A stretch of 64,000 nucleotides of DNA from an uncultured Spirochaetaceae bacterium (GTDB lineage Bacteria; Spirochaetota; Spirochaetia; Sphaerochaetales; Sphaerochaetaceae). This document shows, piece after piece, positions 1-64,000 of the stretch (positions within the stretch are counted from its first letter, which is position 1; every line of letters begins with the position of its first letter). The notes under the pieces were generated by a model that was not told the DNA's origin, did not search any database, and saw only the letters and a program-made list of their open reading frames with translations. The translations under genes were made by a program, and so were the position numbers. Location of the stretch: the NCBI GenBank assembly GCA_944389025.1, contig CALXKU010000005.1, positions 62,001 to 126,000 on the forward strand. The letters run 5' to 3'.

Positions 1-54
1 ATCGATTTTCTGAGCATCAAGAAGACGCATGACATTGGTTTTCTCACTTTTCAT
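1..54 (-). CDS. ybaK: YbaK/EbsC-type aminoacyl-tRNA deacylase, N-terminal fragment
   Basis: Only the first 18 codons lie in the window, running off the left edge: MKSEKTNVMRLLDAQKID. The K-T-N-x-M-R-x-L-D pattern is the usual N-terminus of YbaK/EbsC proteins, which hydrolyse mischarged Cys-tRNA(Pro) and related tRNAs in the cytoplasm. There is no Shine-Dalgarno sequence before the ATG at 54. A -10-like hexamer ends six bases upstream, suggesting a leaderless mRNA. It is divergent from yidD. The assignment rests on a very short peptide. Confidence 0.55.
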   Translation of the reverse strand, partial: MKSEKTNVMRLLDAQKID

Positions 55-60
55 GGCTAA

Positions 61-89
61 ATAGTATCTTTTGCAAAAGATTGAGACAA
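61..89 (-). promoter_or_regulatory. promoter of the ybaK fragment
   Basis: On the minus strand TTGTCT (84-89) and TACTAT (61-66) are separated by 17 bp. Six bases lie between the -10 box and the ATG at 54, so the transcript is predicted to begin at or next to the start codon. It overlaps the opposing yidD promoter. Confidence 0.4.
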
Positions 90-91
90 CA

Positions 92-97
92 TATAAT
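92..97 (+). promoter_or_regulatory. -10 box of yidD
   Basis: A perfect TATAAT ends seven bases before the yidD ATG at 105; no good -35 box is visible. The spacing predicts a start of transcription at or beside the ATG, which explains the lack of a Shine-Dalgarno sequence. Confidence 0.45.
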
Positions 98-104
98 CTA
101 CTTT

Positions 105-395
105 ATGGATTTTAAAAGGCTATTAAGGCAGATATTCCTCATCCCCGTATATCTATACAAGGGGCTGCTGAGCTCATTCGGAGGTCCATGCTGCCGTTAT
201 ACGCCATCATGCTCGTCATATTTCGTAGATGCAGTGCTAAAGCATGGAATACTCAGGGGAACGATACTCGGATGCGCAAGGCTCTTCAGATGCAGAGGAA
301 GCTACCTTGGAGGACCGGATCCGGTTCCAGATGAGTTTTCCTTTAAGGATATAAAAGATAAATATAGGATCTACAAAAAGCCGAAGGACTACTGA
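105..395 (+). CDS. yidD: YidD membrane protein insertion efficiency factor
   Basis: A small protein of 96 residues from ATG 105. It shows the YidD signature: an amphipathic N-terminal segment (FLIPVYLYKGLL), then CRYTPSCSSY, a conserved A-x(4)-HG motif, a cysteine-containing RLFRC segment and GGPDPVP. YidD assists YidC/Sec-dependent insertion of inner-membrane proteins and is usually beside rpmH-rnpA-yidC, but here it stands alone. An in-frame TTG at 81 would lengthen it, but the TATAAT at 92-97 lies between the two starts, favouring ATG 105. Its 3' end overlaps the convergent udk stop by seven bases. Confidence 0.9.
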   Translation: MDFKRLLRQIFLIPVYLYKGLLSSFGGPCCRYTPSCSSYFVDAVLKHGILRGTILGCARLFRCRGSYLGGPDPVPDEFSFKDIKDKYRIYKKPKDY

Positions 396-1009
396 TCCTC
401 TTCATGAAGGATTGAGGAGACGAATGAGAAAAGGACTCTCATCGCATTCTCATTGTACCCCCCTTCGGGAATTATGATATCCGCATACTCCTTCGTCGGC
501 TCGATGAAATTATAGTGCCCTGGGCGTACGACCTCGGTATACTGTTTTATGACACTCTCCATCGTCCTTCCCCTCTCCGTGATATCCCTTTTAAGACGTC
601 TGATGAAGCGGATATCCGCAGGGGTATCCACATAGATCTTGAGATCAAGAAGATTGCGTATCCTCTCGTCATAAAGCACCATTAGCCCGTCAAGGATTAT
701 TATCTTCTTCGGATCAAGGCGCACCATCTCATTCTTCCTGGAATGGGTAACGAAATCATACTGAGGCATCATGACACTCTTGCCTTTTTTGAGGTCCAAA
801 AGGTTATCAAGCATCAGATCCATATCGAAGGCATCGGGATGGTCGAAATTGACCGCCGTGATATTCTCATTGCTTACCTGAGGGGCACTCTTGTAATAGT
901 TGTCCTGCTCAATGAGAAGGCACTCGGAAGAGAGCGCCTCTATTCTTTTGACAACAGTACTCTTTCCACTTCCTGAACCACCTGTTATACCAATGAGCTT
1001 TACATTCAT
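389..1009 (-). CDS. udk: uridine kinase
   Basis: A P-loop kinase of 206 residues that phosphorylates uridine and cytidine in pyrimidine salvage. Walker A is GGSGSGKST at residues 10-18. The family motifs DNYY and FDHPDAFD (acceptor-binding region) and the lid arginines around RRLKRDITERGR are present, and length is normal. The start at 1009 is chosen because GAGGA stands seven bases upstream; an ATG at 1024 would overlap galM. It is the last gene of the lepA-galM-udk minus-strand run. Confidence 0.9.
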   Translation of the reverse strand: MNVKLIGITGGSGSGKSTVVKRIEALSSECLLIEQDNYYKSAPQVSNENITAVNFDHPDAFDMDLMLDNLLDLKKGKSVMMPQYDFVTHSRKNEMVRLDPKKIIILDGLMVLYDERIRNLLDLKIYVDTPADIRFIRRLKRDITERGRTMESVIKQYTEVVRPGHYNFIEPTKEYADIIIPEGGYNENAMRVLFSFVSSILHEEDQ

Positions 1010-1010
1010 G

Positions 1011-1964
1011 CTATATCCTCTCAAGCCTGTAACTTGTAGTAGATCTCCATGTCAGTCCGCTCTCAAGATAGCAGCCCTTGTATCCCGGGTGATTTACGAA
1101 ATCTGGATAGTACTCACTCTCAAGGCAGAAGCCCATGAAAGGACCGACGGGAATGCCATCGTATGCCTCATAATCGGAAGATAGGAACTCCCCCGTATAA
1201 AGCTGTACCCCGGGCATCGTCGTCTTCATTGTAAGCCTTCTGTCCCCGGCTTCCACAACGACGCCTCCCTCAAGAGAAAGGCAGAAGCAATGATCATAGG
1301 CTCCGCCACGGCGCTCTCCTATCCTGTGTAGCGTGAGGAAATCGAAATCAGTACCTTCCACCCTGTCCACAGAAGCAGGGATGAGCTCATCATCGACCCT
1401 TATGTATTCTTCTGCATCAATCCTGATGAGGTGCTCCCTTATATCCCCACCTCCGTTGAGGTTAAAATATGCATGGTTTGTGACATTCACAGGGCACCTT
1501 CTGTCGCTTCTCACCTGATAGTCAATCGTCAGCACCCCATCGGAGGAAAGGAGATAGGTAACCATCACCTCGTGGTTCCCCGGAAATCCTGCCCTCTCCT
1601 TTGAAAGAAGCGCAAGTGTGACTGAGTCATCCGAAAGTCCTGCAATCTCAAAGATCTCATCACCATAGTTCCTGCTTCCCGAATGAAGACTGTTCTTCCC
1701 ATCATTCTTATCAAGCTCATAGCTTACGCCATCCATGGTATAAGAGGCACCCTTTATCCTGTTTGCGAAAGGTCCCACGACCTCCCCCATGTAGGACGGG
1801 GCATGAATGTATGCCCTCCAATCATCAAAGCCCAGAATCGCATTCTTCCCATCAAGGGTGAACCTGTTGAGAATAGCCCCCTGGGTGAGCACCGAGAAGG
1901 AGTAGGAGCCAAGCGTTATTGTCACCTTCTTCCTTCCCTCTCCGAGATCCATAGTTTCAACCAT
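1011..1964 (-). CDS. galM: aldose 1-epimerase (galactose mutarotase)
   Basis: A 317-residue GalM-family beta-sandwich enzyme interconverting alpha and beta anomers of galactose or glucose. Visible motifs are GPFANRIKG, the N-SLHSG substrate-binding segment and NHAYFNL, which carries the conserved catalytic histidine region; the conserved glutamate lies in the C-terminal GFCLESEYYPD stretch. It starts at ATG 1964 in a TAATG overlap with the lepA stop, so translation is probably coupled. A role in galactose use fits the Mgl transporter genes at 16-20 kb, but the substrate is inferred. Confidence 0.88.
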   Translation of the reverse strand: MVETMDLGEGRKKVTITLGSYSFSVLTQGAILNRFTLDGKNAILGFDDWRAYIHAPSYMGEVVGPFANRIKGASYTMDGVSYELDKNDGKNSLHSGSRNYGDEIFEIAGLSDDSVTLALLSKERAGFPGNHEVMVTYLLSSDGVLTIDYQVRSDRRCPVNVTNHAYFNLNGGGDIREHLIRIDAEEYIRVDDELIPASVDRVEGTDFDFLTLHRIGERRGGAYDHCFCLSLEGGVVVEAGDRRLTMKTTMPGVQLYTGEFLSSDYEAYDGIPVGPFMGFCLESEYYPDFVNHPGYKGCYLESGLTWRSTTSYRLERI

Positions 1965-3772
1965 TATTCTTTCTCCTCCGTTTTTAGAACTGCCAAGAAT
2001 GCGGACTGCGGGATTTCCACGTTTCCCACCATCTTCATCCTCTTCTTTCCTTCCTTCTGTTTTTCAAGCAGCTTACGCTTTCTGGATATGTCTCCGCCAT
2101 AGCACTTCGCAGTAACATCCTTGCGATAGGCGCTTATTGTCTCACGGGCTATGATGCTGGAGCCAATGGCCGCCTGGATTGGAATCTTGAACTGCTGGCG
2201 CGGTATCTCATCCTTAAGACGCTCGCAGACTATCCTACCACGGACTTGGGCATTACCTTTGAACACAAGCTGACTGAGCGCATCCACAGGTTCCCCGTTA
2301 ACTAGGATATCGAGGCGCACAAGATCGGTCCTCTTATGTCCGATGACCTGGTAGTCGAATGAAGCATAGCCTCTGCTCACGCTCTTAAGACGGTCATAGA
2401 ACTCAAAGAGAACCTCGCTAAGGGGCATGTCGTACCTAAGCTCTACCCTCTTCTCGTCAAGATAGTTCATCGCAGTCTGAACGCCACGCTTCTCCATGCA
2501 CAGCGTTATGATAGCCCCCACATACTGGCTCGGCGTTATTATGGATGCCTCGATATAAGGTTCTTCGGCATAATCGACACGGGACGGGTCTGGATATTCA
2601 AGGGGATTATCTATCTCAATCGTCTCGCCGCTCTTCATATGCACGATATAGCGTACGGAGGGGCTTGTGAACACGATCGAGAGGTTGAACTCCCTTTCGA
2701 TCCTCTCCTGAATGACCTCAAGATGGAGCAGTCCCAGGAAGCCGCACCTGAAGCCAAATCCAAGAGCAGCCGAACTGTCCTTCTCATACACGAGAGAAGC
2801 ATCATTGAGCTTAAGACGTTCTATGGCATCGCAAAGCTCTTCATAGTCGTTAGTATCGACAGGGTAGATTGAAGAGAAGACTACGGGTTTAACTTCCTTG
2901 AATCCTGGAAGGGGTTCATCCGATGGATTGTCACATCGTGTGACCGTATCACCTACCCTGATATCGCTTATCGTCTTTATTCCAGCGATGAAATAACCGA
3001 CATCTCCGGTACTGAGAACAGGTGTTGGGGAGAGTGTGAGCTTGAAAACACCGACCTCCTCAACCTTATATACAGACCCGGAGTGCATGAAACGAATCTC
3101 ATCACCTGCTCTGAGGGAACCGGAAAAGAGGCGCGCATGCACGATAACCCCGCGGTATGGGTCGTAATGACTGTCGAATATGAGTGCCTTAAGAGGATCC
3201 GAGTCACTGCCGGAAGGAGAGGGGATCAGATTCACAATAGCCTCAAAGAGCTCATCAACCCCCTCACCCGTCTTCGCACTAACCTTGACCGCCATGTCAG
3301 GATCGAGTCCGAGATCGTGATCTATCTGGTGCAGGCATCCATCGATGTCCGCGCTGGGTAGATCTATCTTGTTTATAACAGGGATGATCTCAAGGTTATG
3401 CTCCATTGCAAGGTAAAGATTGGCTATCGTCTGCGCCTCAACTCCTTGGCTCGCATCAATGAGAAGAAGAGCACCCTCACATGAAGAGATCGCACGGCTT
3501 ACTTCATATGTGAAGTCCACGTGCCCCGGGGTGTCTACGAGATTGAGCTCATACTCATTACCATCATGCGCCGTGTAGTTGATTGTCACAGCCTGGCTCT
3601 TTATCGTTATTCCACGCTCCCTTTCGATATCCATGTTATCAAGAATCTGCGACTGCTGAGGGCCCCTCGTATTGACGAGTCTTGCCCTCTCTATGAAGCG
3701 GTCGGCAAGTGTGCTCTTACCATGGTCGATATGAGCTATGATACAGAAATTTCTCTTTCTAGATGTCTCCAT
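1964..3772 (-). CDS. lepA: elongation factor 4 (LepA)
   Basis: A 602-residue translational GTPase, the normal length for LepA. The G1 loop AHIDHGKS is at residues 13-20, followed by GITIKSQ, DTPGH and NKIDLP. The C-terminal half has the EF-4 specific domain with a lysine-rich end (KRKLLEKQKEGKKRMK). LepA acts on ribosomes under stress and in subunit assembly. It lies three bases downstream of ftsH and overlaps galM by one base, forming one compact unit. Confidence 0.97.
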   Translation of the reverse strand: METSRKRNFCIIAHIDHGKSTLADRFIERARLVNTRGPQQSQILDNMDIERERGITIKSQAVTINYTAHDGNEYELNLVDTPGHVDFTYEVSRAISSCEGALLLIDASQGVEAQTIANLYLAMEHNLEIIPVINKIDLPSADIDGCLHQIDHDLGLDPDMAVKVSAKTGEGVDELFEAIVNLIPSPSGSDSDPLKALIFDSHYDPYRGVIVHARLFSGSLRAGDEIRFMHSGSVYKVEEVGVFKLTLSPTPVLSTGDVGYFIAGIKTISDIRVGDTVTRCDNPSDEPLPGFKEVKPVVFSSIYPVDTNDYEELCDAIERLKLNDASLVYEKDSSAALGFGFRCGFLGLLHLEVIQERIEREFNLSIVFTSPSVRYIVHMKSGETIEIDNPLEYPDPSRVDYAEEPYIEASIITPSQYVGAIITLCMEKRGVQTAMNYLDEKRVELRYDMPLSEVLFEFYDRLKSVSRGYASFDYQVIGHKRTDLVRLDILVNGEPVDALSQLVFKGNAQVRGRIVCERLKDEIPRQQFKIPIQAAIGSSIIARETISAYRKDVTAKCYGGDISRKRKLLEKQKEGKKRMKMVGNVEIPQSAFLAVLKTEEKE

Positions 3773-3775
3773 ATG

Positions 3776-5815
3776 CTACTTAAGTTCCGTAACGTGCTTT
3801 ACCGGAGGAAAGCCGAACATCTCCCTGATCTCAGAGTCATCAAGTGTCTCCTTCCTTACAAGCTCCTCGGTGAGCCTATCAAGCTGATCGCGGTGCTCGG
3901 TGAGAGTCTTCATCGTGAAATCCATGCATCTCTTGAGGATCTTCTGAACCTCCTCATCGATGCGTCTTGCAGTCTCCTCCGAATAATCCTTATGCTGGGC
4001 TATCTCACGACCGAGGAATATCGGCTCATCCCCGTTGCTGGAGAGATTGATGAATCCCAGATCGCTCATACCCCATTCGGTAACCATCTTCCTTGCAATC
4101 TCCGTGGACTTCTGGTTATCGTTGCTCGTTCCCGTAGTAGTCACGCCATATACGATCTTCTCTGCGGCATAACCACCCATGATCATCATTATGAGCTCCT
4201 CAAGCATCGTCTGGTTGCGTGAGTACACATCCTTCTCAGGAAGGCTCATCGTTATGCCGAGCGCCCTTCCATGAGGAATGATCGTCACCTTATGCAGAGG
4301 ATCAGCTGTAGGAAGATAGTAATGCATGAGCGTGTGTCCCGCCTCATGGTAGGCTGTGGCCCTCTTTTCTTCCTCTGTCATGAATCTCGATTCACGTGCA
4401 ACGCCGAGTATGATCTTATCCCTCGCCTTCTCGAAATCGTCCATGCATACGCTCATCCTGTTATCCCTCGCGGCAAAGAGCGCAGCCTCGTTAACGAGGT
4501 TTGCAAGATCCGCACCGCTTGTTCCCGGAGTCGCACGGGCAATCCTCTCAAGGGAGACGGATGGCTCAAGATGAACCTTTCTGGTGTGAATTCTGAGCAC
4601 ATCGAGCCTTTCCTGCACATCAGGAAGCTCGACAACGACCTGACGGTCGAAACGGCCCGGACGGAGCAGAGCAGGATCAAGCACATCTGGACGGTTTGTC
4701 GCCGCGATGACTATGATGCCAGGATCTGAGGAGAAGCCATCCATCTCAACGAGCATCTGGTTAAGGGTCTGCTCCCTCTCATCATGTCCTCCGCCAAGAC
4801 CTGTCCCCCTGGCCCTTCCAACAGCATCAAGCTCATCGATGAAGAGGATGCAAGGTGCGTTCTTGCGTCCTGTCTCAAAGAGATCACGCACGCGGGCAGC
4901 TCCCATACCGACGAACATCTCAACGAAATCCGAACCTGAAGTATGGAAGAAGTTAACCCCCGCTTCACCGGCAACCGCACGAGCAAGGAGCGTCTTACCT
5001 GTTCCAGGAGGGCCAACAAGGAGTACGCCCTTAGGAATTCTCGCACCTATCTTGACGAACCTGTCAGGATGCTTAAGGAAATCGACAACCTCCTCAAGCT
5101 CATATTTGGCCTCCTTCTGTCCCGCAACATCAGAGAATTTAACAACCTTATCTTTCTTATCGTATTTCTGAGCATGGGATTTCCCGAATGAGCCCATCAT
5201 CCTCGAGCCCCCCTGGGCTCCCGTCTGACGGAAAATCATCATCATCATTACGATGAATATTATCCAGGGCAGAAGCTGAAGCACTATGTACCAGAATGGC
5301 ATTGGAGCCGTGGAACCGGTGACATTCACTCCTCTCTCCAGGAGGAGATCCATGAGGCCAGGATCGGAATATGGTATTCTGCTTTCCCCTACCATGCCGT
5401 TCGTATAAGTGAACTCAAGGTTCACGTTATCAAGTATTGTCACATCAGCGACAGCGCCGGATTCAACAGCATTGATGAACTGACTGTAAGATACGCTCGT
5501 AGCCTGACTGGCGACGGATGTATCTGTGAAAATCATATACACGAATGAGGCTATGAGTAGGATGAATATCACAAGAGCGACACGGTTGGGTCTGCCACCC
5601 TTGAACCTTGGGCCACCGGAGGACGGGCCATCCCCGTCGCTTCCCCAGTACCTGTACTGGTCGTACGGGTTCTTCTTTTTCCTTTTCCCTTCGTCTTTTG
5701 TGCCTTCATGGCCGTTATCCGGCTTCTCAGGCTTCACATCATCACTCTTACCTTCTGGGTTATTATCAGGGCCAGGTCCCTTGAGATCGTCATCTTTATT
5801 TTCTAAATTATCCAT
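3776..5815 (-). CDS. ftsH: ATP-dependent zinc metalloprotease FtsH
   Basis: A membrane AAA protease of 679 residues. The N-terminal 77 residues are unusually long, hydrophilic and rich in D, K and G. They precede transmembrane segments at about 79-96 and 173-195. Walker A GPPGTGKT is at 268-275, Walker B ILFIDELD at about 323-330, the arginine finger region RPGRFDRQ follows, and the zinc site HEAGH is at 490-494. It degrades damaged membrane proteins. It follows tilS, as in Borrelia. The start ATG 5815 is preceded by weak AGG-type ribosome sites. Confidence 0.97.
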
Positions 5816-5871
5816 TTACCTGTTAATTCCTTTCTATGAATATATAGGATTTTAGGGTTGGGAACAATAGA

Positions 5872-7137
5872 TTAACCCATCTGAATTGAATCTGATTTGA
5901 CCTCCACGAGGCTCACAGGTGTTCCGCCCTCCGATAGCAGACGTCTAGAAAGCCTGTCACGTCCTCCAAAAAGACGGGCAAAAACCGCCACAATAGACCG
6001 CCTGTCCTCAAGAACGAAACAATACGGCACGTGATACTCCTTCACAAGGTCCCTGACCTTCTTGCGTCCTTCTTTAAGGACAATCTCATCAGATTCACGG
6101 CTCTCACGGAATATGAGGGGCTCAGAGATAAGGGAGAAATTTATAAGGAGGGTCTTATCATCTGCTGCAACATCGCCAAGCCTGTATGACAGACCTGCAT
6201 AATCAAAGTCATGCATGCCATCAAAGAGGATGTTGAATTCCTTAGGGAAAACGGTGACACGATCGCCGGAGCATCGCAAATAGAAACGAGAACAGACGAA
6301 GGCCTCACCCTTTTCTATCGCGCGGGAGATGGCAAGGCACTCATTTCTCGGGAAAAGAGATGAATAGCCGAGCTTTCCGTTAATCCTGTAAATCGCCTCT
6401 TCCCTCATTGCCGGAGCGGCACTTATGAAAGCGGAGCGTGAAAAAGAGAATGTGAAACCGGACTCTATATCTATGGGACTCATTTTCTCATTCATTGCCT
6501 GGACATTGAGAGATATCGAGAGAAGCAGCCTCTTCTCATCAAGAGAGAGGCGAGGCAGAATGCTATGCCTTATGTGATTCCTACGATAAGAGGTGTCATC
6601 GTTTGTTGAGTCATGGGAATACTCAAGCCCTTCTTCAGAGATATATGAGTTTATCGTCTCCTTTGCTACAGCCAGAAATGGCCTGAATATGCGCCCGTTC
6701 TGTCTCTTTATGCCCTCTAGGCGGTAAAACGGAGATGAAGAAAGGAGGCGCATTATGAGTGTCTCCGCCTGATCATCAAGATGATGAGCGGTGAGGATGA
6801 AATCGGCATCCTCTCTCATTAAAAGAGCATAGCGCAGCTTTCTTGCAGCAGCCTCAAGTCCGATTTTCTCCTCTCTGGCAAGATGCGCAACCTCACCCTC
6901 TTGAAGGTGCAGAACCTTCAAAGGAATTGAATAGCGCTCAGCATTCCGCCGATTCAGCTCAATCTCCTTCTCAAGCTCCTCCCGTCCTCTTATACCATGG
7001 TCTATATAGACAGCATAGCTTCTATCTTTGGGAAGAATGGATAAGAGGGCAAGGGAATCAGAGCCCCCTGAGAATGCGAGGCAGAGACGCCCTGGGGGGA
7101 AAACAGTCTCAGTAAGTATTCGCTCTCTGTATGACAC
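5872..7137 (-). CDS. tilS: tRNA(Ile)-lysidine synthetase
   Basis: A 421-residue N-type ATP pyrophosphatase that attaches lysine to C34 of the CAU-anticodon tRNA(Ile), making it read AUA. The PP-loop SGGSDS is at residues 23-28. HHLDDQAET and the FRPFL segment typical of TilS follow, and the C-terminal third contains the TilS tRNA-binding domain (RKKVRDLVKEYHVP). Its start overlaps the pth 3' end by 29 bases, implying coupled translation. The pth-tilS-ftsH order is conserved in spirochaetes. Confidence 0.93.
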   Translation of the reverse strand: MSYRERILTETVFPPGRLCLAFSGGSDSLALLSILPKDRSYAVYIDHGIRGREELEKEIELNRRNAERYSIPLKVLHLQEGEVAHLAREEKIGLEAAARKLRYALLMREDADFILTAHHLDDQAETLIMRLLSSSPFYRLEGIKRQNGRIFRPFLAVAKETINSYISEEGLEYSHDSTNDDTSYRRNHIRHSILPRLSLDEKRLLLSISLNVQAMNEKMSPIDIESGFTFSFSRSAFISAAPAMREEAIYRINGKLGYSSLFPRNECLAISRAIEKGEAFVCSRFYLRCSGDRVTVFPKEFNILFDGMHDFDYAGLSYRLGDVAADDKTLLINFSLISEPLIFRESRESDEIVLKEGRKKVRDLVKEYHVPYCFVLEDRRSIVAVFARLFGGRDRLSRRLLSEGGTPVSLVEVKSDSIQMG

Positions 7138-7648
7138 TTAATAGACTCTCCCCATTCTTTAAGCTCTCAATGGCATCTACAGCACGGCTTGTCGCATCAT
7201 CAAGAAGAACCATCTCCTCTTGCGAGAAATCGGAAAGAACATGATCTATGACGCTGACTCCCTCAGCGGGCCTCCCTATTCCGATATAGATTCGCAGGAA
7301 ATCCTTTCCGATATGGGAGATTATGCTTTTAAGCCCGTTGTGTCCGGCATCCCCTCCGCCCTGTCTTATCCTGATTCGACCAAGGGGAAGATCCATGTTA
7401 TCTACTATGACGATAACTGTGTCCTCCCCCTTTACAAGACGGGGGAAAATTCTGCCCGAGTTATTCATGTAAGTAAGTGGTTCGACCAAAGTAAGGGAGC
7501 CCTTCCTCGCCACCTTATAAGAGAGAAGGCAGCGCTTCCTGAGGGATAGATCCTCACGCGCTGCCAACTTCTCAACAGTCATGAAACCGGCATTATGGCG
7601 GCTCCGACTGTACTTTGGACCGGGATTCCCGAGTCCGAAGACAATCAT
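7109..7648 (-). CDS. pth: peptidyl-tRNA hydrolase
   Basis: A 179-residue bacterial Pth that frees tRNA from peptidyl-tRNA dropped by ribosomes. Conserved residues are visible: N8 in GLGNPG, the catalytic H18 in RHNAGF, the LVEPLTYMNNSG segment, DNMDLPLG with the catalytic aspartate, and GGGDAGHNGLKSI. It starts three bases after the rplY stop and overlaps tilS. Length is slightly short but complete. Confidence 0.95.
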   Translation of the reverse strand: MIVFGLGNPGPKYSRSRHNAGFMTVEKLAAREDLSLRKRCLLSYKVARKGSLTLVEPLTYMNNSGRIFPRLVKGEDTVIVIVDNMDLPLGRIRIRQGGGDAGHNGLKSIISHIGKDFLRIYIGIGRPAEGVSVIDHVLSDFSQEEMVLLDDATSRAVDAIESLKNGESLLSVIQRANTY

Positions 7649-7651
7649 GGC

Positions 7652-8284
7652 TTACTTTGTCTCTGCTGTAGCATCAGCAGCAGTAGTAGCTGCTGCATCG
7701 GCATCAGCATCAGCCTCAACGGCAGGAGCTTCTTCCTTAACAGGCTTTACAGTTGCAACGGTAGCCTCGAGATCCCCGTGAATCTTGATGCCTTCCGCAT
7801 GCTTGACATCTGCAAGCTTAAGACTCTCATTCATCGCAAGAGAGGATACGTCGAGCTTGAGAACCTCTGGAAGATCCTTTGGAAGACACTCGATCTCAAC
7901 CTCATGGATAACCTGATCAAGAACTCCACCTTCCCTAACTCCGGCAGGTGTTCCCTCAAGCTCGATTCTTACGTGCGTCCTTACAGCCTGACCTCTTGTG
8001 ATCTCATAGAAATCGATATGATGGATTACGTTTCTAAGGAGGTCTTCCTGGTATGTCTTTACGAATACCTCATGGCTCTTCTCGCCCTTAACATCGAGAG
8101 TGATGAGTGTGGACTCACCATAGCCCTTCCTGTTGTAATTGAATGTGCGTGCATCTACGCTGATGTGAAGAGGCTCACCCTTTCCATATACAACTGCAGG
8201 AATTCTTCCACTTCTTAAAAGCCTTCTGGAACCTCTGGTTCCGAAATCCGACGTTCTTAACTCTGCGTCAAGTTTCTTTTCCAT
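7652..8284 (-). CDS. rplY: 50S ribosomal protein L25/Ctc
   Basis: A 210-residue CTC-type L25 that binds 5S rRNA. The N-terminal L25 domain (about 1-95, with IPAVVYGKGEP) is followed by the TL5/CTC beta domain (VRTHVRIELEGTPAGVREGGVL). The last 30 residues are an alanine/aspartate/threonine tail of low complexity encoded by GCW-type repeats at 7660-7730. The start at 8284 (MEKKLDAELRTS) is set by AAGGAG upstream; an in-frame ATG at 8320 has no ribosome site. Confidence 0.93.
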   Translation of the reverse strand: MEKKLDAELRTSDFGTRGSRRLLRSGRIPAVVYGKGEPLHISVDARTFNYNRKGYGESTLITLDVKGEKSHEVFVKTYQEDLLRNVIHHIDFYEITRGQAVRTHVRIELEGTPAGVREGGVLDQVIHEVEIECLPKDLPEVLKLDVSSLAMNESLKLADVKHAEGIKIHGDLEATVATVKPVKEEAPAVEADADADAAATTAADATAETK

Positions 8285-8417
8285 TTTCTTTCTCCTTATA
8301 CTCTCATTGGCTTTTTCCAACTACCATGGAGCCGTTTCACTATAATTTATATAGGGAAAAATGTAAATGCTTTGAGAAAAAAGAAGGCAACCCCGAAAAA
8401 ATGGAGTTGCTCAATAT

Positions 8418-8489
8418 CAGGGAAGGCGGGACTCGAACCCACGATGCCGGCACCAAAAACCAGAGCCTTAACCACTTGGCGACTTCCCT
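8418..8489 (-). tRNA. tRNA-Gln, anticodon TTG
   Basis: The minus strand folds as a full cloverleaf: acceptor AGGGAAG paired with CTTCCCT, D arm beginning GCC and closing GGC with AAGTGGTTAA between, anticodon stem CTGGT/GCCGG with loop TTTTGGT (anticodon TTG, reading CAA), variable loop CATC, and T arm GTGGG-TTCGAGT-CCCGC. The discriminator is G. The 3' CCA is not encoded. It lies between spoVG and rplY on the same strand and may be processed from their transcript. Confidence 0.93.
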
Positions 8490-8526
8490 TTTCGTACCGA
8501 AAAAATATCAGATTATCATACGTAAT

Positions 8527-8778
8527 TCAAGAGCCGTAATATTTTGAAAGGATCTCTTCCGTAATGCGGTCACGGAATTCATTGTTTATAGGATGCACAT
8601 AATCCTTATAGACCCCTTCCCTCAGTTTCTTATTTGGCATGCTGAGCATGACCTTCCCGTCAATCTCAACAATCCTGATATTATGAACCACCAGCTCATC
8701 ATCAAAAGTTACCGTCACGTACGCCTTGAGAAACGGCTGACTCTCCACCTTGACTATCCTGATATCGGTAATCTTCAT
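8527..8778 (-). CDS. spoVG: SpoVG family regulator
   Basis: An 83-residue protein beginning MKITDIRIVKVES with the SpoVG core VNIRIVEIDGK-like strand (here VHNIRIVEIDGKVMLSMPNKK) and the C-terminal HPIN-EFR-I helix. In Borrelia, SpoVG is a site-specific DNA and RNA binding protein, and the gene sits at the same place before rplY-pth. The start at 8778 is chosen over the upstream ATG at 8790 because of GGGGTG just upstream and agreement with the family N-terminus. Confidence 0.93.
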   Translation of the reverse strand: MKITDIRIVKVESQPFLKAYVTVTFDDELVVHNIRIVEIDGKVMLSMPNKKLREGVYKDYVHPINNEFRDRITEEILSKYYGS

Positions 8779-8827
8779 TATGCACCCCAAATGAAATTAT
8801 GTTTGCTCTTTCCCCTGCTCACCCACT

Positions 8828-9625
8828 TCATATAAGAAGAGTACTGATTGTATGAATAATACCACTTTCAGCCAATTCTTTGCTATCTTTTTTGTTCAGT
8901 CCAAAATAGGTGCTTCCACTGCCGGAGAGAGAGAAATAGCCATAACTCTCGCTGATACTTTGAATTAATGGACTTCTGGCAATCGCAAGTTCAAAATCGT
9001 TTGGGAAGCATTCATTTGACAGAGGGATGAGAGAATCAGGCAAGAAGGAAAAACTTCTGTCAAGAGTATCCAATTTGTAATAAGCTTCTGACGTATCTAC
9101 AGAGAAAGAAGGGATGAAAAGATCCACCGGCAAATCAAGCGGACTGACTTCCTCTACCATCTCCCCTCGCCCTCTCACACGGGCAGCGCTAAACCCACTT
9201 ACGAAGAAGGGAAGATCGGAACCGACAGAAAGAGAAAGTGCTATCAACTCACTGGAAGAGAGGGGATTTGAGAATTGTGTGTTCAGGTATTTAAGTATTG
9301 CCGCACCGTTGCTGCTTCCCCCTCCAAGCCCTGCTTTCGAAGGGATGTTTTTTCTTATCCTGATTTTCAAGGAGAAGGTTATCCCGCTCTTCTCGGAAAA
9401 AGCCAGTGCGGCCTTTTCCATTATATCCCGCCCCTTATCGAGATAGCCCTCATTTCCAGCTATCTCGACCTTTGTCTCCGCGCTCTTCTCCAACTGCGGA
9501 TATATCTCATCACACAGGTCTATAAGGTGGAAGTAAGAATCTATGTCATGATAGCCATCCGCCCTCTTTTCAAGGACCTTCAGCCCGATATTTATCTTCG
9601 CGTAAGATCTAATCATCACATCCAT
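8828..9625 (-). CDS. ispE: 4-diphosphocytidyl-2-C-methyl-D-erythritol kinase
   Basis: A 265-residue GHMP kinase of the MEP isoprenoid pathway. It has the substrate motif SYAKINIGLKV, the GHMP ATP loop IPSKAGLGGGSSNGAAIL, and the late SGSGSTYFG glycine-rich motif. It is a little shorter than typical (about 280-290). The start may be 9625 or the ATG at 9616 (MIRSYAKINIGL). Another TATATA lies upstream on the minus strand at about 9640-9645. It leads the spoVG-containing minus-strand unit. Confidence 0.92.
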   Translation of the reverse strand: MDVMIRSYAKINIGLKVLEKRADGYHDIDSYFHLIDLCDEIYPQLEKSAETKVEIAGNEGYLDKGRDIMEKAALAFSEKSGITFSLKIRIRKNIPSKAGLGGGSSNGAAILKYLNTQFSNPLSSSELIALSLSVGSDLPFFVSGFSAARVRGRGEMVEEVSPLDLPVDLFIPSFSVDTSEAYYKLDTLDRSFSFLPDSLIPLSNECFPNDFELAIARSPLIQSISESYGYFSLSGSGSTYFGLNKKDSKELAESGIIHTISTLLI

Positions 9626-9681
9626 ACCCCAATGGTAGCATATATAGGCAAAAACAGATATTTAATTTATTATTTGTCCTG

Positions 9682-10434
9682 ATGAGAGGAATAATAATAG
9701 ATAAGGACGGAACCCTTTTCAATTATGCCTATGTCTGGGGCCCGGTTGTCGCTGGGGCTGTAAAAGCGGGATTCTCAGAACTCGGGGTGAAAGGAGAGAA
9801 GCTTGAATGGCTCTCTCTGGGTTTTGAAAAGCTTTTCGGCGTCGATGATAAGGGAAACAACTATAAGAACGGGATCCTTTTCCGTCCAGACCTTGCTCCT
9901 ATTACGATTGCAAGGATGGTCTTACTCTCTCTCAAAGCCGGCCTCAACCCGTTCAAAGTCAAAAACAAGGTATATAGCAAAATTCAGATGATGGGAGAGC
10001 TTATCAAAGGGGAGCTCGAGGAAAAGCAGTTTCCCGGAGTAAGAGAACTCTTCATCAAGCTCAAAGAAAGCGGATACGTCATAGGAATAGTCACGAACGA
10101 CTCCATCAATACGACTGCCTATTTCCTTGAGAAGATGGGACTCTGCGAGTTCGTTGATTTCATAAGGGGAGCTGAATCCGGATGCAGAAAGAAACCTCAC
10201 CCGGATGCGTTGAACGAGTTTTTAAAAGAATTCTCCCTGAGTGCGGATGATGTCGCTGTAGTCGGAGATACGAAGAGCGATATGGAATTCGCAAAAAGGG
10301 GCAACGCAGGATATCGCGTCTCCGTCCTTACAGGATCGGGAGATAAAAAACTCCTGAGACGGCTCTCGGATGCCGTCTACCCCACGATACAGGATCTCAT
10401 CTCAGACCCTGTACTTTTCGAAAAGCTCTCCTGA
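9682..10434 (+). CDS. HAD-superfamily phosphatase (phosphoglycolate phosphatase-like)
   Basis: A 250-residue haloacid dehalogenase hydrolase. Motif I is IIDKDGTLF (nucleophile D within the first ten residues), motif II IVTNDS, motif III lysine in CRKKPHPDAL, and motif IV VVGDTKSDMEFAKRGN. The helical cap lies after motif I. Substrate is unknown; phosphoglycolate or a sugar phosphate is possible. No Shine-Dalgarno sequence is seen, and TATTAT at 9668-9673 ends eight bases before the ATG. Its 3' end overlaps cysK antisense by 33 bases. Confidence 0.8.
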   Translation: MRGIIIDKDGTLFNYAYVWGPVVAGAVKAGFSELGVKGEKLEWLSLGFEKLFGVDDKGNNYKNGILFRPDLAPITIARMVLLSLKAGLNPFKVKNKVYSKIQMMGELIKGELEEKQFPGVRELFIKLKESGYVIGIVTNDSINTTAYFLEKMGLCEFVDFIRGAESGCRKKPHPDALNEFLKEFSLSADDVAVVGDTKSDMEFAKRGNAGYRVSVLTGSGDKKLLRRLSDAVYPTIQDLISDPVLFEKLS

Positions 10435-11316
10435 AAGATATCTCTCAGCAGTATCGGGAAGAATGGCAAGCACGCTCTTGTCCTTCTCATTTAAGGCGAT
10501 GCTGAGTGCCGCCTTTAGCGCTGCACCACTGCTTATTCCTGCGAAAATACCGCAGGCTCTCATTGCAAGCTGACACATCTGGATCGCCTCATCCCCCTTC
10601 ACTGTCACGATATCATCTATTATGCTCCGATCCAGAACACCTGGTATGAAATTAGCACCGATACCCTGTATCTTGTGTGCTCCCGCGTACCCCTTGGTAA
10701 GAAGAGGACTTTCCTCAGGCTCTACGGCGATAATGCGAACATCCCTCTTATTCTCTTTCAGGTATCTGCCCGCCCCGGAGATCGTACCACCGGTTCCGAA
10801 AGTGGCCACGAGTATGTCAACATCAGGAAGGTCCCTGAGAATCTCAGGTCCAGTAGTCTCGTAATGGGCCCTCCTGTTATCCATATTGTTAAACTGGTCG
10901 GGTATGTATGCCTTACCTATTTCACTTTTCAGCTCTTCAGCCTTTCTCACAGACCCAGCGATGCCCTCTGAGGCAGGAGTCAGGACAAGATCCGCACCGA
11001 GAGCTCTTATTATCGCACGGCGCTCAAGACTCATGCTCTCTGGCATCACTACAATGCACCTGTATCCTAATGCGGAAGCGATTGCGGCAAGTGCTATACC
11101 CGTATTGCCGCTAGTGGGTTCGATTATCGTTGTATCCGGTCCTATCTCACCACGTTCCTTCGCCCCTTTTAAAAGATAATATGCGACCCTGTCCTTTGCA
11201 GAAGAGAAGGGATTGAAATATTCAAGCTTCGCATACAGCTTGATATCATCCCCCAACCCGTTAACCCTGACTATCGGCGTATTACCGATAAGATCCGTTA
11301 TTTTCTCACCACGCAT
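10402..11316 (-). CDS. cysK: cysteine synthase (O-acetylserine sulfhydrylase)
   Basis: A 304-residue fold-type II PLP enzyme forming cysteine from O-acetylserine and sulfide. It has IGNTPIVRVN, the PLP lysine K41 in SSAKDR, the substrate loop PTSGNTGI at about 67-74, the phosphate-binding GTGGTISGAG and C-terminal GISSGAAL. The start at 11316 (MRGEKITDLIGNTP) matches the family. The upstream in-frame ATG at 11352 lies in the predicted -35 region. A cystathionine beta-synthase-like role cannot be excluded from sequence alone. Confidence 0.9.
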   Translation of the reverse strand: MRGEKITDLIGNTPIVRVNGLGDDIKLYAKLEYFNPFSSAKDRVAYYLLKGAKERGEIGPDTTIIEPTSGNTGIALAAIASALGYRCIVVMPESMSLERRAIIRALGADLVLTPASEGIAGSVRKAEELKSEIGKAYIPDQFNNMDNRRAHYETTGPEILRDLPDVDILVATFGTGGTISGAGRYLKENKRDVRIIAVEPEESPLLTKGYAGAHKIQGIGANFIPGVLDRSIIDDIVTVKGDEAIQMCQLAMRACGIFAGISSGAALKAALSIALNEKDKSVLAILPDTAERYLSGELFEKYRV

Positions 11317-11322
11317 ATCATG

Positions 11323-11352
11323 ATGATAACAGAAAAGTGCAACTTTTGTCAT
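11323..11352 (-). promoter_or_regulatory. promoter of cysK
   Basis: On the minus strand ATGACA and TATCAT are separated by 18 bp, and six bases separate the -10 box from the cysK ATG. No Shine-Dalgarno sequence is present, so a leaderless transcript is predicted. Confidence 0.4.
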
Positions 11353-11408
11353 TTTTCGTCTAACTCTTCCCTGTAATAATAATTAACTCATCTTTAAGGC
11401 CAACATTA

Positions 11409-11437
11409 TTGACACTTTGAGTGCAAAGTGTAAAAAT
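11409..11437 (+). promoter_or_regulatory. promoter of the acyl-CoA synthetase gene
   Basis: A perfect TTGACA (11409-11414) is followed after 17 bp by AAAAAT (11432-11437). The ATG at 11445 is seven bases further on, so transcription should start at the start codon. This is the clearest leaderless promoter in the window. Confidence 0.6.
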
Positions 11438-11444
11438 AGTGAAC

Positions 11445-13163
11445 ATGAAAAATGCATGGGATGAAATTGACGAATTCAGAGGAACGCTTGTAAACGGCGA
11501 ATGGCCTACAGTACCAGAGCTCTTCCTCATGAGCGAAAGCAGATATTCAAACAATGTCGCTTTCAGCGTATTTGAACCGGATAGGAAGACAATCACATAC
11601 AAAGAAGCTAAGGGCTACATATTCAATATAGCCTCCTATCTGATCGATAAAGGAATTAAGAAAGGCGACAAGGTCGCTCTCAATGGAAAGAACAGCCCAG
11701 AGTGGGCACTCTCCTATTTCGGCATACTCATGGCGGGTGCGGTAGTCGTTCCTATCGACAACCAGATGCACGTAGAACGTTTCATGAGGCTCAGCGAGTA
11801 CGCCGATTCGAAATTCGTAATTGCGGACTTTGACGTATTGGAGAAGATGAAGAGCCGTGCGAACGATTGGTATAACGGTCTTCTGGGATTCGGAATGCTC
11901 AAAGGTAACAGCCCAGAGTATGTGAAGGTCACCGATATGAAGAGCGAGAGCCCCATAAGCGACAGGGTCCTGGTAAGCGATGAGGATATTGCAGCGATAC
12001 TCTTCACAAGTGGAACGACCGGAAACGAGAAGGGTGCCATGCTTACACACCGCAACCTCGTATGCAACGTATACCAGGCTGCAAACGGTATGGGAGTTGA
12101 TGAGCACGATGTGCTTTACGCCCTCCTTCCACTCCACCATTCATACTGCTGCACAGCCGTTCTTCTTGAGACGATCCGTCATGGCTCAGAATGTCTTTTC
12201 GGACATGGAATCGTAGTATCAAGGATGATTAACGACCTCAAGAGGGGGCATGTCACAGTATTCATGGGAATCCCTCTTCTATACAACAAGCTCATTGCCG
12301 GAATATTCTCGAAAGTCAAAGAGAAAGGTGCCGCCACATACGCTCTTATCAGAACACTCATGGCAATAAACGGGATTTGCAAGAAGCTCTTCGGGAAGGC
12401 TCCTCTAAGAGGTTTCTTCAACAAGAAGATCCTCTCCCAGCTCGGCCTTGACCACTCGAAGATCTTAATCTGCGGAGCAGGTCCGCTCAGCCCGACCGTT
12501 TTCAAGCAGTATCAGCAGCTGGGACTTAATTTCCTCCAGGGCTACGGCCTTACGGAGACGAGCCCGATTGTAACCCTCAATCCTCCAGAGCACTTCAAGG
12601 TCGACTCAATCGGAAGGATTCTCCCATTCATCGATGTACGCATAGCAGACAAAGACAGCGAAGGGGTTGGAGAGATCCTCGTAAAGGGACCGAACGTATG
12701 CAAGGGATACTACAAGGACGAGGAGAACACGAGAGCGCTATTCTCCGAAGATGGATATCTTAAGACCGGAGATCTTGGTTATGTGGACAGTGAGAACTAT
12801 GTCTATCTCAAGGGAAGGAAGAAGAACATCATCGTAACCGAAGGTGGTAAGAACGTCTTCCCAGAGGAGATTGAGGACATGTTCCAGCTCTATGGAGAGA
12901 TCGAGCAGATTCTCATAAGGGGCTTCCAGCAGAAGAAAGACGTACCATGCGAATGCATCGAGGCTGTCATCTATCCGAGCAAGGATTTCTACAAGGATAA
13001 GGGCATGAGCGCAGAGGATATCAGAAAGGATATCGAACGCATAATCGCCGAAGTCAACAAGAACCTTGTCGGCTATAAGAAGATTGAGAAGCTCACGATT
13101 CTCGATGAGCCGATGGAGATGACAACTACAAAGAAAATCAAGAGAGCCACGGTTAAGGCTTAA
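11445..13163 (+). CDS. AMP-binding long-chain acyl-CoA synthetase
   Basis: A 572-residue ANL-superfamily ligase that activates a carboxylate, most likely a fatty acid, as an acyl-adenylate and then a CoA thioester. The AMP-binding P-loop ILFTSGTTGNEKGAM lies at about 185-199, then GYGLTETSP, the hinge aspartate in LKTGDLGY, and a C-terminal KKIKR segment with the catalytic lysine. The start at ATG 11445 is set by the promoter at 11409-11437; a GTG at 11421 would fall inside it. It is monocistronic, ended by the terminator at 13165. Substrate chain length is not predictable. Confidence 0.88.
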   Translation: MKNAWDEIDEFRGTLVNGEWPTVPELFLMSESRYSNNVAFSVFEPDRKTITYKEAKGYIFNIASYLIDKGIKKGDKVALNGKNSPEWALSYFGILMAGAVVVPIDNQMHVERFMRLSEYADSKFVIADFDVLEKMKSRANDWYNGLLGFGMLKGNSPEYVKVTDMKSESPISDRVLVSDEDIAAILFTSGTTGNEKGAMLTHRNLVCNVYQAANGMGVDEHDVLYALLPLHHSYCCTAVLLETIRHGSECLFGHGIVVSRMINDLKRGHVTVFMGIPLLYNKLIAGIFSKVKEKGAATYALIRTLMAINGICKKLFGKAPLRGFFNKKILSQLGLDHSKILICGAGPLSPTVFKQYQQLGLNFLQGYGLTETSPIVTLNPPEHFKVDSIGRILPFIDVRIADKDSEGVGEILVKGPNVCKGYYKDEENTRALFSEDGYLKTGDLGYVDSENYVYLKGRKKNIIVTEGGKNVFPEEIEDMFQLYGEIEQILIRGFQQKKDVPCECIEAVIYPSKDFYKDKGMSAEDIRKDIERIIAEVNKNLVGYKKIEKLTILDEPMEMTTTKKIKRATVKA

Positions 13164-13164
13164 G

Positions 13165-13187
13165 AGAAAGGGGCATGAGCCCCTTTT
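13165..13187 (+). terminator. rho-independent terminator after the acyl-CoA synthetase gene
   Basis: AAAGGGGC and GCCCCTTT form an 8-bp stem with a four-base loop, followed by a T run. It begins two bases after the stop codon. Confidence 0.85.
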
Positions 13188-13206
13188 TCATTATCAGGTG
13201 AACCTG

Positions 13207-13212
13207 TATAAT
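13207..13212 (+). promoter_or_regulatory. -10 box of the mtaD operon
   Basis: A perfect TATAAT ends eight bases before the ATG at 13221. The -35 region is weak. No Shine-Dalgarno sequence precedes the ATG. Confidence 0.45.
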
Positions 13213-13220
13213 CATTGTTT

Positions 13221-14498
13221 ATGAGAACGCTAATAAAGAACGCACTTATAATCCCGATGAAGAACGACGAGGAATACTTCAGAGGGGATGTTCTGATTGA
13301 AGAAGATAAAATCGCATATGTCGGGGAGAGCCGCGATATCGATGCTGATGTGGTAATCGATGCTCAGCATAGGATTCTAATGCCGGCCCTCATAAACGCC
13401 CATACGCACCTTGCCATGATACTCATGCGCAACTACAAGGATGACAAGGAGAATCTCCAGCAGTGGTTATCTGAAATCTTCCCTATTGAGGACAAGCTGA
13501 ATGCCGATGACATCCTCAAAGCCTCCAGGCTCGGAATCGCAGAGCTCATAAAGGGGGGATGCACGACATTCTGTGATATGTACTTCTATGCAGAGGAGAC
13601 TGCGAAAGCGGTAAGGGAAGCTGGAATAAACGCATCCCTCGGCCTTACTCTCTTCGGGGACGTGGAAGACACCAACGACAGGTATGAGGAACGGCTTCCT
13701 CGCCTTGAAGCCGCATGCTCTTGCTATCCGAGAATCTCAATCAATGTCGGACCTCATGCAATTTACACATGTTCAAAAGAGACATATCAGAGTGCAAAGG
13801 AGTTCTCAGAGAAGAATGGGTTCGTAATCAACACTCACATGTCAGAGACCGAGAAGGAAGTTTCTGACTCACTTTCTGAGAACGGTACTACCCCGCTTTC
13901 ATATCTTAAAGGAATCGATGCAATAAGCAATGGCAACATGATTCTCGCTCATGGTGTTCATCTTACGGACGAGGAACTTGAGACAGTAAAGGAGTGCGGT
14001 CTCAGTGTTGTGAACAACCCATCAAGCAACATGAAGCTCACATCAGGTGCTCTTGATGTGGAAAAGCTTCTTGGCATGGGAATAAACGTCGCACTTGGAA
14101 CTGATGGTGCCAGCAGCAACAACAATCTCAACATGCTTGAGGAGATGCATGTTGCAGCCCTCTCGGCAAATCTCAAGGGAGGAAAGCCGATAAAACCATA
14201 CGACATACTTAAGATGGCGACAATAAACGGAGCAAGAGCGCTTAAGCTTGAAGAAAGGCTTGGCACAGTCGAGGTTGGAAAGGATGCTGATCTCATTCTG
14301 ATCAGCACGGAGAGTGAGAACATGAATCCGCTGAACAATCCTTTTTCCGCCGTCGTTTTCTCAGCATCATCCGAGGATATTAAAACAGTCTTCTCCGCGG
14401 GAAAGATGGTTCTGGATGACAGGAAGCTTACATATGCGGATGAGAAAGAGATAATCAGGGATGTCAATGCCTCATGGGCTGACATTCTGAGGAGGTAA
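13221..14498 (+). CDS. mtaD: 5-methylthioadenosine/S-adenosylhomocysteine deaminase
   Basis: A 425-residue amidohydrolase of the MtaD/SSNA family that deaminates MTA or SAH. Metal ligands are visible as HTH at 61-63, the NTHMSET histidine, the LAHGVHL histidine and the aspartate in LGTDGASSNNNLNM. Just downstream are a cupin and mtnA, which handle methylthioribose phosphate, so the cluster points to methylthioadenosine recycling. A guanine or other nucleobase deaminase is the main alternative. Confidence 0.85.
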   Translation: MRTLIKNALIIPMKNDEEYFRGDVLIEEDKIAYVGESRDIDADVVIDAQHRILMPALINAHTHLAMILMRNYKDDKENLQQWLSEIFPIEDKLNADDILKASRLGIAELIKGGCTTFCDMYFYAEETAKAVREAGINASLGLTLFGDVEDTNDRYEERLPRLEAACSCYPRISINVGPHAIYTCSKETYQSAKEFSEKNGFVINTHMSETEKEVSDSLSENGTTPLSYLKGIDAISNGNMILAHGVHLTDEELETVKECGLSVVNNPSSNMKLTSGALDVEKLLGMGINVALGTDGASSNNNLNMLEEMHVAALSANLKGGKPIKPYDILKMATINGARALKLEERLGTVEVGKDADLILISTESENMNPLNNPFSAVVFSASSEDIKTVFSAGKMVLDDRKLTYADEKEIIRDVNASWADILRR

Positions 14499-14501
14499 TA
14501 C

Positions 14502-14822
14502 ATGTTTTTCATAGATAAGGACATCGAGAAGGCAAATCTTGATGAGAAATCAGAGCGCAAGGTGCTTGCGCATGATGAGGAGATGATGCTCTGCCATCTC
14601 TATTTCAAGACCGGTGGAATCGGAAAGAAGCACACACATCCACACACCCAGATCTGCTACATTCTCAAAGGCAGATTCGAATTCGATCTTGACGGGGATA
14701 CAAGGGTCATAAGCGCAGGAGACAGCGTATATATCCCATCTGGAGTGGAGCACGGACTCGTATGTCTTGAGACTGGAGAGCTTCTTGACATCTTCACCCC
14801 GGAGAGAAAGGACTTCCTATGA
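14502..14822 (+). CDS. single-domain cupin protein
   Basis: A 106-residue small cupin. Motif 1 is HTHPHTQICYILKGRFEF with the H-x-H and glutamine metal-binding pattern, and motif 2 is SAGDSVYIPSGVEHGL with the third histidine. It sits three bases after mtaD and overlaps mtnA by four bases (ATGA), so it is translated with them. A dioxygenase or isomerase step in methylthioribose phosphate metabolism is an inference from position; it is much shorter than MtnD acireductone dioxygenase. Confidence 0.82.
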   Translation: MFFIDKDIEKANLDEKSERKVLAHDEEMMLCHLYFKTGGIGKKHTHPHTQICYILKGRFEFDLDGDTRVISAGDSVYIPSGVEHGLVCLETGELLDIFTPERKDFL

Positions 14823-15850
14823 TAAAAGAGTCTTTCGAGACGATAAGGATGGAGGACGGGAAGCTCATACTGCTTGACCAGAGAAAACTTCCCGGAGAGG
14901 TCACATATATTACGGCAGAAACCGTGGAGGATGTGTACTTCGCCATAAAGGACATGGCGGTGCGTGGAGCCCCTCTTATCGGGAGCACGGCAGCGTATGG
15001 GACATACTTCGCAGCCAGAGAGAGCCATGGAAAGGAAGAGTTCGAAGCAAAATGCAACTATCTCATCTCCGCGCGTCCTACGGCAGTGAATCTCGAGTGG
15101 GCAGTAAAGCGTGTAATGTCTATCGCCCTCTCCTCCTCTTTCAATCTTGAAAGAATAGCGGAAGAAGCTGAGAGAATAAGGAAGGAAGACATAGAGGCTA
15201 ATCACATGCTGAGCCACTATGGCTCCTCCCTTCTGAAAAAAGATTCAAATGTTCTCACTCATTGCAATGCTGGAGCCCTTGCAACATCAGGCTGGGGAAC
15301 GGCGCTTGGAGTAATTAAGCAGGCCTTCCTCGATGGCAAGATAAGGCATGTGTATGCGGACGAGACGAGACCGAGACTACAAGGGGCACGGCTTACCTCA
15401 TTCGAACTAGTCGATTTCAGGATTCCCGCAACCCTCATTCCAGACAGTGCGGCGGCCACTCTCATAAGAGATGGGAAAATTGATGCTATAATAGTTGGTG
15501 CTGACAGAATCGCATCAAACGGAGATACGGCGAACAAGATAGGGACTTTTGCGCTATCAGTAATGGCGAAGGCATACTCCGTCCCACTCTATATCGCGGC
15601 TCCGACAAGTACGATTGATCTTTCCACACCAAACGGGGCTGAAATACCCATAGAAGAGAGGTCAAAGTATGAGGTGATAGACCCACTCGATTGTGGCATG
15701 CTCATAGCACCGAAAGATATCGAGGTCTATAACCCATCATTCGATGTGACACCGGCAGAAAACATCACTGCGATAATCACCGAAAAAGGAATAATAAGCA
15801 AACCATTCAGAGATAATATTGAAGAGCTGATGGGTAAGGTTAACAGTTAA
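14819..15850 (+). CDS. mtnA: methylthioribose-1-phosphate isomerase
   Basis: A 343-residue eIF2B-related isomerase converting methylthioribose-1-phosphate to methylthioribulose-1-phosphate. It shows the family segments MAVRGAPLIG, THCNAGALATSGWGTALG with the catalytic cysteine, DETRPRLQGARLT and IVGADRIASNGDTANKIGT with the catalytic aspartate. It overlaps the cupin gene by four bases. Ribose-1,5-bisphosphate isomerase is the closest alternative. Confidence 0.92.
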   Translation: MIKESFETIRMEDGKLILLDQRKLPGEVTYITAETVEDVYFAIKDMAVRGAPLIGSTAAYGTYFAARESHGKEEFEAKCNYLISARPTAVNLEWAVKRVMSIALSSSFNLERIAEEAERIRKEDIEANHMLSHYGSSLLKKDSNVLTHCNAGALATSGWGTALGVIKQAFLDGKIRHVYADETRPRLQGARLTSFELVDFRIPATLIPDSAAATLIRDGKIDAIIVGADRIASNGDTANKIGTFALSVMAKAYSVPLYIAAPTSTIDLSTPNGAEIPIEERSKYEVIDPLDCGMLIAPKDIEVYNPSFDVTPAENITAIITEKGIISKPFRDNIEELMGKVNS

Positions 15851-15887
15851 GAAGATATTGTTGATCAAAAATGAGTTCAAAAATAAA

Positions 15888-15919
15888 GACGACCCGCAGA
15901 GTAATTCCACGGGTCTTCT
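15888..15919 (+). terminator. probable terminator after mtnA, possibly bidirectional
   Basis: GACCCG (15891-15896) pairs with CGGGTC (15910-15915), followed by TTCTTTT on the plus strand and an A/T-rich run on the minus strand. It lies between the convergent mtnA and mglC ends. Confidence 0.55.
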
Positions 15920-15950
15920 TTTCACAGCTTTTCCAGAGCTGTAAGGGCTA

Positions 15951-17630
15951 TCATTTCTTCTTGAGGTACTTGATTGAGTCAAGAGAGACAGCCGCGATGA
16001 TGATGACACCCTTGAATACGAACTGGAGGTTCGTGTCTATGCCAAGGAATGTGAGACAGTAAGTAAGACCGGTGAATATGATAACACCGATTGCAGCACC
16101 GCTGATCTTACCGATACCACCATTGAACGAGATTCCACCTACGACGCACGCCGCGATCGCATCCATCTCGTAGCCCTGTCCGGTTCCAGCTGACGCGTTA
16201 GCCCTGAAAGCCTCAAGGAATGCTCCACAGCCGTAGAAGATACCGGCCATGATGAAAACGCACATTGTCACCTTGAATACCGAGATACCGGATACTGCTG
16301 CCGCCTCACCGTTACCGCCGACTGCATACATGTTCTTACCGAACGTCGTCTTGTTCCATATGATCCAGGCGACAATGACCGCAATGACGGCAGGGATTAT
16401 GAGTTTCGGGAATGTCACGAACTCACCGTTTATGACTCCAAGCTCCCATCGCCCACCGATGAGGTTTCTGATGGAGGAATCGATTGATCCGACCGGTGTT
16501 CCCGTCGTTCCATAGAAGAGCATTCCGTAGATGATAAGCTGAGTTGCCATCGTGGAAATGAACGGGTGCATCTTGAGCTTTGCCGCAAAGAATCCGGAGA
16601 ACGCGCTAAAAGCGGAACAGAGGATTACAGAGAGGCCAAGGCTCATCACAAGCCTGAGGAGCATCGGGATAGATGAGAAATCCCAGGGACCGAGTCCGAA
16701 GAACGTAACGATGTTCATTCCCGGATGCAGGATAAGCCCTGTCGTTACGGAACCGAGGGCGACCATTCTTCCAACGGAGAGGTCGGTTCCTGCAAGAAGG
16801 ATCAGACCTGCAACTCCAAGAGCATAGAACATTCTCGTTGAACTCTGCTCAAGAATGGTGAATATGTTCGGCAGAGTAAGAAGATTTCCATTTCCCCTTA
16901 TCGGCGCCACGATTATGCAGACGATGAAGAAAATGAGTATTGCTATATAAAGTCCGTTAGTGAGGAAGAACTGAGTCGCATCGAAGTTGAATACGAAGTT
17001 CTTGTACTTGAGCTTCATGTTCTCAGAGAAGTTTGTCTTACCGTTCCTCAGCTCCCTGTTCTTCTGGATGTGATCGACATAGGCCTGGTTCATTGCGGCC
17101 CTAGCCTTATCCAGCTCCCTCTTATAGCGGCTCTTTGAATCGAAGAGTGCGCTCTTAAGCTCATAGGATGCGATATCGAGCTCGCTCTTAAGCATCTGAG
17201 GATCCTTGATCGAGGAATGGAGATCTGCCTTCCTCTTCTCAGCATCAGCTTTTATCTGCTCGACTTCCTTGAGATAGTATTCCTTGGCCTTAGCCATTCT
17301 GCCCTTCTGGCGCTCGGTTACTGCCTTCTCAATCTCTGTTGCTTTCTGATTGACATATGCAACCGCTTCCTTCGCTATAGCGTCAATCTCAGCCTTGTTC
17401 TTCGCCTCGACTTCCTTTGCCGCCCCTATCGCCCTCTCAAGCTCGGCAATCCTCTTGCTTCTCTCGCCTTCATCCATGAGCTTGTTCTTCTTGAGTGCGA
17501 CAATCTCCATGCGGCAATCGGATACCTTCGTCACTCCGTCCCGTCTCAGATCTCTCAGCCGGGCACTGTAATCTTTTACTTTCTGGTCTTCCTCTATGGA
17601 AGTTATGTTCTTTACATTGTTCTCTGCCAT
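15951..17630 (-). CDS. mglC: sugar ABC transporter permease with long N-terminal coiled coil (MglC-like)
   Basis: A 559-residue protein; ordinary MglC/RbsC permeases are near 330-350. Residues 1 to about 210 are charged, K/E-rich and predicted coiled coil (for example QKATEIEKAVTERQKGRMAKAKE). From about 225 onward lies a BPD_transp_2-type permease with multiple membrane segments, including the ARLILAGTDLSVG-like loop (LILLAGTDLSVGRMVALGS) and AVGGNGEAAAVSGI. It completes mglB-mglA-mglC, which imports galactose or a related sugar. It starts ten bases after mglA. Confidence 0.88.
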   Translation of the reverse strand: MAENNVKNITSIEEDQKVKDYSARLRDLRRDGVTKVSDCRMEIVALKKNKLMDEGERSKRIAELERAIGAAKEVEAKNKAEIDAIAKEAVAYVNQKATEIEKAVTERQKGRMAKAKEYYLKEVEQIKADAEKRKADLHSSIKDPQMLKSELDIASYELKSALFDSKSRYKRELDKARAAMNQAYVDHIQKNRELRNGKTNFSENMKLKYKNFVFNFDATQFFLTNGLYIAILIFFIVCIIVAPIRGNGNLLTLPNIFTILEQSSTRMFYALGVAGLILLAGTDLSVGRMVALGSVTTGLILHPGMNIVTFFGLGPWDFSSIPMLLRLVMSLGLSVILCSAFSAFSGFFAAKLKMHPFISTMATQLIIYGMLFYGTTGTPVGSIDSSIRNLIGGRWELGVINGEFVTFPKLIIPAVIAVIVAWIIWNKTTFGKNMYAVGGNGEAAAVSGISVFKVTMCVFIMAGIFYGCGAFLEAFRANASAGTGQGYEMDAIAACVVGGISFNGGIGKISGAAIGVIIFTGLTYCLTFLGIDTNLQFVFKGVIIIAAVSLDSIKYLKKK

Positions 17631-17639
17631 TTTCCCCTC

Positions 17640-19136
17640 CTACAGATATTTAGCTGAGAGCCTCAGCAACTCTTCCTGATTCGTCTCCTTGGTGTTTACG
17701 ATACCCGCAAGGCGATGATTGCTCATTACGGCGATCCTGTTCGTGATACCAAGAATCTCAGGCATCTCGGAAGATACCACTATGATAGTCTTACCTTCCT
17801 TGGCCATCTGGATTATCAACTGATAGATTTCGTACTTGGCGCCAACGTCGATACCCCTTGTAGGCTCATCCATGAGGAAGATATCAGGACTCCTTTCCAT
17901 CCACTTACCGATTATGACCTTCTGCTGGTTTCCACCTGAAAGGGCTGAAATGAGCTGCTCTGGGGATACGCACTTGGTGTTCATAACCTTTATCTGCCTT
18001 GTTGCGGCATCCGTCATCTTCTGGTTCGAAAGAAGGTAAGCCTTCTTATAAGAGCCCAGGTTAGTAATGACCGTGTTGAACTTGATGGTATCCTTTCCGA
18101 ACATGCCGTTGAGTTTCCTCTCCTCTGTTACGAGGGCAAAGGAGTAGTTCATTGCATCCTTACTGCTGTGGAAATGGAGTTTCTTGTCACCTATGATTAT
18201 GTTTCCACTTGCGATGGTCCTTATTCCGAAGAGTGACTCAAGCAGCTCGCTTCGACCTGCACCCACAAGACCATAGAGTCCGAATATCTCGCCCTTCTTA
18301 ACTGTGAATGTGATATCCTGTAGCACCGGATCGAACTTGGTATTAAGGTGCTCAACAAAGAGGTAGTCCTCCCCTGGCGTATTGTCCACATCAGGATATC
18401 TCTTATCAAGGGAGCGGCCGACCATGGCGGAGATGAGCTCGTTCATGTTCGTCTCTTTCGTGCTTTTCTTGAAAATCATCTTACCGTCACGGAGAACCGC
18501 GACATCGTCACATATTTCGAATATCTCATCCATCTTGTGCGAAATGTAAACGAATGAGACACCTTTCTTCCTTAAATCGTCCACGATTGAAAAAAGCTTC
18601 TTAACCTCCCTCTCCGTAAGGGAGCTCGTGGGCTCGTCTAGTACGATAAGCTTCGCATTATAGCTTACCGCCTTTGCTATCTCCACCATCTGACGCTGAG
18701 ATACGCTCATCGTTCTCATTACCGTCTTCGGGTTAACATTCATATTAAGCGATGCGAAAAGCTTGTTGCTTTCCTTGAGCATTCGCGCTTCATCAACCAT
18801 TCCGAACCGTGTAGGATAACGGCCAAGGAACAGGTTATCCTGTACGGTACGGTCAAGACACTGCTGTAATTCCTGGTGCACCATTGCGACGCCGTTCTCA
18901 AGGGCATCCTTGGGGTTCTTGAAATCTATCGGTTTGCCAAACAGGGATATCTGTCCTTCGTCCTTAGCGTAAATACCGAAAAGGCATTTCATCATCGTGC
19001 TCTTTCCAGCACCGTTCTCGCCCATCAGACCACAGACAGTCCCTTCTTCCACGGTAAGGTTTATACCGTCAAGAACCTTGTTCTTTGCAAACGATTTCGA
19101 TAGGTTCTTTATTTCAAGTACTGTCTTTCCACTCAT
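17640..19136 (-). CDS. mglA: galactose/sugar ABC transporter ATP-binding protein
   Basis: A 498-residue tandem ABC ATPase. The first domain has GENGAGKSTMMK, the signature MSVSQRQMVEIAKA and LIVLDEPTSSLTE. The second has GLVGAGRSELLESLFG, LSGGNQQKVIIGKW and IFLMDEPTRGIDVGAKYEIY. This two-domain arrangement is that of MglA/RbsA. It energises uptake through the adjacent permease. It lies between mglB (86 bases upstream) and mglC (ten bases downstream). Confidence 0.95.
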   Translation of the reverse strand: MSGKTVLEIKNLSKSFAKNKVLDGINLTVEEGTVCGLMGENGAGKSTMMKCLFGIYAKDEGQISLFGKPIDFKNPKDALENGVAMVHQELQQCLDRTVQDNLFLGRYPTRFGMVDEARMLKESNKLFASLNMNVNPKTVMRTMSVSQRQMVEIAKAVSYNAKLIVLDEPTSSLTEREVKKLFSIVDDLRKKGVSFVYISHKMDEIFEICDDVAVLRDGKMIFKKSTKETNMNELISAMVGRSLDKRYPDVDNTPGEDYLFVEHLNTKFDPVLQDITFTVKKGEIFGLYGLVGAGRSELLESLFGIRTIASGNIIIGDKKLHFHSSKDAMNYSFALVTEERKLNGMFGKDTIKFNTVITNLGSYKKAYLLSNQKMTDAATRQIKVMNTKCVSPEQLISALSGGNQQKVIIGKWMERSPDIFLMDEPTRGIDVGAKYEIYQLIIQMAKEGKTIIVVSSEMPEILGITNRIAVMSNHRLAGIVNTKETNQEELLRLSAKYL

Positions 19137-19222
19137 TTTGTTCCCTTTTTAATTTTTACCGAATACGAATTGATGGCGGAAGGAATCCCCCCGCCACCAT
19201 AAACTTTCCCATGGGGATAGAA

Positions 19223-20464
<1,242 letters not shown>

Positions 20465-20489
20465 TTACGTAGAAAACTACTACATTAGA

Positions 20490-20518
20490 ATTAGAACATC
20501 TGAAATTGAAGAATGCAA
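20490..20518 (-). promoter_or_regulatory. promoter of the mgl operon
   Basis: On the minus strand TTGCAT (20513-20518) and TCTAAT (20490-20495) are spaced by 17 bp, giving a leader of about 35 bases before mglB. A second ATTAGA copy is at 20484-20489. Confidence 0.4.
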
Positions 20519-20520
20519 GG

Positions 20521-20550
20521 AAAAAAATTTCCCTCTAGCGCTTTTAGAGG
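20521..20550 (-). terminator. second terminator of the aminoacyl-tRNA synthetase operon
   Basis: CCTCTA (20532-20537) pairs with TAGAGG (20545-20550), and on the minus strand a run of A then T residues follows. It lies immediately downstream of the terminator at 20572-20594, so the two may work in tandem to shield the mgl promoter. Confidence 0.55.
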
Positions 20551-20571
20551 AAATAATTCTCAATGAGAACG

Positions 20572-20594
20572 AAAAACGGCCCTCTATGGGCCGT
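20572..20594 (-). terminator. rho-independent terminator after tyrS
   Basis: ACGGCCC and GGGCCGT form a 7-bp GC-rich stem with a five-base loop. On the minus strand it is followed by TTTTTCG. It lies 12 bases after the tyrS stop. Confidence 0.85.
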
Positions 20595-20606
20595 CATGAA
20601 TGAAAA

Positions 20607-21854
20607 TCAGACAAGAACTATCTTAGCAAAGCGCTTCTTACCGCTCTTTAAAAGGAAAGCGCCATCGCTGTTCGCATCCGATACGCGGAACGCAGTCTTC
20701 GGGTCTGTGATTTTCACACCGTTAACCTCAGCTCCTCCCTGTGTGACTATGCGCCTTGCCTCACCGTTTGAAGCCGTGATTTTCACAAGGGTGAACATCG
20801 TAAGAACCCCCATACCTTCTTCGGGCCATTCCGACCTCTTCACCTCGGTAGCGGGAACATTCGACATGTCTCCACCTGTGGAGAAGAGCGCTTTTGCCGC
20901 AGAGAGCGCCTTAGCAGCCTCAGCCTCACCATGAATGATTTTCGTCACCTCATAGGCAAGCTTCTCTTTCGCCTCGTTGATGTTCCTCTTCGGATCCGAA
21001 TACTCGGCAATCTCGTCAAGGCTCATGAACGTGAATATTTTCATGAACTTATCGACATCGGCATCCGCGACATTTCTCCAGTACTGGAAGAAGTCGTATG
21101 GGCTGTAGAGTTCAGGGTCAAGGAATACCGCACCCTTTTCACTCTTCCCCATCTTCTTTCCATCAGCTCTCATTATGAGGTTGAATGTGAGGCCGAAGCA
21201 CTCAGGGCCATCCATTCTCTGTATCAAATCTATTCCAGCAACGATATTACCCCACTGGTCAGCCCCTCCTATCTGAAGGCGGCAACCTGTAAGCTTATTG
21301 AGCATATAGAAGTCATAAGACTGAAGGAGCTGGTAATTGAACTCGATGAACGAAAGACCCCTCTCAAGGCGCTGCTTGACACCTTCAAATGTCAACATCC
21401 TGTTTACGGAGAAATACTTTCCGATATCGCGCAGGAACTGGATGTAATTAAGATCGACAAGCCAGTCCGCATTGTTCATCATCCTTGCCTTCCCGTGACC
21501 TTCTCTCGGATTCTCGGAAAAATCAACAACCATCGACAGCTGTTTCTTTATAGCCTCGACATTGGAATTTATCTCCTCAACAGAAAGGATCTTCCTCATC
21601 TCGGTCTTTCCGGAAGGATCCCCGATAAGACCAGTGCCACCACCTACTAGAGCAATCGGGTTGTGCCCCGCTTCCTGCAGATGGTGCATCGCAAAAAATG
21701 GTACGATATGCCCTACGTGGAGGCTCTTTCCAGTAGGGTCCACCCCACAGTAGAATGTTACAGCCTCCTTATCCATCAGATCAGAGAGCGCATCAAGGGC
21801 GGTACAGTCCTTTACAAAGCCCCTGTCATATAGAACTTTCAAACCTTTATTCAT
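20607..21854 (-). CDS. tyrS: tyrosyl-tRNA synthetase
   Basis: A 415-residue class I synthetase. The HIGH motif appears as PTGKSLHVGH near residue 40, the KMSKS motif as KMGKS, and tyrosine recognition segments (GGADQWGNI) are intact. The C-terminal S4-like RNA-binding domain is present (EARRIVTQGGAEVNGVKI). It starts three bases after glyS and is the last gene of a tRNA synthetase cluster. Confidence 0.96.
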   Translation of the reverse strand: MNKGLKVLYDRGFVKDCTALDALSDLMDKEAVTFYCGVDPTGKSLHVGHIVPFFAMHHLQEAGHNPIALVGGGTGLIGDPSGKTEMRKILSVEEINSNVEAIKKQLSMVVDFSENPREGHGKARMMNNADWLVDLNYIQFLRDIGKYFSVNRMLTFEGVKQRLERGLSFIEFNYQLLQSYDFYMLNKLTGCRLQIGGADQWGNIVAGIDLIQRMDGPECFGLTFNLIMRADGKKMGKSEKGAVFLDPELYSPYDFFQYWRNVADADVDKFMKIFTFMSLDEIAEYSDPKRNINEAKEKLAYEVTKIIHGEAEAAKALSAAKALFSTGGDMSNVPATEVKRSEWPEEGMGVLTMFTLVKITASNGEARRIVTQGGAEVNGVKITDPKTAFRVSDANSDGAFLLKSGKKRFAKIVLV

Positions 21855-21857
21855 GGC

Positions 21858-23183
21858 TCATACCCTTTCGTATGCCTTGTCGGCGTCATGAATGAAGGAA
21901 GTGATCTTATCTACGCTGATTCTCTCCTGCTTCATCGAATCGCGGAAACGTACGGTCACCGTGTGATCCTCAAGGCTCTGATAATCGACCGTGAGGCAGT
22001 ACGGCGTTCCAATCTCATCCTGGCGGCGATATCTTCTTCCGACAGCTCCGCTCTGATCGTAGAACGTCTTGAAATCGACTCTCAACTCATGCTCAAGCTT
22101 CTGTGCGTACTCAGCCAGCCCATCCTTCTTGACAAGAGGAAGAACAGCAACCTTCACCGGTGCAATCTGAGGATGGAAATGTAGAACAGTTCTGACATCC
22201 CCTTCTGGAGTCTGCTCCTCATCATATGCATCGCTGAGAACCATGAGCACGTTCCTTGTAAGGCCAGCAGAGGTCTCGACAACATACGGAATATACCTCT
22301 CGTTCGTATCAGGATCGAGGTATGTGAGATCCTTACCGCTGAACTTCTGATGCTGCGTAAGGTCGTAATCGGTTCTCGAGTGAACCCCTTCAAGCTCCTG
22401 CCATCCCATCGGGAAGAGGAACTGGATGTCGTAAGCATCCTTCGCATAGAAGGCAAGCTCATCCGGTCCATGCTGATGCCATCTCAGATGCTCAGGATGG
22501 ATTCCCATCTTCTTATAGAACTTCATCCTCTCCTCTCTCCAGTACGGGAACCATTCATCCTCCGTCCCTGGCTTGCAGAAGAACTGCATCTCCATCTGCT
22601 CAAACTCGCATGAGCGGAAAATGAAGTTCTTTGTGGTAATCTCGTTTCTGAAACTCTTTCCGATCTGTGCGATACCGAACGGAATCTTCACCCTGCTTGA
22701 CTGAAGCACGTTCTTGAAATCGACATAGATTCCCTGTGCTGTCTCCGGACGCAGGTATACTACGGACGCGTTATCAGCATTGGCTCCGATATGTGTCTGG
22801 AACATCAGGTTGAAATTCCTCGGTTCGGTGAAACTGTTCCTGTTCCCACAGACCGGGCATGGTGCGTTAAGGTCTATCTGGTCTGCGCGGAAACGGCTCT
22901 TACAGCACTTGCAGTCAACCATAGGATCGGTGAAGTTAGATACGTGCCCGGATGCTTCCCATACCCTCGGATGCATCAGTATCGAGGCATCGAGTCCTAC
23001 GATATTATCGTGCATCTGGGTCATTTCTTTCCACCAGAAATCCCTGATGTTGTTCTTGAGCTCAACACCCATTGGACCGTAGTCATAAGCTCCGTTTAGT
23101 CCGCCATATATCTCACTTGACTGGAAGATGAAACCTCTTCTCCTGCAAAGTGATATGATTTTATCCATTGTTACTTCTGCCAT
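21858..23183 (-). CDS. glyS: glycyl-tRNA synthetase (single-chain, dimeric type)
   Basis: A 441-residue class II synthetase of the eukaryote/archaea-like alpha-2 type, not the split GlyQ/GlyS form. It has the N-terminal RRGFIFQSSEIYGGLNGAYDYGP segment, motif 2 with FRNEIT and FRSCEFEQMEMQFF, a class II motif 3 (TSAGLTRNVLMVLSDAY), and a C-terminal anticodon-binding domain. A CKCCKSRF and CPVCGN cysteine pair probably binds zinc. It sits one base after gltX and three before tyrS. Confidence 0.95.
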   Translation of the reverse strand: MAEVTMDKIISLCRRRGFIFQSSEIYGGLNGAYDYGPMGVELKNNIRDFWWKEMTQMHDNIVGLDASILMHPRVWEASGHVSNFTDPMVDCKCCKSRFRADQIDLNAPCPVCGNRNSFTEPRNFNLMFQTHIGANADNASVVYLRPETAQGIYVDFKNVLQSSRVKIPFGIAQIGKSFRNEITTKNFIFRSCEFEQMEMQFFCKPGTEDEWFPYWREERMKFYKKMGIHPEHLRWHQHGPDELAFYAKDAYDIQFLFPMGWQELEGVHSRTDYDLTQHQKFSGKDLTYLDPDTNERYIPYVVETSAGLTRNVLMVLSDAYDEEQTPEGDVRTVLHFHPQIAPVKVAVLPLVKKDGLAEYAQKLEHELRVDFKTFYDQSGAVGRRYRRQDEIGTPYCLTVDYQSLEDHTVTVRFRDSMKQERISVDKITSFIHDADKAYERV

Positions 23184-23184
23184 A

Positions 23185-24663
23185 TTATTTCTCCTTAATC
23201 ATCTTAAGTGCGCGCTCAAACCTTCTTGAAGCCTCATCAAGGCCCAGAAGTGAGATCGAATCGAAGAGTGGTAGCGAAACCTGGCTGTTGGTGATTGCAA
23301 CCCTTATCGGCTGAAAAACACCGTTAACCTTTATCTCAAGCTCCTGGGATAGCTTGATAAGGGCCTCTTCTATCTCCTCATCCTTCCTGCCGTCTCTAAG
23401 CATGTCGAAAAGAATCTTTCCGCCCTTTTCAAGAGCCTCTTTCGTCTTTTCAAGGTCAGAGCCCTTGGCGATGTAAGCCGTCTCATCCTCAACAGGCTCG
23501 TCAACGAAGAGGAATCTAGAAAGATCCACGATATCGGAGATGACCTTCATCCTCTCTTTAGCGGGCTTCACAAGCTTTAGAATCTTCTCCTCTTCCTCAG
23601 CTGTCGGATGAGCAGAGACAAAACCTGCCTTCACAAGGTACGGAGTCATGAGAGATGCAATCCTCTCATCGTCCGCCATTCTTATGTACTGGCTGTTGAA
23701 CCAGTCGAGCTTCTTGTAATCGAACTTTCCTGGATTCTTATGGATGTTCTCCATCTTGAAACACTTCTCAAGCTGTTCCTTTGAGAGGAACTCGGTTGAG
23801 CCGTCGAGTGACCATCCAACAAGGGTGACATAGTTGATTATCGCCTCAGGCAGGTAGCCTTTCTCCCTGAATTCCCTCACAGCAGTCGAGCCATGACGCT
23901 TTGAAAGCTTCTGTCCATCCTTTCCCATTACCATCGGAAGATGGCAATATACGGGAACATCCCAGCCGAACGCTTCATAAAGAAGAACATGAAGCGGCCC
24001 GGAAGGAATCCATTCCTGTGCCCTCATGATATGAGTGATTCCCATCAGATGATCATCAATGACATTCGCAAGATGGTAAGTAGGAAATCCATCGCTCTTT
24101 AGAAGAATCGGATCTGGAGAGATATCCTTGTTCTTTCTCGTGATATCTCCCATTATGACATCGTGGAAAGTTGTCTTTCCCTCTGTTGGGACCTTGAGCC
24201 TGATTACAGGTTTTATTCCCTGCCTTTCCAGCTCAGCCCTCTCTTCCTCTGTAAGATTGGCACAATGCCTGTCATATCCCTGGTATTCGCTCTTATTCTT
24301 AATCTGCTCCTCTCTGAGCTTCTCAAGACGCTCAGGTGTGCAGTAGCAGTAGTATGCCTTGCCTTCCTTGACAAGCTGTTCGGCATACTTCTTATATATG
24401 TCGAACCTCTCAGACTGGATATAAGGACCGTAAGGCCCACCGACCACAGGACCTTCATCCCACTTGATTCCAAGCCAGTCAAGAGTCTCATAGAGGTCAT
24501 TGAGGGACTCATCTGAATACCTTTCCCTGTCTGTATCCTCCACTCTTAAAATGAACTTACCTCCGCTCGATTTAGCAAAGAAATAGTTAAACAAGGCGGT
24601 GCGGATTCCGCCGATGTGCTGAAGCCCAGTTGGAGACGGGGCATATCGGACACGAACGCTCAT
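23185..24663 (-). CDS. gltX: glutamyl-tRNA synthetase
   Basis: A 492-residue class I synthetase. It has APSPTGLQHIGGIRTALFNY (HIGH equivalent) at the N-terminus and KLSKRHGS (KMSKS equivalent) in the middle, followed by the helical anticodon-binding domain. Whether it also charges tRNA(Gln) cannot be told here. It is the first gene of the gltX-glyS-tyrS cluster, with a promoter about 50 bases upstream. Confidence 0.95.
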   Translation of the reverse strand: MSVRVRYAPSPTGLQHIGGIRTALFNYFFAKSSGGKFILRVEDTDRERYSDESLNDLYETLDWLGIKWDEGPVVGGPYGPYIQSERFDIYKKYAEQLVKEGKAYYCYCTPERLEKLREEQIKNKSEYQGYDRHCANLTEEERAELERQGIKPVIRLKVPTEGKTTFHDVIMGDITRKNKDISPDPILLKSDGFPTYHLANVIDDHLMGITHIMRAQEWIPSGPLHVLLYEAFGWDVPVYCHLPMVMGKDGQKLSKRHGSTAVREFREKGYLPEAIINYVTLVGWSLDGSTEFLSKEQLEKCFKMENIHKNPGKFDYKKLDWFNSQYIRMADDERIASLMTPYLVKAGFVSAHPTAEEEEKILKLVKPAKERMKVISDIVDLSRFLFVDEPVEDETAYIAKGSDLEKTKEALEKGGKILFDMLRDGRKDEEIEEALIKLSQELEIKVNGVFQPIRVAITNSQVSLPLFDSISLLGLDEASRRFERALKMIKEK

Positions 24664-24714
24664 AAAAAACTCCCAAAAAATAATTGAACACCACGTGGAA
24701 AGTGGCTGAAATCA

Positions 24715-24743
24715 ATACTATGATTTTTTTTAGCTTTGCTCAA
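24715..24743 (-). promoter_or_regulatory. promoter of gltX-glyS-tyrS
   Basis: On the minus strand TTGAGC (24738-24743) and TAGTAT (24715-24720) are separated by 17 bp, giving a leader of about 45 bases. The leader has a small CCAC/GTGG hairpin but no T-box consensus. The remaining bases 24744-24887 show no further clear element. Confidence 0.4.
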
Positions 24744-24887
24744 CTGATGTGAAAGAAAAACCAAGGTTAAGCCCTCGTATTAGAGGAAACGGCACATTGG
24801 AGTTCTTGCAAGGGAAAGCTCCAGAGCATTCCATCGTCATCAGAGACAATCCCCGGAGCTTCTCTTGAAAGCAATCCCGTCTGTTAA

Positions 24888-25565
24888 CTAGTCTTCAGGT
24901 TCTGTTTTAACAGCCGTTCCCTGGGCGAAAACCGTATAGCCTCCCTCTCCGGTCTGAACAACGCTGTATGAAGTTCCGATTATCGCATCAGCTCCAACGG
25001 CAGCTGCCTGGTTCTGTAGCTTATTGAACGTTTTGTTTACTGGTCCAATCAGTGTTATAGAATTAAGGGAGAGAATTCCTTTAAAGCCACCCTTGATTTT
25101 GAAAAATGCGGCTGTAGCGGCAGTGACAATGCCAAAAACCTTGACAATCTTCCTTCCTGGATAGGTATCGGTTGTAAGCAAAGCAACGTCCCGGTTCAAG
25201 ATCACTTCTTCATCTGCCTCTTCGTCCGCACCCTCATTCTGTACTGAGTTCTCAGTGCTTGTCACCGGCTGTCCTACGCTACCGTTTAAAGCTGCATCCG
25301 ATGCTTCATCAAGCAAGGCAGAAGGAATTCTTACAGAGCATTTTCCAGCATGCTTTCTGAGAGCTGTCACAAGGCTGTTTCTCAGCTCGGCATCTTCCAT
25401 TTCCTGCAAATTCCTTACGTAATCGCTGACCTGCATGTTCAGGAATGTCATTGATTTTGATACACCTGTTTCCGTAATGAAGAAATTATAGCATTCTTCG
25501 CACACACATCTTCCGTTGATATGGAATTTCTCAGCTGTCTCCCTACCACATATTGCACATTTCAT
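24888..25565 (-). CDS. zinc-ribbon plus YbjQ-like domain protein
   Basis: A 225-residue protein. The N-terminus has a CxxC...CxCxxC cluster (MKCAICGRET, then CVCEECYNFF) suited to zinc binding. The C-terminal 95 residues, beginning LLTTDTYPGRKIVKVFGIV and ending GADAIIGTSYSVVQTG and FAQGTAVK, resemble YbjQ/UPF0145 (DUF74) proteins, which form pentamers of unknown function. A strong GGAGGAGAG precedes the ATG. It appears to be transcribed alone. The domain call comes from pattern recognition. Confidence 0.65.
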   Translation of the reverse strand: MKCAICGRETAEKFHINGRCVCEECYNFFITETGVSKSMTFLNMQVSDYVRNLQEMEDAELRNSLVTALRKHAGKCSVRIPSALLDEASDAALNGSVGQPVTSTENSVQNEGADEEADEEVILNRDVALLTTDTYPGRKIVKVFGIVTAATAAFFKIKGGFKGILSLNSITLIGPVNKTFNKLQNQAAAVGADAIIGTSYSVVQTGEGGYTVFAQGTAVKTEPED

Positions 25566-25604
25566 ATTCTCTCTCCTCCATGCTAAGACTATATTGATTT
25601 AAAA

Positions 25605-26444
25605 TTAGTTAGCACTACCATCCGGCCACATCTGCACATGTTCATCAAGGAATTTCAAACTCTCGGAGAGCAGTGCGCGCTCCGCACTCTCATCCCTGTC
25701 ATAGACCATGTAGTGCGTGGCATTCGGTACTCTCACCTGGTTGGTGAAATTCTCCAGGACTTTAGGAGCATATGAACATAGCGCATCCTTAGCTCCCCAG
25801 ATGTTGAGATAGTTCTCCCGTTTGAAAAGTGGTGCAGCTTTCGCCATCGCATCATAGAGATCAAGCATCTGAGCAGGATACAGGTGGCACCAGTACTCAG
25901 CGCCGTAATACTCATCATCGCAAGGGGCTCCATCGTAATGCAGATGGTATGAAGGATCGCTCTGCCATGGGATGTCGAGAATCTTTTTCTCCTTTCTGAG
26001 ATTTCTGAGAAGTGTTTTCTGAACAGGGTGTTTCATCCTCAGAGGAGGTGCTGCCATCACTGCCTTGTCTATTCTGCCGTTATCAGAAAGAGCGAGAAGA
26101 CAGGTTCCCATCGAATGCCCAACAGCATAGACTTTCTGGTAGTTCAGGCGGAGATCCGAGAGTGCGTTATCCACAAGGCCGAGCCAGTCAGATAGTCCGC
26201 TTTTCGAGAAATCCTCTCCACTTGTTCCCATCCCGGGAAGGCGAGGTACATAACAGTCGAAGCCCGCCGAATAAAGATAGTTGGCGATGCTGACCATCTC
26301 ACCGGGGTATCCCGCATAACCGTGAACCAGCAGGACAGCACGATAGAAGTTATTGCTGAGCGTGAAGCTTCTTCCGCTCTTTCGCTCTTCTGCTCTGTCC
26401 TTATACAATCCGTAATACCAGCTTGATGGAACGCTGTATATCAC
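25605..26444 (-). CDS. alpha/beta hydrolase (carboxylesterase or monoacylglycerol lipase-like)
   Basis: A 279-residue cytoplasmic serine hydrolase. It has the oxyanion motif LVHGYAGYPGE, the nucleophile elbow GHSMG, an aspartate in the WGAKDALC strand and the catalytic histidine in NATHYMVYDRDES. It starts at GTG 26444, whose GTGA overlaps the luxR stop, with GAGGAGG seven bases upstream. It is the last gene of the five-gene operon starting with the PHP gene at 29919. Substrate is unknown. Confidence 0.82.
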   Translation of the reverse strand: MIYSVPSSWYYGLYKDRAEERKSGRSFTLSNNFYRAVLLVHGYAGYPGEMVSIANYLYSAGFDCYVPRLPGMGTSGEDFSKSGLSDWLGLVDNALSDLRLNYQKVYAVGHSMGTCLLALSDNGRIDKAVMAAPPLRMKHPVQKTLLRNLRKEKKILDIPWQSDPSYHLHYDGAPCDDEYYGAEYWCHLYPAQMLDLYDAMAKAAPLFKRENYLNIWGAKDALCSYAPKVLENFTNQVRVPNATHYMVYDRDESAERALLSESLKFLDEHVQMWPDGSAN

Positions 26445-27352
26445 CAGGATGCCTCCTCAAAGAGATTCAGCAGGTCTATGCGACACCTGACACCGGTCTT
26501 GCTGAAGATATTGGCAATATGGTTGTTCACCGTATTGACGCTTATATTGAGCTTGCCCCCGATCTCCTTATTTGTCAGCCCTGCTTTTATGAGTTTTATG
26601 ATTTCAAACTCCCTATCAGTAATGTGGAACTTCTCAATGATCTCATCCTTGAGTCTGTTCTTCTCATCAGCAATCTCCTCATTCTTCTTCTCAGTCCTCT
26701 TTTCCTGGTTCACGACTGCGACGAAAAGGAATACGAGAAGCATTATGAAATAGAGAAGCGCTACAAGAGGCAGCATCATCGGGGAAATCATCGGGAAGAT
26801 GAATGTCAGTATGAAAAGACACAGTACAAGCGATGATACGGATATTATCGTGATTGTCACCGCCCTCACGCTCTTCCTGTCACTTTTAGTGTAATTCATC
26901 GCCATTATGGCAATCGTATAGATTATGACAAGAACGAACGAGATGTACTCAAGATAGACCAGAACGCTCCAGGTAAAGAAGACGGAGAGGACGTAGCAAG
27001 CGGAGTACAGCGCTGTTATCAAAGAAAAAAGCACAGTCTCAAAGACAGGCATCGGACGGGCTATCACCCAGTTGATGAAAAGAGGTATGAACATTATGAG
27101 AAAGCCTACATCGACATGGAAAAGGATATCCCACACGTACCTCAGAATTGAGACGGCAAGCGTGTTCTCAAAAAGATATGAGAACTGCACTATGGCATAG
27201 CTGAAAACGACCCCAAGGAGGGTCGATGCGAAAACGATAAGGAATTTCGACCATTTGAAAGAGGCCTTCCGCCCCCATATTATTGCGAGCGAAAGGTCCA
27301 TCGATGAGATCGAAATCGCCAATATGCAGAATATCAGCGTTACGGCCTGCAT
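26441..27352 (-). CDS. membrane-anchored LuxR-type transcription regulator
   Basis: A 303-residue protein with six or seven predicted membrane segments over residues 1-215. A charged linker (EKRTEKKNEEIADEKNRLKDE) and a C-terminal LuxR/GerE helix-turn-helix follow (ITDREFEIIKLIKAGLTNKE, then NTVNNHIANIFSKTG). Such proteins sense something at the membrane and bind DNA directly. It overlaps rloB (TAATG) upstream and the hydrolase downstream, which makes it a likely regulator of this operon; the signal is unknown. Confidence 0.82.
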   Translation of the reverse strand: MQAVTLIFCILAISISSMDLSLAIIWGRKASFKWSKFLIVFASTLLGVVFSYAIVQFSYLFENTLAVSILRYVWDILFHVDVGFLIMFIPLFINWVIARPMPVFETVLFSLITALYSACYVLSVFFTWSVLVYLEYISFVLVIIYTIAIMAMNYTKSDRKSVRAVTITIISVSSLVLCLFILTFIFPMISPMMLPLVALLYFIMLLVFLFVAVVNQEKRTEKKNEEIADEKNRLKDEIIEKFHITDREFEIIKLIKAGLTNKEIGGKLNISVNTVNNHIANIFSKTGVRCRIDLLNLFEEASW

Positions 27353-27987
27353 TACTTGAATGCCTTCTGGTTATGACTCATGTCAGCCAAGCCGCATACC
27401 TCCTGTATGCATTCATCGAATGCCGGCATGCTCGTAGCTTCCATTCCAGTCTGAATCTTGACCGTATCATTGTAATTTCTGGCGTTCAAATCGGCCTGCG
27501 CATGGCGGCTGAAAAGCTGCAGGTGCAGGTTAAGTCCTGCCGTGAGCAGGAACTCGGGAGTCATATCAAATCCCTTGATAGCACCCTTGACTCTCGCCCT
27601 TATCGCCTCAGCGTCCGAATTGTATACAGGGAATGAGCCGAGATGGAGAGCGAACCAGAGCTCGAAGCATGGATTGAACCAGCAGAGACTGATCCTCTTG
27701 CGCTCAGCATACTCCTTCATCTCCTTAAGGGTATCAAGATCACATGAGACCTCATCAAGGCCGAAAAGCGCCCATACGTACTGATAGCGTCCAGCGAGCT
27801 TTTTTCTTCCCGTGATATCGATAAGCTGCTTGAGATTAAGACTCTCGCTTCCCGCCCACTCGACCGTAAGGTTCATATACCTGCAATCCTTCCTCATCTG
27901 ATTGAAATAGATCGACTCGGCCTTCGTCGCTGTAACGAGGAGGATGGTGCCTTTGGCTTCTGTTATGTTCTTCTTACGCTTTGCCAT
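27352..27987 (-). CDS. rloB: RloB-like (AbiL partner) defence protein
   Basis: A 211-residue protein. It has the early ILLVTATKAESIYFNQMR segment in place of the common CEGEKTEPxYF, a central VWALFGLDEV strand, and the diagnostic FNPCFELWFALHLG at about 104-117. RloB is a Toprim-like nuclease partner of RloA and is found in restriction loci and AbiL abortive-infection systems. Start 27987 is set by GGAGGAG; the ATG at 28020 lies inside rloA. The usual glutamate of CEGEKT is not in the standard context, so activity is uncertain. Confidence 0.8.
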   Translation of the reverse strand: MAKRKKNITEAKGTILLVTATKAESIYFNQMRKDCRYMNLTVEWAGSESLNLKQLIDITGRKKLAGRYQYVWALFGLDEVSCDLDTLKEMKEYAERKRISLCWFNPCFELWFALHLGSFPVYNSDAEAIRARVKGAIKGFDMTPEFLLTAGLNLHLQLFSRHAQADLNARNYNDTVKIQTGMEATSMPAFDECIQEVCGLADMSHNQKAFK

Positions 27988-27988
27988 T

Positions 27989-29269
27989 TCAATTCTCCTC
28001 CTTTGTTCCTTCTTCGTCATTTACGGGCGTTCCGTCATGAACGAAGTAGAAATCGCTGGTTACAGGAAGCGCTCCGAACGCTCCCTGAAGGTAGCGGTTG
28101 TAATTGCTTGTCCTGCTCCTGCCTTTGAAATCTGAGAGGCTGTAGAATACCGTGCTTGACTCGTTGTCCTTCTGCGCGAACCAGATTGCGTCCTTTCTGA
28201 GAAGTCCCTCCTTCAGAAGGGATGGGTTGCAATCCACGACCAGCATCTGACTCTGCTTATTGCAGGACTCGAAGATCTCGACAAGGTGACAGAGAACATC
28301 GGGGTGTAAGAGCTGACCGAAATCATCGATAAGAAGGACCTTCTCACTTACGAAACTCGTAAAGAATGCGATTCCGATGGCAACAAGCCTTCTTAAGGAA
28401 AGGCTCTCCATAAGGAATGAGTTAGAATATCCGTCAACCTTCTTGTCATTAACATATACATGGGTAAAGACGACTGTCCTCGTACCGTCATCCTTCTCCC
28501 TGATGCCCACTCTTCTGATATCCGTGATATCCAGGGCCCAGAGGTAGTTGACGAGCATGTCACCCCAGCCAGGATGCTTCTTAAGAGCATCGGCTACGAA
28601 CTGCTCCGCCTGCGTACCGACACCCATCGGAAGGATGTTAAGAGTGTTCTTGAACCAGGAATACATCTCACCGCTGGTCTGCCCGCCAGAGAGAGCGCTT
28701 TCGCTTAGGAACGTACGGCTCGGGGTAAGGTGCTTGGCAGCCCTCTTTTTCTCTCCGCGATAGAGTTTTCCGAAGCGGTAGGAATACTCCCCATCCCCAT
28801 CTTCCTTGACCCTTTCGAACATAAGCTTTTTGGAGCCGTTCACGATGTAATAGAGAGACTCCTCAAATACCATCTCCCTGTTCGCTGAAAGAAGATAGCG
28901 TCCAATTACAGTCGGATTCTCATCATCCCCTTCCACACCCTTTCTAAGGAGCACATCCACGCTGATTCTCGCAGGTGTCATCTTGTCGATACCGTATGCG
29001 AATACGGTTCCAGAAAGGCTTGAAGAGAGTGGATTCTCAATCTCGCGTGGAGAAAGCACAATCCTCCTAAGCACTTCCAAAGCTCTCACGAACGAGCTCT
29101 TTCCAGCCCCGTTCGGACCGATTACGGCTGAAGTCTTTATCAGGTTTATCTTGTCGTTTACGGCAATGACCTTGCTCGGATCGAGTCGGCTGTCCTTAAC
29201 GGCTTCAAAACTGATGGTCTGACTTGACTTGACCGATTTGAAGTTTTCAATAGTCATGCTTAAAAGCAT
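27989..29269 (-). CDS. rloA: RloA-like AAA ATPase (AbiL system)
   Basis: A 426-residue ABC/AAA-type ATPase. It starts MLLSMTIENFKSVKS and has the P-loop GPNGAGKSS at 51-59. Near residue 320 the Walker B-like VLLIDDFGQLLHPDVL appears with D-D where OLD-type ATPases have D-E. The C-terminal AIWFAQKD, YSLSDFKGRSR and YNRYLQGAFGALP segments are typical of RloA. With RloB it forms an anti-phage abortive-infection pair. It overlaps the PHP gene stop (TAATG) and is followed immediately by rloB. Confidence 0.85.
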   Translation of the reverse strand: MLLSMTIENFKSVKSSQTISFEAVKDSRLDPSKVIAVNDKINLIKTSAVIGPNGAGKSSFVRALEVLRRIVLSPREIENPLSSSLSGTVFAYGIDKMTPARISVDVLLRKGVEGDDENPTVIGRYLLSANREMVFEESLYYIVNGSKKLMFERVKEDGDGEYSYRFGKLYRGEKKRAAKHLTPSRTFLSESALSGGQTSGEMYSWFKNTLNILPMGVGTQAEQFVADALKKHPGWGDMLVNYLWALDITDIRRVGIREKDDGTRTVVFTHVYVNDKKVDGYSNSFLMESLSLRRLVAIGIAFFTSFVSEKVLLIDDFGQLLHPDVLCHLVEIFESCNKQSQMLVVDCNPSLLKEGLLRKDAIWFAQKDNESSTVFYSLSDFKGRSRTSNYNRYLQGAFGALPVTSDFYFVHDGTPVNDEEGTKEEN

Positions 29270-29919
29270 TACACTACCTCCTTAAGATGACGGGCCATCT
29301 GGCTCATCTTGCTCATAATATCTGGATGGCTTGATATCATCTCCGCCAAATCAATTATATCCTCTTTATTCCCATGGCAATCTGATGCAAGAAGATCCAC
29401 GAGGCCAGCATCGACATACTCTTTTGCCTTGCCCCCCTTCTTAAGCGCCTTGCCATTGACCTGGATAAGGTATCCCCTCTCCTTAAGCTCCCGCACCGTC
29501 TCACTTTCGGGGCTTAACCACTTATACCGCTCTATATGCGCGATAATCGGAATAAGAGGAGAAAGGGATTCAAGCTTCTCGAAGAAAGCGCTGGGAGCAT
29601 AATCGATATTGAACTCCACAAGAGCGTATTTTCCGAGCGCGGGAATGCCTTTCACCACTTCCTGGTCCGAAACATATATCTCACTGGCTAGAGCCGTGAA
29701 AAGCCCACGCTCTCCCGCCATCTGGCTGGCTCTGGCCCATGCTGAGCGCAGTGCCATGACATCAGTTCGTACATAGGGATCATAGAGATGAGGGGTGAAT
29801 ATGACTCCTGAAAATCCGCATCTTTTATAAAGGGAAAGATAAGAGTCGAGATTCTCCCACTCGACAAAGCCATCGTCAACATGAGGCAGAAGATGGCAAT
29901 GCATATCAAACAATTCCAT
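29269..29919 (-). CDS. PHP-family phosphoesterase (CpsB/YwqE-like)
   Basis: A 216-residue PHP metal-dependent phosphatase. Metal ligands are seen in MHCHLLPHVDDG at the N-terminus, the FTPHLY histidine, IAHIERY and the C-terminal SDCHGNKED. CpsB/YwqE relatives dephosphorylate tyrosine kinases of polysaccharide export, but no capsule genes are nearby. It heads an operon with rloA, rloB, luxR and a hydrolase. The start at 29919 is preceded by TATAAT nine bases away; the in-frame ATG at 29961 is upstream of that box. Confidence 0.82.
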   Translation of the reverse strand: MELFDMHCHLLPHVDDGFVEWENLDSYLSLYKRCGFSGVIFTPHLYDPYVRTDVMALRSAWARASQMAGERGLFTALASEIYVSDQEVVKGIPALGKYALVEFNIDYAPSAFFEKLESLSPLIPIIAHIERYKWLSPESETVRELKERGYLIQVNGKALKKGGKAKEYVDAGLVDLLASDCHGNKEDIIDLAEMISSHPDIMSKMSQMARHLKEVV

Positions 29920-29928
29920 ATTAGAGGT

Positions 29929-29934
29929 ATTATA
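29929..29934 (-). promoter_or_regulatory. -10 box of the PHP-rloA-rloB operon
   Basis: On the minus strand a perfect TATAAT ends nine bases before the ATG at 29919. The -35 region is poor. The message would have a leader of at most two or three bases. Confidence 0.4.
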
Positions 29935-30016
29935 CCAAGAATCCAGTACAAAAAAAGCCAAAACTCATATTTTTAAGCCATTGTTATTTGATAGTACAAA
30001 AAAGAATTCGAATAAT

Positions 30017-30050
30017 AAAAAAATGAAGGAATATTTAGTCATATTCCTTC
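30017..30050 (-). terminator. rho-independent terminator
   Basis: GAAGGAATAT (30025-30034) pairs perfectly with ATATTCCTTC (30041-30050) around a six-base loop. On the minus strand seven Ts follow. It ends the lipoprotein operon 30111-32391. Confidence 0.85.
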
Positions 30051-30110
30051 AAATTCATCTTTTTACTTTATGATTAAGGATATCAATTGAAAAATTTCCG
30101 AAAGTTTAAC

Positions 30111-30485
30111 TCAACAAATGATGAGTGAAAGCTCGCTTAGACTTTCAATTTCTTTTGCAACGGCTCTAACCTCACTTCTGCTTTCCTTTTCCCTGATGAC
30201 GATGAATGGCCCCTCATAATCCTCCGCGTGGTCCTTGAGCCATGAAAGGAATGATGAAACATCCTGTCCTTTTGACGCCTCAGAGAGATCCTCAATAAGG
30301 ATTAGTCGGAAAGCTGACGTGCTAATCCATCTCTTGATCTGACTTATTCCACCATCGAGACTTTCAGCCCTCTTAGTCATCACAGAAGATGAGATAGGCG
30401 ACTGAGAAAATGAGAGTACAGCACTCTTGACAGTGCTTAAAATGGAGATGACATCATCTCCGTCATAAAGAAAAATCTTTTCCAT
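30111..30485 (-). CDS. hypothetical protein, 124 aa
   Basis: I do not recognise this protein. It starts MEKIFLYDGDDVISILSTVK and ends in an acidic helix and a hydrophobic tail (LSELSLIIC). It has no signal peptide or clear membrane segment. The centre, LILIEDLSEASKGQDVSSFL, resembles a strand-helix unit of a Rossmann or receiver fold, with no catalytic motif visible. It starts two bases after the lipoprotein gene and is followed by a strong terminator, so it is the last gene of that operon. Confidence 0.6.
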   Translation of the reverse strand: MEKIFLYDGDDVISILSTVKSAVLSFSQSPISSSVMTKRAESLDGGISQIKRWISTSAFRLILIEDLSEASKGQDVSSFLSWLKDHAEDYEGPFIVIREKESRSEVRAVAKEIESLSELSLIIC

Positions 30486-30487
30486 AG

Positions 30488-31603
30488 CTACCTCAATAAA
30501 GTATCGTATATGCTCAGATTCAAACCGTAAGATGAGGATGATGAAGGCGATGAGGAACCCTCAATCTGCCTGATGCTCTCCTCATTACTCTGTTTTATCG
30601 ATATGAGACGGCTTTTAAGAGCGCTCACTTCGCTATTCCCGCTCTTTGCATAGACGTCATCGGCAATGCTTATCGCAGTCTCAATATCTCCTGTAGCCGC
30701 GGTGACAAGGGCTGCATTGTACCCGCTTGGTACATGACCGCTTGCCTTGAAATTATCATAGAAGAGAGTTGCAGCATAGGTATAATTGCCATCATCGACC
30801 GCCTCATATGCTGCCTTTGCCCTCTCACTCTCCGGTTTGTTATCCATGAGTGTTAAGCTTACCGAAGTTCGCAGTGGAACAAGCTGGCGTGTTATCCGGC
30901 TCATTGTCGAATCGATCATGTTCTTGAATGAGCGCAAAGGATAATTGCTCAGAAAATACGGCCCAGAGAGTCTGAAATTATCGCTGTCATCCACGACGAA
31001 TTTCCTCGTAGCGACGATACGCTCGGTCCTGGCATCGACTATCGTGTAAGAGAGTGTGAGATAATAATCTGCATCATAGTAGAAATCAGTCACTTCCACA
31101 TCATACTTCTTGCCATTCCTGTCCGTCCGCTCCTCAACCCTTGTGCGCGAATAGACGTACTCATCGACGCTCATGTTGTCTATTCTTGGAATGATTACCG
31201 CATCAATACCACGCCTTGCGAACTCATTTCGTGCCGAAATGCCGATTGATGAGGCGCTGAGTATCTTATCCGTCACAGAAGGGGGAAGAATCGAGAAATA
31301 TCCGGAATCTGAGAGTGTGCTCATGATCCTCTCGGTCGCATAGGTGGCCACATCATCCTTAAGATCCCAGCCGTATGAGGATAAGACATAACCAAACCCC
31401 TGCCTTGCGATGAAGTCCACAGTACGGATATAACGGCTTGGTTTTATGAAAGCGTCATAGGGTACAGTGGATGCAAGGGCTATGTTCCGGTAGCTTCCCA
31501 TGTCTATCTCACTGGGAACCATATAGCTTATTCCAACCGAACTCTGGCAGGAAGAGAAAAGGACTGCAATCGCGATAAGAAGCAGGAAAAATAGCTTCCT
31601 CAT
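30488..31603 (-). CDS. outer-surface or periplasmic lipoprotein with tetratricopeptide-like tail
   Basis: A 371-residue predicted lipoprotein. It has an 18-residue hydrophobic signal with lipobox LFSSC, then a mixed alpha/beta body including IDAVIIPRIDNMS and SYTIVDARTERIVATRKF. These resemble the DUF6340/CsgG-like proteins that build an S-x-x-C anchored nucleotide-binding-like fold. Residues from about 260 form helices with YAATLFYDNFKASGHVPSGYNAALV, like a TPR pair, and the end is serine-rich. It overlaps the upstream gene by four bases (ATGA). The family call is tentative. Confidence 0.6.
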   Translation of the reverse strand: MRKLFFLLLIAIAVLFSSCQSSVGISYMVPSEIDMGSYRNIALASTVPYDAFIKPSRYIRTVDFIARQGFGYVLSSYGWDLKDDVATYATERIMSTLSDSGYFSILPPSVTDKILSASSIGISARNEFARRGIDAVIIPRIDNMSVDEYVYSRTRVEERTDRNGKKYDVEVTDFYYDADYYLTLSYTIVDARTERIVATRKFVVDDSDNFRLSGPYFLSNYPLRSFKNMIDSTMSRITRQLVPLRTSVSLTLMDNKPESERAKAAYEAVDDGNYTYAATLFYDNFKASGHVPSGYNAALVTAATGDIETAISIADDVYAKSGNSEVSALKSRLISIKQSNEESIRQIEGSSSPSSSSSYGLNLSIYDTLLR

Positions 31604-32391
31604 AATTTTCCCCTTGAAATAATCTTAGTGATACGCAGAGCTCCTGAAATCGCCTTATCAGGAAGCCTGACAGCATTAATATACCAGAAAGGAAGACCGA
31701 AGTATATCGTTAGATCCTGCTCATGAGAGAGGGATGAGAAGGATAGAATTGCCCTGGCATCGGCCTTTCCCATGATCTCTTCCCTGGTCTTCAGAACGAC
31801 ATCAAGCCCTATCCTCTTCGCACTTTCCACAATCCACTGATAGTCTATATCATTCCTCTTCTCATCAATCATGATGAAAGGTTTTCCCGTATCGAAGAAT
31901 GGATTTGCCGTGAGACTGTCAACGTTTATCAGGGCATCCATGATATTCTCCCTGGTAAGCTCAACGGAACGGGGAAAAGGGAATATGCGGTTACCCGAAT
32001 CGGAGAGGATCACGGATGAGAGCAGATTCGGCTTCGCTTCAAGGACAAGACGGGAGAAATACTTCTCATGATTGCCAAGATAGAGGAATGTCTGACAGGC
32101 CGTGTTCTCCATTATGTGCAGACAGCTGTTGAACGCATCGCGCTCATCATCAAAGAATATCATCCTCTCCCCATCCCCTCTTACCTCATCAAGCTCCTCA
32201 AAGCTGTATACGAATGAGAAGAACGGAAGCGCAAGTCCCTCTGCAAGCACTACGGGCCGCACATTCTCCAAGGAGCCAACGTAAATGACGTTGCACTTGT
32301 TTTCCTTCATAAGAAGTGAGAGTGTCGTGAAAACGGAGGCGATTAGCTCCTTATTTCCCTCATCGATGGCAAGCACCATGTAATCAGTCAT
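31600..32391 (-). CDS. hypothetical protein, 263 aa
   Basis: I do not recognise this protein. It has alternating hydrophobic strands and helices (CNVIYVGSLENVRPV, TFLYLGNHEKYFSRLVLEA, VILSDSGNR, ILSFSSLSHEQDLTIYFGLP) like a two-domain Rossmann or GT-B-type nucleotide-sugar fold. No signal peptide is present. It is the first gene of the minus-strand unit with the lipoprotein gene, which it overlaps by four bases, so a shared role at the cell envelope is possible but unproved. Confidence 0.6.
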   Translation of the reverse strand: MTDYMVLAIDEGNKELIASVFTTLSLLMKENKCNVIYVGSLENVRPVVLAEGLALPFFSFVYSFEELDEVRGDGERMIFFDDERDAFNSCLHIMENTACQTFLYLGNHEKYFSRLVLEAKPNLLSSVILSDSGNRIFPFPRSVELTRENIMDALINVDSLTANPFFDTGKPFIMIDEKRNDIDYQWIVESAKRIGLDVVLKTREEIMGKADARAILSFSSLSHEQDLTIYFGLPFWYINAVRLPDKAISGALRITKIISRGKL

Positions 32392-32435
32392 GAGTCAATG
32401 CTAACACAAATATTCCCATTAATCATTAATAAGAT

Positions 32436-32441
32436 TATGAT
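32436..32441 (+). promoter_or_regulatory. -10 box of the small acidic gene
   Basis: TATGAT ends six bases before the ATG at 32448, with no Shine-Dalgarno sequence between. Confidence 0.35.
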
Positions 32442-32447
32442 TTACCC

Positions 32448-32606
32448 ATGGCACTTTATTTTGAAGATTTAACAGAAGAAGAGGACGATGAGGAGGAAAA
32501 GGAGTGTGAGATTTTTGTCGACATGAGAGCACTCATCTCCGAAATAGAGGATACGGAGCCTGAATACACGGACGAGGAGGACGAGGAAGAAGACCTCGAT
32601 TTCTAA
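32448..32606 (+). CDS. small, highly acidic protein, 52 aa
   Basis: A 52-residue open frame starting MALYFEDLTEEEDDEEEKE and ending EEDEEEDLDF. Almost half the residues are D or E; the only less acidic part is a central FVDMRALISEIEDT helix. Function is unknown. The -10 hexamer six bases upstream and a clear ATG support real expression. It lies just outside the prophage block and is overlapped by a possible minus-strand transcript from 32689. Confidence 0.5.
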   Translation: MALYFEDLTEEEDDEEEKECEIFVDMRALISEIEDTEPEYTDEEDEEEDLDF

Positions 32607-32688
32607 AAAGTATATTATTTGCATGAATAGCCTTACCTATTTCATGCCGTATTTTTGATGGTTTCCCACGATGCTAAATTTTTACCCT

Positions 32689-32717
32689 ATTATAACTTAT
32701 AGGATAACTAAGGTCAA
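32689..32717 (-). promoter_or_regulatory. strong minus-strand promoter at the prophage edge
   Basis: On the minus strand TTGACC (32712-32717) and a perfect TATAAT (32689-32694) are separated by exactly 17 bp. Transcription would start near 32682 and run leftward, antisense to the small acidic gene. No convincing ORF follows, so an untranslated or antisense RNA is possible. Confidence 0.5.
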
Positions 32718-32755
32718 CAAAGGCTAGCATAGGATATCTTAGAATAAGAATAAAA

Positions 32756-32927
32756 TGTCTGCAATTTGTCTGCAATTTGTCTGCATTGCCCCTTCCGGGG
32801 TAAAAGAAAACCACCCTGCAATGAGGGTGGCAACATACTTCACAAAGCGGTGTTCCCAACCGGTTCCAGATGGAAGGAACCCTGACCTATATGATATTAT
32901 GATAGCCCGGTGCGGGCGTGTCTGCAA
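32756..32927 (+). repeat. TGTCTGCAA direct repeats near the left prophage edge
   Basis: TGTCTGCAA occurs at 32756-32764 and 32767-32775, TGTCTGCAT at 32778-32786 (11-bp period, one helical turn), and TGTCTGCAA again at 32919-32927. The gap 32607-32928 otherwise holds the promoter at 32689, the terminator at 32805 and a GGTTCC/GGAACC inverted repeat near 32862-32881. The repeats could be integrase arm sites or regulator sites; no core att sequence could be matched. Confidence 0.5.
32800..32830 (-). terminator. rho-independent terminator of the terminase operon
   Basis: CCACCCT and AGGGTGG form a 7-bp stem with a six-base loop at 32811-32830. On the minus strand it is followed by TTTTCTTTTA. 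It lies about 100 bases beyond the large terminase stop. Confidence 0.85.
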
Positions 32928-32928
32928 C

Positions 32929-34827
32929 TCAGATCTTCACGCCCTTAGATATCCTGCCGTACACCTTCCTCTTGGAGGCCGACACCTTCTTCGCCGCGGC
33001 CCTCCTGCGCTCCTCCACGTCATCCCAGTCGCTGTCGTTGAATGCGTCGAACCTGCGCTCGAAGTACACGGCGTAGTTGTAGACCCTTGTGTCGAGGGCC
33101 TCGTTCCTGTCCCTCGTCTTCTCCCATGTGAGCACCTTGGTCTTCTTGTCGTAGACGAGCTCCTCGGCGGTGAGCTGCTGGTAGAACTCCTCGGTGAGGT
33201 TGTTGGGGAAGAATGCCACGTACTGCCTGGACTGCTCCTCGTTGTCCTCCTTCGCAAGGTCCTTGTACACCATGCTCTTTATCCTGTCTACGGGCGTGTC
33301 GTAGTAGACGAGGCCCTTCTTGTCCCTCCTCTGAGGCATCGCAGTCTCGACGTTGTGCTTGTTGTCGCCCCTTATGAGCATGAAGTTCGGATCTCCGAGC
33401 TGGAGGTACAGGGCGTCGACGGTCTTGGTGTTGTACGACCTGTCGCAGGCGTTCCCTGCGGAGGGGAGCAGTATGCCGTCCTCCCTCTCCCACCTGCCGT
33501 TGAGGATGAGCTCCTCGTACATCTTCCAGCAGGAGGCCTCCGTGTCGCTCGTCTCCTCGCCCTGACCGCATGCCATCACGATATGGTCGAGTACTATGTT
33601 CCTGTTGCGCTTGCCCCACCCCATCACCGTCGTCTCGAGCCTGTTCTTCTGGACGTCGGTGCCTGTCGTCACGACGGACACCCATGCCGGGACCTTCATT
33701 CCGACCTCGAACTCCGACCTGAGCGCACGCCTGTAAAGCACCTCCCAGGAAGGCGTCTCCTGTGCGTTCTTGTACTGGCGTACGAGCACCGTGTTGTAGA
33801 AGGCCGTCATCTTCGCCGTCCTCTCCACCTCGTCCACCGTGTTGACGGCATCGAGGTGCTCCTGCGCTATGGACTTCCAGCTCAGCCATCCGAGCGGGAC
33901 GTAGAACGATGGGAGGATGTACCCCTCCCTCCCTTCTGCAGAGTGCGTGTTCGTGGCCTTCCATGCGGCCCCGTTCCTGGACTTGAGGAAGAACGACTTG
34001 TCGGCCTCCTCGATCCTTCCGTGGCAGAGGGGGCATTCGAACCATGCGTCCGTCACCGCCTTCCCCGCCTCGTTCGTATCGTAGTGGAAGTTCTCGAACT
34101 CCAGCGTCATGAGGCCTTTGCATCTGGGGCACGGGACATGGTACTTCTTCATGGTCGAGTTCTGCATGACGTCGATGATGTGGGAGTGCGTGTTCTTGGG
34201 CGTGCTCGACACTATGAACTTCCTCGAGTTCTCGAATGTGTTCTGCCTCTTCTTGAGCTGCGTTATCGGGCTTCCCTCCCCTTCGACGTTCGGAGGGAGC
34301 GCGTCCGACTCGTCCACGATGACCACGGCGGAAGAGTACCCCCTGAGGTTGTTCGCCCTGTTTGCGGCTACGAACCTTATGTTCCCCCCTGGGAACTGCT
34401 TCTCGTTGAGGGTGTCCCCCGTGCCCTTCTGCCCCTTTCCGAGCAGGTTCTGGATCGGCGGGTTTGCGGAGAGGAAGGGGTTGAACTTGTGCTTCACGAA
34501 GAGCTTGAGCTCGCCCTCGTCGGAGAATGCGAAGGCCTGCGGCCTCGGGAAGGCCGCGATGTAGTACGCCATTATGATCTGCTCCATCAGCGTCTTGCCG
34601 CACTGGGATCCGAACATGAGGTATATCTCCTTCGTCGGACTGGCGGGGGATGCCTCCTCGAGTATCTCCTTCTGGTAAGGCGCCCTCTCGGGGTTGTAAA
34701 GCCCCGGCTCCGCCGTGTCGGAGGGGAGGAATATCCTCTTCCTGGCCCACTCCGTTATGGTCCACCTCCTCGGAGGCCTGAGCAGGTCCGCAAGGTAATT
34801 GACGATGTAACCCGATATCCTGGCCAA
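32929..34827 (-). CDS. phage terminase large subunit, GpA family
   Basis: A 632-residue packaging ATPase/nuclease of the lambda GpA type. The N-terminal domain has the P-loop variant MFGSQCGKT, a Walker B VVIVDESDA and coupling motif SSTPKNT. A zinc-binding pair (CPRCKG and CPLCHG) follows, and the C-terminal nuclease has GTDVQKNRLE with the first metal aspartate. Translation seems to begin at TTG 34827, two bases after the small-subunit stop, with GGAGG further upstream. It is transcribed away from the other structural genes, which is unusual for a lambda-type module. Confidence 0.92.
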   Translation of the reverse strand: MARISGYIVNYLADLLRPPRRWTITEWARKRIFLPSDTAEPGLYNPERAPYQKEILEEASPASPTKEIYLMFGSQCGKTLMEQIIMAYYIAAFPRPQAFAFSDEGELKLFVKHKFNPFLSANPPIQNLLGKGQKGTGDTLNEKQFPGGNIRFVAANRANNLRGYSSAVVIVDESDALPPNVEGEGSPITQLKKRQNTFENSRKFIVSSTPKNTHSHIIDVMQNSTMKKYHVPCPRCKGLMTLEFENFHYDTNEAGKAVTDAWFECPLCHGRIEEADKSFFLKSRNGAAWKATNTHSAEGREGYILPSFYVPLGWLSWKSIAQEHLDAVNTVDEVERTAKMTAFYNTVLVRQYKNAQETPSWEVLYRRALRSEFEVGMKVPAWVSVVTTGTDVQKNRLETTVMGWGKRNRNIVLDHIVMACGQGEETSDTEASCWKMYEELILNGRWEREDGILLPSAGNACDRSYNTKTVDALYLQLGDPNFMLIRGDNKHNVETAMPQRRDKKGLVYYDTPVDRIKSMVYKDLAKEDNEEQSRQYVAFFPNNLTEEFYQQLTAEELVYDKKTKVLTWEKTRDRNEALDTRVYNYAVYFERRFDAFNDSDWDDVEERRRAAAKKVSASKRKVYGRISKGVKI

Positions 34828-34828
34828 G

Positions 34829-35683
34829 CTACTGAGAACCCTCCTCTTCTTCCTCTTCCTCGCCCAGAGCCTCCCTCACCGACATCTCGAGCGTGTGTAT
34901 GATCCCTGTGACCTCGTCCTTCAGCTCCTCCTTGAGGTTGGACAATTTCTGTCCATCCACCTTCACCCCGCCCAGCCTCTCGATGTACGAGGCTATCCTG
35001 ACGAGGAACTTGTCTGGCACGGTCGAGAGCGAGTTGACGAGGGGCGTGGCCAGCTCACGGAGCGTGTAGTCCACATCCTCCTTGGGGACGAGGAGCCCGG
35101 CCTCCTTGAGGAACTGCTGGCGGTATATCAGGAGCCTGCTCTTCTTTATCGCCTCGTCCTTGTCCAGGAGGTGCGTGCCGTTGGTCCTGTTGTACGCCCA
35201 GTCGTCCGCCTCCTCATCCCATATCCAGCAGTCCGAGAAGTCGTCTGCGTTGTAGTCCAGCGCCGCCACCCTGCTCCTCGAGGCCTTCATCACTATGTCG
35301 TCTATCTCATCGACCCTCTCACGGGGGACCTTCTCCTTACCTATCTTCGCCTCGGGCTCGACGAACTCGAACCCCTTTCCGGAGACGGTGGCGCCTTTCT
35401 TCTTGATCTTCGATATGTCGGGGTATCCTCCGCCGTCCGCCTCCTTCCTGGTGCGCCTTCGCCCGTTGGCCTTGCTCTTCTTCAGATGCTCCTTGTACCA
35501 CGGGCCCCATTTGTCGACATCTATGTAGACGCCGCCGTCTATCTCGGAGGTTTCGATCTTGCCGGACTTGACCATGTAGCTGACGGCCTGCCATGAGACG
35601 CCCATCTGCCGGGCGAACTCGTTCTTGCTCACATAGAGCACGCCGCCGCGCCTAACCCTTTCTTTTTTCCTTTTTGTAGCCAT
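34829..35683 (-). CDS. phage terminase small subunit (Nu1-like)
   Basis: A 284-residue DNA-binding terminase subunit. After a basic start the segment YVSKNEFARQMGVSWQAVSY is a winged-helix/HTH recognition unit as in Nu1. A central region ends in SRLLIYRQQFLKEAGLLVPKEDV, conserved in phage DNA-packaging Nu1 relatives, and the C-terminus is glutamate-rich. Nu1 proteins bind cos and recruit the large subunit. The start at 35683 is set by GGGAGG. It directly precedes the large subunit gene. Confidence 0.82.
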   Translation of the reverse strand: MATKRKKERVRRGGVLYVSKNEFARQMGVSWQAVSYMVKSGKIETSEIDGGVYIDVDKWGPWYKEHLKKSKANGRRRTRKEADGGGYPDISKIKKKGATVSGKGFEFVEPEAKIGKEKVPRERVDEIDDIVMKASRSRVAALDYNADDFSDCWIWDEEADDWAYNRTNGTHLLDKDEAIKKSRLLIYRQQFLKEAGLLVPKEDVDYTLRELATPLVNSLSTVPDKFLVRIASYIERLGGVKVDGQKLSNLKEELKDEVTGIIHTLEMSVREALGEEEEEEEGSQ

Positions 35684-35894
35684 ATGAGGCCTCCCTCTCG
35701 ATGACATACTCGCAGTCGGGGGTCGTAATGGTCACCTCGTCGTCGAAGTCCAGCCCTGTGAGCGTGGAGTTGGAGATCTTGCAGCCTTTCCTGCGCAGAT
35801 GGCGGTACAGGGATGCGATGGACTTGAAGTGCTCCACCTCGGTCCTCCCGCCTTTTGTGGTCGATAGCATCACGGCGATTCCATATTCCTTCAT
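35652..35894 (-). CDS. small phage protein, 80 aa
   Basis: I do not recognise this protein. It starts MKEYGIAVMLSTTKGGRTEVEHFKSIASLYRHLRRKG with a basic helix, then strands (DEVTITTPDCEYVIE) and a basic end. AAGGAGGT lies before ATG 35894. Its 3' end overlaps terS by 32 bases, making it the first gene of the minus-strand packaging operon. A small regulator or DNA-binding role is possible but unsupported. Confidence 0.7.
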   Translation of the reverse strand: MKEYGIAVMLSTTKGGRTEVEHFKSIASLYRHLRRKGCKISNSTLTGLDFDDEVTITTPDCEYVIEREASYGYKKEKRKG

Positions 35895-35937
35895 GCGGAC
35901 CTCCTTGTGGTTGAAAGGAAAAGTAATGCATTTCGCT

Positions 35938-36035
35938 CTCCGTTTCAATCCTTTTCCCTCCGTTTTCCTCCCATTTAATCCGATTCACTCCGTTTCAATC
36001 CGATACGCTCCGTTTCAATCCGATACGCTCCGACG
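35938..36035 (+). repeat. phased CTCCGTTTCAATCC repeats between divergent phage operons
   Basis: CTCCG units begin at 35938, 35958, 35988, 36008 and 36028, spacings 20, 30, 20 and 20, all multiples of ten. The units at 35988 and 36008 are identical 20-mers (CTCCGTTTCAATCCGATACG). The last overlaps the -35 position of the gpW promoter. The reverse strand of each TTTCAA gives TTGAAA, a -35-like box for the opposite operon. A related pair lies at 57550-57577. Confidence 0.75.
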
Positions 36036-36058
36036 TTGGAATGAAAACTCGTTACAAT
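36030..36058 (+). promoter_or_regulatory. promoter of the phage head-tail operon
   Basis: TACAAT (36053-36058) ends seven bases before the ATG at 36066. CCGACG (36030-36035) lies 17 bp upstream at the -35 position. The same arrangement, CCGACA-17-TATAAT-7-ATG, occurs at 57572-57608. Confidence 0.5.
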
Positions 36059-36065
36059 TCATAAC

Positions 36066-36338
36066 ATGGCAAGGAAAAAGGAAATTCTGAAGAAGCGTAT
36101 TGCGGAGAAGAAAGCGGCACTTTCGAAATACGAGGAGGCGCGCCTTGCCATCATCTCCGGAGGTCAGAGCTATTCGATAAAGTTCGGGGATGATTCCAGG
36201 AGCCTCACCTTCGCCGACCTCAATACGATCAACGAGCTCATAGACCGGACGGAGGAGGAGATCGAAGCCCTCGAGGAAAGGCTCTCGGGCGGCGGGCTCA
36301 CAACAAGGGCCATGAGGATAGGAGGGACCTGGAGATGA
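36066..36338 (+). CDS. gpW-like head-tail joining protein
   Basis: A 90-residue protein with a basic N-terminal coiled region and the gpW-like core IISGGQSYSIKFGDDSRSLTFADLNTINELIDRTEEEIEAL, in which a beta hairpin is flanked by helices. In lambda, gpW closes the portal and forms the platform for tail attachment. It sits directly before the portal gene, as W does before B. No Shine-Dalgarno sequence is present, and the promoter abuts the ATG. Confidence 0.78.
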   Translation: MARKKEILKKRIAEKKAALSKYEEARLAIISGGQSYSIKFGDDSRSLTFADLNTINELIDRTEEEIEALEERLSGGGLTTRAMRIGGTWR

Positions 36339-37837
36339 GCACGATCTACTCGCCGCAGAAGACGACCGACACATCCAAGAACTTCAGGGCGTTCTACAAC
36401 GTGGACCCCAACGCATGGGTCTCCGCATACCTCAAGCCGTCGCACGACGAGTCGAGAAGGCTCTACAACGATTCCGCAATACCCCACGCAATAATAGACA
36501 CCCTCGCCCGCTACGTCATAGGGACGGGCCTGAGGCCGAGGAGCACGCCTGTCAGGAGGTATCTCGGCTGGAGCGACGAGGAGGCCAGCGCCTTCATAGA
36601 GGAGGCGGAGGCTTTCTTCAACCTCACCACGGGCTCGCCCGATTTCGACTACTACGGCAAGGACGACTTCAACACCCTCCAGCAGGAGGCATTCAAGACG
36701 ATCCTCATATCCGGCGACCTGCTCCTCCACCGCTCCTACCACGACAGGAGCAGGAGATACAGGCCGTATGTCCAGCTCATATCCGGGGACTGGGTCAGGA
36801 GCACCGACAACGACGATACGAAGCGCAGGACGGGAGGAGTCCTGTTCGATTCAAGGGGAAGGGAGGTCGGATACGAGATAGTCCAGACCGATGACAACAG
36901 GAACGATACGTTCTCATCGATACCCGTGACCCGTTTCAACGGGCGCACAGGCTTCAAGGAGTACGACCTGATAATCCTCCAGAGCCAGCAGAGCGGCCTC
37001 ATAAGGGGCATACCCCTGCTCAACCCCGTCAAGGAGAACATCCTCCTGTTCACATCGTTCGACAGGAGCTATGTGACAAGGGCGCTCGTGCAGTCCCTGA
37101 TGACCGTGTTCCTCGAAAGCGAGAAGAGCATATCGTCCGACCTCTCGGGAATGGAGGGGATAAAGGACCTTGCGGCGCCGAAGCCGGAAGAGGAGGAGTA
37201 CAGGGGCGATGCCGAGCTCGGGCCGGGCATCGTGGTGCGCCTCGCACCGGGGGAGAAGGCCAATGTCGCCGAATCCAAGCTGGACGGCACGGACTACGAG
37301 GCGTTCATAAACAAGAACCTCGACATGATCGGAGCGGGAGCCGGAGGCGTGCCGAGGGAGCTCATCCTGCAGTCGTTCAACTCAAGCTATTCAGCGAGCA
37401 AGGGGACTCTTGCGTCGGCGGAGAAAGGCTTCTCAGTCTACCGCACGGAGATGCAGGAGAAGTTCAACAAGCCCATCTGGGAGCAGGTCGTCGACTTCGG
37501 CATCAGGACGGGTGCCGTACGGATGCCCGAAGGCTACCTGGACGACCCCGTGGTGAGGGCGGCCGCGCTCTCCTGCAGATGGAACGGGCCGACCCCGATA
37601 TCCCTCGACCCGGTCAAGGAGGTACAGGCGCTCAAGATGGCTGTGGACTCACGCTTCATGACCATGGAGATGGCCATCCAGCAGTCGAACGGAAACGACT
37701 TCGAACAGGTGCAGGACCGCATAGACAGGGAGCAGGAGCGCATACATGCATCGGGGTATCAGCCTGATCTGGGAGGCGATGAAAATGTAAACCCTTCCGA
37801 AGAGGGGCAAGGGAGTGAGGAGGAAGAAGATGAATAA
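36335..37837 (+). CDS. phage portal protein (lambda gpB family)
   Basis: A 500-residue portal subunit of the type that forms the dodecameric DNA channel in the capsid vertex. Characteristic parts are the N-terminal NVDPNAWVSAYLKPSHDESRRLYNDSAI, the stem segment with PVTRFNGRTG, and the conserved GGVPRELILQSFNSSYSASKGTLA segment common to lambda-type portals. The acidic tail (SEEGQGSEEEEDE) ends where the protease gene begins. It overlaps gpW by four bases and the protease gene by eight. Confidence 0.92.
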   Translation: MSTIYSPQKTTDTSKNFRAFYNVDPNAWVSAYLKPSHDESRRLYNDSAIPHAIIDTLARYVIGTGLRPRSTPVRRYLGWSDEEASAFIEEAEAFFNLTTGSPDFDYYGKDDFNTLQQEAFKTILISGDLLLHRSYHDRSRRYRPYVQLISGDWVRSTDNDDTKRRTGGVLFDSRGREVGYEIVQTDDNRNDTFSSIPVTRFNGRTGFKEYDLIILQSQQSGLIRGIPLLNPVKENILLFTSFDRSYVTRALVQSLMTVFLESEKSISSDLSGMEGIKDLAAPKPEEEEYRGDAELGPGIVVRLAPGEKANVAESKLDGTDYEAFINKNLDMIGAGAGGVPRELILQSFNSSYSASKGTLASAEKGFSVYRTEMQEKFNKPIWEQVVDFGIRTGAVRMPEGYLDDPVVRAAALSCRWNGPTPISLDPVKEVQALKMAVDSRFMTMEMAIQQSNGNDFEQVQDRIDREQERIHASGYQPDLGGDENVNPSEEGQGSEEEEDE

Positions 37838-39086
37838 CAGAGGGCTCTACCTGGTCAGGGAGAACTATGATGCGAACATACTCGAACACACTGCGTGGTT
37901 CTGGGAGTCCACCGTGTCGGAGGACGGCATAGCCGTGCTGGGCGTCACCCAGCCGCTCTCAAACCATAAGAGATGCTTCTTCTTCGAGATTCCGGAATAC
38001 AAGGAGCTCTCAAGCAGGATCGAGCGCTTTGTGAACAATCCGGAGATAAACGCAATAGTCGTACTTCTCGACAGCCCGGGCGGGGCGGCATCAGGCCTTT
38101 TCGAATGCGCCGACGCCATCTGGGCGATGCATGAGGAGAAGCCGATATACGCATGCGTCAACGGAGGCATGGCATGCTCTGCGGCGTATCTGATCGCGGC
38201 GTCTACAGGACACATATATGCGACCGAGACGAGCGAGATAGGCTCATGCGGCGTGATGTGCACAGCAGAGGACGACACGGGCTACTGGGAGAAGCAGGGA
38301 ATCAGGTTCAAGACCTTCTTCTCCAAGCATGCGAAGAGGAAGAACCTCTCACCCTTCTCCGAGGAGGGCGGGAAGGCGCTGCAGAAGTCGCTCGACCAGA
38401 CGGAGGACTTCTATTTCACGAGACTCGGAACATACAGGGGCATGGACAAGGACGAGTGCATATCAGGATTCGGAGGGGGAGAGGTCTTCTTCTCCGGGGA
38501 GGCGCTCGAACGCGGCATGATAGACAAGATCGCAACCCTTGACGAGCTCCTGAGCGAGATAAGAAGCGCAATCGCCGACGAAGATACAAATCCCGACTAC
38601 GTAAATCCGTTAATTTCAAGCTCTCTCGAAGAAGAGGGCGATGGAGGGCTTTCGATGGAGAAGAAGAATCTCTCGGATGAACAGTCAAGGTTGCTCTCTG
38701 AACTGAAGAGCAATCCAACGTTACTCGCATCCCTCATGCAGGACGCCGTAGCAGGCGAAAGGAAGCGCGTATCGGAACTCAACGCCGTCAGGAGTGAATG
38801 CACGGCAGCCATCATCGACAAGGCATTGAGCGAAGGGTCGGGCCTGTCCGACATCGCACCGGACCTTGTTGCGGCATACAAGGCCGAGAACGAGAAGCTT
38901 GCGGCACGGGTCAAGGAGCTTGAGGCGAAGGTCTCTGCGTTCGACCCGATCAAAAAGCAGGCGGAGAACTCGCAGGAGGTCAAGGTCCCTGCGGGGATGG
39001 CTCAGGAGGGCGGCAAATCAGCCGTCGAGGAAGGAAGGAATGCGGCTCTTACAGCGTTCGGAGTCGGCAGGAAGGAGGCTAGATGA
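37830..39086 (+). CDS. phage S49-type capsid protease (gpC-like), with C-terminal scaffold region
   Basis: A 418-residue protein. Residues 1 to about 260 form a SppA/ClpP-like serine protease with VVLLDSPGG, the nucleophile serine in GGMACSAAYLIAAS and SEIGSCGVM. After about residue 280 there is a charged coiled coil (VAAYKAENEKLAARVKELEAKVS), probably the scaffold, as in lambda gpC/Nu3. The start at 37830 follows GAGGAGGAAG; a GTG at 37815 overlaps that site. It would trim portal and capsid proteins during prohead maturation. Confidence 0.88.
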   Translation: MNNRGLYLVRENYDANILEHTAWFWESTVSEDGIAVLGVTQPLSNHKRCFFFEIPEYKELSSRIERFVNNPEINAIVVLLDSPGGAASGLFECADAIWAMHEEKPIYACVNGGMACSAAYLIAASTGHIYATETSEIGSCGVMCTAEDDTGYWEKQGIRFKTFFSKHAKRKNLSPFSEEGGKALQKSLDQTEDFYFTRLGTYRGMDKDECISGFGGGEVFFSGEALERGMIDKIATLDELLSEIRSAIADEDTNPDYVNPLISSSLEEEGDGGLSMEKKNLSDEQSRLLSELKSNPTLLASLMQDAVAGERKRVSELNAVRSECTAAIIDKALSEGSGLSDIAPDLVAAYKAENEKLAARVKELEAKVSAFDPIKKQAENSQEVKVPAGMAQEGGKSAVEEGRNAALTAFGVGRKEAR

Positions 39087-39523
39087 TGGAAGAGAAGATC
39101 ACCAGATGGGGAGGTCTCACATACGACCTGCCAAGCATCTATTCGGAAGAGGTTGTCATCAGGAGCACGGCGAGCGTAAGCGCGAAAGCCGGACATCTGC
39201 TTTTCTGGAATTCAACGAACAAGGGCTATGAGGCGTTCGCAGCCGCAACCGACCTCACAGCCAAGACCGGTATCCCGGTCGTCGTGCTCATGGAGGATGT
39301 GGAGATCCCCGCATACACACCGGAGGATGACGGGCCGCCTGAGACACCGGCATCCGGAGAGATCACAGCCAAGGCGATCATATCGGGAAGGGTCTACAAG
39401 GACTTCGTAAGGGCTGCGGGGATAGAGGAGACCGCACTGCCCGACAGCTCGTTCTCAACACTCGGAGGGAAGGTCATATTCCTCGGTACCGAGGACCACA
39501 CGGAAGGAGGTGAAATCGCATGA
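39083..39523 (+). CDS. head decoration protein, gpD-like
   Basis: A 146-residue protein placed as gpD is in lambda, between protease and capsid genes. It has the family-like segments STASVSAKAGHLLFW, GIPVVVLMEDVEI and GRVYKDFVRAAGI. Such trimers cap the capsid after expansion and stabilise it against DNA pressure. It overlaps the protease end (ATGATG) and the capsid start by four bases. The acidic insert between strands (TPEDDGPPETPASGE) is not usual in lambda gpD. Confidence 0.78.
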   Translation: MMEEKITRWGGLTYDLPSIYSEEVVIRSTASVSAKAGHLLFWNSTNKGYEAFAAATDLTAKTGIPVVVLMEDVEIPAYTPEDDGPPETPASGEITAKAIISGRVYKDFVRAAGIEETALPDSSFSTLGGKVIFLGTEDHTEGGEIA

Positions 39524-40590
39524 ACGGCATCCCTAACCTCAACTACGACATCATAAACAACGGGCTCTGGGAGGTTACCCAGAACATCGAGATATCAATC
39601 CCGCAGTACACGTTCCTGCACAAGTTCCTCTTCGGACTTGAGCCGATAGCAACAAGCGATGACTTCATCGCGCGTCAGCTCCTCCAGAGGGACATCCCTG
39701 CGCTTCCGACTGAAACCATGAAATACGGGGATCCCGACCTGGAGAACTACGACGAGCAGTTCTCGCTGAAGGACATCTTTCCCCAGTACTACTTCAAGGA
39801 GGATTCCGTGAACCTCTCCAATGTTGCGAACAGGGTGTCCCCCAACGAGCCTATTTCCGCTCCATGGTCATACGAGACAAGAGCCGTATACATCCTTGGA
39901 CAGAAGGCACGTTACAAGAGGGCGCAGTTCGAAGCAACTGTGGAGAAGCTATGCTCGGACATGGTCCTTACGGGGAAGTATACGACAAAGGCGAACGGCG
40001 ACCAGGAATCCGACACACCTTCGGAACTTCTCAACCTGAGCGTCGCTTCAACATGGAGCACCAATCCGATCAAGGCTCTCGAGACTGCGGCGACTTCGAT
40101 TTTCAATCAGGGTGGAACCATGCCGAGGGTGCTCATCCTCAATCCGGCCGACGCCACCCCGCTGATCACGAACAGCAAGATCATGACGATACTCGACAAC
40201 AGACGCATGGAGATGGGAGGCATCAAGCCGACGGAGATCAATGCGGAGGACGGCTCAAGCTATATCGGAAGGATCTCCCTCCCGTCCATCGGCCCTGTCG
40301 ACATCTACACATACGCAGGTCAGTACAAGTCGAAAGGTACGAAGCACAACTTCATCCCGCAGGGCAAGGCCTACTTCGGAATTCCGAACATCGGAAGGAT
40401 CGGATACTGCGGCCTGATTGCGAACATCGGAGGCAAGCCCGGAAAGATCGCAGGCGAATATCGTGCAACCGCCTACGACACGTCCAGGGGCGACCTCGTC
40501 ACAGCGAAACTGCAGACACAGTTCTCGCCTGCGGCGATTGTTACAAGGCCTTCAAGCTACGGAATCATAACAGGGATTCCTGCGGCCTGA
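39520..40590 (+). CDS. major capsid protein (lambda gpE family)
   Basis: A 356-residue HK97-fold capsid protein of the gpE family. Conserved parts are FLFGLEPIATSDDFIARQL, the RAQFEATVEKLCSDMVLTGKY helix, a central AATSIFNQGGTMPRVLILNPADA segment and the C-terminal KPGKIAGEYRATAYDTSRG. It is the most conserved member of the head module and fixes the identity of neighbouring genes. Its start overlaps the gpD gene stop. Confidence 0.92.
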   Translation: MNGIPNLNYDIINNGLWEVTQNIEISIPQYTFLHKFLFGLEPIATSDDFIARQLLQRDIPALPTETMKYGDPDLENYDEQFSLKDIFPQYYFKEDSVNLSNVANRVSPNEPISAPWSYETRAVYILGQKARYKRAQFEATVEKLCSDMVLTGKYTTKANGDQESDTPSELLNLSVASTWSTNPIKALETAATSIFNQGGTMPRVLILNPADATPLITNSKIMTILDNRRMEMGGIKPTEINAEDGSSYIGRISLPSIGPVDIYTYAGQYKSKGTKHNFIPQGKAYFGIPNIGRIGYCGLIANIGGKPGKIAGEYRATAYDTSRGDLVTAKLQTQFSPAAIVTRPSSYGIITGIPAA

Positions 40591-40604
40591 CCGGAGGACA
40601 TGTG

Positions 40605-40964
40605 ATGCTCGGTTTCCAGAAGCAGTGGCAGTCCATCATCTCCTCAGGAGCATTCTCCCAGAAGGTGCACTTCAAGACCGAGGGGGGAAGGGAGTTCGAC
40701 GTGAACGGGCTCTTCTCCTCCGGCACCTACGGGGAGAGCGACGAAGGGAGGTACATAAGGAAGAAGGCTTTGAAGGCACAGTTCCTCGAGATATCCGAAC
40801 TCTCGCTCAGGGACATCGGGGTATCGAAGGAGGAGCTCCTGAGGGCCACTGTCACGACAGGCCGCTATGGCGACTACGACGCTCCTGATGCCGAGACACT
40901 CACATTCATGGTCTACCGTCTCATGGGAAACGATTCAGACGTGATCGATATGGAGCTCAGCTGA
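40605..40964 (+). CDS. head-tail connector protein (gpFII position)
   Basis: A 119-residue protein in the position of lambda FI/FII, right after the capsid gene. The sequence MLGFQKQWQSIISSGAFSQK and RYIRKKALKAQFLEISEL is not diagnostic. GGAGGA lies six bases before ATG 40605; a GTG at 40602 is an alternative. It probably joins head and tail, an inference from order and size. Confidence 0.7.
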   Translation: MLGFQKQWQSIISSGAFSQKVHFKTEGGREFDVNGLFSSGTYGESDEGRYIRKKALKAQFLEISELSLRDIGVSKEELLRATVTTGRYGDYDAPDAETLTFMVYRLMGNDSDVIDMELS

Positions 40965-40968
40965 CAGC

Positions 40969-41571
40969 ATGGCAAGTCCGGAATTCACAATCAACCTCAG
41001 CGACTACGGATTCGACGAATTCATCAGAAGCCTGAGGGAGAAGCAGGTGGTCATCGGCGACAAGGTCCCGATGAACGCAGTTGCGAACACCGCCGCCATA
41101 GGAAGGAGCGCAAGCGAGAGGACCGTCATAGCCTCATCCTTCCGGATGGGCGAGGCGCAGATGCGCGGACGCAAGGGCGAGACGCAGACCGGGACCTTCA
41201 CCAAATGGTCGAGCAAGGTCGGCGGCTGGGTCTCCAAAGGCAGCGGCAACAGGCTCGGAGAGGCCCGGAGGATGGGTAACTTCTCATTCGAAAGCCTCAA
41301 GAGGAGGTCGAGGGGCGGAGATGTGAAGGTATCGCAGATCGTCAAGGCCAGCTACTCCCATCTTCTTGTGAACCTGTTCGAAAGACCGACCTCGTTCTCA
41401 AGGAACTCCCCCATCGTCGGCCCCCTCTGGGGCGGTAAGACGCAGTACAGGGCGGGGGACACGAGGAAGGCCGTGCCGGTGCTCTCATCAATCACCTCAT
41501 CCATGAGGCAGGCGGTCCCCAAGGCAATCAAGAGGACCGAAAGAAGATTCGCAAAGGAGATTGAGGAATGA
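40969..41571 (+). CDS. minor tail protein (gpZ-like position)
   Basis: A 200-residue basic protein beginning MASPEFTINLSDYGFDEFIRS. Serine- and arginine-rich segments (FSFESLKRRSRGGD, KRTERRFAKEIEE) are seen, as in gpZ-type tail completion proteins that act at the head-tail junction. It lies between the connector and the tail-terminator-like gene, which it overlaps by four bases. Assignment is by synteny and character rather than motif. Confidence 0.62.
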   Translation: MASPEFTINLSDYGFDEFIRSLREKQVVIGDKVPMNAVANTAAIGRSASERTVIASSFRMGEAQMRGRKGETQTGTFTKWSSKVGGWVSKGSGNRLGEARRMGNFSFESLKRRSRGGDVKVSQIVKASYSHLLVNLFERPTSFSRNSPIVGPLWGGKTQYRAGDTRKAVPVLSSITSSMRQAVPKAIKRTERRFAKEIEE

Positions 41572-42041
41572 CGCTTACGGATGCGTTGGACGAAGTAAGG
41601 ACCGCAGTTGCAGGAGGGTTCAACAAGTACCTTTCCGAGCACATAGGGAGCCCCGAGGACTACCTGCCCCTCACCTACACCGAATACGTCCCCGACCCTG
41701 AGGCGTCGGTGTGCGAGATGGGCATATATGCGGCATCGGGACAGGGGGCCTCCTTCAAGAAGGACGGCTCGGAGTATGTGACCTATGCAGTCATCGACTG
41801 CATCATCGACACCCAGCGCAGGCACAGCAACATTCCGGAGAAGTATCTTTCACTCCTGATCGAATATCTGAACTCACTCACATTCGGGCTGATAAGCCAG
41901 ACGGACGAGGGGGACCTTGCAAGGGTCGACCTCGGAGGCCAGGTGAATGCATTCGCCCTGTCGGTGAGGATCGTGTTCCGTGTCGACAACGATGCGGATT
42001 TCGCCAACGACACCTTCGCAGATCCATATGCGAAAGGATGA
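41568..42041 (+). CDS. tail terminator (gpU-like position)
   Basis: A 157-residue protein with an N-terminal helix (LTDALDEVRTAVAGGF) and strand-rich acidic body (YVTYAVIDCIIDTQRRH, FALSVRIVFRVDND), consistent with gpU-type proteins that stop tail-tube growth. It overlaps the preceding gene and precedes the tail tube gene by 32 bases. The call rests on order. Confidence 0.65.
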   Translation: MTLTDALDEVRTAVAGGFNKYLSEHIGSPEDYLPLTYTEYVPDPEASVCEMGIYAASGQGASFKKDGSEYVTYAVIDCIIDTQRRHSNIPEKYLSLLIEYLNSLTFGLISQTDEGDLARVDLGGQVNAFALSVRIVFRVDNDADFANDTFADPYAKG

Positions 42042-42073
42042 TCAGACCATAGGTCCATCAAGGAGGATTACAT

Positions 42074-42769
42074 ATGGCAATTACACCGGATTTCTTCGAC
42101 GTGGAAGGCGGAAGGCAGAGCGTGGTATACCTCGCCGAAGCCGCAGAGGAGAAGGCAACAACGATAAAGAAGGGGCACTGGTACTGGATCACGGCCAAGG
42201 CCGCCACCGGCTCGATCTTCGGGGACATGAAGGTCGGCAAGGCGTTCTATTCGGCAAAGGACTCCGAGGAGCTCGCAGAAGGCGACGAGTGCTATGAGAT
42301 CTCCCTGGAGCTCCTGGGCCAGGCCAATTCGAAGGAGCTCTCATTCAGCAAGGAGGCCATGGACGTCACCTGCGACAAGGACGAACTCGCAAACTACTCG
42401 AGCGACGGAATCGTCACAATCTCAGGCAGCGTCAACGGATACAACCTCGCAGACAGGGGCTACACGGCCATCAAGAAGCTCAGGCAGATGTTCAGCGATG
42501 TGACTGTGATAAAGAAGGAAGGCATCGAAACCTACGAGGCCAGGACCACGGAGAAGTGCGTGCTGTTCTTCTTCTGGAACCTCAGGGACGCAAAGGAAGG
42601 CGACATTGTCATGGTGCACCAGGTGCCGGCGTTTGTAACAGAGATGGGCATCGGCTCCGAATACGGAAGCGGACAGACAATGGACCTCTCCGTACAGGGC
42701 TGTGCATCCGACGAGGACGGACACCTCTTCGGCTACACAGAGGTCGAATACAGCAAGCCTGTGGCCTGA
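42074..42769 (+). CDS. major tail tube protein (gpV-like)
   Basis: A 231-residue strand-rich protein, the size and place of lambda gpV. Segments such as GHWYWITAKAATGSIFGDMKVGKAFY, VTISGSVNGYNLADRGYTAIKKLRQMFSDV and VMVHQVPAFVTEMG fit the tail tube fold seen in many siphophages. AAGGAGG precedes the ATG. The very stable hairpin just after it may limit expression of the following genes. Confidence 0.78.
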   Translation: MAITPDFFDVEGGRQSVVYLAEAAEEKATTIKKGHWYWITAKAATGSIFGDMKVGKAFYSAKDSEELAEGDECYEISLELLGQANSKELSFSKEAMDVTCDKDELANYSSDGIVTISGSVNGYNLADRGYTAIKKLRQMFSDVTVIKKEGIETYEARTTEKCVLFFFWNLRDAKEGDIVMVHQVPAFVTEMGIGSEYGSGQTMDLSVQGCASDEDGHLFGYTEVEYSKPVA

Positions 42770-42783
42770 GCCTACGGACAGAA

Positions 42784-42801
42784 GGGGGTGGAGACACCCC
42801 C
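42784..42801 (+). promoter_or_regulatory. GNRA-capped RNA hairpin between tail tube and chaperone genes
   Basis: GGGGGTG (42784-42790) pairs perfectly with CACCCCC (42795-42801) around the tetraloop GAGA. No T run follows, so it is more likely an mRNA stabiliser, processing site or attenuator than a full terminator. It separates a highly needed tube gene from low-level chaperones. Confidence 0.6.
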
Positions 42802-42836
42802 GACCTATCGAGATGCAGATGAGAAGGAGATGAGAA

Positions 42837-43256
42837 ATGAATCTTAAATTGAACGTCAAGAACATAAACGAAGTGAAGGCGGACCCAAAATCCACGCATG
42901 TGATGGAATACAGTTTCCCGGGACAGGAGGACGAGCCCGTCAGGATCACATACAAGTCGATCAGGAGCGGCGAGATGATGTCGTTCCTCTCAGCCGACGA
43001 GGAGGGAGGGTCTGTCAACGCACGCGCCGTCTTCCAGAGGAAGGTCGTCAAGATCGAGAACTTCTTCATATCCGACGAATCGGGACAGTCGAAGGAGATC
43101 AAGAGCGCGGCGGACGTGCTTGCAATCCCCCTGGTCCCGGATGTGGAGGCGTTCATCTATGCGGTCTTCGGACGCATCTACAACGAGTCGAGGCTCACGG
43201 AGGATGAGGAAAAAAACTCCGGTGGGGATATCAGTGCGTCCGAGCAGGACTCCTGA
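42837..43256 (+). CDS. tail assembly chaperone, G product
   Basis: A 139-residue protein in the position of lambda gpG. It has charged segments and a strand-rich start (MNLKLNVKNINEVKADPK). The reading frame ends at 43256, but a perfect A-AAA-AAC slippery heptamer in frame at 43211-43217 permits a -1 shift into the T frame. AAGGAGA lies nine bases before the ATG. The G and GT forms together load on the tape measure to start tail assembly. Confidence 0.8.
   Translation: MNLKLNVKNINEVKADPKSTHVMEYSFPGQEDEPVRITYKSIRSGEMMSFLSADEEGGSVNARAVFQRKVVKIENFFISDESGQSKEIKSAADVLAIPLVPDVEAFIYAVFGRIYNESRLTEDEEKNSGGDISASEQDS
43211..43217 (+). promoter_or_regulatory. programmed -1 ribosomal frameshift site
   Basis: The zero-frame codons read GAA-AAA-AAC, making the classic X-XXY-YYZ slippery heptamer A-AAA-AAC. 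Slipping back one base enters an open frame that continues to 43603. A CTCCT/AGGAG hairpin with a three-base loop lies downstream at 43247-43259. Confidence 0.85.
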
Positions 43257-43603
43257 GAGGAGAGCTCACGGAAGGAGACCTGGGGCAGTTCGCAGAAGGC
43301 GTGAAGATAAGGGGGCTCTACGATGAACAAGGCAACATCGTGAACCTCCTCTTCAAGGCCGATGTGCAGTTCCTGAAGACCAGGTTCTTCGCACGGAGCT
43401 GGAGGCTCTACTCCGACTGGACCCTTTTCAAGAAGCTTCCGCACGGGAAGGGGCCGATGAAGGAGAACGAGACGGTGATATCCATCATAAGGATCCTCTC
43501 AGAGGAGGAGAACCTGTGGGACCACTGGGACATGGACAACAGGATGAAGAAGAGGTCCCACGGGGAGAGGAAAGGCGGAGCGGTCAAGGACCCCATGAAA
43601 TGA
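43217..43603 (+). CDS. T-domain extension of the GT tail assembly chaperone
   Basis: This frame is read after a -1 shift at 43211-43217, giving a G-T fusion of about 255 residues with the gene starting at 42837. The extension runs without a stop from 43217 to 43603 and reads GQFAEGVKIRGLYDEQGNIVN, then RSWRLYSDWTLFKKLPHGKGPM and a basic tail. An in-frame ATG at 43301 is poorly placed. Size and position match lambda T, which binds the tape measure through the fused form. Confidence 0.8.
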   Translation, partial: LRWGYQCVRAGLLRGELTEGDLGQFAEGVKIRGLYDEQGNIVNLLFKADVQFLKTRFFARSWRLYSDWTLFKKLPHGKGPMKENETVISIIRILSEEENLWDHWDMDNRMKKRSHGERKGGAVKDPMK

Positions 43604-43617
43604 GGTGATTTCAACAT

Positions 43618-46600
43618 ATGGCAGATTTGAAGATAGACATAGTCGCAAACGCATCGAACGCGCTCAAAGGGATAGATGCGGTAATCGACTCCACGAACAA
43701 GCTCAGGAACGCCGTTGCGAAATCGGGAAACCAGGACGTGGGGGGCGTGGTCTCTGCCGACACCACCAAGGCCGCAAAGGCGTACACGGAAAGGCTCAAG
43801 AGGATAATAGCCCTCTCGGGCGACTACAACAACGACATAAAGGCGGCTCAGAAGCTCGTAAGGACCCTTACGGGCGAGTATCAGAAGCTCGCCACCGTCA
43901 CGAACACCCCTGTGATGAACGACTACTTCTCCCAGGGGATAAAAGAGGCACGTGAGTTCGTCGACCAGCTGGAGAAGGCCGCAGAGGCGCAGAGGAAGCT
44001 CAAGGCCCAGGCGGCGGCGGAGTCCAGCTTCAAGGCGACATGGGCGGAGGCAAAAGGGCAGCAGAAAGGCTATGGCGACAATCAGGCATTCATGAGGCTC
44101 ATCGGAGACGAGGCCGGCCTTGCGAAACTCAAGCTCGATGAATACGAGAACGCATTGCGAAACGTCATCAAGCTCGAAGGAGAAGGAAGCTCGAAGGCGA
44201 AGGACCTTGCCGCGCAGTACAAGAAGCAGCAGGACGTGCTGAGCAAGCTCTCAAGCACCACTACCAAGTTCTCGGTCAGGGTGACCAACCTCATCAAGTC
44301 GTTCGTATCGGCACAGGCCATAGTCTACCTTGTGCAGAAGAGCTTCTACCTTCTCACGGACGGCATAAGGGCTGCCTCCGAAGCTGCGGCAGAGGCAGAG
44401 GAGACTGCGAACCTCTTCAACACCACGTTCTCGAACATCGCCACGACAGCCAACGGGGTAGCCAATGCGATGTCCTCCGCCCTGGGGATATCCACGGCGG
44501 CGGCACAGCAGGCACTCGGAACATTCGGCGACCTTGCGATGGGATACGGACAGACCCAGTCCGCCGCACTCGAATTCGCAGAATCGGCCGTGACACTGGG
44601 GCTCGACCTCATATCATTCAAGAACATAACGGGGGATACGACCCAGATCCTCCAGGCGCTGGCGTCAGGCCTTGCCGGAAACTATGAGAACTTCCGCAAG
44701 TGGGGAATCATAGTGACGATGACCGAGGTCAACGCAAGGCTTGCGGCGAAGGGCTACGACAAGCTCACGGGCTCGGCCCTCCAGTTCGCCAAGATCCAGG
44801 AGACCCTTGCGATAGTCCAGGAGAAGAGCGCGAACGCACAGGGGGACATGGAGAAGACCCTGGACAGCACGGCAAACGTCACAAGAAGGGTGACGGAGGC
44901 CAACAAGGAGCTCCTTGCGAACATCGGCAGCGGAATCAACCAGGTGCTCACACCCCTCAAGCTCATGTGGCTCGACATCGCCGAATCGATAAACAAGGCG
45001 CAGAAGGCACAGGAGCTCTACAACGCCGGGCAGAAGAACATCGGTGTGTACGACATCCATAACAACAAAGAGGACCGCAGGGATTTCAATTCCGCCGTAA
45101 GAGGTGCAAAAGGAGTCTCCAGAGGCGTGTCCATGACGCCCTACATCACAGATGAGGATAAATTCATCACAAGCATGAATGAAATCATGCGTATCTATGA
45201 AGCCTCAGCCACCGATGTATTCAAAACACTTCAGGGATACGGGATAGAATATTCGAAGTCAATTGCCGATTCAATCATCGCAATCGACAAACTTGCGAAA
45301 GCGGAGCGTGAGGAGGAGAGGCTTCTCGATGAACGAAGAGGAACCCTTGAAGACCTCACGGCATCTGCAGAGAACTACTTCGCGGCCCTTCAGAAGATAC
45401 AGGGCGTCGCCATAACGACAGGATTCGAGAAGTTCCACCATGAGGGGAACATCGAAAGCATCATATCAGGCGGTGCGTCGCTCGAAAAGGCCAAGGACGA
45501 GATAGCCGCAAGGATAAGGGAAGGAGTGCTCGAAGGGTTCTCCTCACTCAAGGATGCATCATGGGAGAGCTACATCTCCCCTATCGACCTTGTGTTCGGA
45601 AAAACGGAAGAGGTAGGCGGCCTGACGAATAAGCTCGACTCCATCTACTCCATGTACGAGGAGATAAACAACTTTGCCATCACATCGGGTGCCGACTATA
45701 CGGACATCCTTTCCGCAGTCGCATCCTACTACAAGGAGATACAGGGGAGCATAGAGGCCATAACCGCCGAAGAGGAGCGCAGGGCCAACATAAAGGCGAT
45801 CCAGGGCGGCATGCAGGACCGGCTCTACGACCTCAACAGGCAGACTGCGCAGCTCGGCATGAGCGACAGGGAGAAGGCCCTCGACGAGATATCGAGGCAG
45901 TACACGGAATCCCTCAAGAGCCTCAATGCGGAGAGCTCCACATACATGAACGAACTGAGCAACCTCACGGCATACACGGAGGCGCTCAAGGATGCCACGA
46001 ACAACTACTACGACGCCCTTGACAAGAAGGATGCGGAGGAGAAGAAGAGAGGCACTTTCACCGATGCACTTGAAAGCCTCAGGAACATACGGGAGGACGC
46101 GCAGGGCCAGCTCATAACATCCGGAATGACCGAAAGGGAGACGGCGCTCTACGAACTCCTCGGCGTGTTCAAGGAGGTGATGGCCGCACTCGACCCTAAC
46201 TCAAGCACATATGCTGAGGACCAGGCGGAAGCTGCACAGCTTTTCAAGGAAGCATCCAAAGACATGAATGCATACTACGACGACATGGAGAAGCAGGCGA
46301 AGGCGGAAGCGGAGAAGAACGCCTCCAGCGCCTTCACAGGCGTCACAGACGCCACAGGAAGGCAGCAGACCTCCCAGCTCCCATGGCAGGCCGAGCTCGA
46401 TTCGGCGATAGGGGTGTTCAGCTCTGCGTTCAACGACTGGGCCGAGCTCTACATCGAGGCGGGACACACACAGGCGGAAGTGGATGCCGAGTATTCGAAG
46501 CAGCTTGAAAGGCTCAAGAAGAACCAGGTTGCGGATTCCTATGCGAAGGCGGGCAATACGGCATTCGCAGGGCTCGGAGAGCTTGCGGAACTCATAAACG

Positions 46601-47655
46601 CAGTAAGCTCATTCGCATCCGGAGCAGGTGCGGGAAACCTGGTTACCATGCTTGCCTCCCTTGCGACACAGACGGAGGCGTTCGCAAAGGCGATCTCCAT
46701 ACTCACTGACAGCGTCCTTCCCGTGCTTAATGCATTCCTCGAACCGCTCATTCCTGTTTTGGAGACCTTAGCTGAAATCATAGGGACGCTGCTTTATGCG
46801 GCATTGAACCCTCTTTATGAGATGATGCTTTCCATCGGAACGATATTGTCTACGGTCCTTGGACTGCTCCAACCTGTGCTCACGCTGCTGATGCAGATCT
46901 CGGATCTAGTAGGAGACTTCCTCTACCCTATCTTCCAAGGGATAACGCTGATCTTCCAGTCGTTGATGGAGCCTCTCATGGGGTTGTTCCAGATTGTCGC
47001 CGACATACTGATGCCAATCCTCACACCTTTCATCGCACTGCTTAAGACATTGGCTACGGCCCTCATATATGTGTATGCGGCATTCAATACTGCTATTCAA
47101 TTTGTTGTCGACTGCCTGCAATGGGTTGCCGGCTGGATCATGAAGGGGATTCTTAGGGTTGTCAACGGAGTCATAGATCTGCTCAATATGATTCCTTTCG
47201 TCAACATAAAGAAGAAAGATACTTCGAAATATGACAAATGGGCCGCAACCAATCCTTTCGATGAGGCAAAGAAGAACTGGAACGAAGCAATAGGACTTCT
47301 TAATGAGATCAATAAATCAAACATGGAGATAGCAGACAACACCGAGAGCCAGGATGTCGACCTCTCCGTATACGAGGACCTTCTGAGCGGTGGGATCATC
47401 AGTGCGAACGAATACATGGCCATGGTGAACAAGGCGCTCGGCAAAGGCTACTGGGATCCTGTCGACTACATAGCGGCGGAGAACGGCAGCTACATGGACT
47501 ACAGGGGCACCGGGCAGAGCGTGAACGTATCGTACGGGGATACGACCATCGTGATAAACGGAGAGGGGCTTGACGCCGAGGACATAGCCAACACCATCTA
47601 CCGCAAGCTCCAAGAGAGGGACAGGGCCGGTGCCGCTGTCTTTGCGACATTCTGA
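43618..47655 (+). CDS. tail length tape-measure protein
   Basis: A 1345-residue protein, the longest but one in the element, placed just after G/GT. It has an N-terminal coiled region (MADLKIDIVANASNALKGIDAVIDS), a TP901-type hydrophobic helical stretch near residues 220-330, many heptad-like repeats in the middle, and a hydrophobic C-terminal third (residues about 1040-1180, repeated LLQPVLTLLMQISDLVGDFL-like helices). Its length sets tail length. GAGGTGA precedes the ATG. Parts of the gene (about 45060-45330 and 46740-47330) look more AT-rich than the rest, hinting at mosaic exchange. Confidence 0.9.
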   Translation: MADLKIDIVANASNALKGIDAVIDSTNKLRNAVAKSGNQDVGGVVSADTTKAAKAYTERLKRIIALSGDYNNDIKAAQKLVRTLTGEYQKLATVTNTPVMNDYFSQGIKEAREFVDQLEKAAEAQRKLKAQAAAESSFKATWAEAKGQQKGYGDNQAFMRLIGDEAGLAKLKLDEYENALRNVIKLEGEGSSKAKDLAAQYKKQQDVLSKLSSTTTKFSVRVTNLIKSFVSAQAIVYLVQKSFYLLTDGIRAASEAAAEAEETANLFNTTFSNIATTANGVANAMSSALGISTAAAQQALGTFGDLAMGYGQTQSAALEFAESAVTLGLDLISFKNITGDTTQILQALASGLAGNYENFRKWGIIVTMTEVNARLAAKGYDKLTGSALQFAKIQETLAIVQEKSANAQGDMEKTLDSTANVTRRVTEANKELLANIGSGINQVLTPLKLMWLDIAESINKAQKAQELYNAGQKNIGVYDIHNNKEDRRDFNSAVRGAKGVSRGVSMTPYITDEDKFITSMNEIMRIYEASATDVFKTLQGYGIEYSKSIADSIIAIDKLAKAEREEERLLDERRGTLEDLTASAENYFAALQKIQGVAITTGFEKFHHEGNIESIISGGASLEKAKDEIAARIREGVLEGFSSLKDASWESYISPIDLVFGKTEEVGGLTNKLDSIYSMYEEINNFAITSGADYTDILSAVASYYKEIQGSIEAITAEEERRANIKAIQGGMQDRLYDLNRQTAQLGMSDREKALDEISRQYTESLKSLNAESSTYMNELSNLTAYTEALKDATNNYYDALDKKDAEEKKRGTFTDALESLRNIREDAQGQLITSGMTERETALYELLGVFKEVMAALDPNSSTYAEDQAEAAQLFKEASKDMNAYYDDMEKQAKAEAEKNASSAFTGVTDATGRQQTSQLPWQAELDSAIGVFSSAFNDWAELYIEAGHTQAEVDAEYSKQLERLKKNQVADSYAKAGNTAFAGLGELAELINAVSSFASGAGAGNLVTMLASLATQTEAFAKAISILTDSVLPVLNAFLEPLIPVLETLAEIIGTLLYAALNPLYEMMLSIGTILSTVLGLLQPVLTLLMQISDLVGDFLYPIFQGITLIFQSLMEPLMGLFQIVADILMPILTPFIALLKTLATALIYVYAAFNTAIQFVVDCLQWVAGWIMKGILRVVNGVIDLLNMIPFVNIKKKDTSKYDKWAATNPFDEAKKNWNEAIGLLNEINKSNMEIADNTESQDVDLSVYEDLLSGGIISANEYMAMVNKALGKGYWDPVDYIAAENGSYMDYRGTGQSVNVSYGDTTIVINGEGLDAEDIANTIYRKLQERDRAGAAVFATF

Positions 47656-47675
47656 AATGGAGGTGGTTTAGAAGC

Positions 47676-50600
47676 ATGAACTACGGCTTGAAATACGAGA
47701 TATCCCCGAACAATTCATTCTGGCTCGATGTGTCCGGCATCATAAATTCGAAGAACACGGTCATTACGGCAAGCCTCTGCACCAACGAGTTCAAATCCGC
47801 AGTGAATACGCTCACCTTCACCCTCACCGGCAATGTGAGCGTATCGGGCAGTGCCATGAGGGAGAGCGTGATAAACATGCTCATGGAGGCCCTTGAGGAA
47901 GGCTCTGTCGCCTATGTGAGGCTCAGCAGGAATGATACGGCCATCTTTACAGGCATAATCGACCTCTCATCATTCTCCGTGGCCTCCACCAAGGTGGAGG
48001 GGGACTTCTCGATATCATGCAGGGACTTATCGGCCCTCCACCTCGATGATGTCATCGACAAGCATCTCTTCTATGAGGAGAGGAAGGTCTCCGAAGTCGT
48101 ATCCATGCTTCTTTCCGAAGCGGGGTATTCCGCAGGAAAGAACGAGATGGCGGATGCCGACGATTACGAGATTCCCGCATTCGTTGTCGACCCCGATGAG
48201 GGTTCGGATACATACAGGGATGTGATAGACACACTCCTCTTCGAAGCCGGAGGCTATACGGTATCTGCGAACAACGAAGGAGTGATGGATATAATCAAGA
48301 TTCCTTCCACTCCTCCAGAGGAGAGGCCAGAGGGCATCGACTATGCAGTCTCATCAGGTCTTTCCTCCAAGTCCTCGATGCTTGATAACGATGGAGTGAA
48401 GCTTGAATGGTCCACGCTTGGGGAGACGGATGAGAACCAGACCGTATATGTCGATTCCTCCATCTCAAGGAGCGTGGATGATGAAGGGAATGTGGTGGGG
48501 CTTGAAATCCCCGCTCAGGGTTATTTCCCCGAAGATGGAGACATAACCCCTTCCTATCAGGAGTTTGATGCGAAGCTCCTCGACAGGGAATACAACACGG
48601 GAGTATCGAGGAAGCAGAACAAGGACCTTACGATAATCTGCGTGCGTGATGTCAAGGCCGAGATAATCGCAGCCGATGTCAACGGCTACACAGTTGACAA
48701 CGATCAGGCATGGGAATACCCCGTGCTTCCATCCCTTGGCATGGAGAAGAACCCTGCGATATGGCCTCTCAAGGCATGGTATCTCCTTAGAAACAAATAC
48801 GGTTCAGTCCTTAACCTCCAGCAGTTCGTACTCCATGGAAGGGTGCTCTACAGGAACAAGGTGTTTTTTTCCACAGTCCCTGCCGCGGCAAAGAACCCTG
48901 AGGAGTATACAAGCACATACATATTCACTCAGGAGCATGCGGAAAGATTCGCTAAATTCTACTGGCACTTCAGGAAGTATTCGAGGGTTGTGAACACATG
49001 GACCGAATACGAGTACAGCGCGAGGAAGGAAGGCGATATCGTCACAATAAACCACAAGGGCACGAGCACAGGTCAGGCGGCTGTGATAGTTCAGAGGTCG
49101 ATCACTTTCGAAGCAGGAAGGACGAAGACCGAATTCACGGCACTGAGCATAGGTGCTTTCGCACAGTATGAGGTGAAGAGCTGGGGTTCCTCCCCGAACT
49201 ACAACCTCGATAAGCCTGCAGACCCTCTGATGCCGAGACGGCAGTATACCCTGTTCCCCTCCCCCAATGTCGAAGACCTCTTTACGACAGCTATCATCTA
49301 TTCCGATGATGATGGGAACTCATGGTTTCTCATAGATGACGCCGCAGTGATCTCCGAGTCAGTGACCGATGCCGACTGGCAGAAGGACATGCCGGAGTAC
49401 GTCCCTGACGGCTACTACATATTCTGCAGGGAGTGGAACTACGAGACGGGCAAATGGGACTACTACAGGATGACGGGTGAGGTGGGTTCTCCTGCCCGTG
49501 GCTTCACAGTCACATCGAACCCTGCCACCTACTATAATTCGAGGCGGAGGAAAGGATCCCTGACAATCGAGATAGAGGTATCCTTGCTGAACCTCTCCCA
49601 GGGTGTGGTGATTGAATATATCCTCAACACCCTCGGGGTAAGCATAAGCGGCAATGTGGTGACGATTCCCGAAGGTGTCTATCCCTCTTCCATTTCCGTC
49701 GATGTCATAGTAACCGACCTTGAAACATCATACGGCCCGGCCACGAAGAACATTACGATAATGGGACAGGATGCCGAGGACAGCAGACCGCTATACATAG
49801 GCCCCTTTCCTGCAGATCCAAACCCGGATGCCTTCTCCTACAATTTCGCCGAGGGGGATTTCTACTGGAACACGAACACGCTCCTTGCAATGCGTTATTC
49901 CATGAACGAAGAGGGGGAGCTCCATTGGCGTATTGCGGAGAATGGCGATTCCAACTATTCGGAGATCATGGGAGCCGTAACCGCCGAAGCATTCTCCAAC
50001 ATCGAACCGGGAAGCACGTCCATGGCACAGTTCGGTTATTTCCAGAACATCCTCGCCGAGTACATCCGTGCCGACATGATAGAGACCATGAGCCTCACCC
50101 TCAGGAACGGAGGCTCGATCCGCAGTGACGGATACAACAAGGGGGACATCAACCTTGCAAGCACCAAGACCGGATTCTACCTGGACTACTACGGATACAG
50201 CGAATTCCAGGATGTGAGGATAAGGAACCTCGAGGCCACAGGAAGCTTCAGCGCCGATGCACTGAGGACTATAAACAACATCCCTCTCATCTCATACGAA
50301 CAGGTGCTTCCTCAGTACCAGGAGGAATGGAAGGAATGCAGCGCCGCAGAGGCGACGGACGCTGTGGTGACCGACAACGCCGTAGGGGAGATCGAGGGCA
50401 TTGTGAACATCGGGAACATATATCTCGGAATCACAAGGGATGATTTTGCCTATTATACGTATTTCCGCTCCGTCGACGGAGGCAACACCTGGGAGGTTAT
50501 GAACCTTGAGTACATGCTCGACCAGTTTGTATGTGGCATCAAAGTCACAGAAGACAGATTTGTCGCTTTGGTATCTGACAGGAACGGTGCATATCATGTC

Positions 50601-51815
50601 GCCGTTTCCGAAGATGGGGTGAGTTGGAGTTATTATGCATGCCCTTCGAACTACACCTGCTACGACATCGCATACGGCTCAGGGAAGTTCGTTGTCACGG
50701 CAAGATACAATGTCCATTCATCTACGATAGAAACAAAGCTTGGCATCCTCTCATCCGAGAACCTTTCATCATGGAGTTTTAAAGAGACATCAAGCGGCAG
50801 CATAGAACATCCTGTAGCCCCCTACTCTCATATCGCTTATGGAGCAGGAGGATTTGTCGTGGTCGGGGATGACGGCCTGTATAGATGCAATTCGGACACG
50901 CTTGATTCCTGGACCAAGTGCTATACGTTCTCTGTCCCCGCCCCGTCTTACAGTGAGATATACTTCATCCATACGGACAGATATCTTGTAGTGTTCAATT
51001 CAAATGGCAATGGATACGTACTCACATCAAGCGATGGTGCGTCATGGGGCATATCAACCCTGCTCATAGATGGAATCCTTGCATGGCCGACAGCCGTACA
51101 TGAGGGAAGCACATACTACTATGCTATCTCGGACTGTGCGGCAGGAACGGAACACAGAAAGGTCTTTCTTAGTACGAACACGGTCTCATGGACGCCGAGG
51201 ACTATTTCGAAGAACTCAAAGTCGGCTGCATATATGCAGAATGGTGTATATCTTGCCTTCTCCAACGCTGCAATGGTCTTCTTCGGCTCCCTGGCCCTTC
51301 CGGAAGGAATCTATGCATTCTTCTCATCCATAAGGCCCAAGCTGGACACATCGAAGGTCGACATGCCTCTGGCAGAGCCTCTTGTAAACGCAAGGGCTGT
51401 GACAGGAGGGCTTGAATATAACGGGATGACATACTCCATCGAACAGATGAGATGCAGCGACAATGAGATTGCTTTCAGGGTTGCAGGGAGACAGGACGAG
51501 ATACTGTTTGTCGCCACAGGAGCATACCCTCCGTCGATAAAGGTGAAGAATCTTCGAATCGAACAGATCTCGGGAGAGCTCCAGACAGGAAACATGTATC
51601 CGATGGATGATGCAATAGAGACGAACATAGGAAGTGCCGAGCATCCGTATGAGAACGCAACAATCAAACACATAAATAGCGAGACGTTGGAAGGTGATTT
51701 GACGGGAGACGTGGAAGGAGATGTCAAAGGTGATGTTACAGGGAACCTTACCGGGAACGTCAATTCTTTGGCGGATAGGAACTACTATGCCGTATGGGGG
51801 GCGGTTTTCAACTGA
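47676..51815 (+). CDS. large tail tip/fibre protein with Asp-box beta-propeller-like repeats
   Basis: A 1379-residue structural protein. The first 400 residues resemble a siphophage tail hub (VRLSRNDTAIFTGIIDLSSF, SISCRDLSALHLDDVIDK). A middle region carries FSADALRT-type fibre joints. Residues from about 920 to 1180 contain repeated S-x-D-G-x-x-W motifs (SVDGGNTWEV, SEDGVSWSYY, SSDGASWGIS) spaced like the Asp-boxes of sialidase-like propellers, which may bind glycans. The C-terminus has G-D-[LV] repeats at 1340-1362. It follows the tape measure, where tail-tip genes normally sit. Confidence 0.75.
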   Translation: MNYGLKYEISPNNSFWLDVSGIINSKNTVITASLCTNEFKSAVNTLTFTLTGNVSVSGSAMRESVINMLMEALEEGSVAYVRLSRNDTAIFTGIIDLSSFSVASTKVEGDFSISCRDLSALHLDDVIDKHLFYEERKVSEVVSMLLSEAGYSAGKNEMADADDYEIPAFVVDPDEGSDTYRDVIDTLLFEAGGYTVSANNEGVMDIIKIPSTPPEERPEGIDYAVSSGLSSKSSMLDNDGVKLEWSTLGETDENQTVYVDSSISRSVDDEGNVVGLEIPAQGYFPEDGDITPSYQEFDAKLLDREYNTGVSRKQNKDLTIICVRDVKAEIIAADVNGYTVDNDQAWEYPVLPSLGMEKNPAIWPLKAWYLLRNKYGSVLNLQQFVLHGRVLYRNKVFFSTVPAAAKNPEEYTSTYIFTQEHAERFAKFYWHFRKYSRVVNTWTEYEYSARKEGDIVTINHKGTSTGQAAVIVQRSITFEAGRTKTEFTALSIGAFAQYEVKSWGSSPNYNLDKPADPLMPRRQYTLFPSPNVEDLFTTAIIYSDDDGNSWFLIDDAAVISESVTDADWQKDMPEYVPDGYYIFCREWNYETGKWDYYRMTGEVGSPARGFTVTSNPATYYNSRRRKGSLTIEIEVSLLNLSQGVVIEYILNTLGVSISGNVVTIPEGVYPSSISVDVIVTDLETSYGPATKNITIMGQDAEDSRPLYIGPFPADPNPDAFSYNFAEGDFYWNTNTLLAMRYSMNEEGELHWRIAENGDSNYSEIMGAVTAEAFSNIEPGSTSMAQFGYFQNILAEYIRADMIETMSLTLRNGGSIRSDGYNKGDINLASTKTGFYLDYYGYSEFQDVRIRNLEATGSFSADALRTINNIPLISYEQVLPQYQEEWKECSAAEATDAVVTDNAVGEIEGIVNIGNIYLGITRDDFAYYTYFRSVDGGNTWEVMNLEYMLDQFVCGIKVTEDRFVALVSDRNGAYHVAVSEDGVSWSYYACPSNYTCYDIAYGSGKFVVTARYNVHSSTIETKLGILSSENLSSWSFKETSSGSIEHPVAPYSHIAYGAGGFVVVGDDGLYRCNSDTLDSWTKCYTFSVPAPSYSEIYFIHTDRYLVVFNSNGNGYVLTSSDGASWGISTLLIDGILAWPTAVHEGSTYYYAISDCAAGTEHRKVFLSTNTVSWTPRTISKNSKSAAYMQNGVYLAFSNAAMVFFGSLALPEGIYAFFSSIRPKLDTSKVDMPLAEPLVNARAVTGGLEYNGMTYSIEQMRCSDNEIAFRVAGRQDEILFVATGAYPPSIKVKNLRIEQISGELQTGNMYPMDDAIETNIGSAEHPYENATIKHINSETLEGDLTGDVEGDVKGDVTGNLTGNVNSLADRNYYAVWGAVFN

Positions 51816-51822
51816 GGATATC

Positions 51823-52398
51823 ATGGCAAGTGTTGGAAATAAAATCGCTTTCGATCAGGGGCGGACACAGAACATGAAGCATTATGAAGAGTTGAAGGAC
51901 GGATCTCATCTGATCGATCCAGATGAAACGGTCTATATCTACATAGCCTCGGAAAGATTCACTTTGGATCTGGAACTGATGACTGACTGGGGCCACCGTT
52001 CTGCAAATGTCGTGCAGGATTATTGGAACGGGAGCTCTTGGGTGGAGACAGCTCTTAAAGGATGGGGCTCTGTTGCGCACATGGGAGGTGCGGTAGGCTC
52101 CTATATCAGCAGAGTGAGAATCTATGGTGCGGAAGGATGGTACTTTTTGAACGGGGATGGAATCTATCTGCATGGCTATTCCGCTGAAGTCCCCAACATG
52201 TACAGCGACGAGTTCTATGAAACCCGGCAGAGAGGCAGAAGAATAGGAAGGATTGCGGATGGTAAGCAGTGGGTCTTCCTGCTGAATGTCGATTGTGATC
52301 CATATGACAGCCGGGTTTCAAGCATATACGATACAACCTCTTTCCGAGGCTCGAAGATAACAACAAGTGTTCCTGCATGCTGCATGGTGGCGCTTTGA
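51823..52398 (+). CDS. tail-associated protein, 191 aa
   Basis: I do not recognise this protein. It starts MASVGNKIAFDQGRTQNMKHY at ATG 51823 with GAGGA upstream, a few bases after the tail-tip stop. It is rich in aromatic and glycine residues (SWVETALKGWGSVAHMGGAVGSYISRVRIYGAEGWYF), like a beta-sandwich or carbohydrate-binding domain. Position suggests a part of the adsorption apparatus. Confidence 0.65.
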   Translation: MASVGNKIAFDQGRTQNMKHYEELKDGSHLIDPDETVYIYIASERFTLDLELMTDWGHRSANVVQDYWNGSSWVETALKGWGSVAHMGGAVGSYISRVRIYGAEGWYFLNGDGIYLHGYSAEVPNMYSDEFYETRQRGRRIGRIADGKQWVFLLNVDCDPYDSRVSSIYDTTSFRGSKITTSVPACCMVAL

Positions 52399-52409
52399 GG
52401 AGGAGATAG

Positions 52410-52805
52410 ATGGGACTTCTATACACATTGCCGAAAGAATCAAGCATCAACTACATGGAAGTCAAAGATGCTTATTGGGCGATAGACAACATCATGCTGG
52501 GAAAGGGAGGGGATGGAAAGCTCGCAATCTCCTTCGACTTCATAGCATACGCATCAAGAGAGGCTAAGCAGAAGGAGAGGGAGGCGGACTCCCAGGCGGA
52601 ACATCCGATTCAATGGGGAGGCTTCGGTCTTGCAAGAAAGACCAGCCTGTACAAGTTCTCCACCATGCTTCCTGCGGAATCACTCTTCCCGGAAAGCATC
52701 CCATCCTCCATCGAAGGGATGAAGAAGATCTTGTACGGATATATCAAAGAATACCTCGGACTTACGGGGTATACGGACGTGCTCGAAGAAGGACAGGAGG
52801 TATAG
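52410..52805 (+). CDS. small tail protein, 131 aa
   Basis: A 131-residue protein with TGAGGAGGAGATAG before ATG 52410. The region FDFIAYASREAKQKEREADSQAEHPIQWGGFGLARKTSLYKF has an odd charged helix and then strands. No family was recognised. It lies within the adsorption-gene block and probably is a virion or assembly protein. Confidence 0.6.
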   Translation: MGLLYTLPKESSINYMEVKDAYWAIDNIMLGKGGDGKLAISFDFIAYASREAKQKEREADSQAEHPIQWGGFGLARKTSLYKFSTMLPAESLFPESIPSSIEGMKKILYGYIKEYLGLTGYTDVLEEGQEV

Positions 52806-52807
52806 GG

Positions 52808-53476
52808 ATGGCTGGTGAAGTCGTAATAATCAACGGAAAGACAATAGCATCGACGATCTCATTGAATAATACGGAGACCGTATTCAACACCTCAAGCGAC
52901 TACATCTTCATAGGGCGGCTCGATGAGAACGGCATGATAAAAGCCGGCTTCAGGGCGAAGCTCACCGATATTGCGGAAGACTATGCGGGAGAACTCCTGA
53001 TAGACGTGCAGAAGGTCATCGCTGACGGCAAGACGGAGCTTGAAGAGCTCACCGAGCAGGAGAAGCAGGAACTGCAGAACTATGTCGATAGCACATTGAA
53101 GGGTGCTTTGGATGCATACACCGAAGGAAAGAAGAGCGTGATCGACAACTATGTAGTGACGACGGTGCTTCCCAATTTCGATGAGCATGCGGATGAGAAG
53201 GTGGCTGAGGCTACGACAGCCGCAAACACGGCAACGAATGCAAAGAATCTTGCCGAGACCGCCAAGGATGATGCGGAGACTGCGGAAGGGAACGTGGAGA
53301 CGCTCAAGGCACAGATTGAAGCCCTCATCGCACAGATCGAGAACATGGCACAGACGAAGACAGTGTTCCCCGTGATGGTGGAGGGAGAGCAGTTCGGGCT
53401 GAGCGTATCCATCGATGATGGGGATATCATCTATACGATATCGGAGATAGAGCCGCCGGAAGAAGAGACGGCATGA
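52808..53476 (+). CDS. coiled-coil tail fibre protein, 222 aa
   Basis: A 222-residue protein. An N-terminal strand region (VVIINGKTIASTISLNNTETVFNTSSDYIFIGRLDENG) is followed by a long coiled coil from about 75 to 185, including an alanine-rich EKVAEATTAANTATNAKNLAETA stretch like trimeric phage fibres. A short strand domain ends it. It begins at ATG 52808, with AGGAGG upstream. Likely a shaft or chaperone of the fibre carrying the variable protein. Confidence 0.65.
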   Translation: MAGEVVIINGKTIASTISLNNTETVFNTSSDYIFIGRLDENGMIKAGFRAKLTDIAEDYAGELLIDVQKVIADGKTELEELTEQEKQELQNYVDSTLKGALDAYTEGKKSVIDNYVVTTVLPNFDEHADEKVAEATTAANTATNAKNLAETAKDDAETAEGNVETLKAQIEALIAQIENMAQTKTVFPVMVEGEQFGLSVSIDDGDIIYTISEIEPPEEETA

Positions 53477-53492
53477 GGAGCAAGGAGTGATT

Positions 53493-53909
53493 ATGGACAT
53501 ATTAGGAGCAAACAGATTTGACGCAGTGAAGCTCAGGGAGAGCGTGGACTACCTCGACATAGACAACCATATCGAAGTCGAGAACGTCTCACAGTTCCCC
53601 GCCCCCGCCACAAAAGCTGTGGTGGATGATGCCTCCGTATTGATGGCGGTAGGAAGTACTAACGCCACAAACCGCAGGGGGCTGTTCCTGAAGAACACGG
53701 GAGAAGGAGTGGCGCTCATAAGCGGTGCGAACTCCGGAGGGGGGAGAAGGCTCCTTCCGGGGCAGAGCATACTCTTCCGCTTCGGAGTGACGGGAGAGAC
53801 GGAGACCACAGGCGAATCCGCCGTCACAAGGACGAGGACGTATGCGAGCGTCTCGATATACGCAAGGGCCGAGACGGTTACGACGAACATATACATCGAG
53901 GAGGTATGA
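53493..53909 (+). CDS. virion protein, 138 aa
   Basis: A 138-residue strand-rich protein (RRGLFLKNTGEGVALISGANSGGGRRLLPGQSILFRFGVTG) resembling small beta-sandwich head or tail fibre adaptors. The ATG at 53493 follows AAGGAG; a GTG at 53487 lies inside that site. No specific family was recognised. Confidence 0.6.
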   Translation: MDILGANRFDAVKLRESVDYLDIDNHIEVENVSQFPAPATKAVVDDASVLMAVGSTNATNRRGLFLKNTGEGVALISGANSGGGRRLLPGQSILFRFGVTGETETTGESAVTRTRTYASVSIYARAETVTTNIYIEEV

Positions 53910-53910
53910 G

Positions 53911-54177
53911 ATGGCTGATACGGAATGGAAGAGGGAGAGGAAGACGACGGACAGGGGGGACGGCAGATATCTCCTTGAATGGATAGATGAGAACGGAGAC
54001 ACGCTCTGCTCCATGGAGATCATGATAGAGGACGGGGATGTGGAGAAGACCATAGACACCAACTACAGGCTCATGAAGAAGCGGAACGAGTCCCTTTTCG
54101 TGAAGCCCCTTACCGAGGAGGAGATTGCGATGATGATGGCAGAGATGGAAGATGACATGGAGGAAGCGAATGGCTAA
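53911..54177 (+). CDS. small acidic phage protein, 88 aa
   Basis: An 88-residue protein, MADTEWKRERKTTDRGDGRY onward, with an acidic methionine-rich end (MMMAEMEDDMEEANG). GAGGAGG precedes ATG 53911. Its stop overlaps the start of the DGR target gene by eight bases, so the two are probably translated together. Function is unknown; a fibre assembly helper for the variable protein is a reasonable guess. Confidence 0.6.
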   Translation: MADTEWKRERKTTDRGDGRYLLEWIDENGDTLCSMEIMIEDGDVEKTIDTNYRLMKKRNESLFVKPLTEEEIAMMMAEMEDDMEEANG

Positions 54178-55501
54178 GAATCTTGACTACATTGAAAAGA
54201 GGGTGCTGGAGCTTGAGAGCGAAGTCACCGAAATACATCTGAGGGGCACGGACCTTGTTCCTGCTTCGAAGGCCGACTATCTCAGGCTTGATGAGATAAG
54301 AAAGGAGTTTGAGGACATCACGGACGGTGAGAACACGCTCATAGGCAACAACGCAGGACAGTTCGAACCGGCATACACGATAGAACCGAAGGAGGGTGAG
54401 CAGTTCCTCAACTACTGGTCGGACGAGCTCACGGGAGCACCTACGTCGAAGGCAGGAGATAAGCAGGTGCTCCCCTGCTTCGCAAGGAACAACCACGCAA
54501 GGAAGAAGTTCCATGTGAACAAGTACAAGATGAGTGCGGTGTACACCAACAGCGGAACCAGCCACACGAACTACCCCGTAGGACTCTACAACATGAGTCC
54601 CGCACACTCTAGTGGCGGCTTCAGCGTATCCTATGACGGTGTGGTGACGAAGATGGATCAGGTCAACTCATCCACCTTCCCCACCTACATGCCTTCCTCG
54701 ATGCAGGACTGGTGCGGAAAGAAGCACCTGATCACATGGGACGAATATGCATACCTCTGCCTTCTTGCGAAGAAGTACGCATTCGAACCTCTTGGAGACA
54801 CGAACCAGTGTGCAGACACCAAAGGTGTGATGGGAGAGCCTGCCGACTACAGGCAGTTTGAGAACGACATATACAAGGTCAGGATGGCGAGGAACGGTTC
54901 AGGGCCCAACTACTGGAGGCACAACGGCAAGTATACCGGCATCGCATCCCTTGTCGGAGGATGCAGGACGATGCTCTCGGGGCTCAAGGTCAAGAGCGGA
55001 ATAATCCAGATCATAGATTTCACCACTACCGACGGGGTACTCTCAGCCGCAGACCTCAAGGACAGCGGAACGCTCTGGAAGGCCATAAGCGCACCGGACG
55101 GCTCACTCATAGACCCATCCACGGTCGACGGCTCCACGGTCAAGGCATACTGCCTTGACTTCCCTACCACACCGACGGCAAACAACAGTACGGTAACGAT
55201 GATCTCCGATGAGATCCTCATAAGGGATGGTGGATTCTACGGTCAGGTTCAGGCCAAGAACGTTGCGATAAAGGAAGGCCTTGCATCGCACTACCTCATA
55301 GAGCTCGCAGGATACATGCCTTTCAAGAACGGCGGTCTTGCAGGCTATCAGTATCTGAGGAACGCTGAGAACTCAAGCTTCGTGGCCCTTGTTGGCGGTG
55401 GCTGGAGCAGTGGCGGTATTGCCGGCCTTCGTTCCGTGTACGGCACTAGCGGGTTCGGCAATGCGGGCAGCAACGTTGGGGCTCTCCTCGCTTCCGACTA
55501 A
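54170..55501 (+). CDS. DGR target: tail protein with C-terminal variable repeat
   Basis: A 443-residue protein starting MAKNLDYIEKRVLELESEVTE at ATG 54170 after GGAGGAAG; an in-frame ATG at 54152 is less likely. The N-terminus is coiled coil. The remainder looks like a C-type-lectin/FGE-type receptor domain (MQDWCGKKHLITWDEYAYLC, then GGLAGYQYLRNAENSSF). The last 41 residues (about 403-443) are encoded by the variable repeat, ending one base before the stop. Phage DGRs change receptor-binding proteins in this way (BPP-1 Mtd), so this is probably the host-recognition protein. The template version encodes AAC/AAT codons at the variable positions. Confidence 0.88.
   Translation: MAKNLDYIEKRVLELESEVTEIHLRGTDLVPASKADYLRLDEIRKEFEDITDGENTLIGNNAGQFEPAYTIEPKEGEQFLNYWSDELTGAPTSKAGDKQVLPCFARNNHARKKFHVNKYKMSAVYTNSGTSHTNYPVGLYNMSPAHSSGGFSVSYDGVVTKMDQVNSSTFPTYMPSSMQDWCGKKHLITWDEYAYLCLLAKKYAFEPLGDTNQCADTKGVMGEPADYRQFENDIYKVRMARNGSGPNYWRHNGKYTGIASLVGGCRTMLSGLKVKSGIIQIIDFTTTDGVLSAADLKDSGTLWKAISAPDGSLIDPSTVDGSTVKAYCLDFPTTPTANNSTVTMISDEILIRDGGFYGQVQAKNVAIKEGLASHYLIELAGYMPFKNGGLAGYQYLRNAENSSFVALVGGGWSSGGIAGLRSVYGTSGFGNAGSNVGALLASD
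55376..55497 (+). repeat. DGR variable repeat (VR)
   Basis: This 122-bp segment matches the template at 56163-56284 without gaps (constant offset 787). Sixteen positions differ and every one is an adenine in the template; 93 non-adenine template positions are unchanged. It ends in GC-rich TTGGGGCTCTCCTCG before the last A positions and stop codon, the usual place of the initiation-of-mutagenic-homing end. Confidence 0.97.
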
Positions 55502-55588
55502 AATCTCGGAATCTAAAAACTGACGCACTTTCCTCTCTCATCACCAGTGCCTGGGAAAGGAAGGAGAGTACGGAAAGGATGGTGAAAA

Positions 55589-56080
55589 ATGATTGTTGAA
55601 AAGAACCCTGACGAGAAGGACGGCTTCCAGCTGCTGCAGAAGTCCAACGAGTTCTCGACATGGACGGACGACCTCTACAAGAAAGGCAGGGTGTCCATAA
55701 GGATCAGGGAGAAGTATATCAGGCCTCTGGACGATCTCGTGGAGGGCTTCTGCATCAAGATCTACGATGCGAACAAGCTGTATAACTCCAAGCCTCCGGA
55801 GATAGGGGAAGGCATGGACAAGTACACCTCCGAAAAACTATATCGTCAGACAAGGAAGGATGCCATGACGCTGTGCTATCAGGCACGTAACGACCTGAAG
55901 ATGATAGCCACAAGGTGGAAGAGGATCCTCGGCGAGGAGAATGCGAAAACGGGCTATCCCGTCATCAAGGGGATAGTCCCCGAACTGAGCAGGAAGAGAC
56001 GCTTCGTATTCGAAAGGATAGCGGAGCTCGACAGGATGCTTTCCGCATGGTATTCATGGATGAACAGGAAGGCATCATAG
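55589..56080 (+). CDS. avd: Avd-like DGR accessory protein
   Basis: A 163-residue protein between the variable and template repeats, where Avd genes lie. Sequence is mostly helical with many basic residues (SRKRRFVFERIAEL, DAMTLCYQARNDLKMIATRWKRIL), suited to a four- or five-helix bundle that binds nucleic acid and reverse transcriptase. It is longer than the roughly 125-residue Bordetella Avd. The identity is inferred from position, size and helix content. Confidence 0.75.
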   Translation: MIVEKNPDEKDGFQLLQKSNEFSTWTDDLYKKGRVSIRIREKYIRPLDDLVEGFCIKIYDANKLYNSKPPEIGEGMDKYTSEKLYRQTRKDAMTLCYQARNDLKMIATRWKRILGEENAKTGYPVIKGIVPELSRKRRFVFERIAELDRMLSAWYSWMNRKAS

Positions 56081-56092
56081 GAGGATATCACA

Positions 56093-56117
56093 CCCCGTGG
56101 TGATTCGTATCACGGGG
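56093..56117 (+). promoter_or_regulatory. hairpin just before the DGR template repeat
   Basis: CCCCGTG (56093-56099) pairs with CACGGGG (56111-56117) around 11 bases. It lies between the avd stop and the template repeat; it could define the 5' end of the template RNA or attenuate transcription. Confidence 0.5.
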
Positions 56118-56162
56118 ACGGCATGAGGTATGTTTTGCGGCCCCTGCGGTTTGGTGGTTATC

Positions 56163-56284
56163 AGCTTCGTGGCCCTTGTTGGCGGTAACTGGAACAATGG
56201 CGGTAATGCCGGCCTTCGTTACGTGAACGGCAATAACGGGTTCGGCAATGCGAACAACAACATTGGGGCTCTCCTCGATTCAAA
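56163..56284 (+). repeat. DGR template repeat (TR)
   Basis: The invariant 122-bp template, containing 29 adenines of which most are in AAC or AAT codon-like doublets (AACTGGAACAATGGCGGTAA is typical). The stretch 56081-56387 has no gene but this; an open frame (56130-56378) across it is a by-product of matching the target frame. The flanking RNA likely primes or templates cDNA made by the reverse transcriptase gene immediately downstream. Confidence 0.97.
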
Positions 56285-56387
56285 GAGAGCATGGGATGTC
56301 TCGTCTGGCGATTCATCCCCTCTCTTGGAAGGGCCGAGTGTCGGAATAGAAGGACAGTGCCATATCCGAACACCATGAGGTGTCGGG

Positions 56388-57530
56388 GTGTGGCGCGGAA
56401 CCAAGAGAAACATGATGGAGACAGGGAACAGAGAGAAGGATCCTCTCTTCGAGGAGTTCGTAAGTTTCGACAACATATATGCAGGTACGATGGAGGTTGC
56501 GAAAGGCAAATGGCGCAAGCCCGAATGGGTGCGCTGGTATCTGGATCTGGAGGTCAACACGATCAACCTTCAGAACAGGCTCATATGGGACATGTGGAGG
56601 CCTCATGCCACCGTGGACTTCTACGTGATGGAACCTAAGAAGAGGCCTGTCGCAAGACCACACATAGAGGACAGGATAGTAGGACACTCCCTCATGCGTG
56701 TGATACTCCCCTACCTTGAAAGACGCTCATCGGCACAGTCGTATGCATGCCGCACGGGAAAGGGAGCCTACAATGCGGTGCTCGAATGGCAGAGGATAAT
56801 ACGCAGTGCGATAGGACGGTGGGGTTTCGAGTGGTATGTCATATCCATCGATTTCGCACACGACTACCAGACGATATCCCTCCCCGGACTCAAGGAGCTC
56901 TACTCCCGTGTGATACCATCGAAAAGGCTCTGCAACATACTCGACATGAAGATCGACTCCTATATAGCGATGCAGAACGAGCCACGCATATTCAAACATG
57001 AGGGACTGGCCCTCGGCAACATCGAGAACCAGCATCTTGCGAACCTCAAGTCAGGGCTTGTCGACTTCTTCGTAACGGACACTCTGGGACTCGGAAGGAT
57101 GTATGTACGCTACATGGACGACATCAGGATAGCAGTGCACACGAAGGAGGATGCAGTCAGGATCCTCTCGGCGATCGAGGATCTGATTGAGGAGAAGCTC
57201 AACCAGAAGGTGTCGGAGAAGAAGACGGGATACAGGAAGTTCAAAGGCAAGGACGACCTCTGCGGATACGTCGTATGCCCTCATCATCTTGAGGCACAGA
57301 ATACCAAGCTCAGGCACAGGTTGAACAGGCTGAGGAGGAACCATGGAATATGGGAGGACGGAACCTGCCCGACGGACAAGTATGTTGCAAGCTTCTGCAA
57401 TGTCCTGGACTATCTTGAGAAGACCGACAGCGACCATCCATATGTAAGGGAGTGCGTGGATGAAGCCATTGCCAAGGGTATCAGCAACAGAGGAATCAGA
57501 AGATATCTGAAACGCTGTCATCCATGTTGA
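56388..57530 (+). CDS. DGR reverse transcriptase
   Basis: A 380-residue reverse transcriptase of the retron/DGR type that copies the template RNA with adenine errors. It has KKRPVARPHIEDRIV, YACRTGKG (118-125), the motif A aspartate D155 in SIDFAHDYQTI, GLALGNIENQHLANL (206-220) and the catalytic YMDD at 242-245. DGR enzymes usually have SQ in the GN-x-x-SQ motif; here it is N-Q. Start is GTG 56388 with TGAGG upstream; an ATG at 56412 is an alternative. It closes the DGR cassette and the long late operon. Confidence 0.93.
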   Translation: MWRGTKRNMMETGNREKDPLFEEFVSFDNIYAGTMEVAKGKWRKPEWVRWYLDLEVNTINLQNRLIWDMWRPHATVDFYVMEPKKRPVARPHIEDRIVGHSLMRVILPYLERRSSAQSYACRTGKGAYNAVLEWQRIIRSAIGRWGFEWYVISIDFAHDYQTISLPGLKELYSRVIPSKRLCNILDMKIDSYIAMQNEPRIFKHEGLALGNIENQHLANLKSGLVDFFVTDTLGLGRMYVRYMDDIRIAVHTKEDAVRILSAIEDLIEEKLNQKVSEKKTGYRKFKGKDDLCGYVVCPHHLEAQNTKLRHRLNRLRRNHGIWEDGTCPTDKYVASFCNVLDYLEKTDSDHPYVRECVDEAIAKGISNRGIRRYLKRCHPC

Positions 57531-57549
57531 TTCCACTACCTCGCTAACG

Positions 57550-57577
57550 CTCCCTTTCATTCCGTTTCAATCCGACA
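57550..57577 (+). repeat. second copy of the phage promoter-associated repeat
   Basis: CTCCC (57550) and TTCCG (57560) are ten bases apart; the latter begins TTCCGTTTCAATCCGACATA, sharing CCGTTTCAATCCGA with the units at 35988 and 36008. The end overlaps the -35 hexamer CCGACA. Confidence 0.7.
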
Positions 57578-57600
57578 TAATTTCTCAGGTAACATATAAT
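57572..57600 (+). promoter_or_regulatory. promoter of the lysis-gene operon
   Basis: CCGACA (57572-57577), a 17-bp spacer and a perfect TATAAT (57595-57600) precede the ATG at 57608 by seven bases. It has the same architecture as the gpW promoter and again gives a leaderless message. Confidence 0.55.
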
Positions 57601-57607
57601 TATCTTT

Positions 57608-58081
57608 ATGGACGAAAACGAACTGTATGAGAAGAAGAGGGAGCAGGCCCTTACGGACATAAAGGAGACCTACGAGAGGGTGAAGGAAGAGCTCACACCT
57701 GCGGAAAGGGATGTCTTCGAAAAGCTGATAGATTCCATAAGCCTCATATCCACCGGGGTGGATGCCGCCCACAGGAGGATCAGGATAAGGAAGCAGGAGT
57801 TCGAGAAGCTCGACAAGAACCTCCACAAGCTCCTGAAGAGCCACGACTCCCTCATAGAGGCGATAAGGCTCTTCTCGCTCTCCCAGAACAAGGATACGGA
57901 CGACCTCAAGAAGGAGTTTGCGGACCTCCGCAGATCGAACCAGCGCTTCATCAGGATCGTATTCGTCTCGGCGCTGGTCATCGTCGGTTTCATGACCTAT
58001 CTGGTGATCGGAGGGCAGAACGTCATCACATCCATCGACGGGATGGCTACGGCCCTGAAGACGATAAACATGATCATGTAA
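57608..58081 (+). CDS. coiled-coil protein with C-terminal membrane anchor
   Basis: A 157-residue protein with charged heptad-like helices over 1-105 (LDKNLHKLLKSHDSLIEAIRLF) and one hydrophobic segment near 118-136 (FIRIVFVSALVIVGFMTYLVIGG). The arrangement resembles XhlA-type lysis-associated proteins, though sequence does not prove this. First gene after the promoter at 57572; the next gene is 12 bases away. Confidence 0.6.
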   Translation: MDENELYEKKREQALTDIKETYERVKEELTPAERDVFEKLIDSISLISTGVDAAHRRIRIRKQEFEKLDKNLHKLLKSHDSLIEAIRLFSLSQNKDTDDLKKEFADLRRSNQRFIRIVFVSALVIVGFMTYLVIGGQNVITSIDGMATALKTINMIM

Positions 58082-58092
58082 GGAGATACAAC

Positions 58093-58620
58093 ATGGAGAA
58101 TGCATTCTTACTCGTATTGTCGGGATTCCTCAGGAGCGTGATGTGGCAGATCGTCATGTTCCTCCTCTGTGGAATCGCATTCGAGCTTCTGCTTGAATTC
58201 ATCAAGGCGACACTCTTTCCGAAGGATGAGAAGGGTGAGTCCAGGAGCTGTCCGAGATGGCTCGGCCTCGTGATGGGCGCCGTGATCACCGCGGCGTACC
58301 TCGCACTCGCCTACATGGCGTTCTTCGCATTCGGAGCGGAAGGCGGGTTCCTCATCCCGGGAGGTCTGATATTCATCCCGGTCTGGGCCATCCTGTTCTT
58401 CTTCTACCAGTACAAGGCGCTCAGGCTTGCCAAATGGCTCTGTTCGAAGATGTTCCCGACCCTGAAGGATCCTTTTTACAAGAAGCCTGAGAAGAAGCAC
58501 AGGGAGAGGTACACCGAGGAGCAGGTCAGGGAGGCTCTCGAATATCTCGGAAAGAGGAAGGCCGAGGAGGAAGGGACGGCTTCAGGAAAGGCCGAGGCTT
58601 CCACTGCAGCTGGAAAGTAG
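58093..58620 (+). CDS. multi-spanning membrane protein, holin candidate
   Basis: A 175-residue protein with three or four membrane segments (VMWQIVMFLLCGIAFELLLEF, VMGAVITAAYLALAYMAFFAFG, LIPGGLIFIPVWAILFFFYQY) and a long charged cytoplasmic tail (KKHRERYTEEQVREALEYL). Size and topology fit a class I holin-like protein next to spanin-like genes. AAGGAGATACAAC precedes the ATG. It is longer than most holins, so other membrane roles remain possible. Confidence 0.55.
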   Translation: MENAFLLVLSGFLRSVMWQIVMFLLCGIAFELLLEFIKATLFPKDEKGESRSCPRWLGLVMGAVITAAYLALAYMAFFAFGAEGGFLIPGGLIFIPVWAILFFFYQYKALRLAKWLCSKMFPTLKDPFYKKPEKKHRERYTEEQVREALEYLGKRKAEEEGTASGKAEASTAAGK

Positions 58621-58687
58621 GCGGACTTCGATAAGGAGGATCACATCGTTCTCCGGTGTGGTCCTCGTACTAACAAGGAGGGAAGGA

Positions 58688-59134
58688 TTGAGCGAACTCA
58701 TATTCACGGTCATAGGCATCGTCATAACGGCTCTTCTCGGGTACATCTTCAAGCTCAAGAAGGACGGGAGGAGCAAGGACAACATAATCAACATGATCGC
58801 CAGGGAGCTCACAGGGGTTGCCAAGGATAACGCCGAGGAGAAGATGAGCGCATCCGCCTCCAGGAACACGGAGCTCACGAGGGAGAGGATAGGATTCCTC
58901 AACGCTCTGGATAAGGCGAGACACGAACTGGACGGGGTGGATGAAGAAGAAGGCGCTGAAGGACTTGAGAAGCGTAAGCCAAGTGCAGAAGCCGCGGAAG
59001 AGGTAGGCGGCCTCACCTCTGACCCAGTTGAAGCCCCGTCCGGTCTTGATAAGGAGCTAAGCGATGAACTCAAGGAACTCGCAAAAGGAAACGCAGAGAG
59101 AATCAAAGAGAAGCTTGAAGGAGAGGACGGCTGA
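58688..59134 (+). CDS. inner-membrane spanin-like protein (Rz candidate)
   Basis: A 148-residue protein probably beginning at TTG 58688 after AAGGAGGG. It has an N-terminal membrane segment (LIFTVIGIVITALLGYIF), then a charged helical and acidic tail, including a coiled region near the end (LDKELSDELKELAKGNAER). The next gene, a lipoprotein, starts inside its 3' end in another frame, the hallmark of overlapping Rz/Rz1 genes. A GTG at 58658 is a weaker start. Confidence 0.55.
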   Translation: MSELIFTVIGIVITALLGYIFKLKKDGRSKDNIINMIARELTGVAKDNAEEKMSASASRNTELTRERIGFLNALDKARHELDGVDEEEGAEGLEKRKPSAEAAEEVGGLTSDPVEAPSGLDKELSDELKELAKGNAERIKEKLEGEDG

Positions 59135-59456
59135 GCTGTTCTCGAAGAGGAAGGTCATGCTTGTCCTGAATGCGGTGGTATGCACGCTCATCCCTGTGGT
59201 GTTCTTCATACTGCTCGCATTCGCACTCTCATCATGTGCGACAAGGGTGACAGTACAGAATCCGGTGATGGTGCCGGAGATTCCGAAGGATGAGATCGAG
59301 GAGCTAAGGATGCTCCTCATAGATGAGCCTCAGACGCAGAAGGACCTGATGAACAACCTTTATGTGACTGAAGGGCTCCTGTACGTATATGTCGATTACA
59401 CCGATGCTCTTGAAGGCTACATAGAGGACATCTCTTCGGATGTCTTCGAAGAATAA
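59064..59456 (+). CDS. outer-membrane spanin-like lipoprotein (Rz1 candidate)
   Basis: A 130-residue protein with a basic 30-residue lead, a hydrophobic segment (VMLVLNAVVCTLIPVVFFILLAFALSSC) and a lipobox cysteine at 58. The mature part begins ATRVTVQNPVMVPEIP, proline-containing as in Rz1. It overlaps the preceding gene by 71 bases in a different frame. GGAG lies about ten bases before the ATG. A lipoprotein not involved in lysis is the alternative. Confidence 0.6.
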   Translation: MNSRNSQKETQRESKRSLKERTAELFSKRKVMLVLNAVVCTLIPVVFFILLAFALSSCATRVTVQNPVMVPEIPKDEIEELRMLLIDEPQTQKDLMNNLYVTEGLLYVYVDYTDALEGYIEDISSDVFEE

Positions 59457-59520
59457 CCGCGGACACCTCCTTAGAAAAAACGTTTGAAACATCCTTTATC
59501 TGCATCGGATAGGATTCCTG

Positions 59521-59545
59521 CCCTCATGCCGCACGGCATCGAGGG
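59521..59545 (+). terminator. inverted repeat after the lysis genes, possible terminator
   Basis: CCCTCATGCCG (59521-59531) pairs with CGGCAT-C-GAGGG (59534-59545) with a two-base loop and one bulge. The downstream CTTTGCTTTT is T-rich but not uniform. The gap 59457-59612 also contains the first 25-bp repeat at 59567. Confidence 0.5.
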
Positions 59546-59612
59546 CTTTGCTTTTCCGGAAAACCGAAATACATTCATAGGTCCATTTAGAGGGGGAAAG
59601 AGAGGGAGCAAC

Positions 59613-60614
59613 CTATTTGGATATCGTAATCTCGGAGAGTCCTTCCCTCACCCACTGCCCTCTTGTGAAGCCTTCAACCCATATCGTCTTCCTCAGCCTC
59701 CTTCCTTCTCCGTACGGCTGCTCCCTTATGTAGCCCGATACGGATACTATGGTCTTCACCTTCCCCTCTTTCTCGAGTGAGCGGAATACATTTTCACCCC
59801 CATTTAGACGTGAATACCGATACTTCTTCGTGAGGGAGATCGAGCGCCTGTTGATACCTTTCCTGAGCGAGAATCCCTTCCTTGCCGCCGCCTCCTTCGA
59901 GTCCTTGATCATGAGCGGGGTTTTCTCCGCCCTCTCCAGGGCAAGAAGCCTGGAGGCGTAGTCCAAGTCGCTTTCATCGCCTCTGAGGAATATGTGCAGT
60001 GTCTCCCCCACGCTTACGGCAAGCCACACATGGTCCTCCAATACCAGGATCTCAGATACAGCCCCATAGAGCTTCCTTCCTCTGTCGGCATATGCATAGA
60101 ATCCCTTCCTCACCTCATCCCTGTACATGGAGAGAAGAGAATCATCGAGACGGGCTGATGCTATGAGCGTAGCTGCTTCTGCTTTGACATGCCTCATCGT
60201 CCAGATCGGCCTTGTCTTCGAAAGGTAGTAGACCGCCACAGCATCAAGGAAGGACGACTCCTCAGATCCACCACCGTGCCCGCCTTTTATTTCAAGGACA
60301 CGCTCAAGAGCCTCCCCTATGGAGGAGTAGGATCCATCCACCAGGGACGGGAATCCTACGGGGATGCGCTCCATCCTGAACTTGAATATGGAGCCCGTCT
60401 TCTCGGCGCTGTCGATATAGAACTGTTCGGGAAGCTGCCTTTCCTCTTTCAGCCCTATGCACCCGTCCATGTCGATGCGGAAAAGAAGCCCGTCCATCTC
60501 CCAGATGTAATGGATGTCATGGGAGATCATATGGTCGTAAGCCCTATCCGAAAGTTTCAAAGGGCCATCATCATATGTGATGGCTCCTGTCTTGTCGAAT
60601 GAAAAATCATGCAT
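59613..60614 (-). CDS. hypothetical accessory protein, 333 aa
   Basis: I do not recognise this protein. From ATG 60614 it reads MHDFSFDKTGAITYDDGP; a TTG at 60641 would extend it. It has a mixed alpha/beta body without membrane segments. The C-terminal part (KTIVSVSGYIREQPYGEGRR, then KTIWVEGFTRGQW) is strand-rich and basic, recalling tail motifs of mobile-element proteins. One 25-bp repeat lies within the coding region at residues corresponding to LNGGENVF. It is the most downstream gene of the minus-strand accessory set. Confidence 0.6.
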   Translation of the reverse strand: MHDFSFDKTGAITYDDGPLKLSDRAYDHMISHDIHYIWEMDGLLFRIDMDGCIGLKEERQLPEQFYIDSAEKTGSIFKFRMERIPVGFPSLVDGSYSSIGEALERVLEIKGGHGGGSEESSFLDAVAVYYLSKTRPIWTMRHVKAEAATLIASARLDDSLLSMYRDEVRKGFYAYADRGRKLYGAVSEILVLEDHVWLAVSVGETLHIFLRGDESDLDYASRLLALERAEKTPLMIKDSKEAAARKGFSLRKGINRRSISLTKKYRYSRLNGGENVFRSLEKEGKVKTIVSVSGYIREQPYGEGRRLRKTIWVEGFTRGQWVREGLSEITISK

Positions 60615-60637
60615 GTCTGCAGACCCCCAAATACATT

Positions 60638-60694
60638 TCAACCCCCATTTAGTGCTGTTTTCCTATTCCTGCACAGCTCCAAATTCTTCTTCAT
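60638..60694 (-). CDS. possible 18-codon small ORF
   Basis: MKKNLELCRNRKTALNGG begins at ATG 60694 with AGGAG at eight bases upstream, immediately after the repeat at 60707-60731. It ends at TGA within the repeat at 60629-60653. It could be a leader peptide for the 333-residue gene. Evidence is limited to the ribosome site and position. Confidence 0.3.
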   Translation of the reverse strand: MKKNLELCRNRKTALNGG

Positions 60695-60762
60695 TGTTTT
60701 TCTCCTAAATACATTTATAACCCCATTTAGAGGTTATTTCAGTCTTTTTTTTCTGATTTCCA

Positions 60763-61224
60763 TCACCTGACCGTGATGGCCCCGTTTTCAATCCTGATTC
60801 TTCCACCCGCTTTTTCAATCAGATCTTCCAACAGCTCATATGATAGGAGAGCGGAAGGCTCCTTTTTTGATGAAAGCTCTTTCAACTTCTCTATGGCTAG
60901 ATCCGCAAAGGTGTTTCTGTCGAACCCGTCGACCTCTATTTTCTCTGTGAAATAAGTAATGATCTTATCCCTGTATGGCTCCAGATATCCTAAAGTCCAT
61001 TCGTCTTTGATGAAATCGTAATAAGCGCTTGCATCCAACAGCCGCCTTGCTTCCGCATTGGAAACAATCCGGTCCGAGCCTTTGATTTCAGCATGTTTGA
61101 TGTTGCCCGTCTTATAATAATCAATGACCAGGCCGAGAGCCTCTTTTATATGGTGCCTCCTCAGATATCCTCTTTTCGTCCCCGGTCTTTCCCATATCTT
61201 TAGATCTTCTATCCTTATGTTCAT
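60763..61224 (-). CDS. hypothetical accessory protein, 153 aa
   Basis: I do not recognise this protein. It starts MNIRIEDLKIWERPGTKRGY with GGAGGAAG upstream of ATG 61224. Helical, charged segments follow (HHIKEALGLVIDYYKTGNIK, NTFADLAIEKLKELSSKK), with a C-terminal strand pair (GGRIRIENGAITVR). A repeat copy ends 22 bases upstream of the start codon. It is cytoplasmic by composition. Confidence 0.6.
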   Translation of the reverse strand: MNIRIEDLKIWERPGTKRGYLRRHHIKEALGLVIDYYKTGNIKHAEIKGSDRIVSNAEARRLLDASAYYDFIKDEWTLGYLEPYRDKIITYFTEKIEVDGFDRNTFADLAIEKLKELSSKKEPSALLSYELLEDLIEKAGGRIRIENGAITVR

Positions 61225-61262
61225 TCTTCCTCCTGTCTGCAGTATGAAATACATTTTTATGC

Positions 61263-61637
61263 CTATTTAGAAGGCACTCCACCCATGTATTCGCCGCTAT
61301 CATCTATCGTGAAGAGTGCGAACCCTTTATCCTTAATTTTCTCAGGCCATTCAAGGCCCCTGTATTCAACATGAAAGGGATTGACGGAATCGAATATGTC
61401 CATTTCCCCGTTATCGTCTGTTTCAATAACAGCTTGATGGAGATCGATATATAGGGCCATCCCCTCTTTCTTCCTTTCCTTCCATTTCTTTCTCACGACA
61501 TCGACGGCTTCCTCGAAAGAGATGGCAGTTTCCAAATATGAGAACTCCCATCTTCTGCTTATATCCTCAGTGTCGTTTGTAATAGCAACAACATATCTGA
61601 TGCTTAAATGTTCATATTCTTTTCCATTCCATTCCAT
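61263..61637 (-). CDS. acidic accessory protein, 124 aa, weakly similar to the 174-aa neighbour
   Basis: The ATG at 61637 has AAGGAAGG upstream; an ATG at 61697 lies in the repeat at 61678. The core RYVVAITNDTEDISRR, then SYLETAISFEEAVDVVRKKW and LYIDLHQAVIET aligns loosely with RFIIEVFDEKAADVSYN, ETTLDDAIYEAWREW and CYISVSKQIIKET of the gene at 61704-62228. It is a strand-helix-strand unit of unknown function. The neighbour ArdA suggests an anti-defence role, an inference only. Confidence 0.6.
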   Translation of the reverse strand: MEWNGKEYEHLSIRYVVAITNDTEDISRRWEFSYLETAISFEEAVDVVRKKWKERKKEGMALYIDLHQAVIETDDNGEMDIFDSVNPFHVEYRGLEWPEKIKDKGFALFTIDDSGEYMGGVPSK

Positions 61638-61703
61638 GGTTTTCCTTCCTTGATCTTCTCCTATGTTTGAATTTCTGAAATACATTTTAAGGTTCATTTA
61701 GAA

Positions 61704-62228
61704 TCATCTAACCCATTTTTTATAAGAGTCGATTATTTCAAGTCCTATAAGATTTTTTTGATAAAGCAATCCTAAAAAATCATCCTCGCCCATCTTTGAG
61801 ATGTCTATATCATCAAGGGGCTCGCCTTTTGCCCATGATCTAACATACTCGCGCAATTCATCCATTTCTTGCCCGGCTGACGTGCTTATATAATAGAGGC
61901 TTTCGTTTTCCTCGTTAAAAGATCTTGCATATTCTGAAATTTCCTTGTTGTCACAATTTTCATAATCAAAAAACTGCGGGCCCATTTCTGTTTCTTTAAT
62001 AATCTGTTTAGAAACAGAAATATAACAGTATTCTTTTTTGTGTCCGTTTCTGACCAACTCGAACCATTCCCGCCATGCTTCATATATAGCATCGTCAAGG
62101 GTAGTTTCTGAAGGCGTGATATTATATGAAACATCCGCCGCCTTTTCATCAAAAACCTCAATAATAAATCTTTCTTTTAGGTTTTCCGCCGCCTTTTCAT
62201 CTATCTTTTCAATTTCTTTGTTCGTCAT
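61704..62228 (-). CDS. acidic accessory protein, 174 aa
   Basis: Starts MTNKEIEKIDEKAAENLKER at ATG 62228 with AGGAGAG upstream, just after the repeat at 62245. It is rich in D and E and contains the strand-helix-strand unit shared with the 124-residue neighbour. A C-terminal helical part (MDELREYVRSWAKGEPLDD) follows. No catalytic motif is visible. It lies next to ardA in the same orientation and may be another DNA-mimic-type or host-takeover protein. Confidence 0.6.
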   Translation of the reverse strand: MTNKEIEKIDEKAAENLKERFIIEVFDEKAADVSYNITPSETTLDDAIYEAWREWFELVRNGHKKEYCYISVSKQIIKETEMGPQFFDYENCDNKEISEYARSFNEENESLYYISTSAGQEMDELREYVRSWAKGEPLDDIDISKMGEDDFLGLLYQKNLIGLEIIDSYKKWVR

Positions 62229-62264
62229 TTTTTTCTCTCCTATCAAATACATTTTTAGCCCCTT

Positions 62265-62798
62265 TTAGTAGCAGTAAAAATAATATCCGTTGTATTCGCA
62301 AACATCCGTTAAAAGCAGATCACGCCCGTAAGCTTCATAGTCAAAATAGTTTGCGATATGTTCAGGAACGCCGGAAAGTAAACCCAGATTATCAACAAGA
62401 TCGCAAGCGAAATCATAGTTAGAAATAAAATAACCTATAAATCTTTCGTTAAATATATCTTCTATATCTTCAATGCTTGCCCCCTCGTCGATGTCGAAAG
62501 TCTCGGCGTATGCCTCCAGGGCGTCGGGATCAATGGAGGAACTGGAATAAAGTTTGCAGAAATTAAAAGCTTCCTCGCTGAATTCATTTTCACAATATAG
62601 GCTTTCTGGAAGATTTTCATAATCTTGAAACATCAATTCCGGATTGTGTTCATCCTTGTGAATTGCTTTGCATGCGTCTATAAAATCGTCGTAAGTTTCA
62701 TATTCTGACGGGGTAACCCATCCGCCGGCAATAGATCCGCTTGCATATTTTCCAAAAGTTCCAACATAAACCCTAATTTCTTTCCTTTCTGTATACAT
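62265..62798 (-). CDS. ardA: antirestriction protein ArdA
   Basis: A 177-residue acidic protein of the ArdA family, which mimics about 42 bp of bent B-DNA and blocks type I restriction-modification enzymes. Family segments are RVYVGTFGKYASGSIAGGWV at the start, FIDACKAIHKDEHNPELMFQDYENLP, and near the end VPEHIANYFDYEAYGRDLLLTDVCEYNGYYF. GGAGAAAAATAAC precedes the ATG. It protects an incoming phage, plasmid or conjugative element, so the right part of the window belongs to a mobile element. Confidence 0.92.
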   Translation of the reverse strand: MYTERKEIRVYVGTFGKYASGSIAGGWVTPSEYETYDDFIDACKAIHKDEHNPELMFQDYENLPESLYCENEFSEEAFNFCKLYSSSSIDPDALEAYAETFDIDEGASIEDIEDIFNERFIGYFISNYDFACDLVDNLGLLSGVPEHIANYFDYEAYGRDLLLTDVCEYNGYYFYCY

Positions 62799-62887
62799 GT
62801 TATTTTTCTCCGTTCGTTTGTGTTTTTTCTTTTTTTGGTGTATTCTTTAATTCCGTTTGTTTGTGTTTGTGCTTTAAAGGCTTTTGG

Positions 62888-63157
62888 TTAAACATCTGCC
62901 AATAAGGCACAAGCCTTTTTCAACAATTCCGCCCTTTTTGCGGCCCTTTCTTCATAATCAGGAATGTTTGAATAAAGCTTTTTCGCCTCAGATTCCAGGG
63001 CCTTTATTTTTTCGTTTGCTTCTCTGGAAATTTCTTTCCCAACGGGCCCGTACCCCGTTGAGATATAAACGCCGTTGACCTCGTACAGATCGAACCTCCA
63101 GCCGTAATCATTTGAATAATATGCAAAAGGTTCCAGATCTCGCAGAAGATTAAACAT
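62888..63157 (-). CDS. hypothetical protein, 89 aa
   Basis: Starts MFNLLRDLEPFAYYSNDYGW. An aromatic N-terminal strand region (WRFDLYEVNGVYISTGYGPVG) is followed by a helical charged C-terminus (ANEKIKALESEAKKLYSNI). It is not recognised. AGG-type ribosome sites are distant. The 88-base gap before ardA holds two similar TTCCGTTTGTTTGTG-type stretches at about 62809 and 62852 that may be regulatory. Confidence 0.55.
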   Translation of the reverse strand: MFNLLRDLEPFAYYSNDYGWRFDLYEVNGVYISTGYGPVGKEISREANEKIKALESEAKKLYSNIPDYEERAAKRAELLKKACALLADV

Positions 63158-63331
63158 TTTGCAATAACCTACCCTTACCGGGTCGAGTTTTTTAGCGTCC
63201 CTGAGTTTGATTTTAATTTTTCCATTTTATACCTCTCTAAATTCTTTATTTATAAGGTTTTATATTCCTTTTTCCTTACAATTATATTATACAGTATTAC
63301 TATACATTAAGCAAGTATATTTTTATTTTAT

Positions 63332-63360
63332 TTGACTTTTTTTATATAAGGAATTACTAT
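63332..63360 (+). promoter_or_regulatory. promoter of the ribbon-helix-helix gene
   Basis: TTGACT (63332-63337) and TACTAT (63355-63360) are spaced 17 bp; the ATG at 63369 is eight bases after the -10 box. The flanking region 63158-63368 is very AT-rich and holds no other clear gene. Confidence 0.45.
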
Positions 63361-63368
63361 ATAAAATC

Positions 63369-63569
63369 ATGAGAGAATCAACAAAAAGAGCAATTAATAA
63401 ATACAATAAAGCACATTCAAAAATTATCAGTCTAAAATATTACGATTCTGAATATTGGAAGATTGATAAATTGAAGAAGATCGCAGAGCTTAGGGGCGTT
63501 TCTTTCTCTCGTTTGTTCAAGGATGAAACGGAGAAGCTTCTAGACCTTCCAGAATATAAGGATCTATAG
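63369..63569 (+). CDS. small ribbon-helix-helix-like protein, 66 aa
   Basis: A basic N-terminus (MRESTKRAINKYNKAHSK) leads into a strand IISLKYYDSEYW and two helices (KIDKLKKIAELRG, then SFSRLFKDETEKLLDL), the pattern of Arc/CopG DNA-binding antitoxins and plasmid copy regulators. No toxin gene is adjacent. There is no Shine-Dalgarno sequence; a promoter abuts the ATG. It could autoregulate this AT-rich control region. Confidence 0.55.
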   Translation: MRESTKRAINKYNKAHSKIISLKYYDSEYWKIDKLKKIAELRGVSFSRLFKDETEKLLDLPEYKDL

Positions 63570-63780
63570 GGCCGTGCCCCATTGTGCCACCTTCCTGGAT
63601 GGCGTCCGGGATTCCAGGCCCTGCAAGCTGCTTTTCAGCCCGTAGGTACTTCCAGAGCCTCCATGCGATAATCAACGGGCCGCGGCCATCTTCCGCTCTC
63701 TTGCCCCATTTTGCGTTACGTATTAGAGTAAAACGTTATTATTGCTACAGAAATGTGGGCATGATGTTGCTATGATAACA

Positions 63781-63981
63781 TCAGTATAGGTAGTCATCTA
63801 CAATTATGATTGCATCCTGCGGCAATGAAGCATACTCCTCGTTTACAGCCTCGCCAGTCAGCGTAACAGCCAGTTCCGTATCTTTGATATACAGATCGAG
63901 GTCGACAGCTTTCTTGAGTCCTGCCAGTTCTTCCAGGGAGTTCAGCTCTATTGTGTATATGGGGCAATCATTGAAATCCAC
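63781..63981 (-). CDS. hypothetical protein, 66 aa
   Basis: Starts MDFNDCPIYTIELNSLEELA with AAGGTGG just before ATG 63981 and ends DAIIIVDDYLY. It is acidic with an ELNSLEELAGLKKAVDLDLY helix. No family was recognised. It is close to the right edge, so other members of its operon are unseen. The interval 63570-63780 has only a weak possible coding trace and no confident feature. Confidence 0.5.
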   Translation of the reverse strand: MDFNDCPIYTIELNSLEELAGLKKAVDLDLYIKDTELAVTLTGEAVNEEYASLPQDAIIIVDDYLY

Positions 63982-64000
63982 CTTTCCGGTCTTTGTTATT

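Follow-up and report, generated by a model that had tools for sequence, protein, structure and literature searches.

We are highly confident that the stretch of DNA analyzed here (64,000 nucleotides, hereafter the window) carries a complete, most likely functional diversity-generating retroelement (DGR) in a lambda-type prophage, built on the plan of the Bordetella phage BPP-1 element: a target gene with its VR, an avd gene, a TR and a reverse transcriptase (RT) gene. Its membership among DGRs rests on two observations, namely a pair of repeats that differ only at template adenines and the placement of the RT within the DGR clade. The SQ motif of the RT and the GRNA hairpin after the VR are absent, and neither is required of all DGRs. 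A preliminary description of this DNA had proposed a complete DGR in a prophage, and the adenine-only repeats, the RT clade and a target protein resembling TaqVP support that proposal. The kind of system is already known; the parts useful to the specialist are an RNA stem, a missing target hairpin and the comparison of two prophages in one genome. The features of the window are as follows.

47676..51815, plus strand: long tail protein, encoded after the tape measure gene and ahead of the target gene, with 69-70% DNA identity to the second prophage of the genome (contig C4)
54170..55501, plus strand: DGR target protein, 443 aa, with a C-terminal C-type-lectin-like domain (phmmer, PHROG, homologues at other DGR loci)
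55376..55490, plus strand: VR core, with 13 of 25 template adenines changed and 0 of 90 other positions
55478..55490, plus strand: IMH-like invariant G/C-rich end of the VR, GGGGCTCTCCTCG, the same in VR and TR
55589..56080, plus strand: probable diverged Avd-like gene, 163 aa (located between VR and TR, with a weak profile match to other Avds)
56163..56277, plus strand: TR core, the sole TR for its sole VR in the genome
56278..56285, plus strand: IMH* end of the TR, ATTCAAAG, a fixed difference from VR CTTCCGAC
56279..56330, plus strand: predicted RNA hairpin 1, beginning at the TR end (folds with z -2.7)
56357..56396, plus strand: conserved RNA hairpin 2 between TR and RT, with an 11-bp outer stem (covariation in six cassettes)
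56412..57530, plus strand: DGR reverse transcriptase (RVT_1, PHROG 1423, 8ub7, tree); the longest ORF begins at 56388

The repeat pair and its target protein

VR (55376-55497) and TR (56163-56284) align without gaps over 122 bp. All 16 differences fall at TR adenines, which number 29, and none at the 93 other positions; 10 are A to G, 4 are A to C and 2 are A to T. Given 16 randomly placed differences over the full 122 bp, such an adenine-only pattern has P=1.6e-12. The preliminary description had reported this gapless alignment with differences confined to template adenines, and both points were reproduced, while its reading of all 16 differences as adenine mutagenesis stands for the 13 in the core only. 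The last three, at 55491, 55495 and 55496 (TR GATTCAAAG, VR GCTTCCGAC), recur identically in the second cassette on C4, and the first of them is also present in the related genome G003. On account of this recurrence we regard these terminal differences as fixed IMH/IMH* differences and not as products of mutagenesis. Within the mutagenized core of 115 bp, the contrast between adenine and non-adenine positions gives P=1.1e-10, and this adenine-only pattern is the signature of a DGR. The invariant end of the VR and the differing end of the TR have the arrangement of the IMH and IMH* of DGRs, and by analogy with BPP-1 the GGGGCTCTCCTCG end may serve in homing.

Each of the 25 core adenines occupies the first or second position of its codon. 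They define 14 mutable codons, 11 of which are AAC or AAT, and a stop codon cannot be reached from any of them; the TR itself is stop-free and Asn-rich. The genome holds one TR and one VR of this cassette's sequence, the C4 TR likewise has a single VR, and no additional target of either TR was found elsewhere in the genome. A search of IMG/VR with the TR/VR pattern gave no match, and therefore no strain-level VR alleles were found. VR differences at non-adenine positions in relatives, named beforehand as an observation that would speak against a DGR, were sought as far as the data allow, and the comparison did not contradict the DGR reading.

As first described, the VR encodes the C-terminal 41 residues of the target protein. 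This protein matches 5vf4 (TaqVP) over residues 241-438, VR region included (phmmer, E 4.5e-15), as well as PHROG 2889 (E 2.2e-31), and homologues are encoded in other DGR loci of the class. TaqVP, the variable protein of a prophage DGR, has a C-type-lectin fold (PMC6328139), and homology across the whole CLec domain suggests a fold of the same type here. The AlphaFold model of the target (pLDDT 32) gave no usable fold, and a search of IMG/VR with the protein returned no match. The target probably acts as a receptor-binding protein of the tail. When the two cassettes are compared, 54170 is favored as the start of the target and 56412 as that of the RT (372 aa), so that in both genes the start is most likely not the first start codon of the ORF.

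If the cassette works as that of BPP-1 does, the TR would be transcribed together with the structured spacer on its 3' side, and the RT and Avd would copy the TR RNA into cDNA with misincorporation opposite adenines. This cDNA would then replace the VR, beginning at the common GGGGCTCTCCTCG end and using upstream homology. Since the cDNA would replace the VR, the last 41 residues of the C-type-lectin tail protein would be re-drawn, with 14 variable core codons allowing about 5e14 proteins and no stops, and the re-drawn tip would probably change the surface bound by the phage.

The enzymes, the prophage and a second cassette

The RT matches RVT_1 (E 1.2e-9) and the phage RT family PHROG 1423 (E 3e-59), and its top match among PDB structures is 8ub7 (E 2.5e-15), the BPP-1 DGR RT. 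In a tree of 62 rows it groups with BPP-1 and other DGR RTs, apart from 11 group-II-like RTs, at 100/100 support, and its neighbors are the DGR RTs of its own family. The preliminary call of a YMDD RT of the DGR kind is thus borne out, and the clustering with group II introns that would have spoken against it did not appear. A group II intron or retron RT is ruled out by the same placement. The active site conforms to YxDD (RYMDDIRI). Motif 4 reads LGNIENQ, and the usual DGR motif (I/V/L)GxxxSQ is absent; motif A reads IDFAHDYQT, and both motifs are unlike those of the other DGR RTs aligned, except that the RT of the C4 cassette shares them. About 90% of DGRs conserve the SQ motif; the rare variant NQ has been recorded among DGRs in which adenine exchange persists (PMC3521204), and SQ is therefore not a strict requirement. 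In another DGR of the family, that of G003, the RT (L026, 15778-16983, minus strand) has an insertion of about 50-60 residues before motif A.

The preliminary description had noted an Avd-sized gene in the expected place. Its position between VR and TR stands, and its identity as a diverged Avd is probable. The only clear relative of this protein is encoded in the C4 prophage, and the match to other Avds is a weak profile match (hhalign, two-sequence search, E 2e-4 for the C4 copy). Its predicted structure is a four-helix bundle; the alignment of the model with BPP-1 Avd 4dwl (VIA-align, Z 8.0) scores below many unrelated bundles and so does not discriminate, and a Foldseek search with the model gave nothing at E 0.001.

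The label of a lambda-type prophage agrees with the head genes, which encode a GpA terminase, a lambda-family portal, an S49 protease and capsid E; a tape measure protein of 1345 aa is encoded after them. The label of a spirochaete also stands, since the host shares its class with G216, whose DGR protein is the Treponema denticola TvpA (2y3c; all 294 residues, E 2e-206). The large and small terminase subunits lie on the minus strand (32929-35707) and point away from the portal gene and every head and tail gene beyond it, and the interval between terminase and portal holds an array of a 10-base periodic repeat (35938-36033; TCCGTTTCAA/TCCGATACGC). One further copy of this repeat lies directly past the RT (57551-57575), and the only near matches elsewhere in the genome are at C1:70703 and C4:62526, the latter just upstream of the portal-protease region of the C4 prophage. 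These repeats are possibly operator sites. Near the right end of the prophage is an ArdA antirestriction gene (62265-62798; PF07275, E 1.9e-28).

From 37 to 64 kb the window shares about 69% identity with the prophage on contig C4, which has its own diverged DGR, with target, Avd, TR and RT in the same order. In both cassettes VR and TR are identical at every non-adenine core position. The two TRs differ at 28 non-adenine sites. At 26 of these each VR agrees with the TR of its own cassette; the remaining two sites are 5'-terminal and fall beyond the C4 repeat. Between the cassettes, the RT, Avd and target genes are saturated at synonymous sites (pS 0.76-0.83) with little nonsynonymous change (pN 0.11-0.22), which indicates that all three proteins have been kept functional. 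That each VR equals its own TR at non-adenine sites despite this saturation is indirect evidence that in both cassettes the TR has recently overwritten the VR, and thus that homing has acted in both lineages. Such a pattern is what repeated copying from TR to VR predicts. Two related prophages that each diversify a tail protein of their own can thus reside in a single genome.

As an alternative, the 3' end of the tail gene might simply have been duplicated beside an RT of another class, and chance or A-biased mutation would then account for the adenine pattern. In its favor, the Pfam and NCBIfam models label the RT only as a general or group-II-like RT. Yet a chance pattern would have to reach P of about 1e-10, place every core adenine in the first two codon positions and recur with the same arrangement in a second prophage, and the RT falls outside the group-II-like set with full support; this explanation has a negligible probability, and a simple duplication beside a non-DGR RT is refuted by the tree and the adenine-only pattern. 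It is harder to dismiss that the DGR was active until recently and is now inactive in this prophage, through decay of the prophage or through the altered RT motifs. Motifs A and 4 are indeed absent from the other DGR RTs aligned, and with one genome per species in the comparison, current VR variation lies out of view. Against this, the RT, Avd and target frames are intact in both cassettes and under purifying selection across saturated synonymous sites, the unusual motifs are kept in both RTs, and neither core has accumulated any non-adenine VR/TR difference. We consider recent inactivation improbable and favor a functional DGR.

Hairpins beside the repeats

The spacers between TR and RT fold better than shuffled sequences in the window (z -4.2) and in C4 (z -3.4). 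Hairpin 2 is conserved in the six cassettes of this RT branch: in a stem alignment made from sequence alone, 98.5% of cells are paired, 9 of the 11 pairs show two-sided changes, and none of 500 shuffles scores as high. Matches to a covariance model of this hairpin are limited to the six cassettes among 50 sources and, within the family, to the same five of 139 genomes, and an Rfam scan of 53-60 kb of the window returned nothing. For hairpin 1, fold prediction gives a similar structure in C4, G003, G196 and G331 (five of six cassettes with the window), and none clearly in G360. In the G331 locus (L080, 5300-5430) a TR-like sequence and the RNA stem are present, and no VR could be aligned in the neighboring target gene.

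Hairpin 2 ends about 15 bases ahead of the probable RT start at 56412, and it is conceivable, if somewhat doubtful, that the stem controls translation of the RT and is not part of the template RNA. It nonetheless occupies the region that corresponds to the structured spacer of BPP-1, which is reportedly needed there for cDNA synthesis, and hairpin 1 is predicted to begin at the TR end. Roles in the template RNA and in translational control may both hold. The covarying stem is a testable structural element for template RNA recognition outside the BPP-1 model.

The target site of the BPP-1 type includes a GC-rich hairpin of 7-10 bp with a GRNA loop, located 4-34 bp after the VR (PMC3240598). No such hairpin follows the VR in any of the five cassettes with a located VR (window, C4, G003, G196 and G360). 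The same scan detects it in BPP-1, L029, L033 and G080, in the last two about 40 bp beyond the VR end used. Where its VR is located, this RT branch lacks the target hairpin that BPP-1 needs. We tentatively suggest, as one possibility short of the favored expectation, that this branch of spirochaete prophage DGRs recognizes its target without a DNA hairpin after the VR and relies instead on a branch-specific structured template RNA with two hairpins between TR and RT, accompanied by a diverged Avd and, in this species, by an RT whose motifs A and 4 have changed.

Distribution and comparison with known systems

RTs of this kind were found at E 1e-15 or lower in 31 of 395 genomes of the class, spread over 20 of 133 genera. 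Of 33 RT loci read, 26 have a TR/VR pair with adenine-biased differences, as counted by a simple scan without a null model, and several of the loci without a pair are truncated at contig ends. At L027 and L028 one TR serves two VRs in two target genes, and at L090 and L092 the TR/VR pair lies on the strand opposite the RT gene. A literature search linking DGRs with Sphaerochaeta found nothing in the papers searched. T. denticola DGRs have been described (PMC4891356), one survey counted a single spirochaete element among 155 DGRs (0.6%; PMC3521204), and the spirochaete DGRs of earlier surveys came mainly from T. denticola (PMC4891356; PMC3521204). The suggestion that the combination in a lambda-type spirochaete prophage may be undescribed did not hold in the sense of rarity, because DGRs are widespread in the class and several adjoin homologous target proteins. 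In this class of spirochaetes they are commonplace and no curiosity of T. denticola.

The closest plan is that of the BPP-1 DGR (mtd, avd, TR, brt), which agrees with the window in gene order and orientation, in adenine-only TR/VR differences, in RT homology (8ub7) and in a tail target with a C-terminal VR ending in a G/C-rich 3' stretch. The two differ in that the target of the window resembles TaqVP and not Mtd by sequence, its Avd is highly diverged, its RT has NQ in place of SQ in motif 4, and the GRNA hairpin after the VR is found by the same scan in BPP-1 and not in the window. The DGR of a Thermus aquaticus prophage (5VF4) shares the prophage setting (PMC6328139) and a homologous C-type-lectin variable protein including the VR region, whereas its host and accessory genes differ. 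The T. denticola DGR belongs to the same bacterial class as the host of the window and has the same adenine-specific TR/VR relationship, but no sequence homology was detected between TvpA and the target of the window, and the T. denticola-type RT (L105) lies in a different branch of the DGR tree. Close relatives are the prophage DGRs of G003, G196, G360 and G331 in the same family, which share the RT branch (100/100), homologous targets and the RNA stem, while their RTs are only about a third identical to that of the window and retain the SQ motif.
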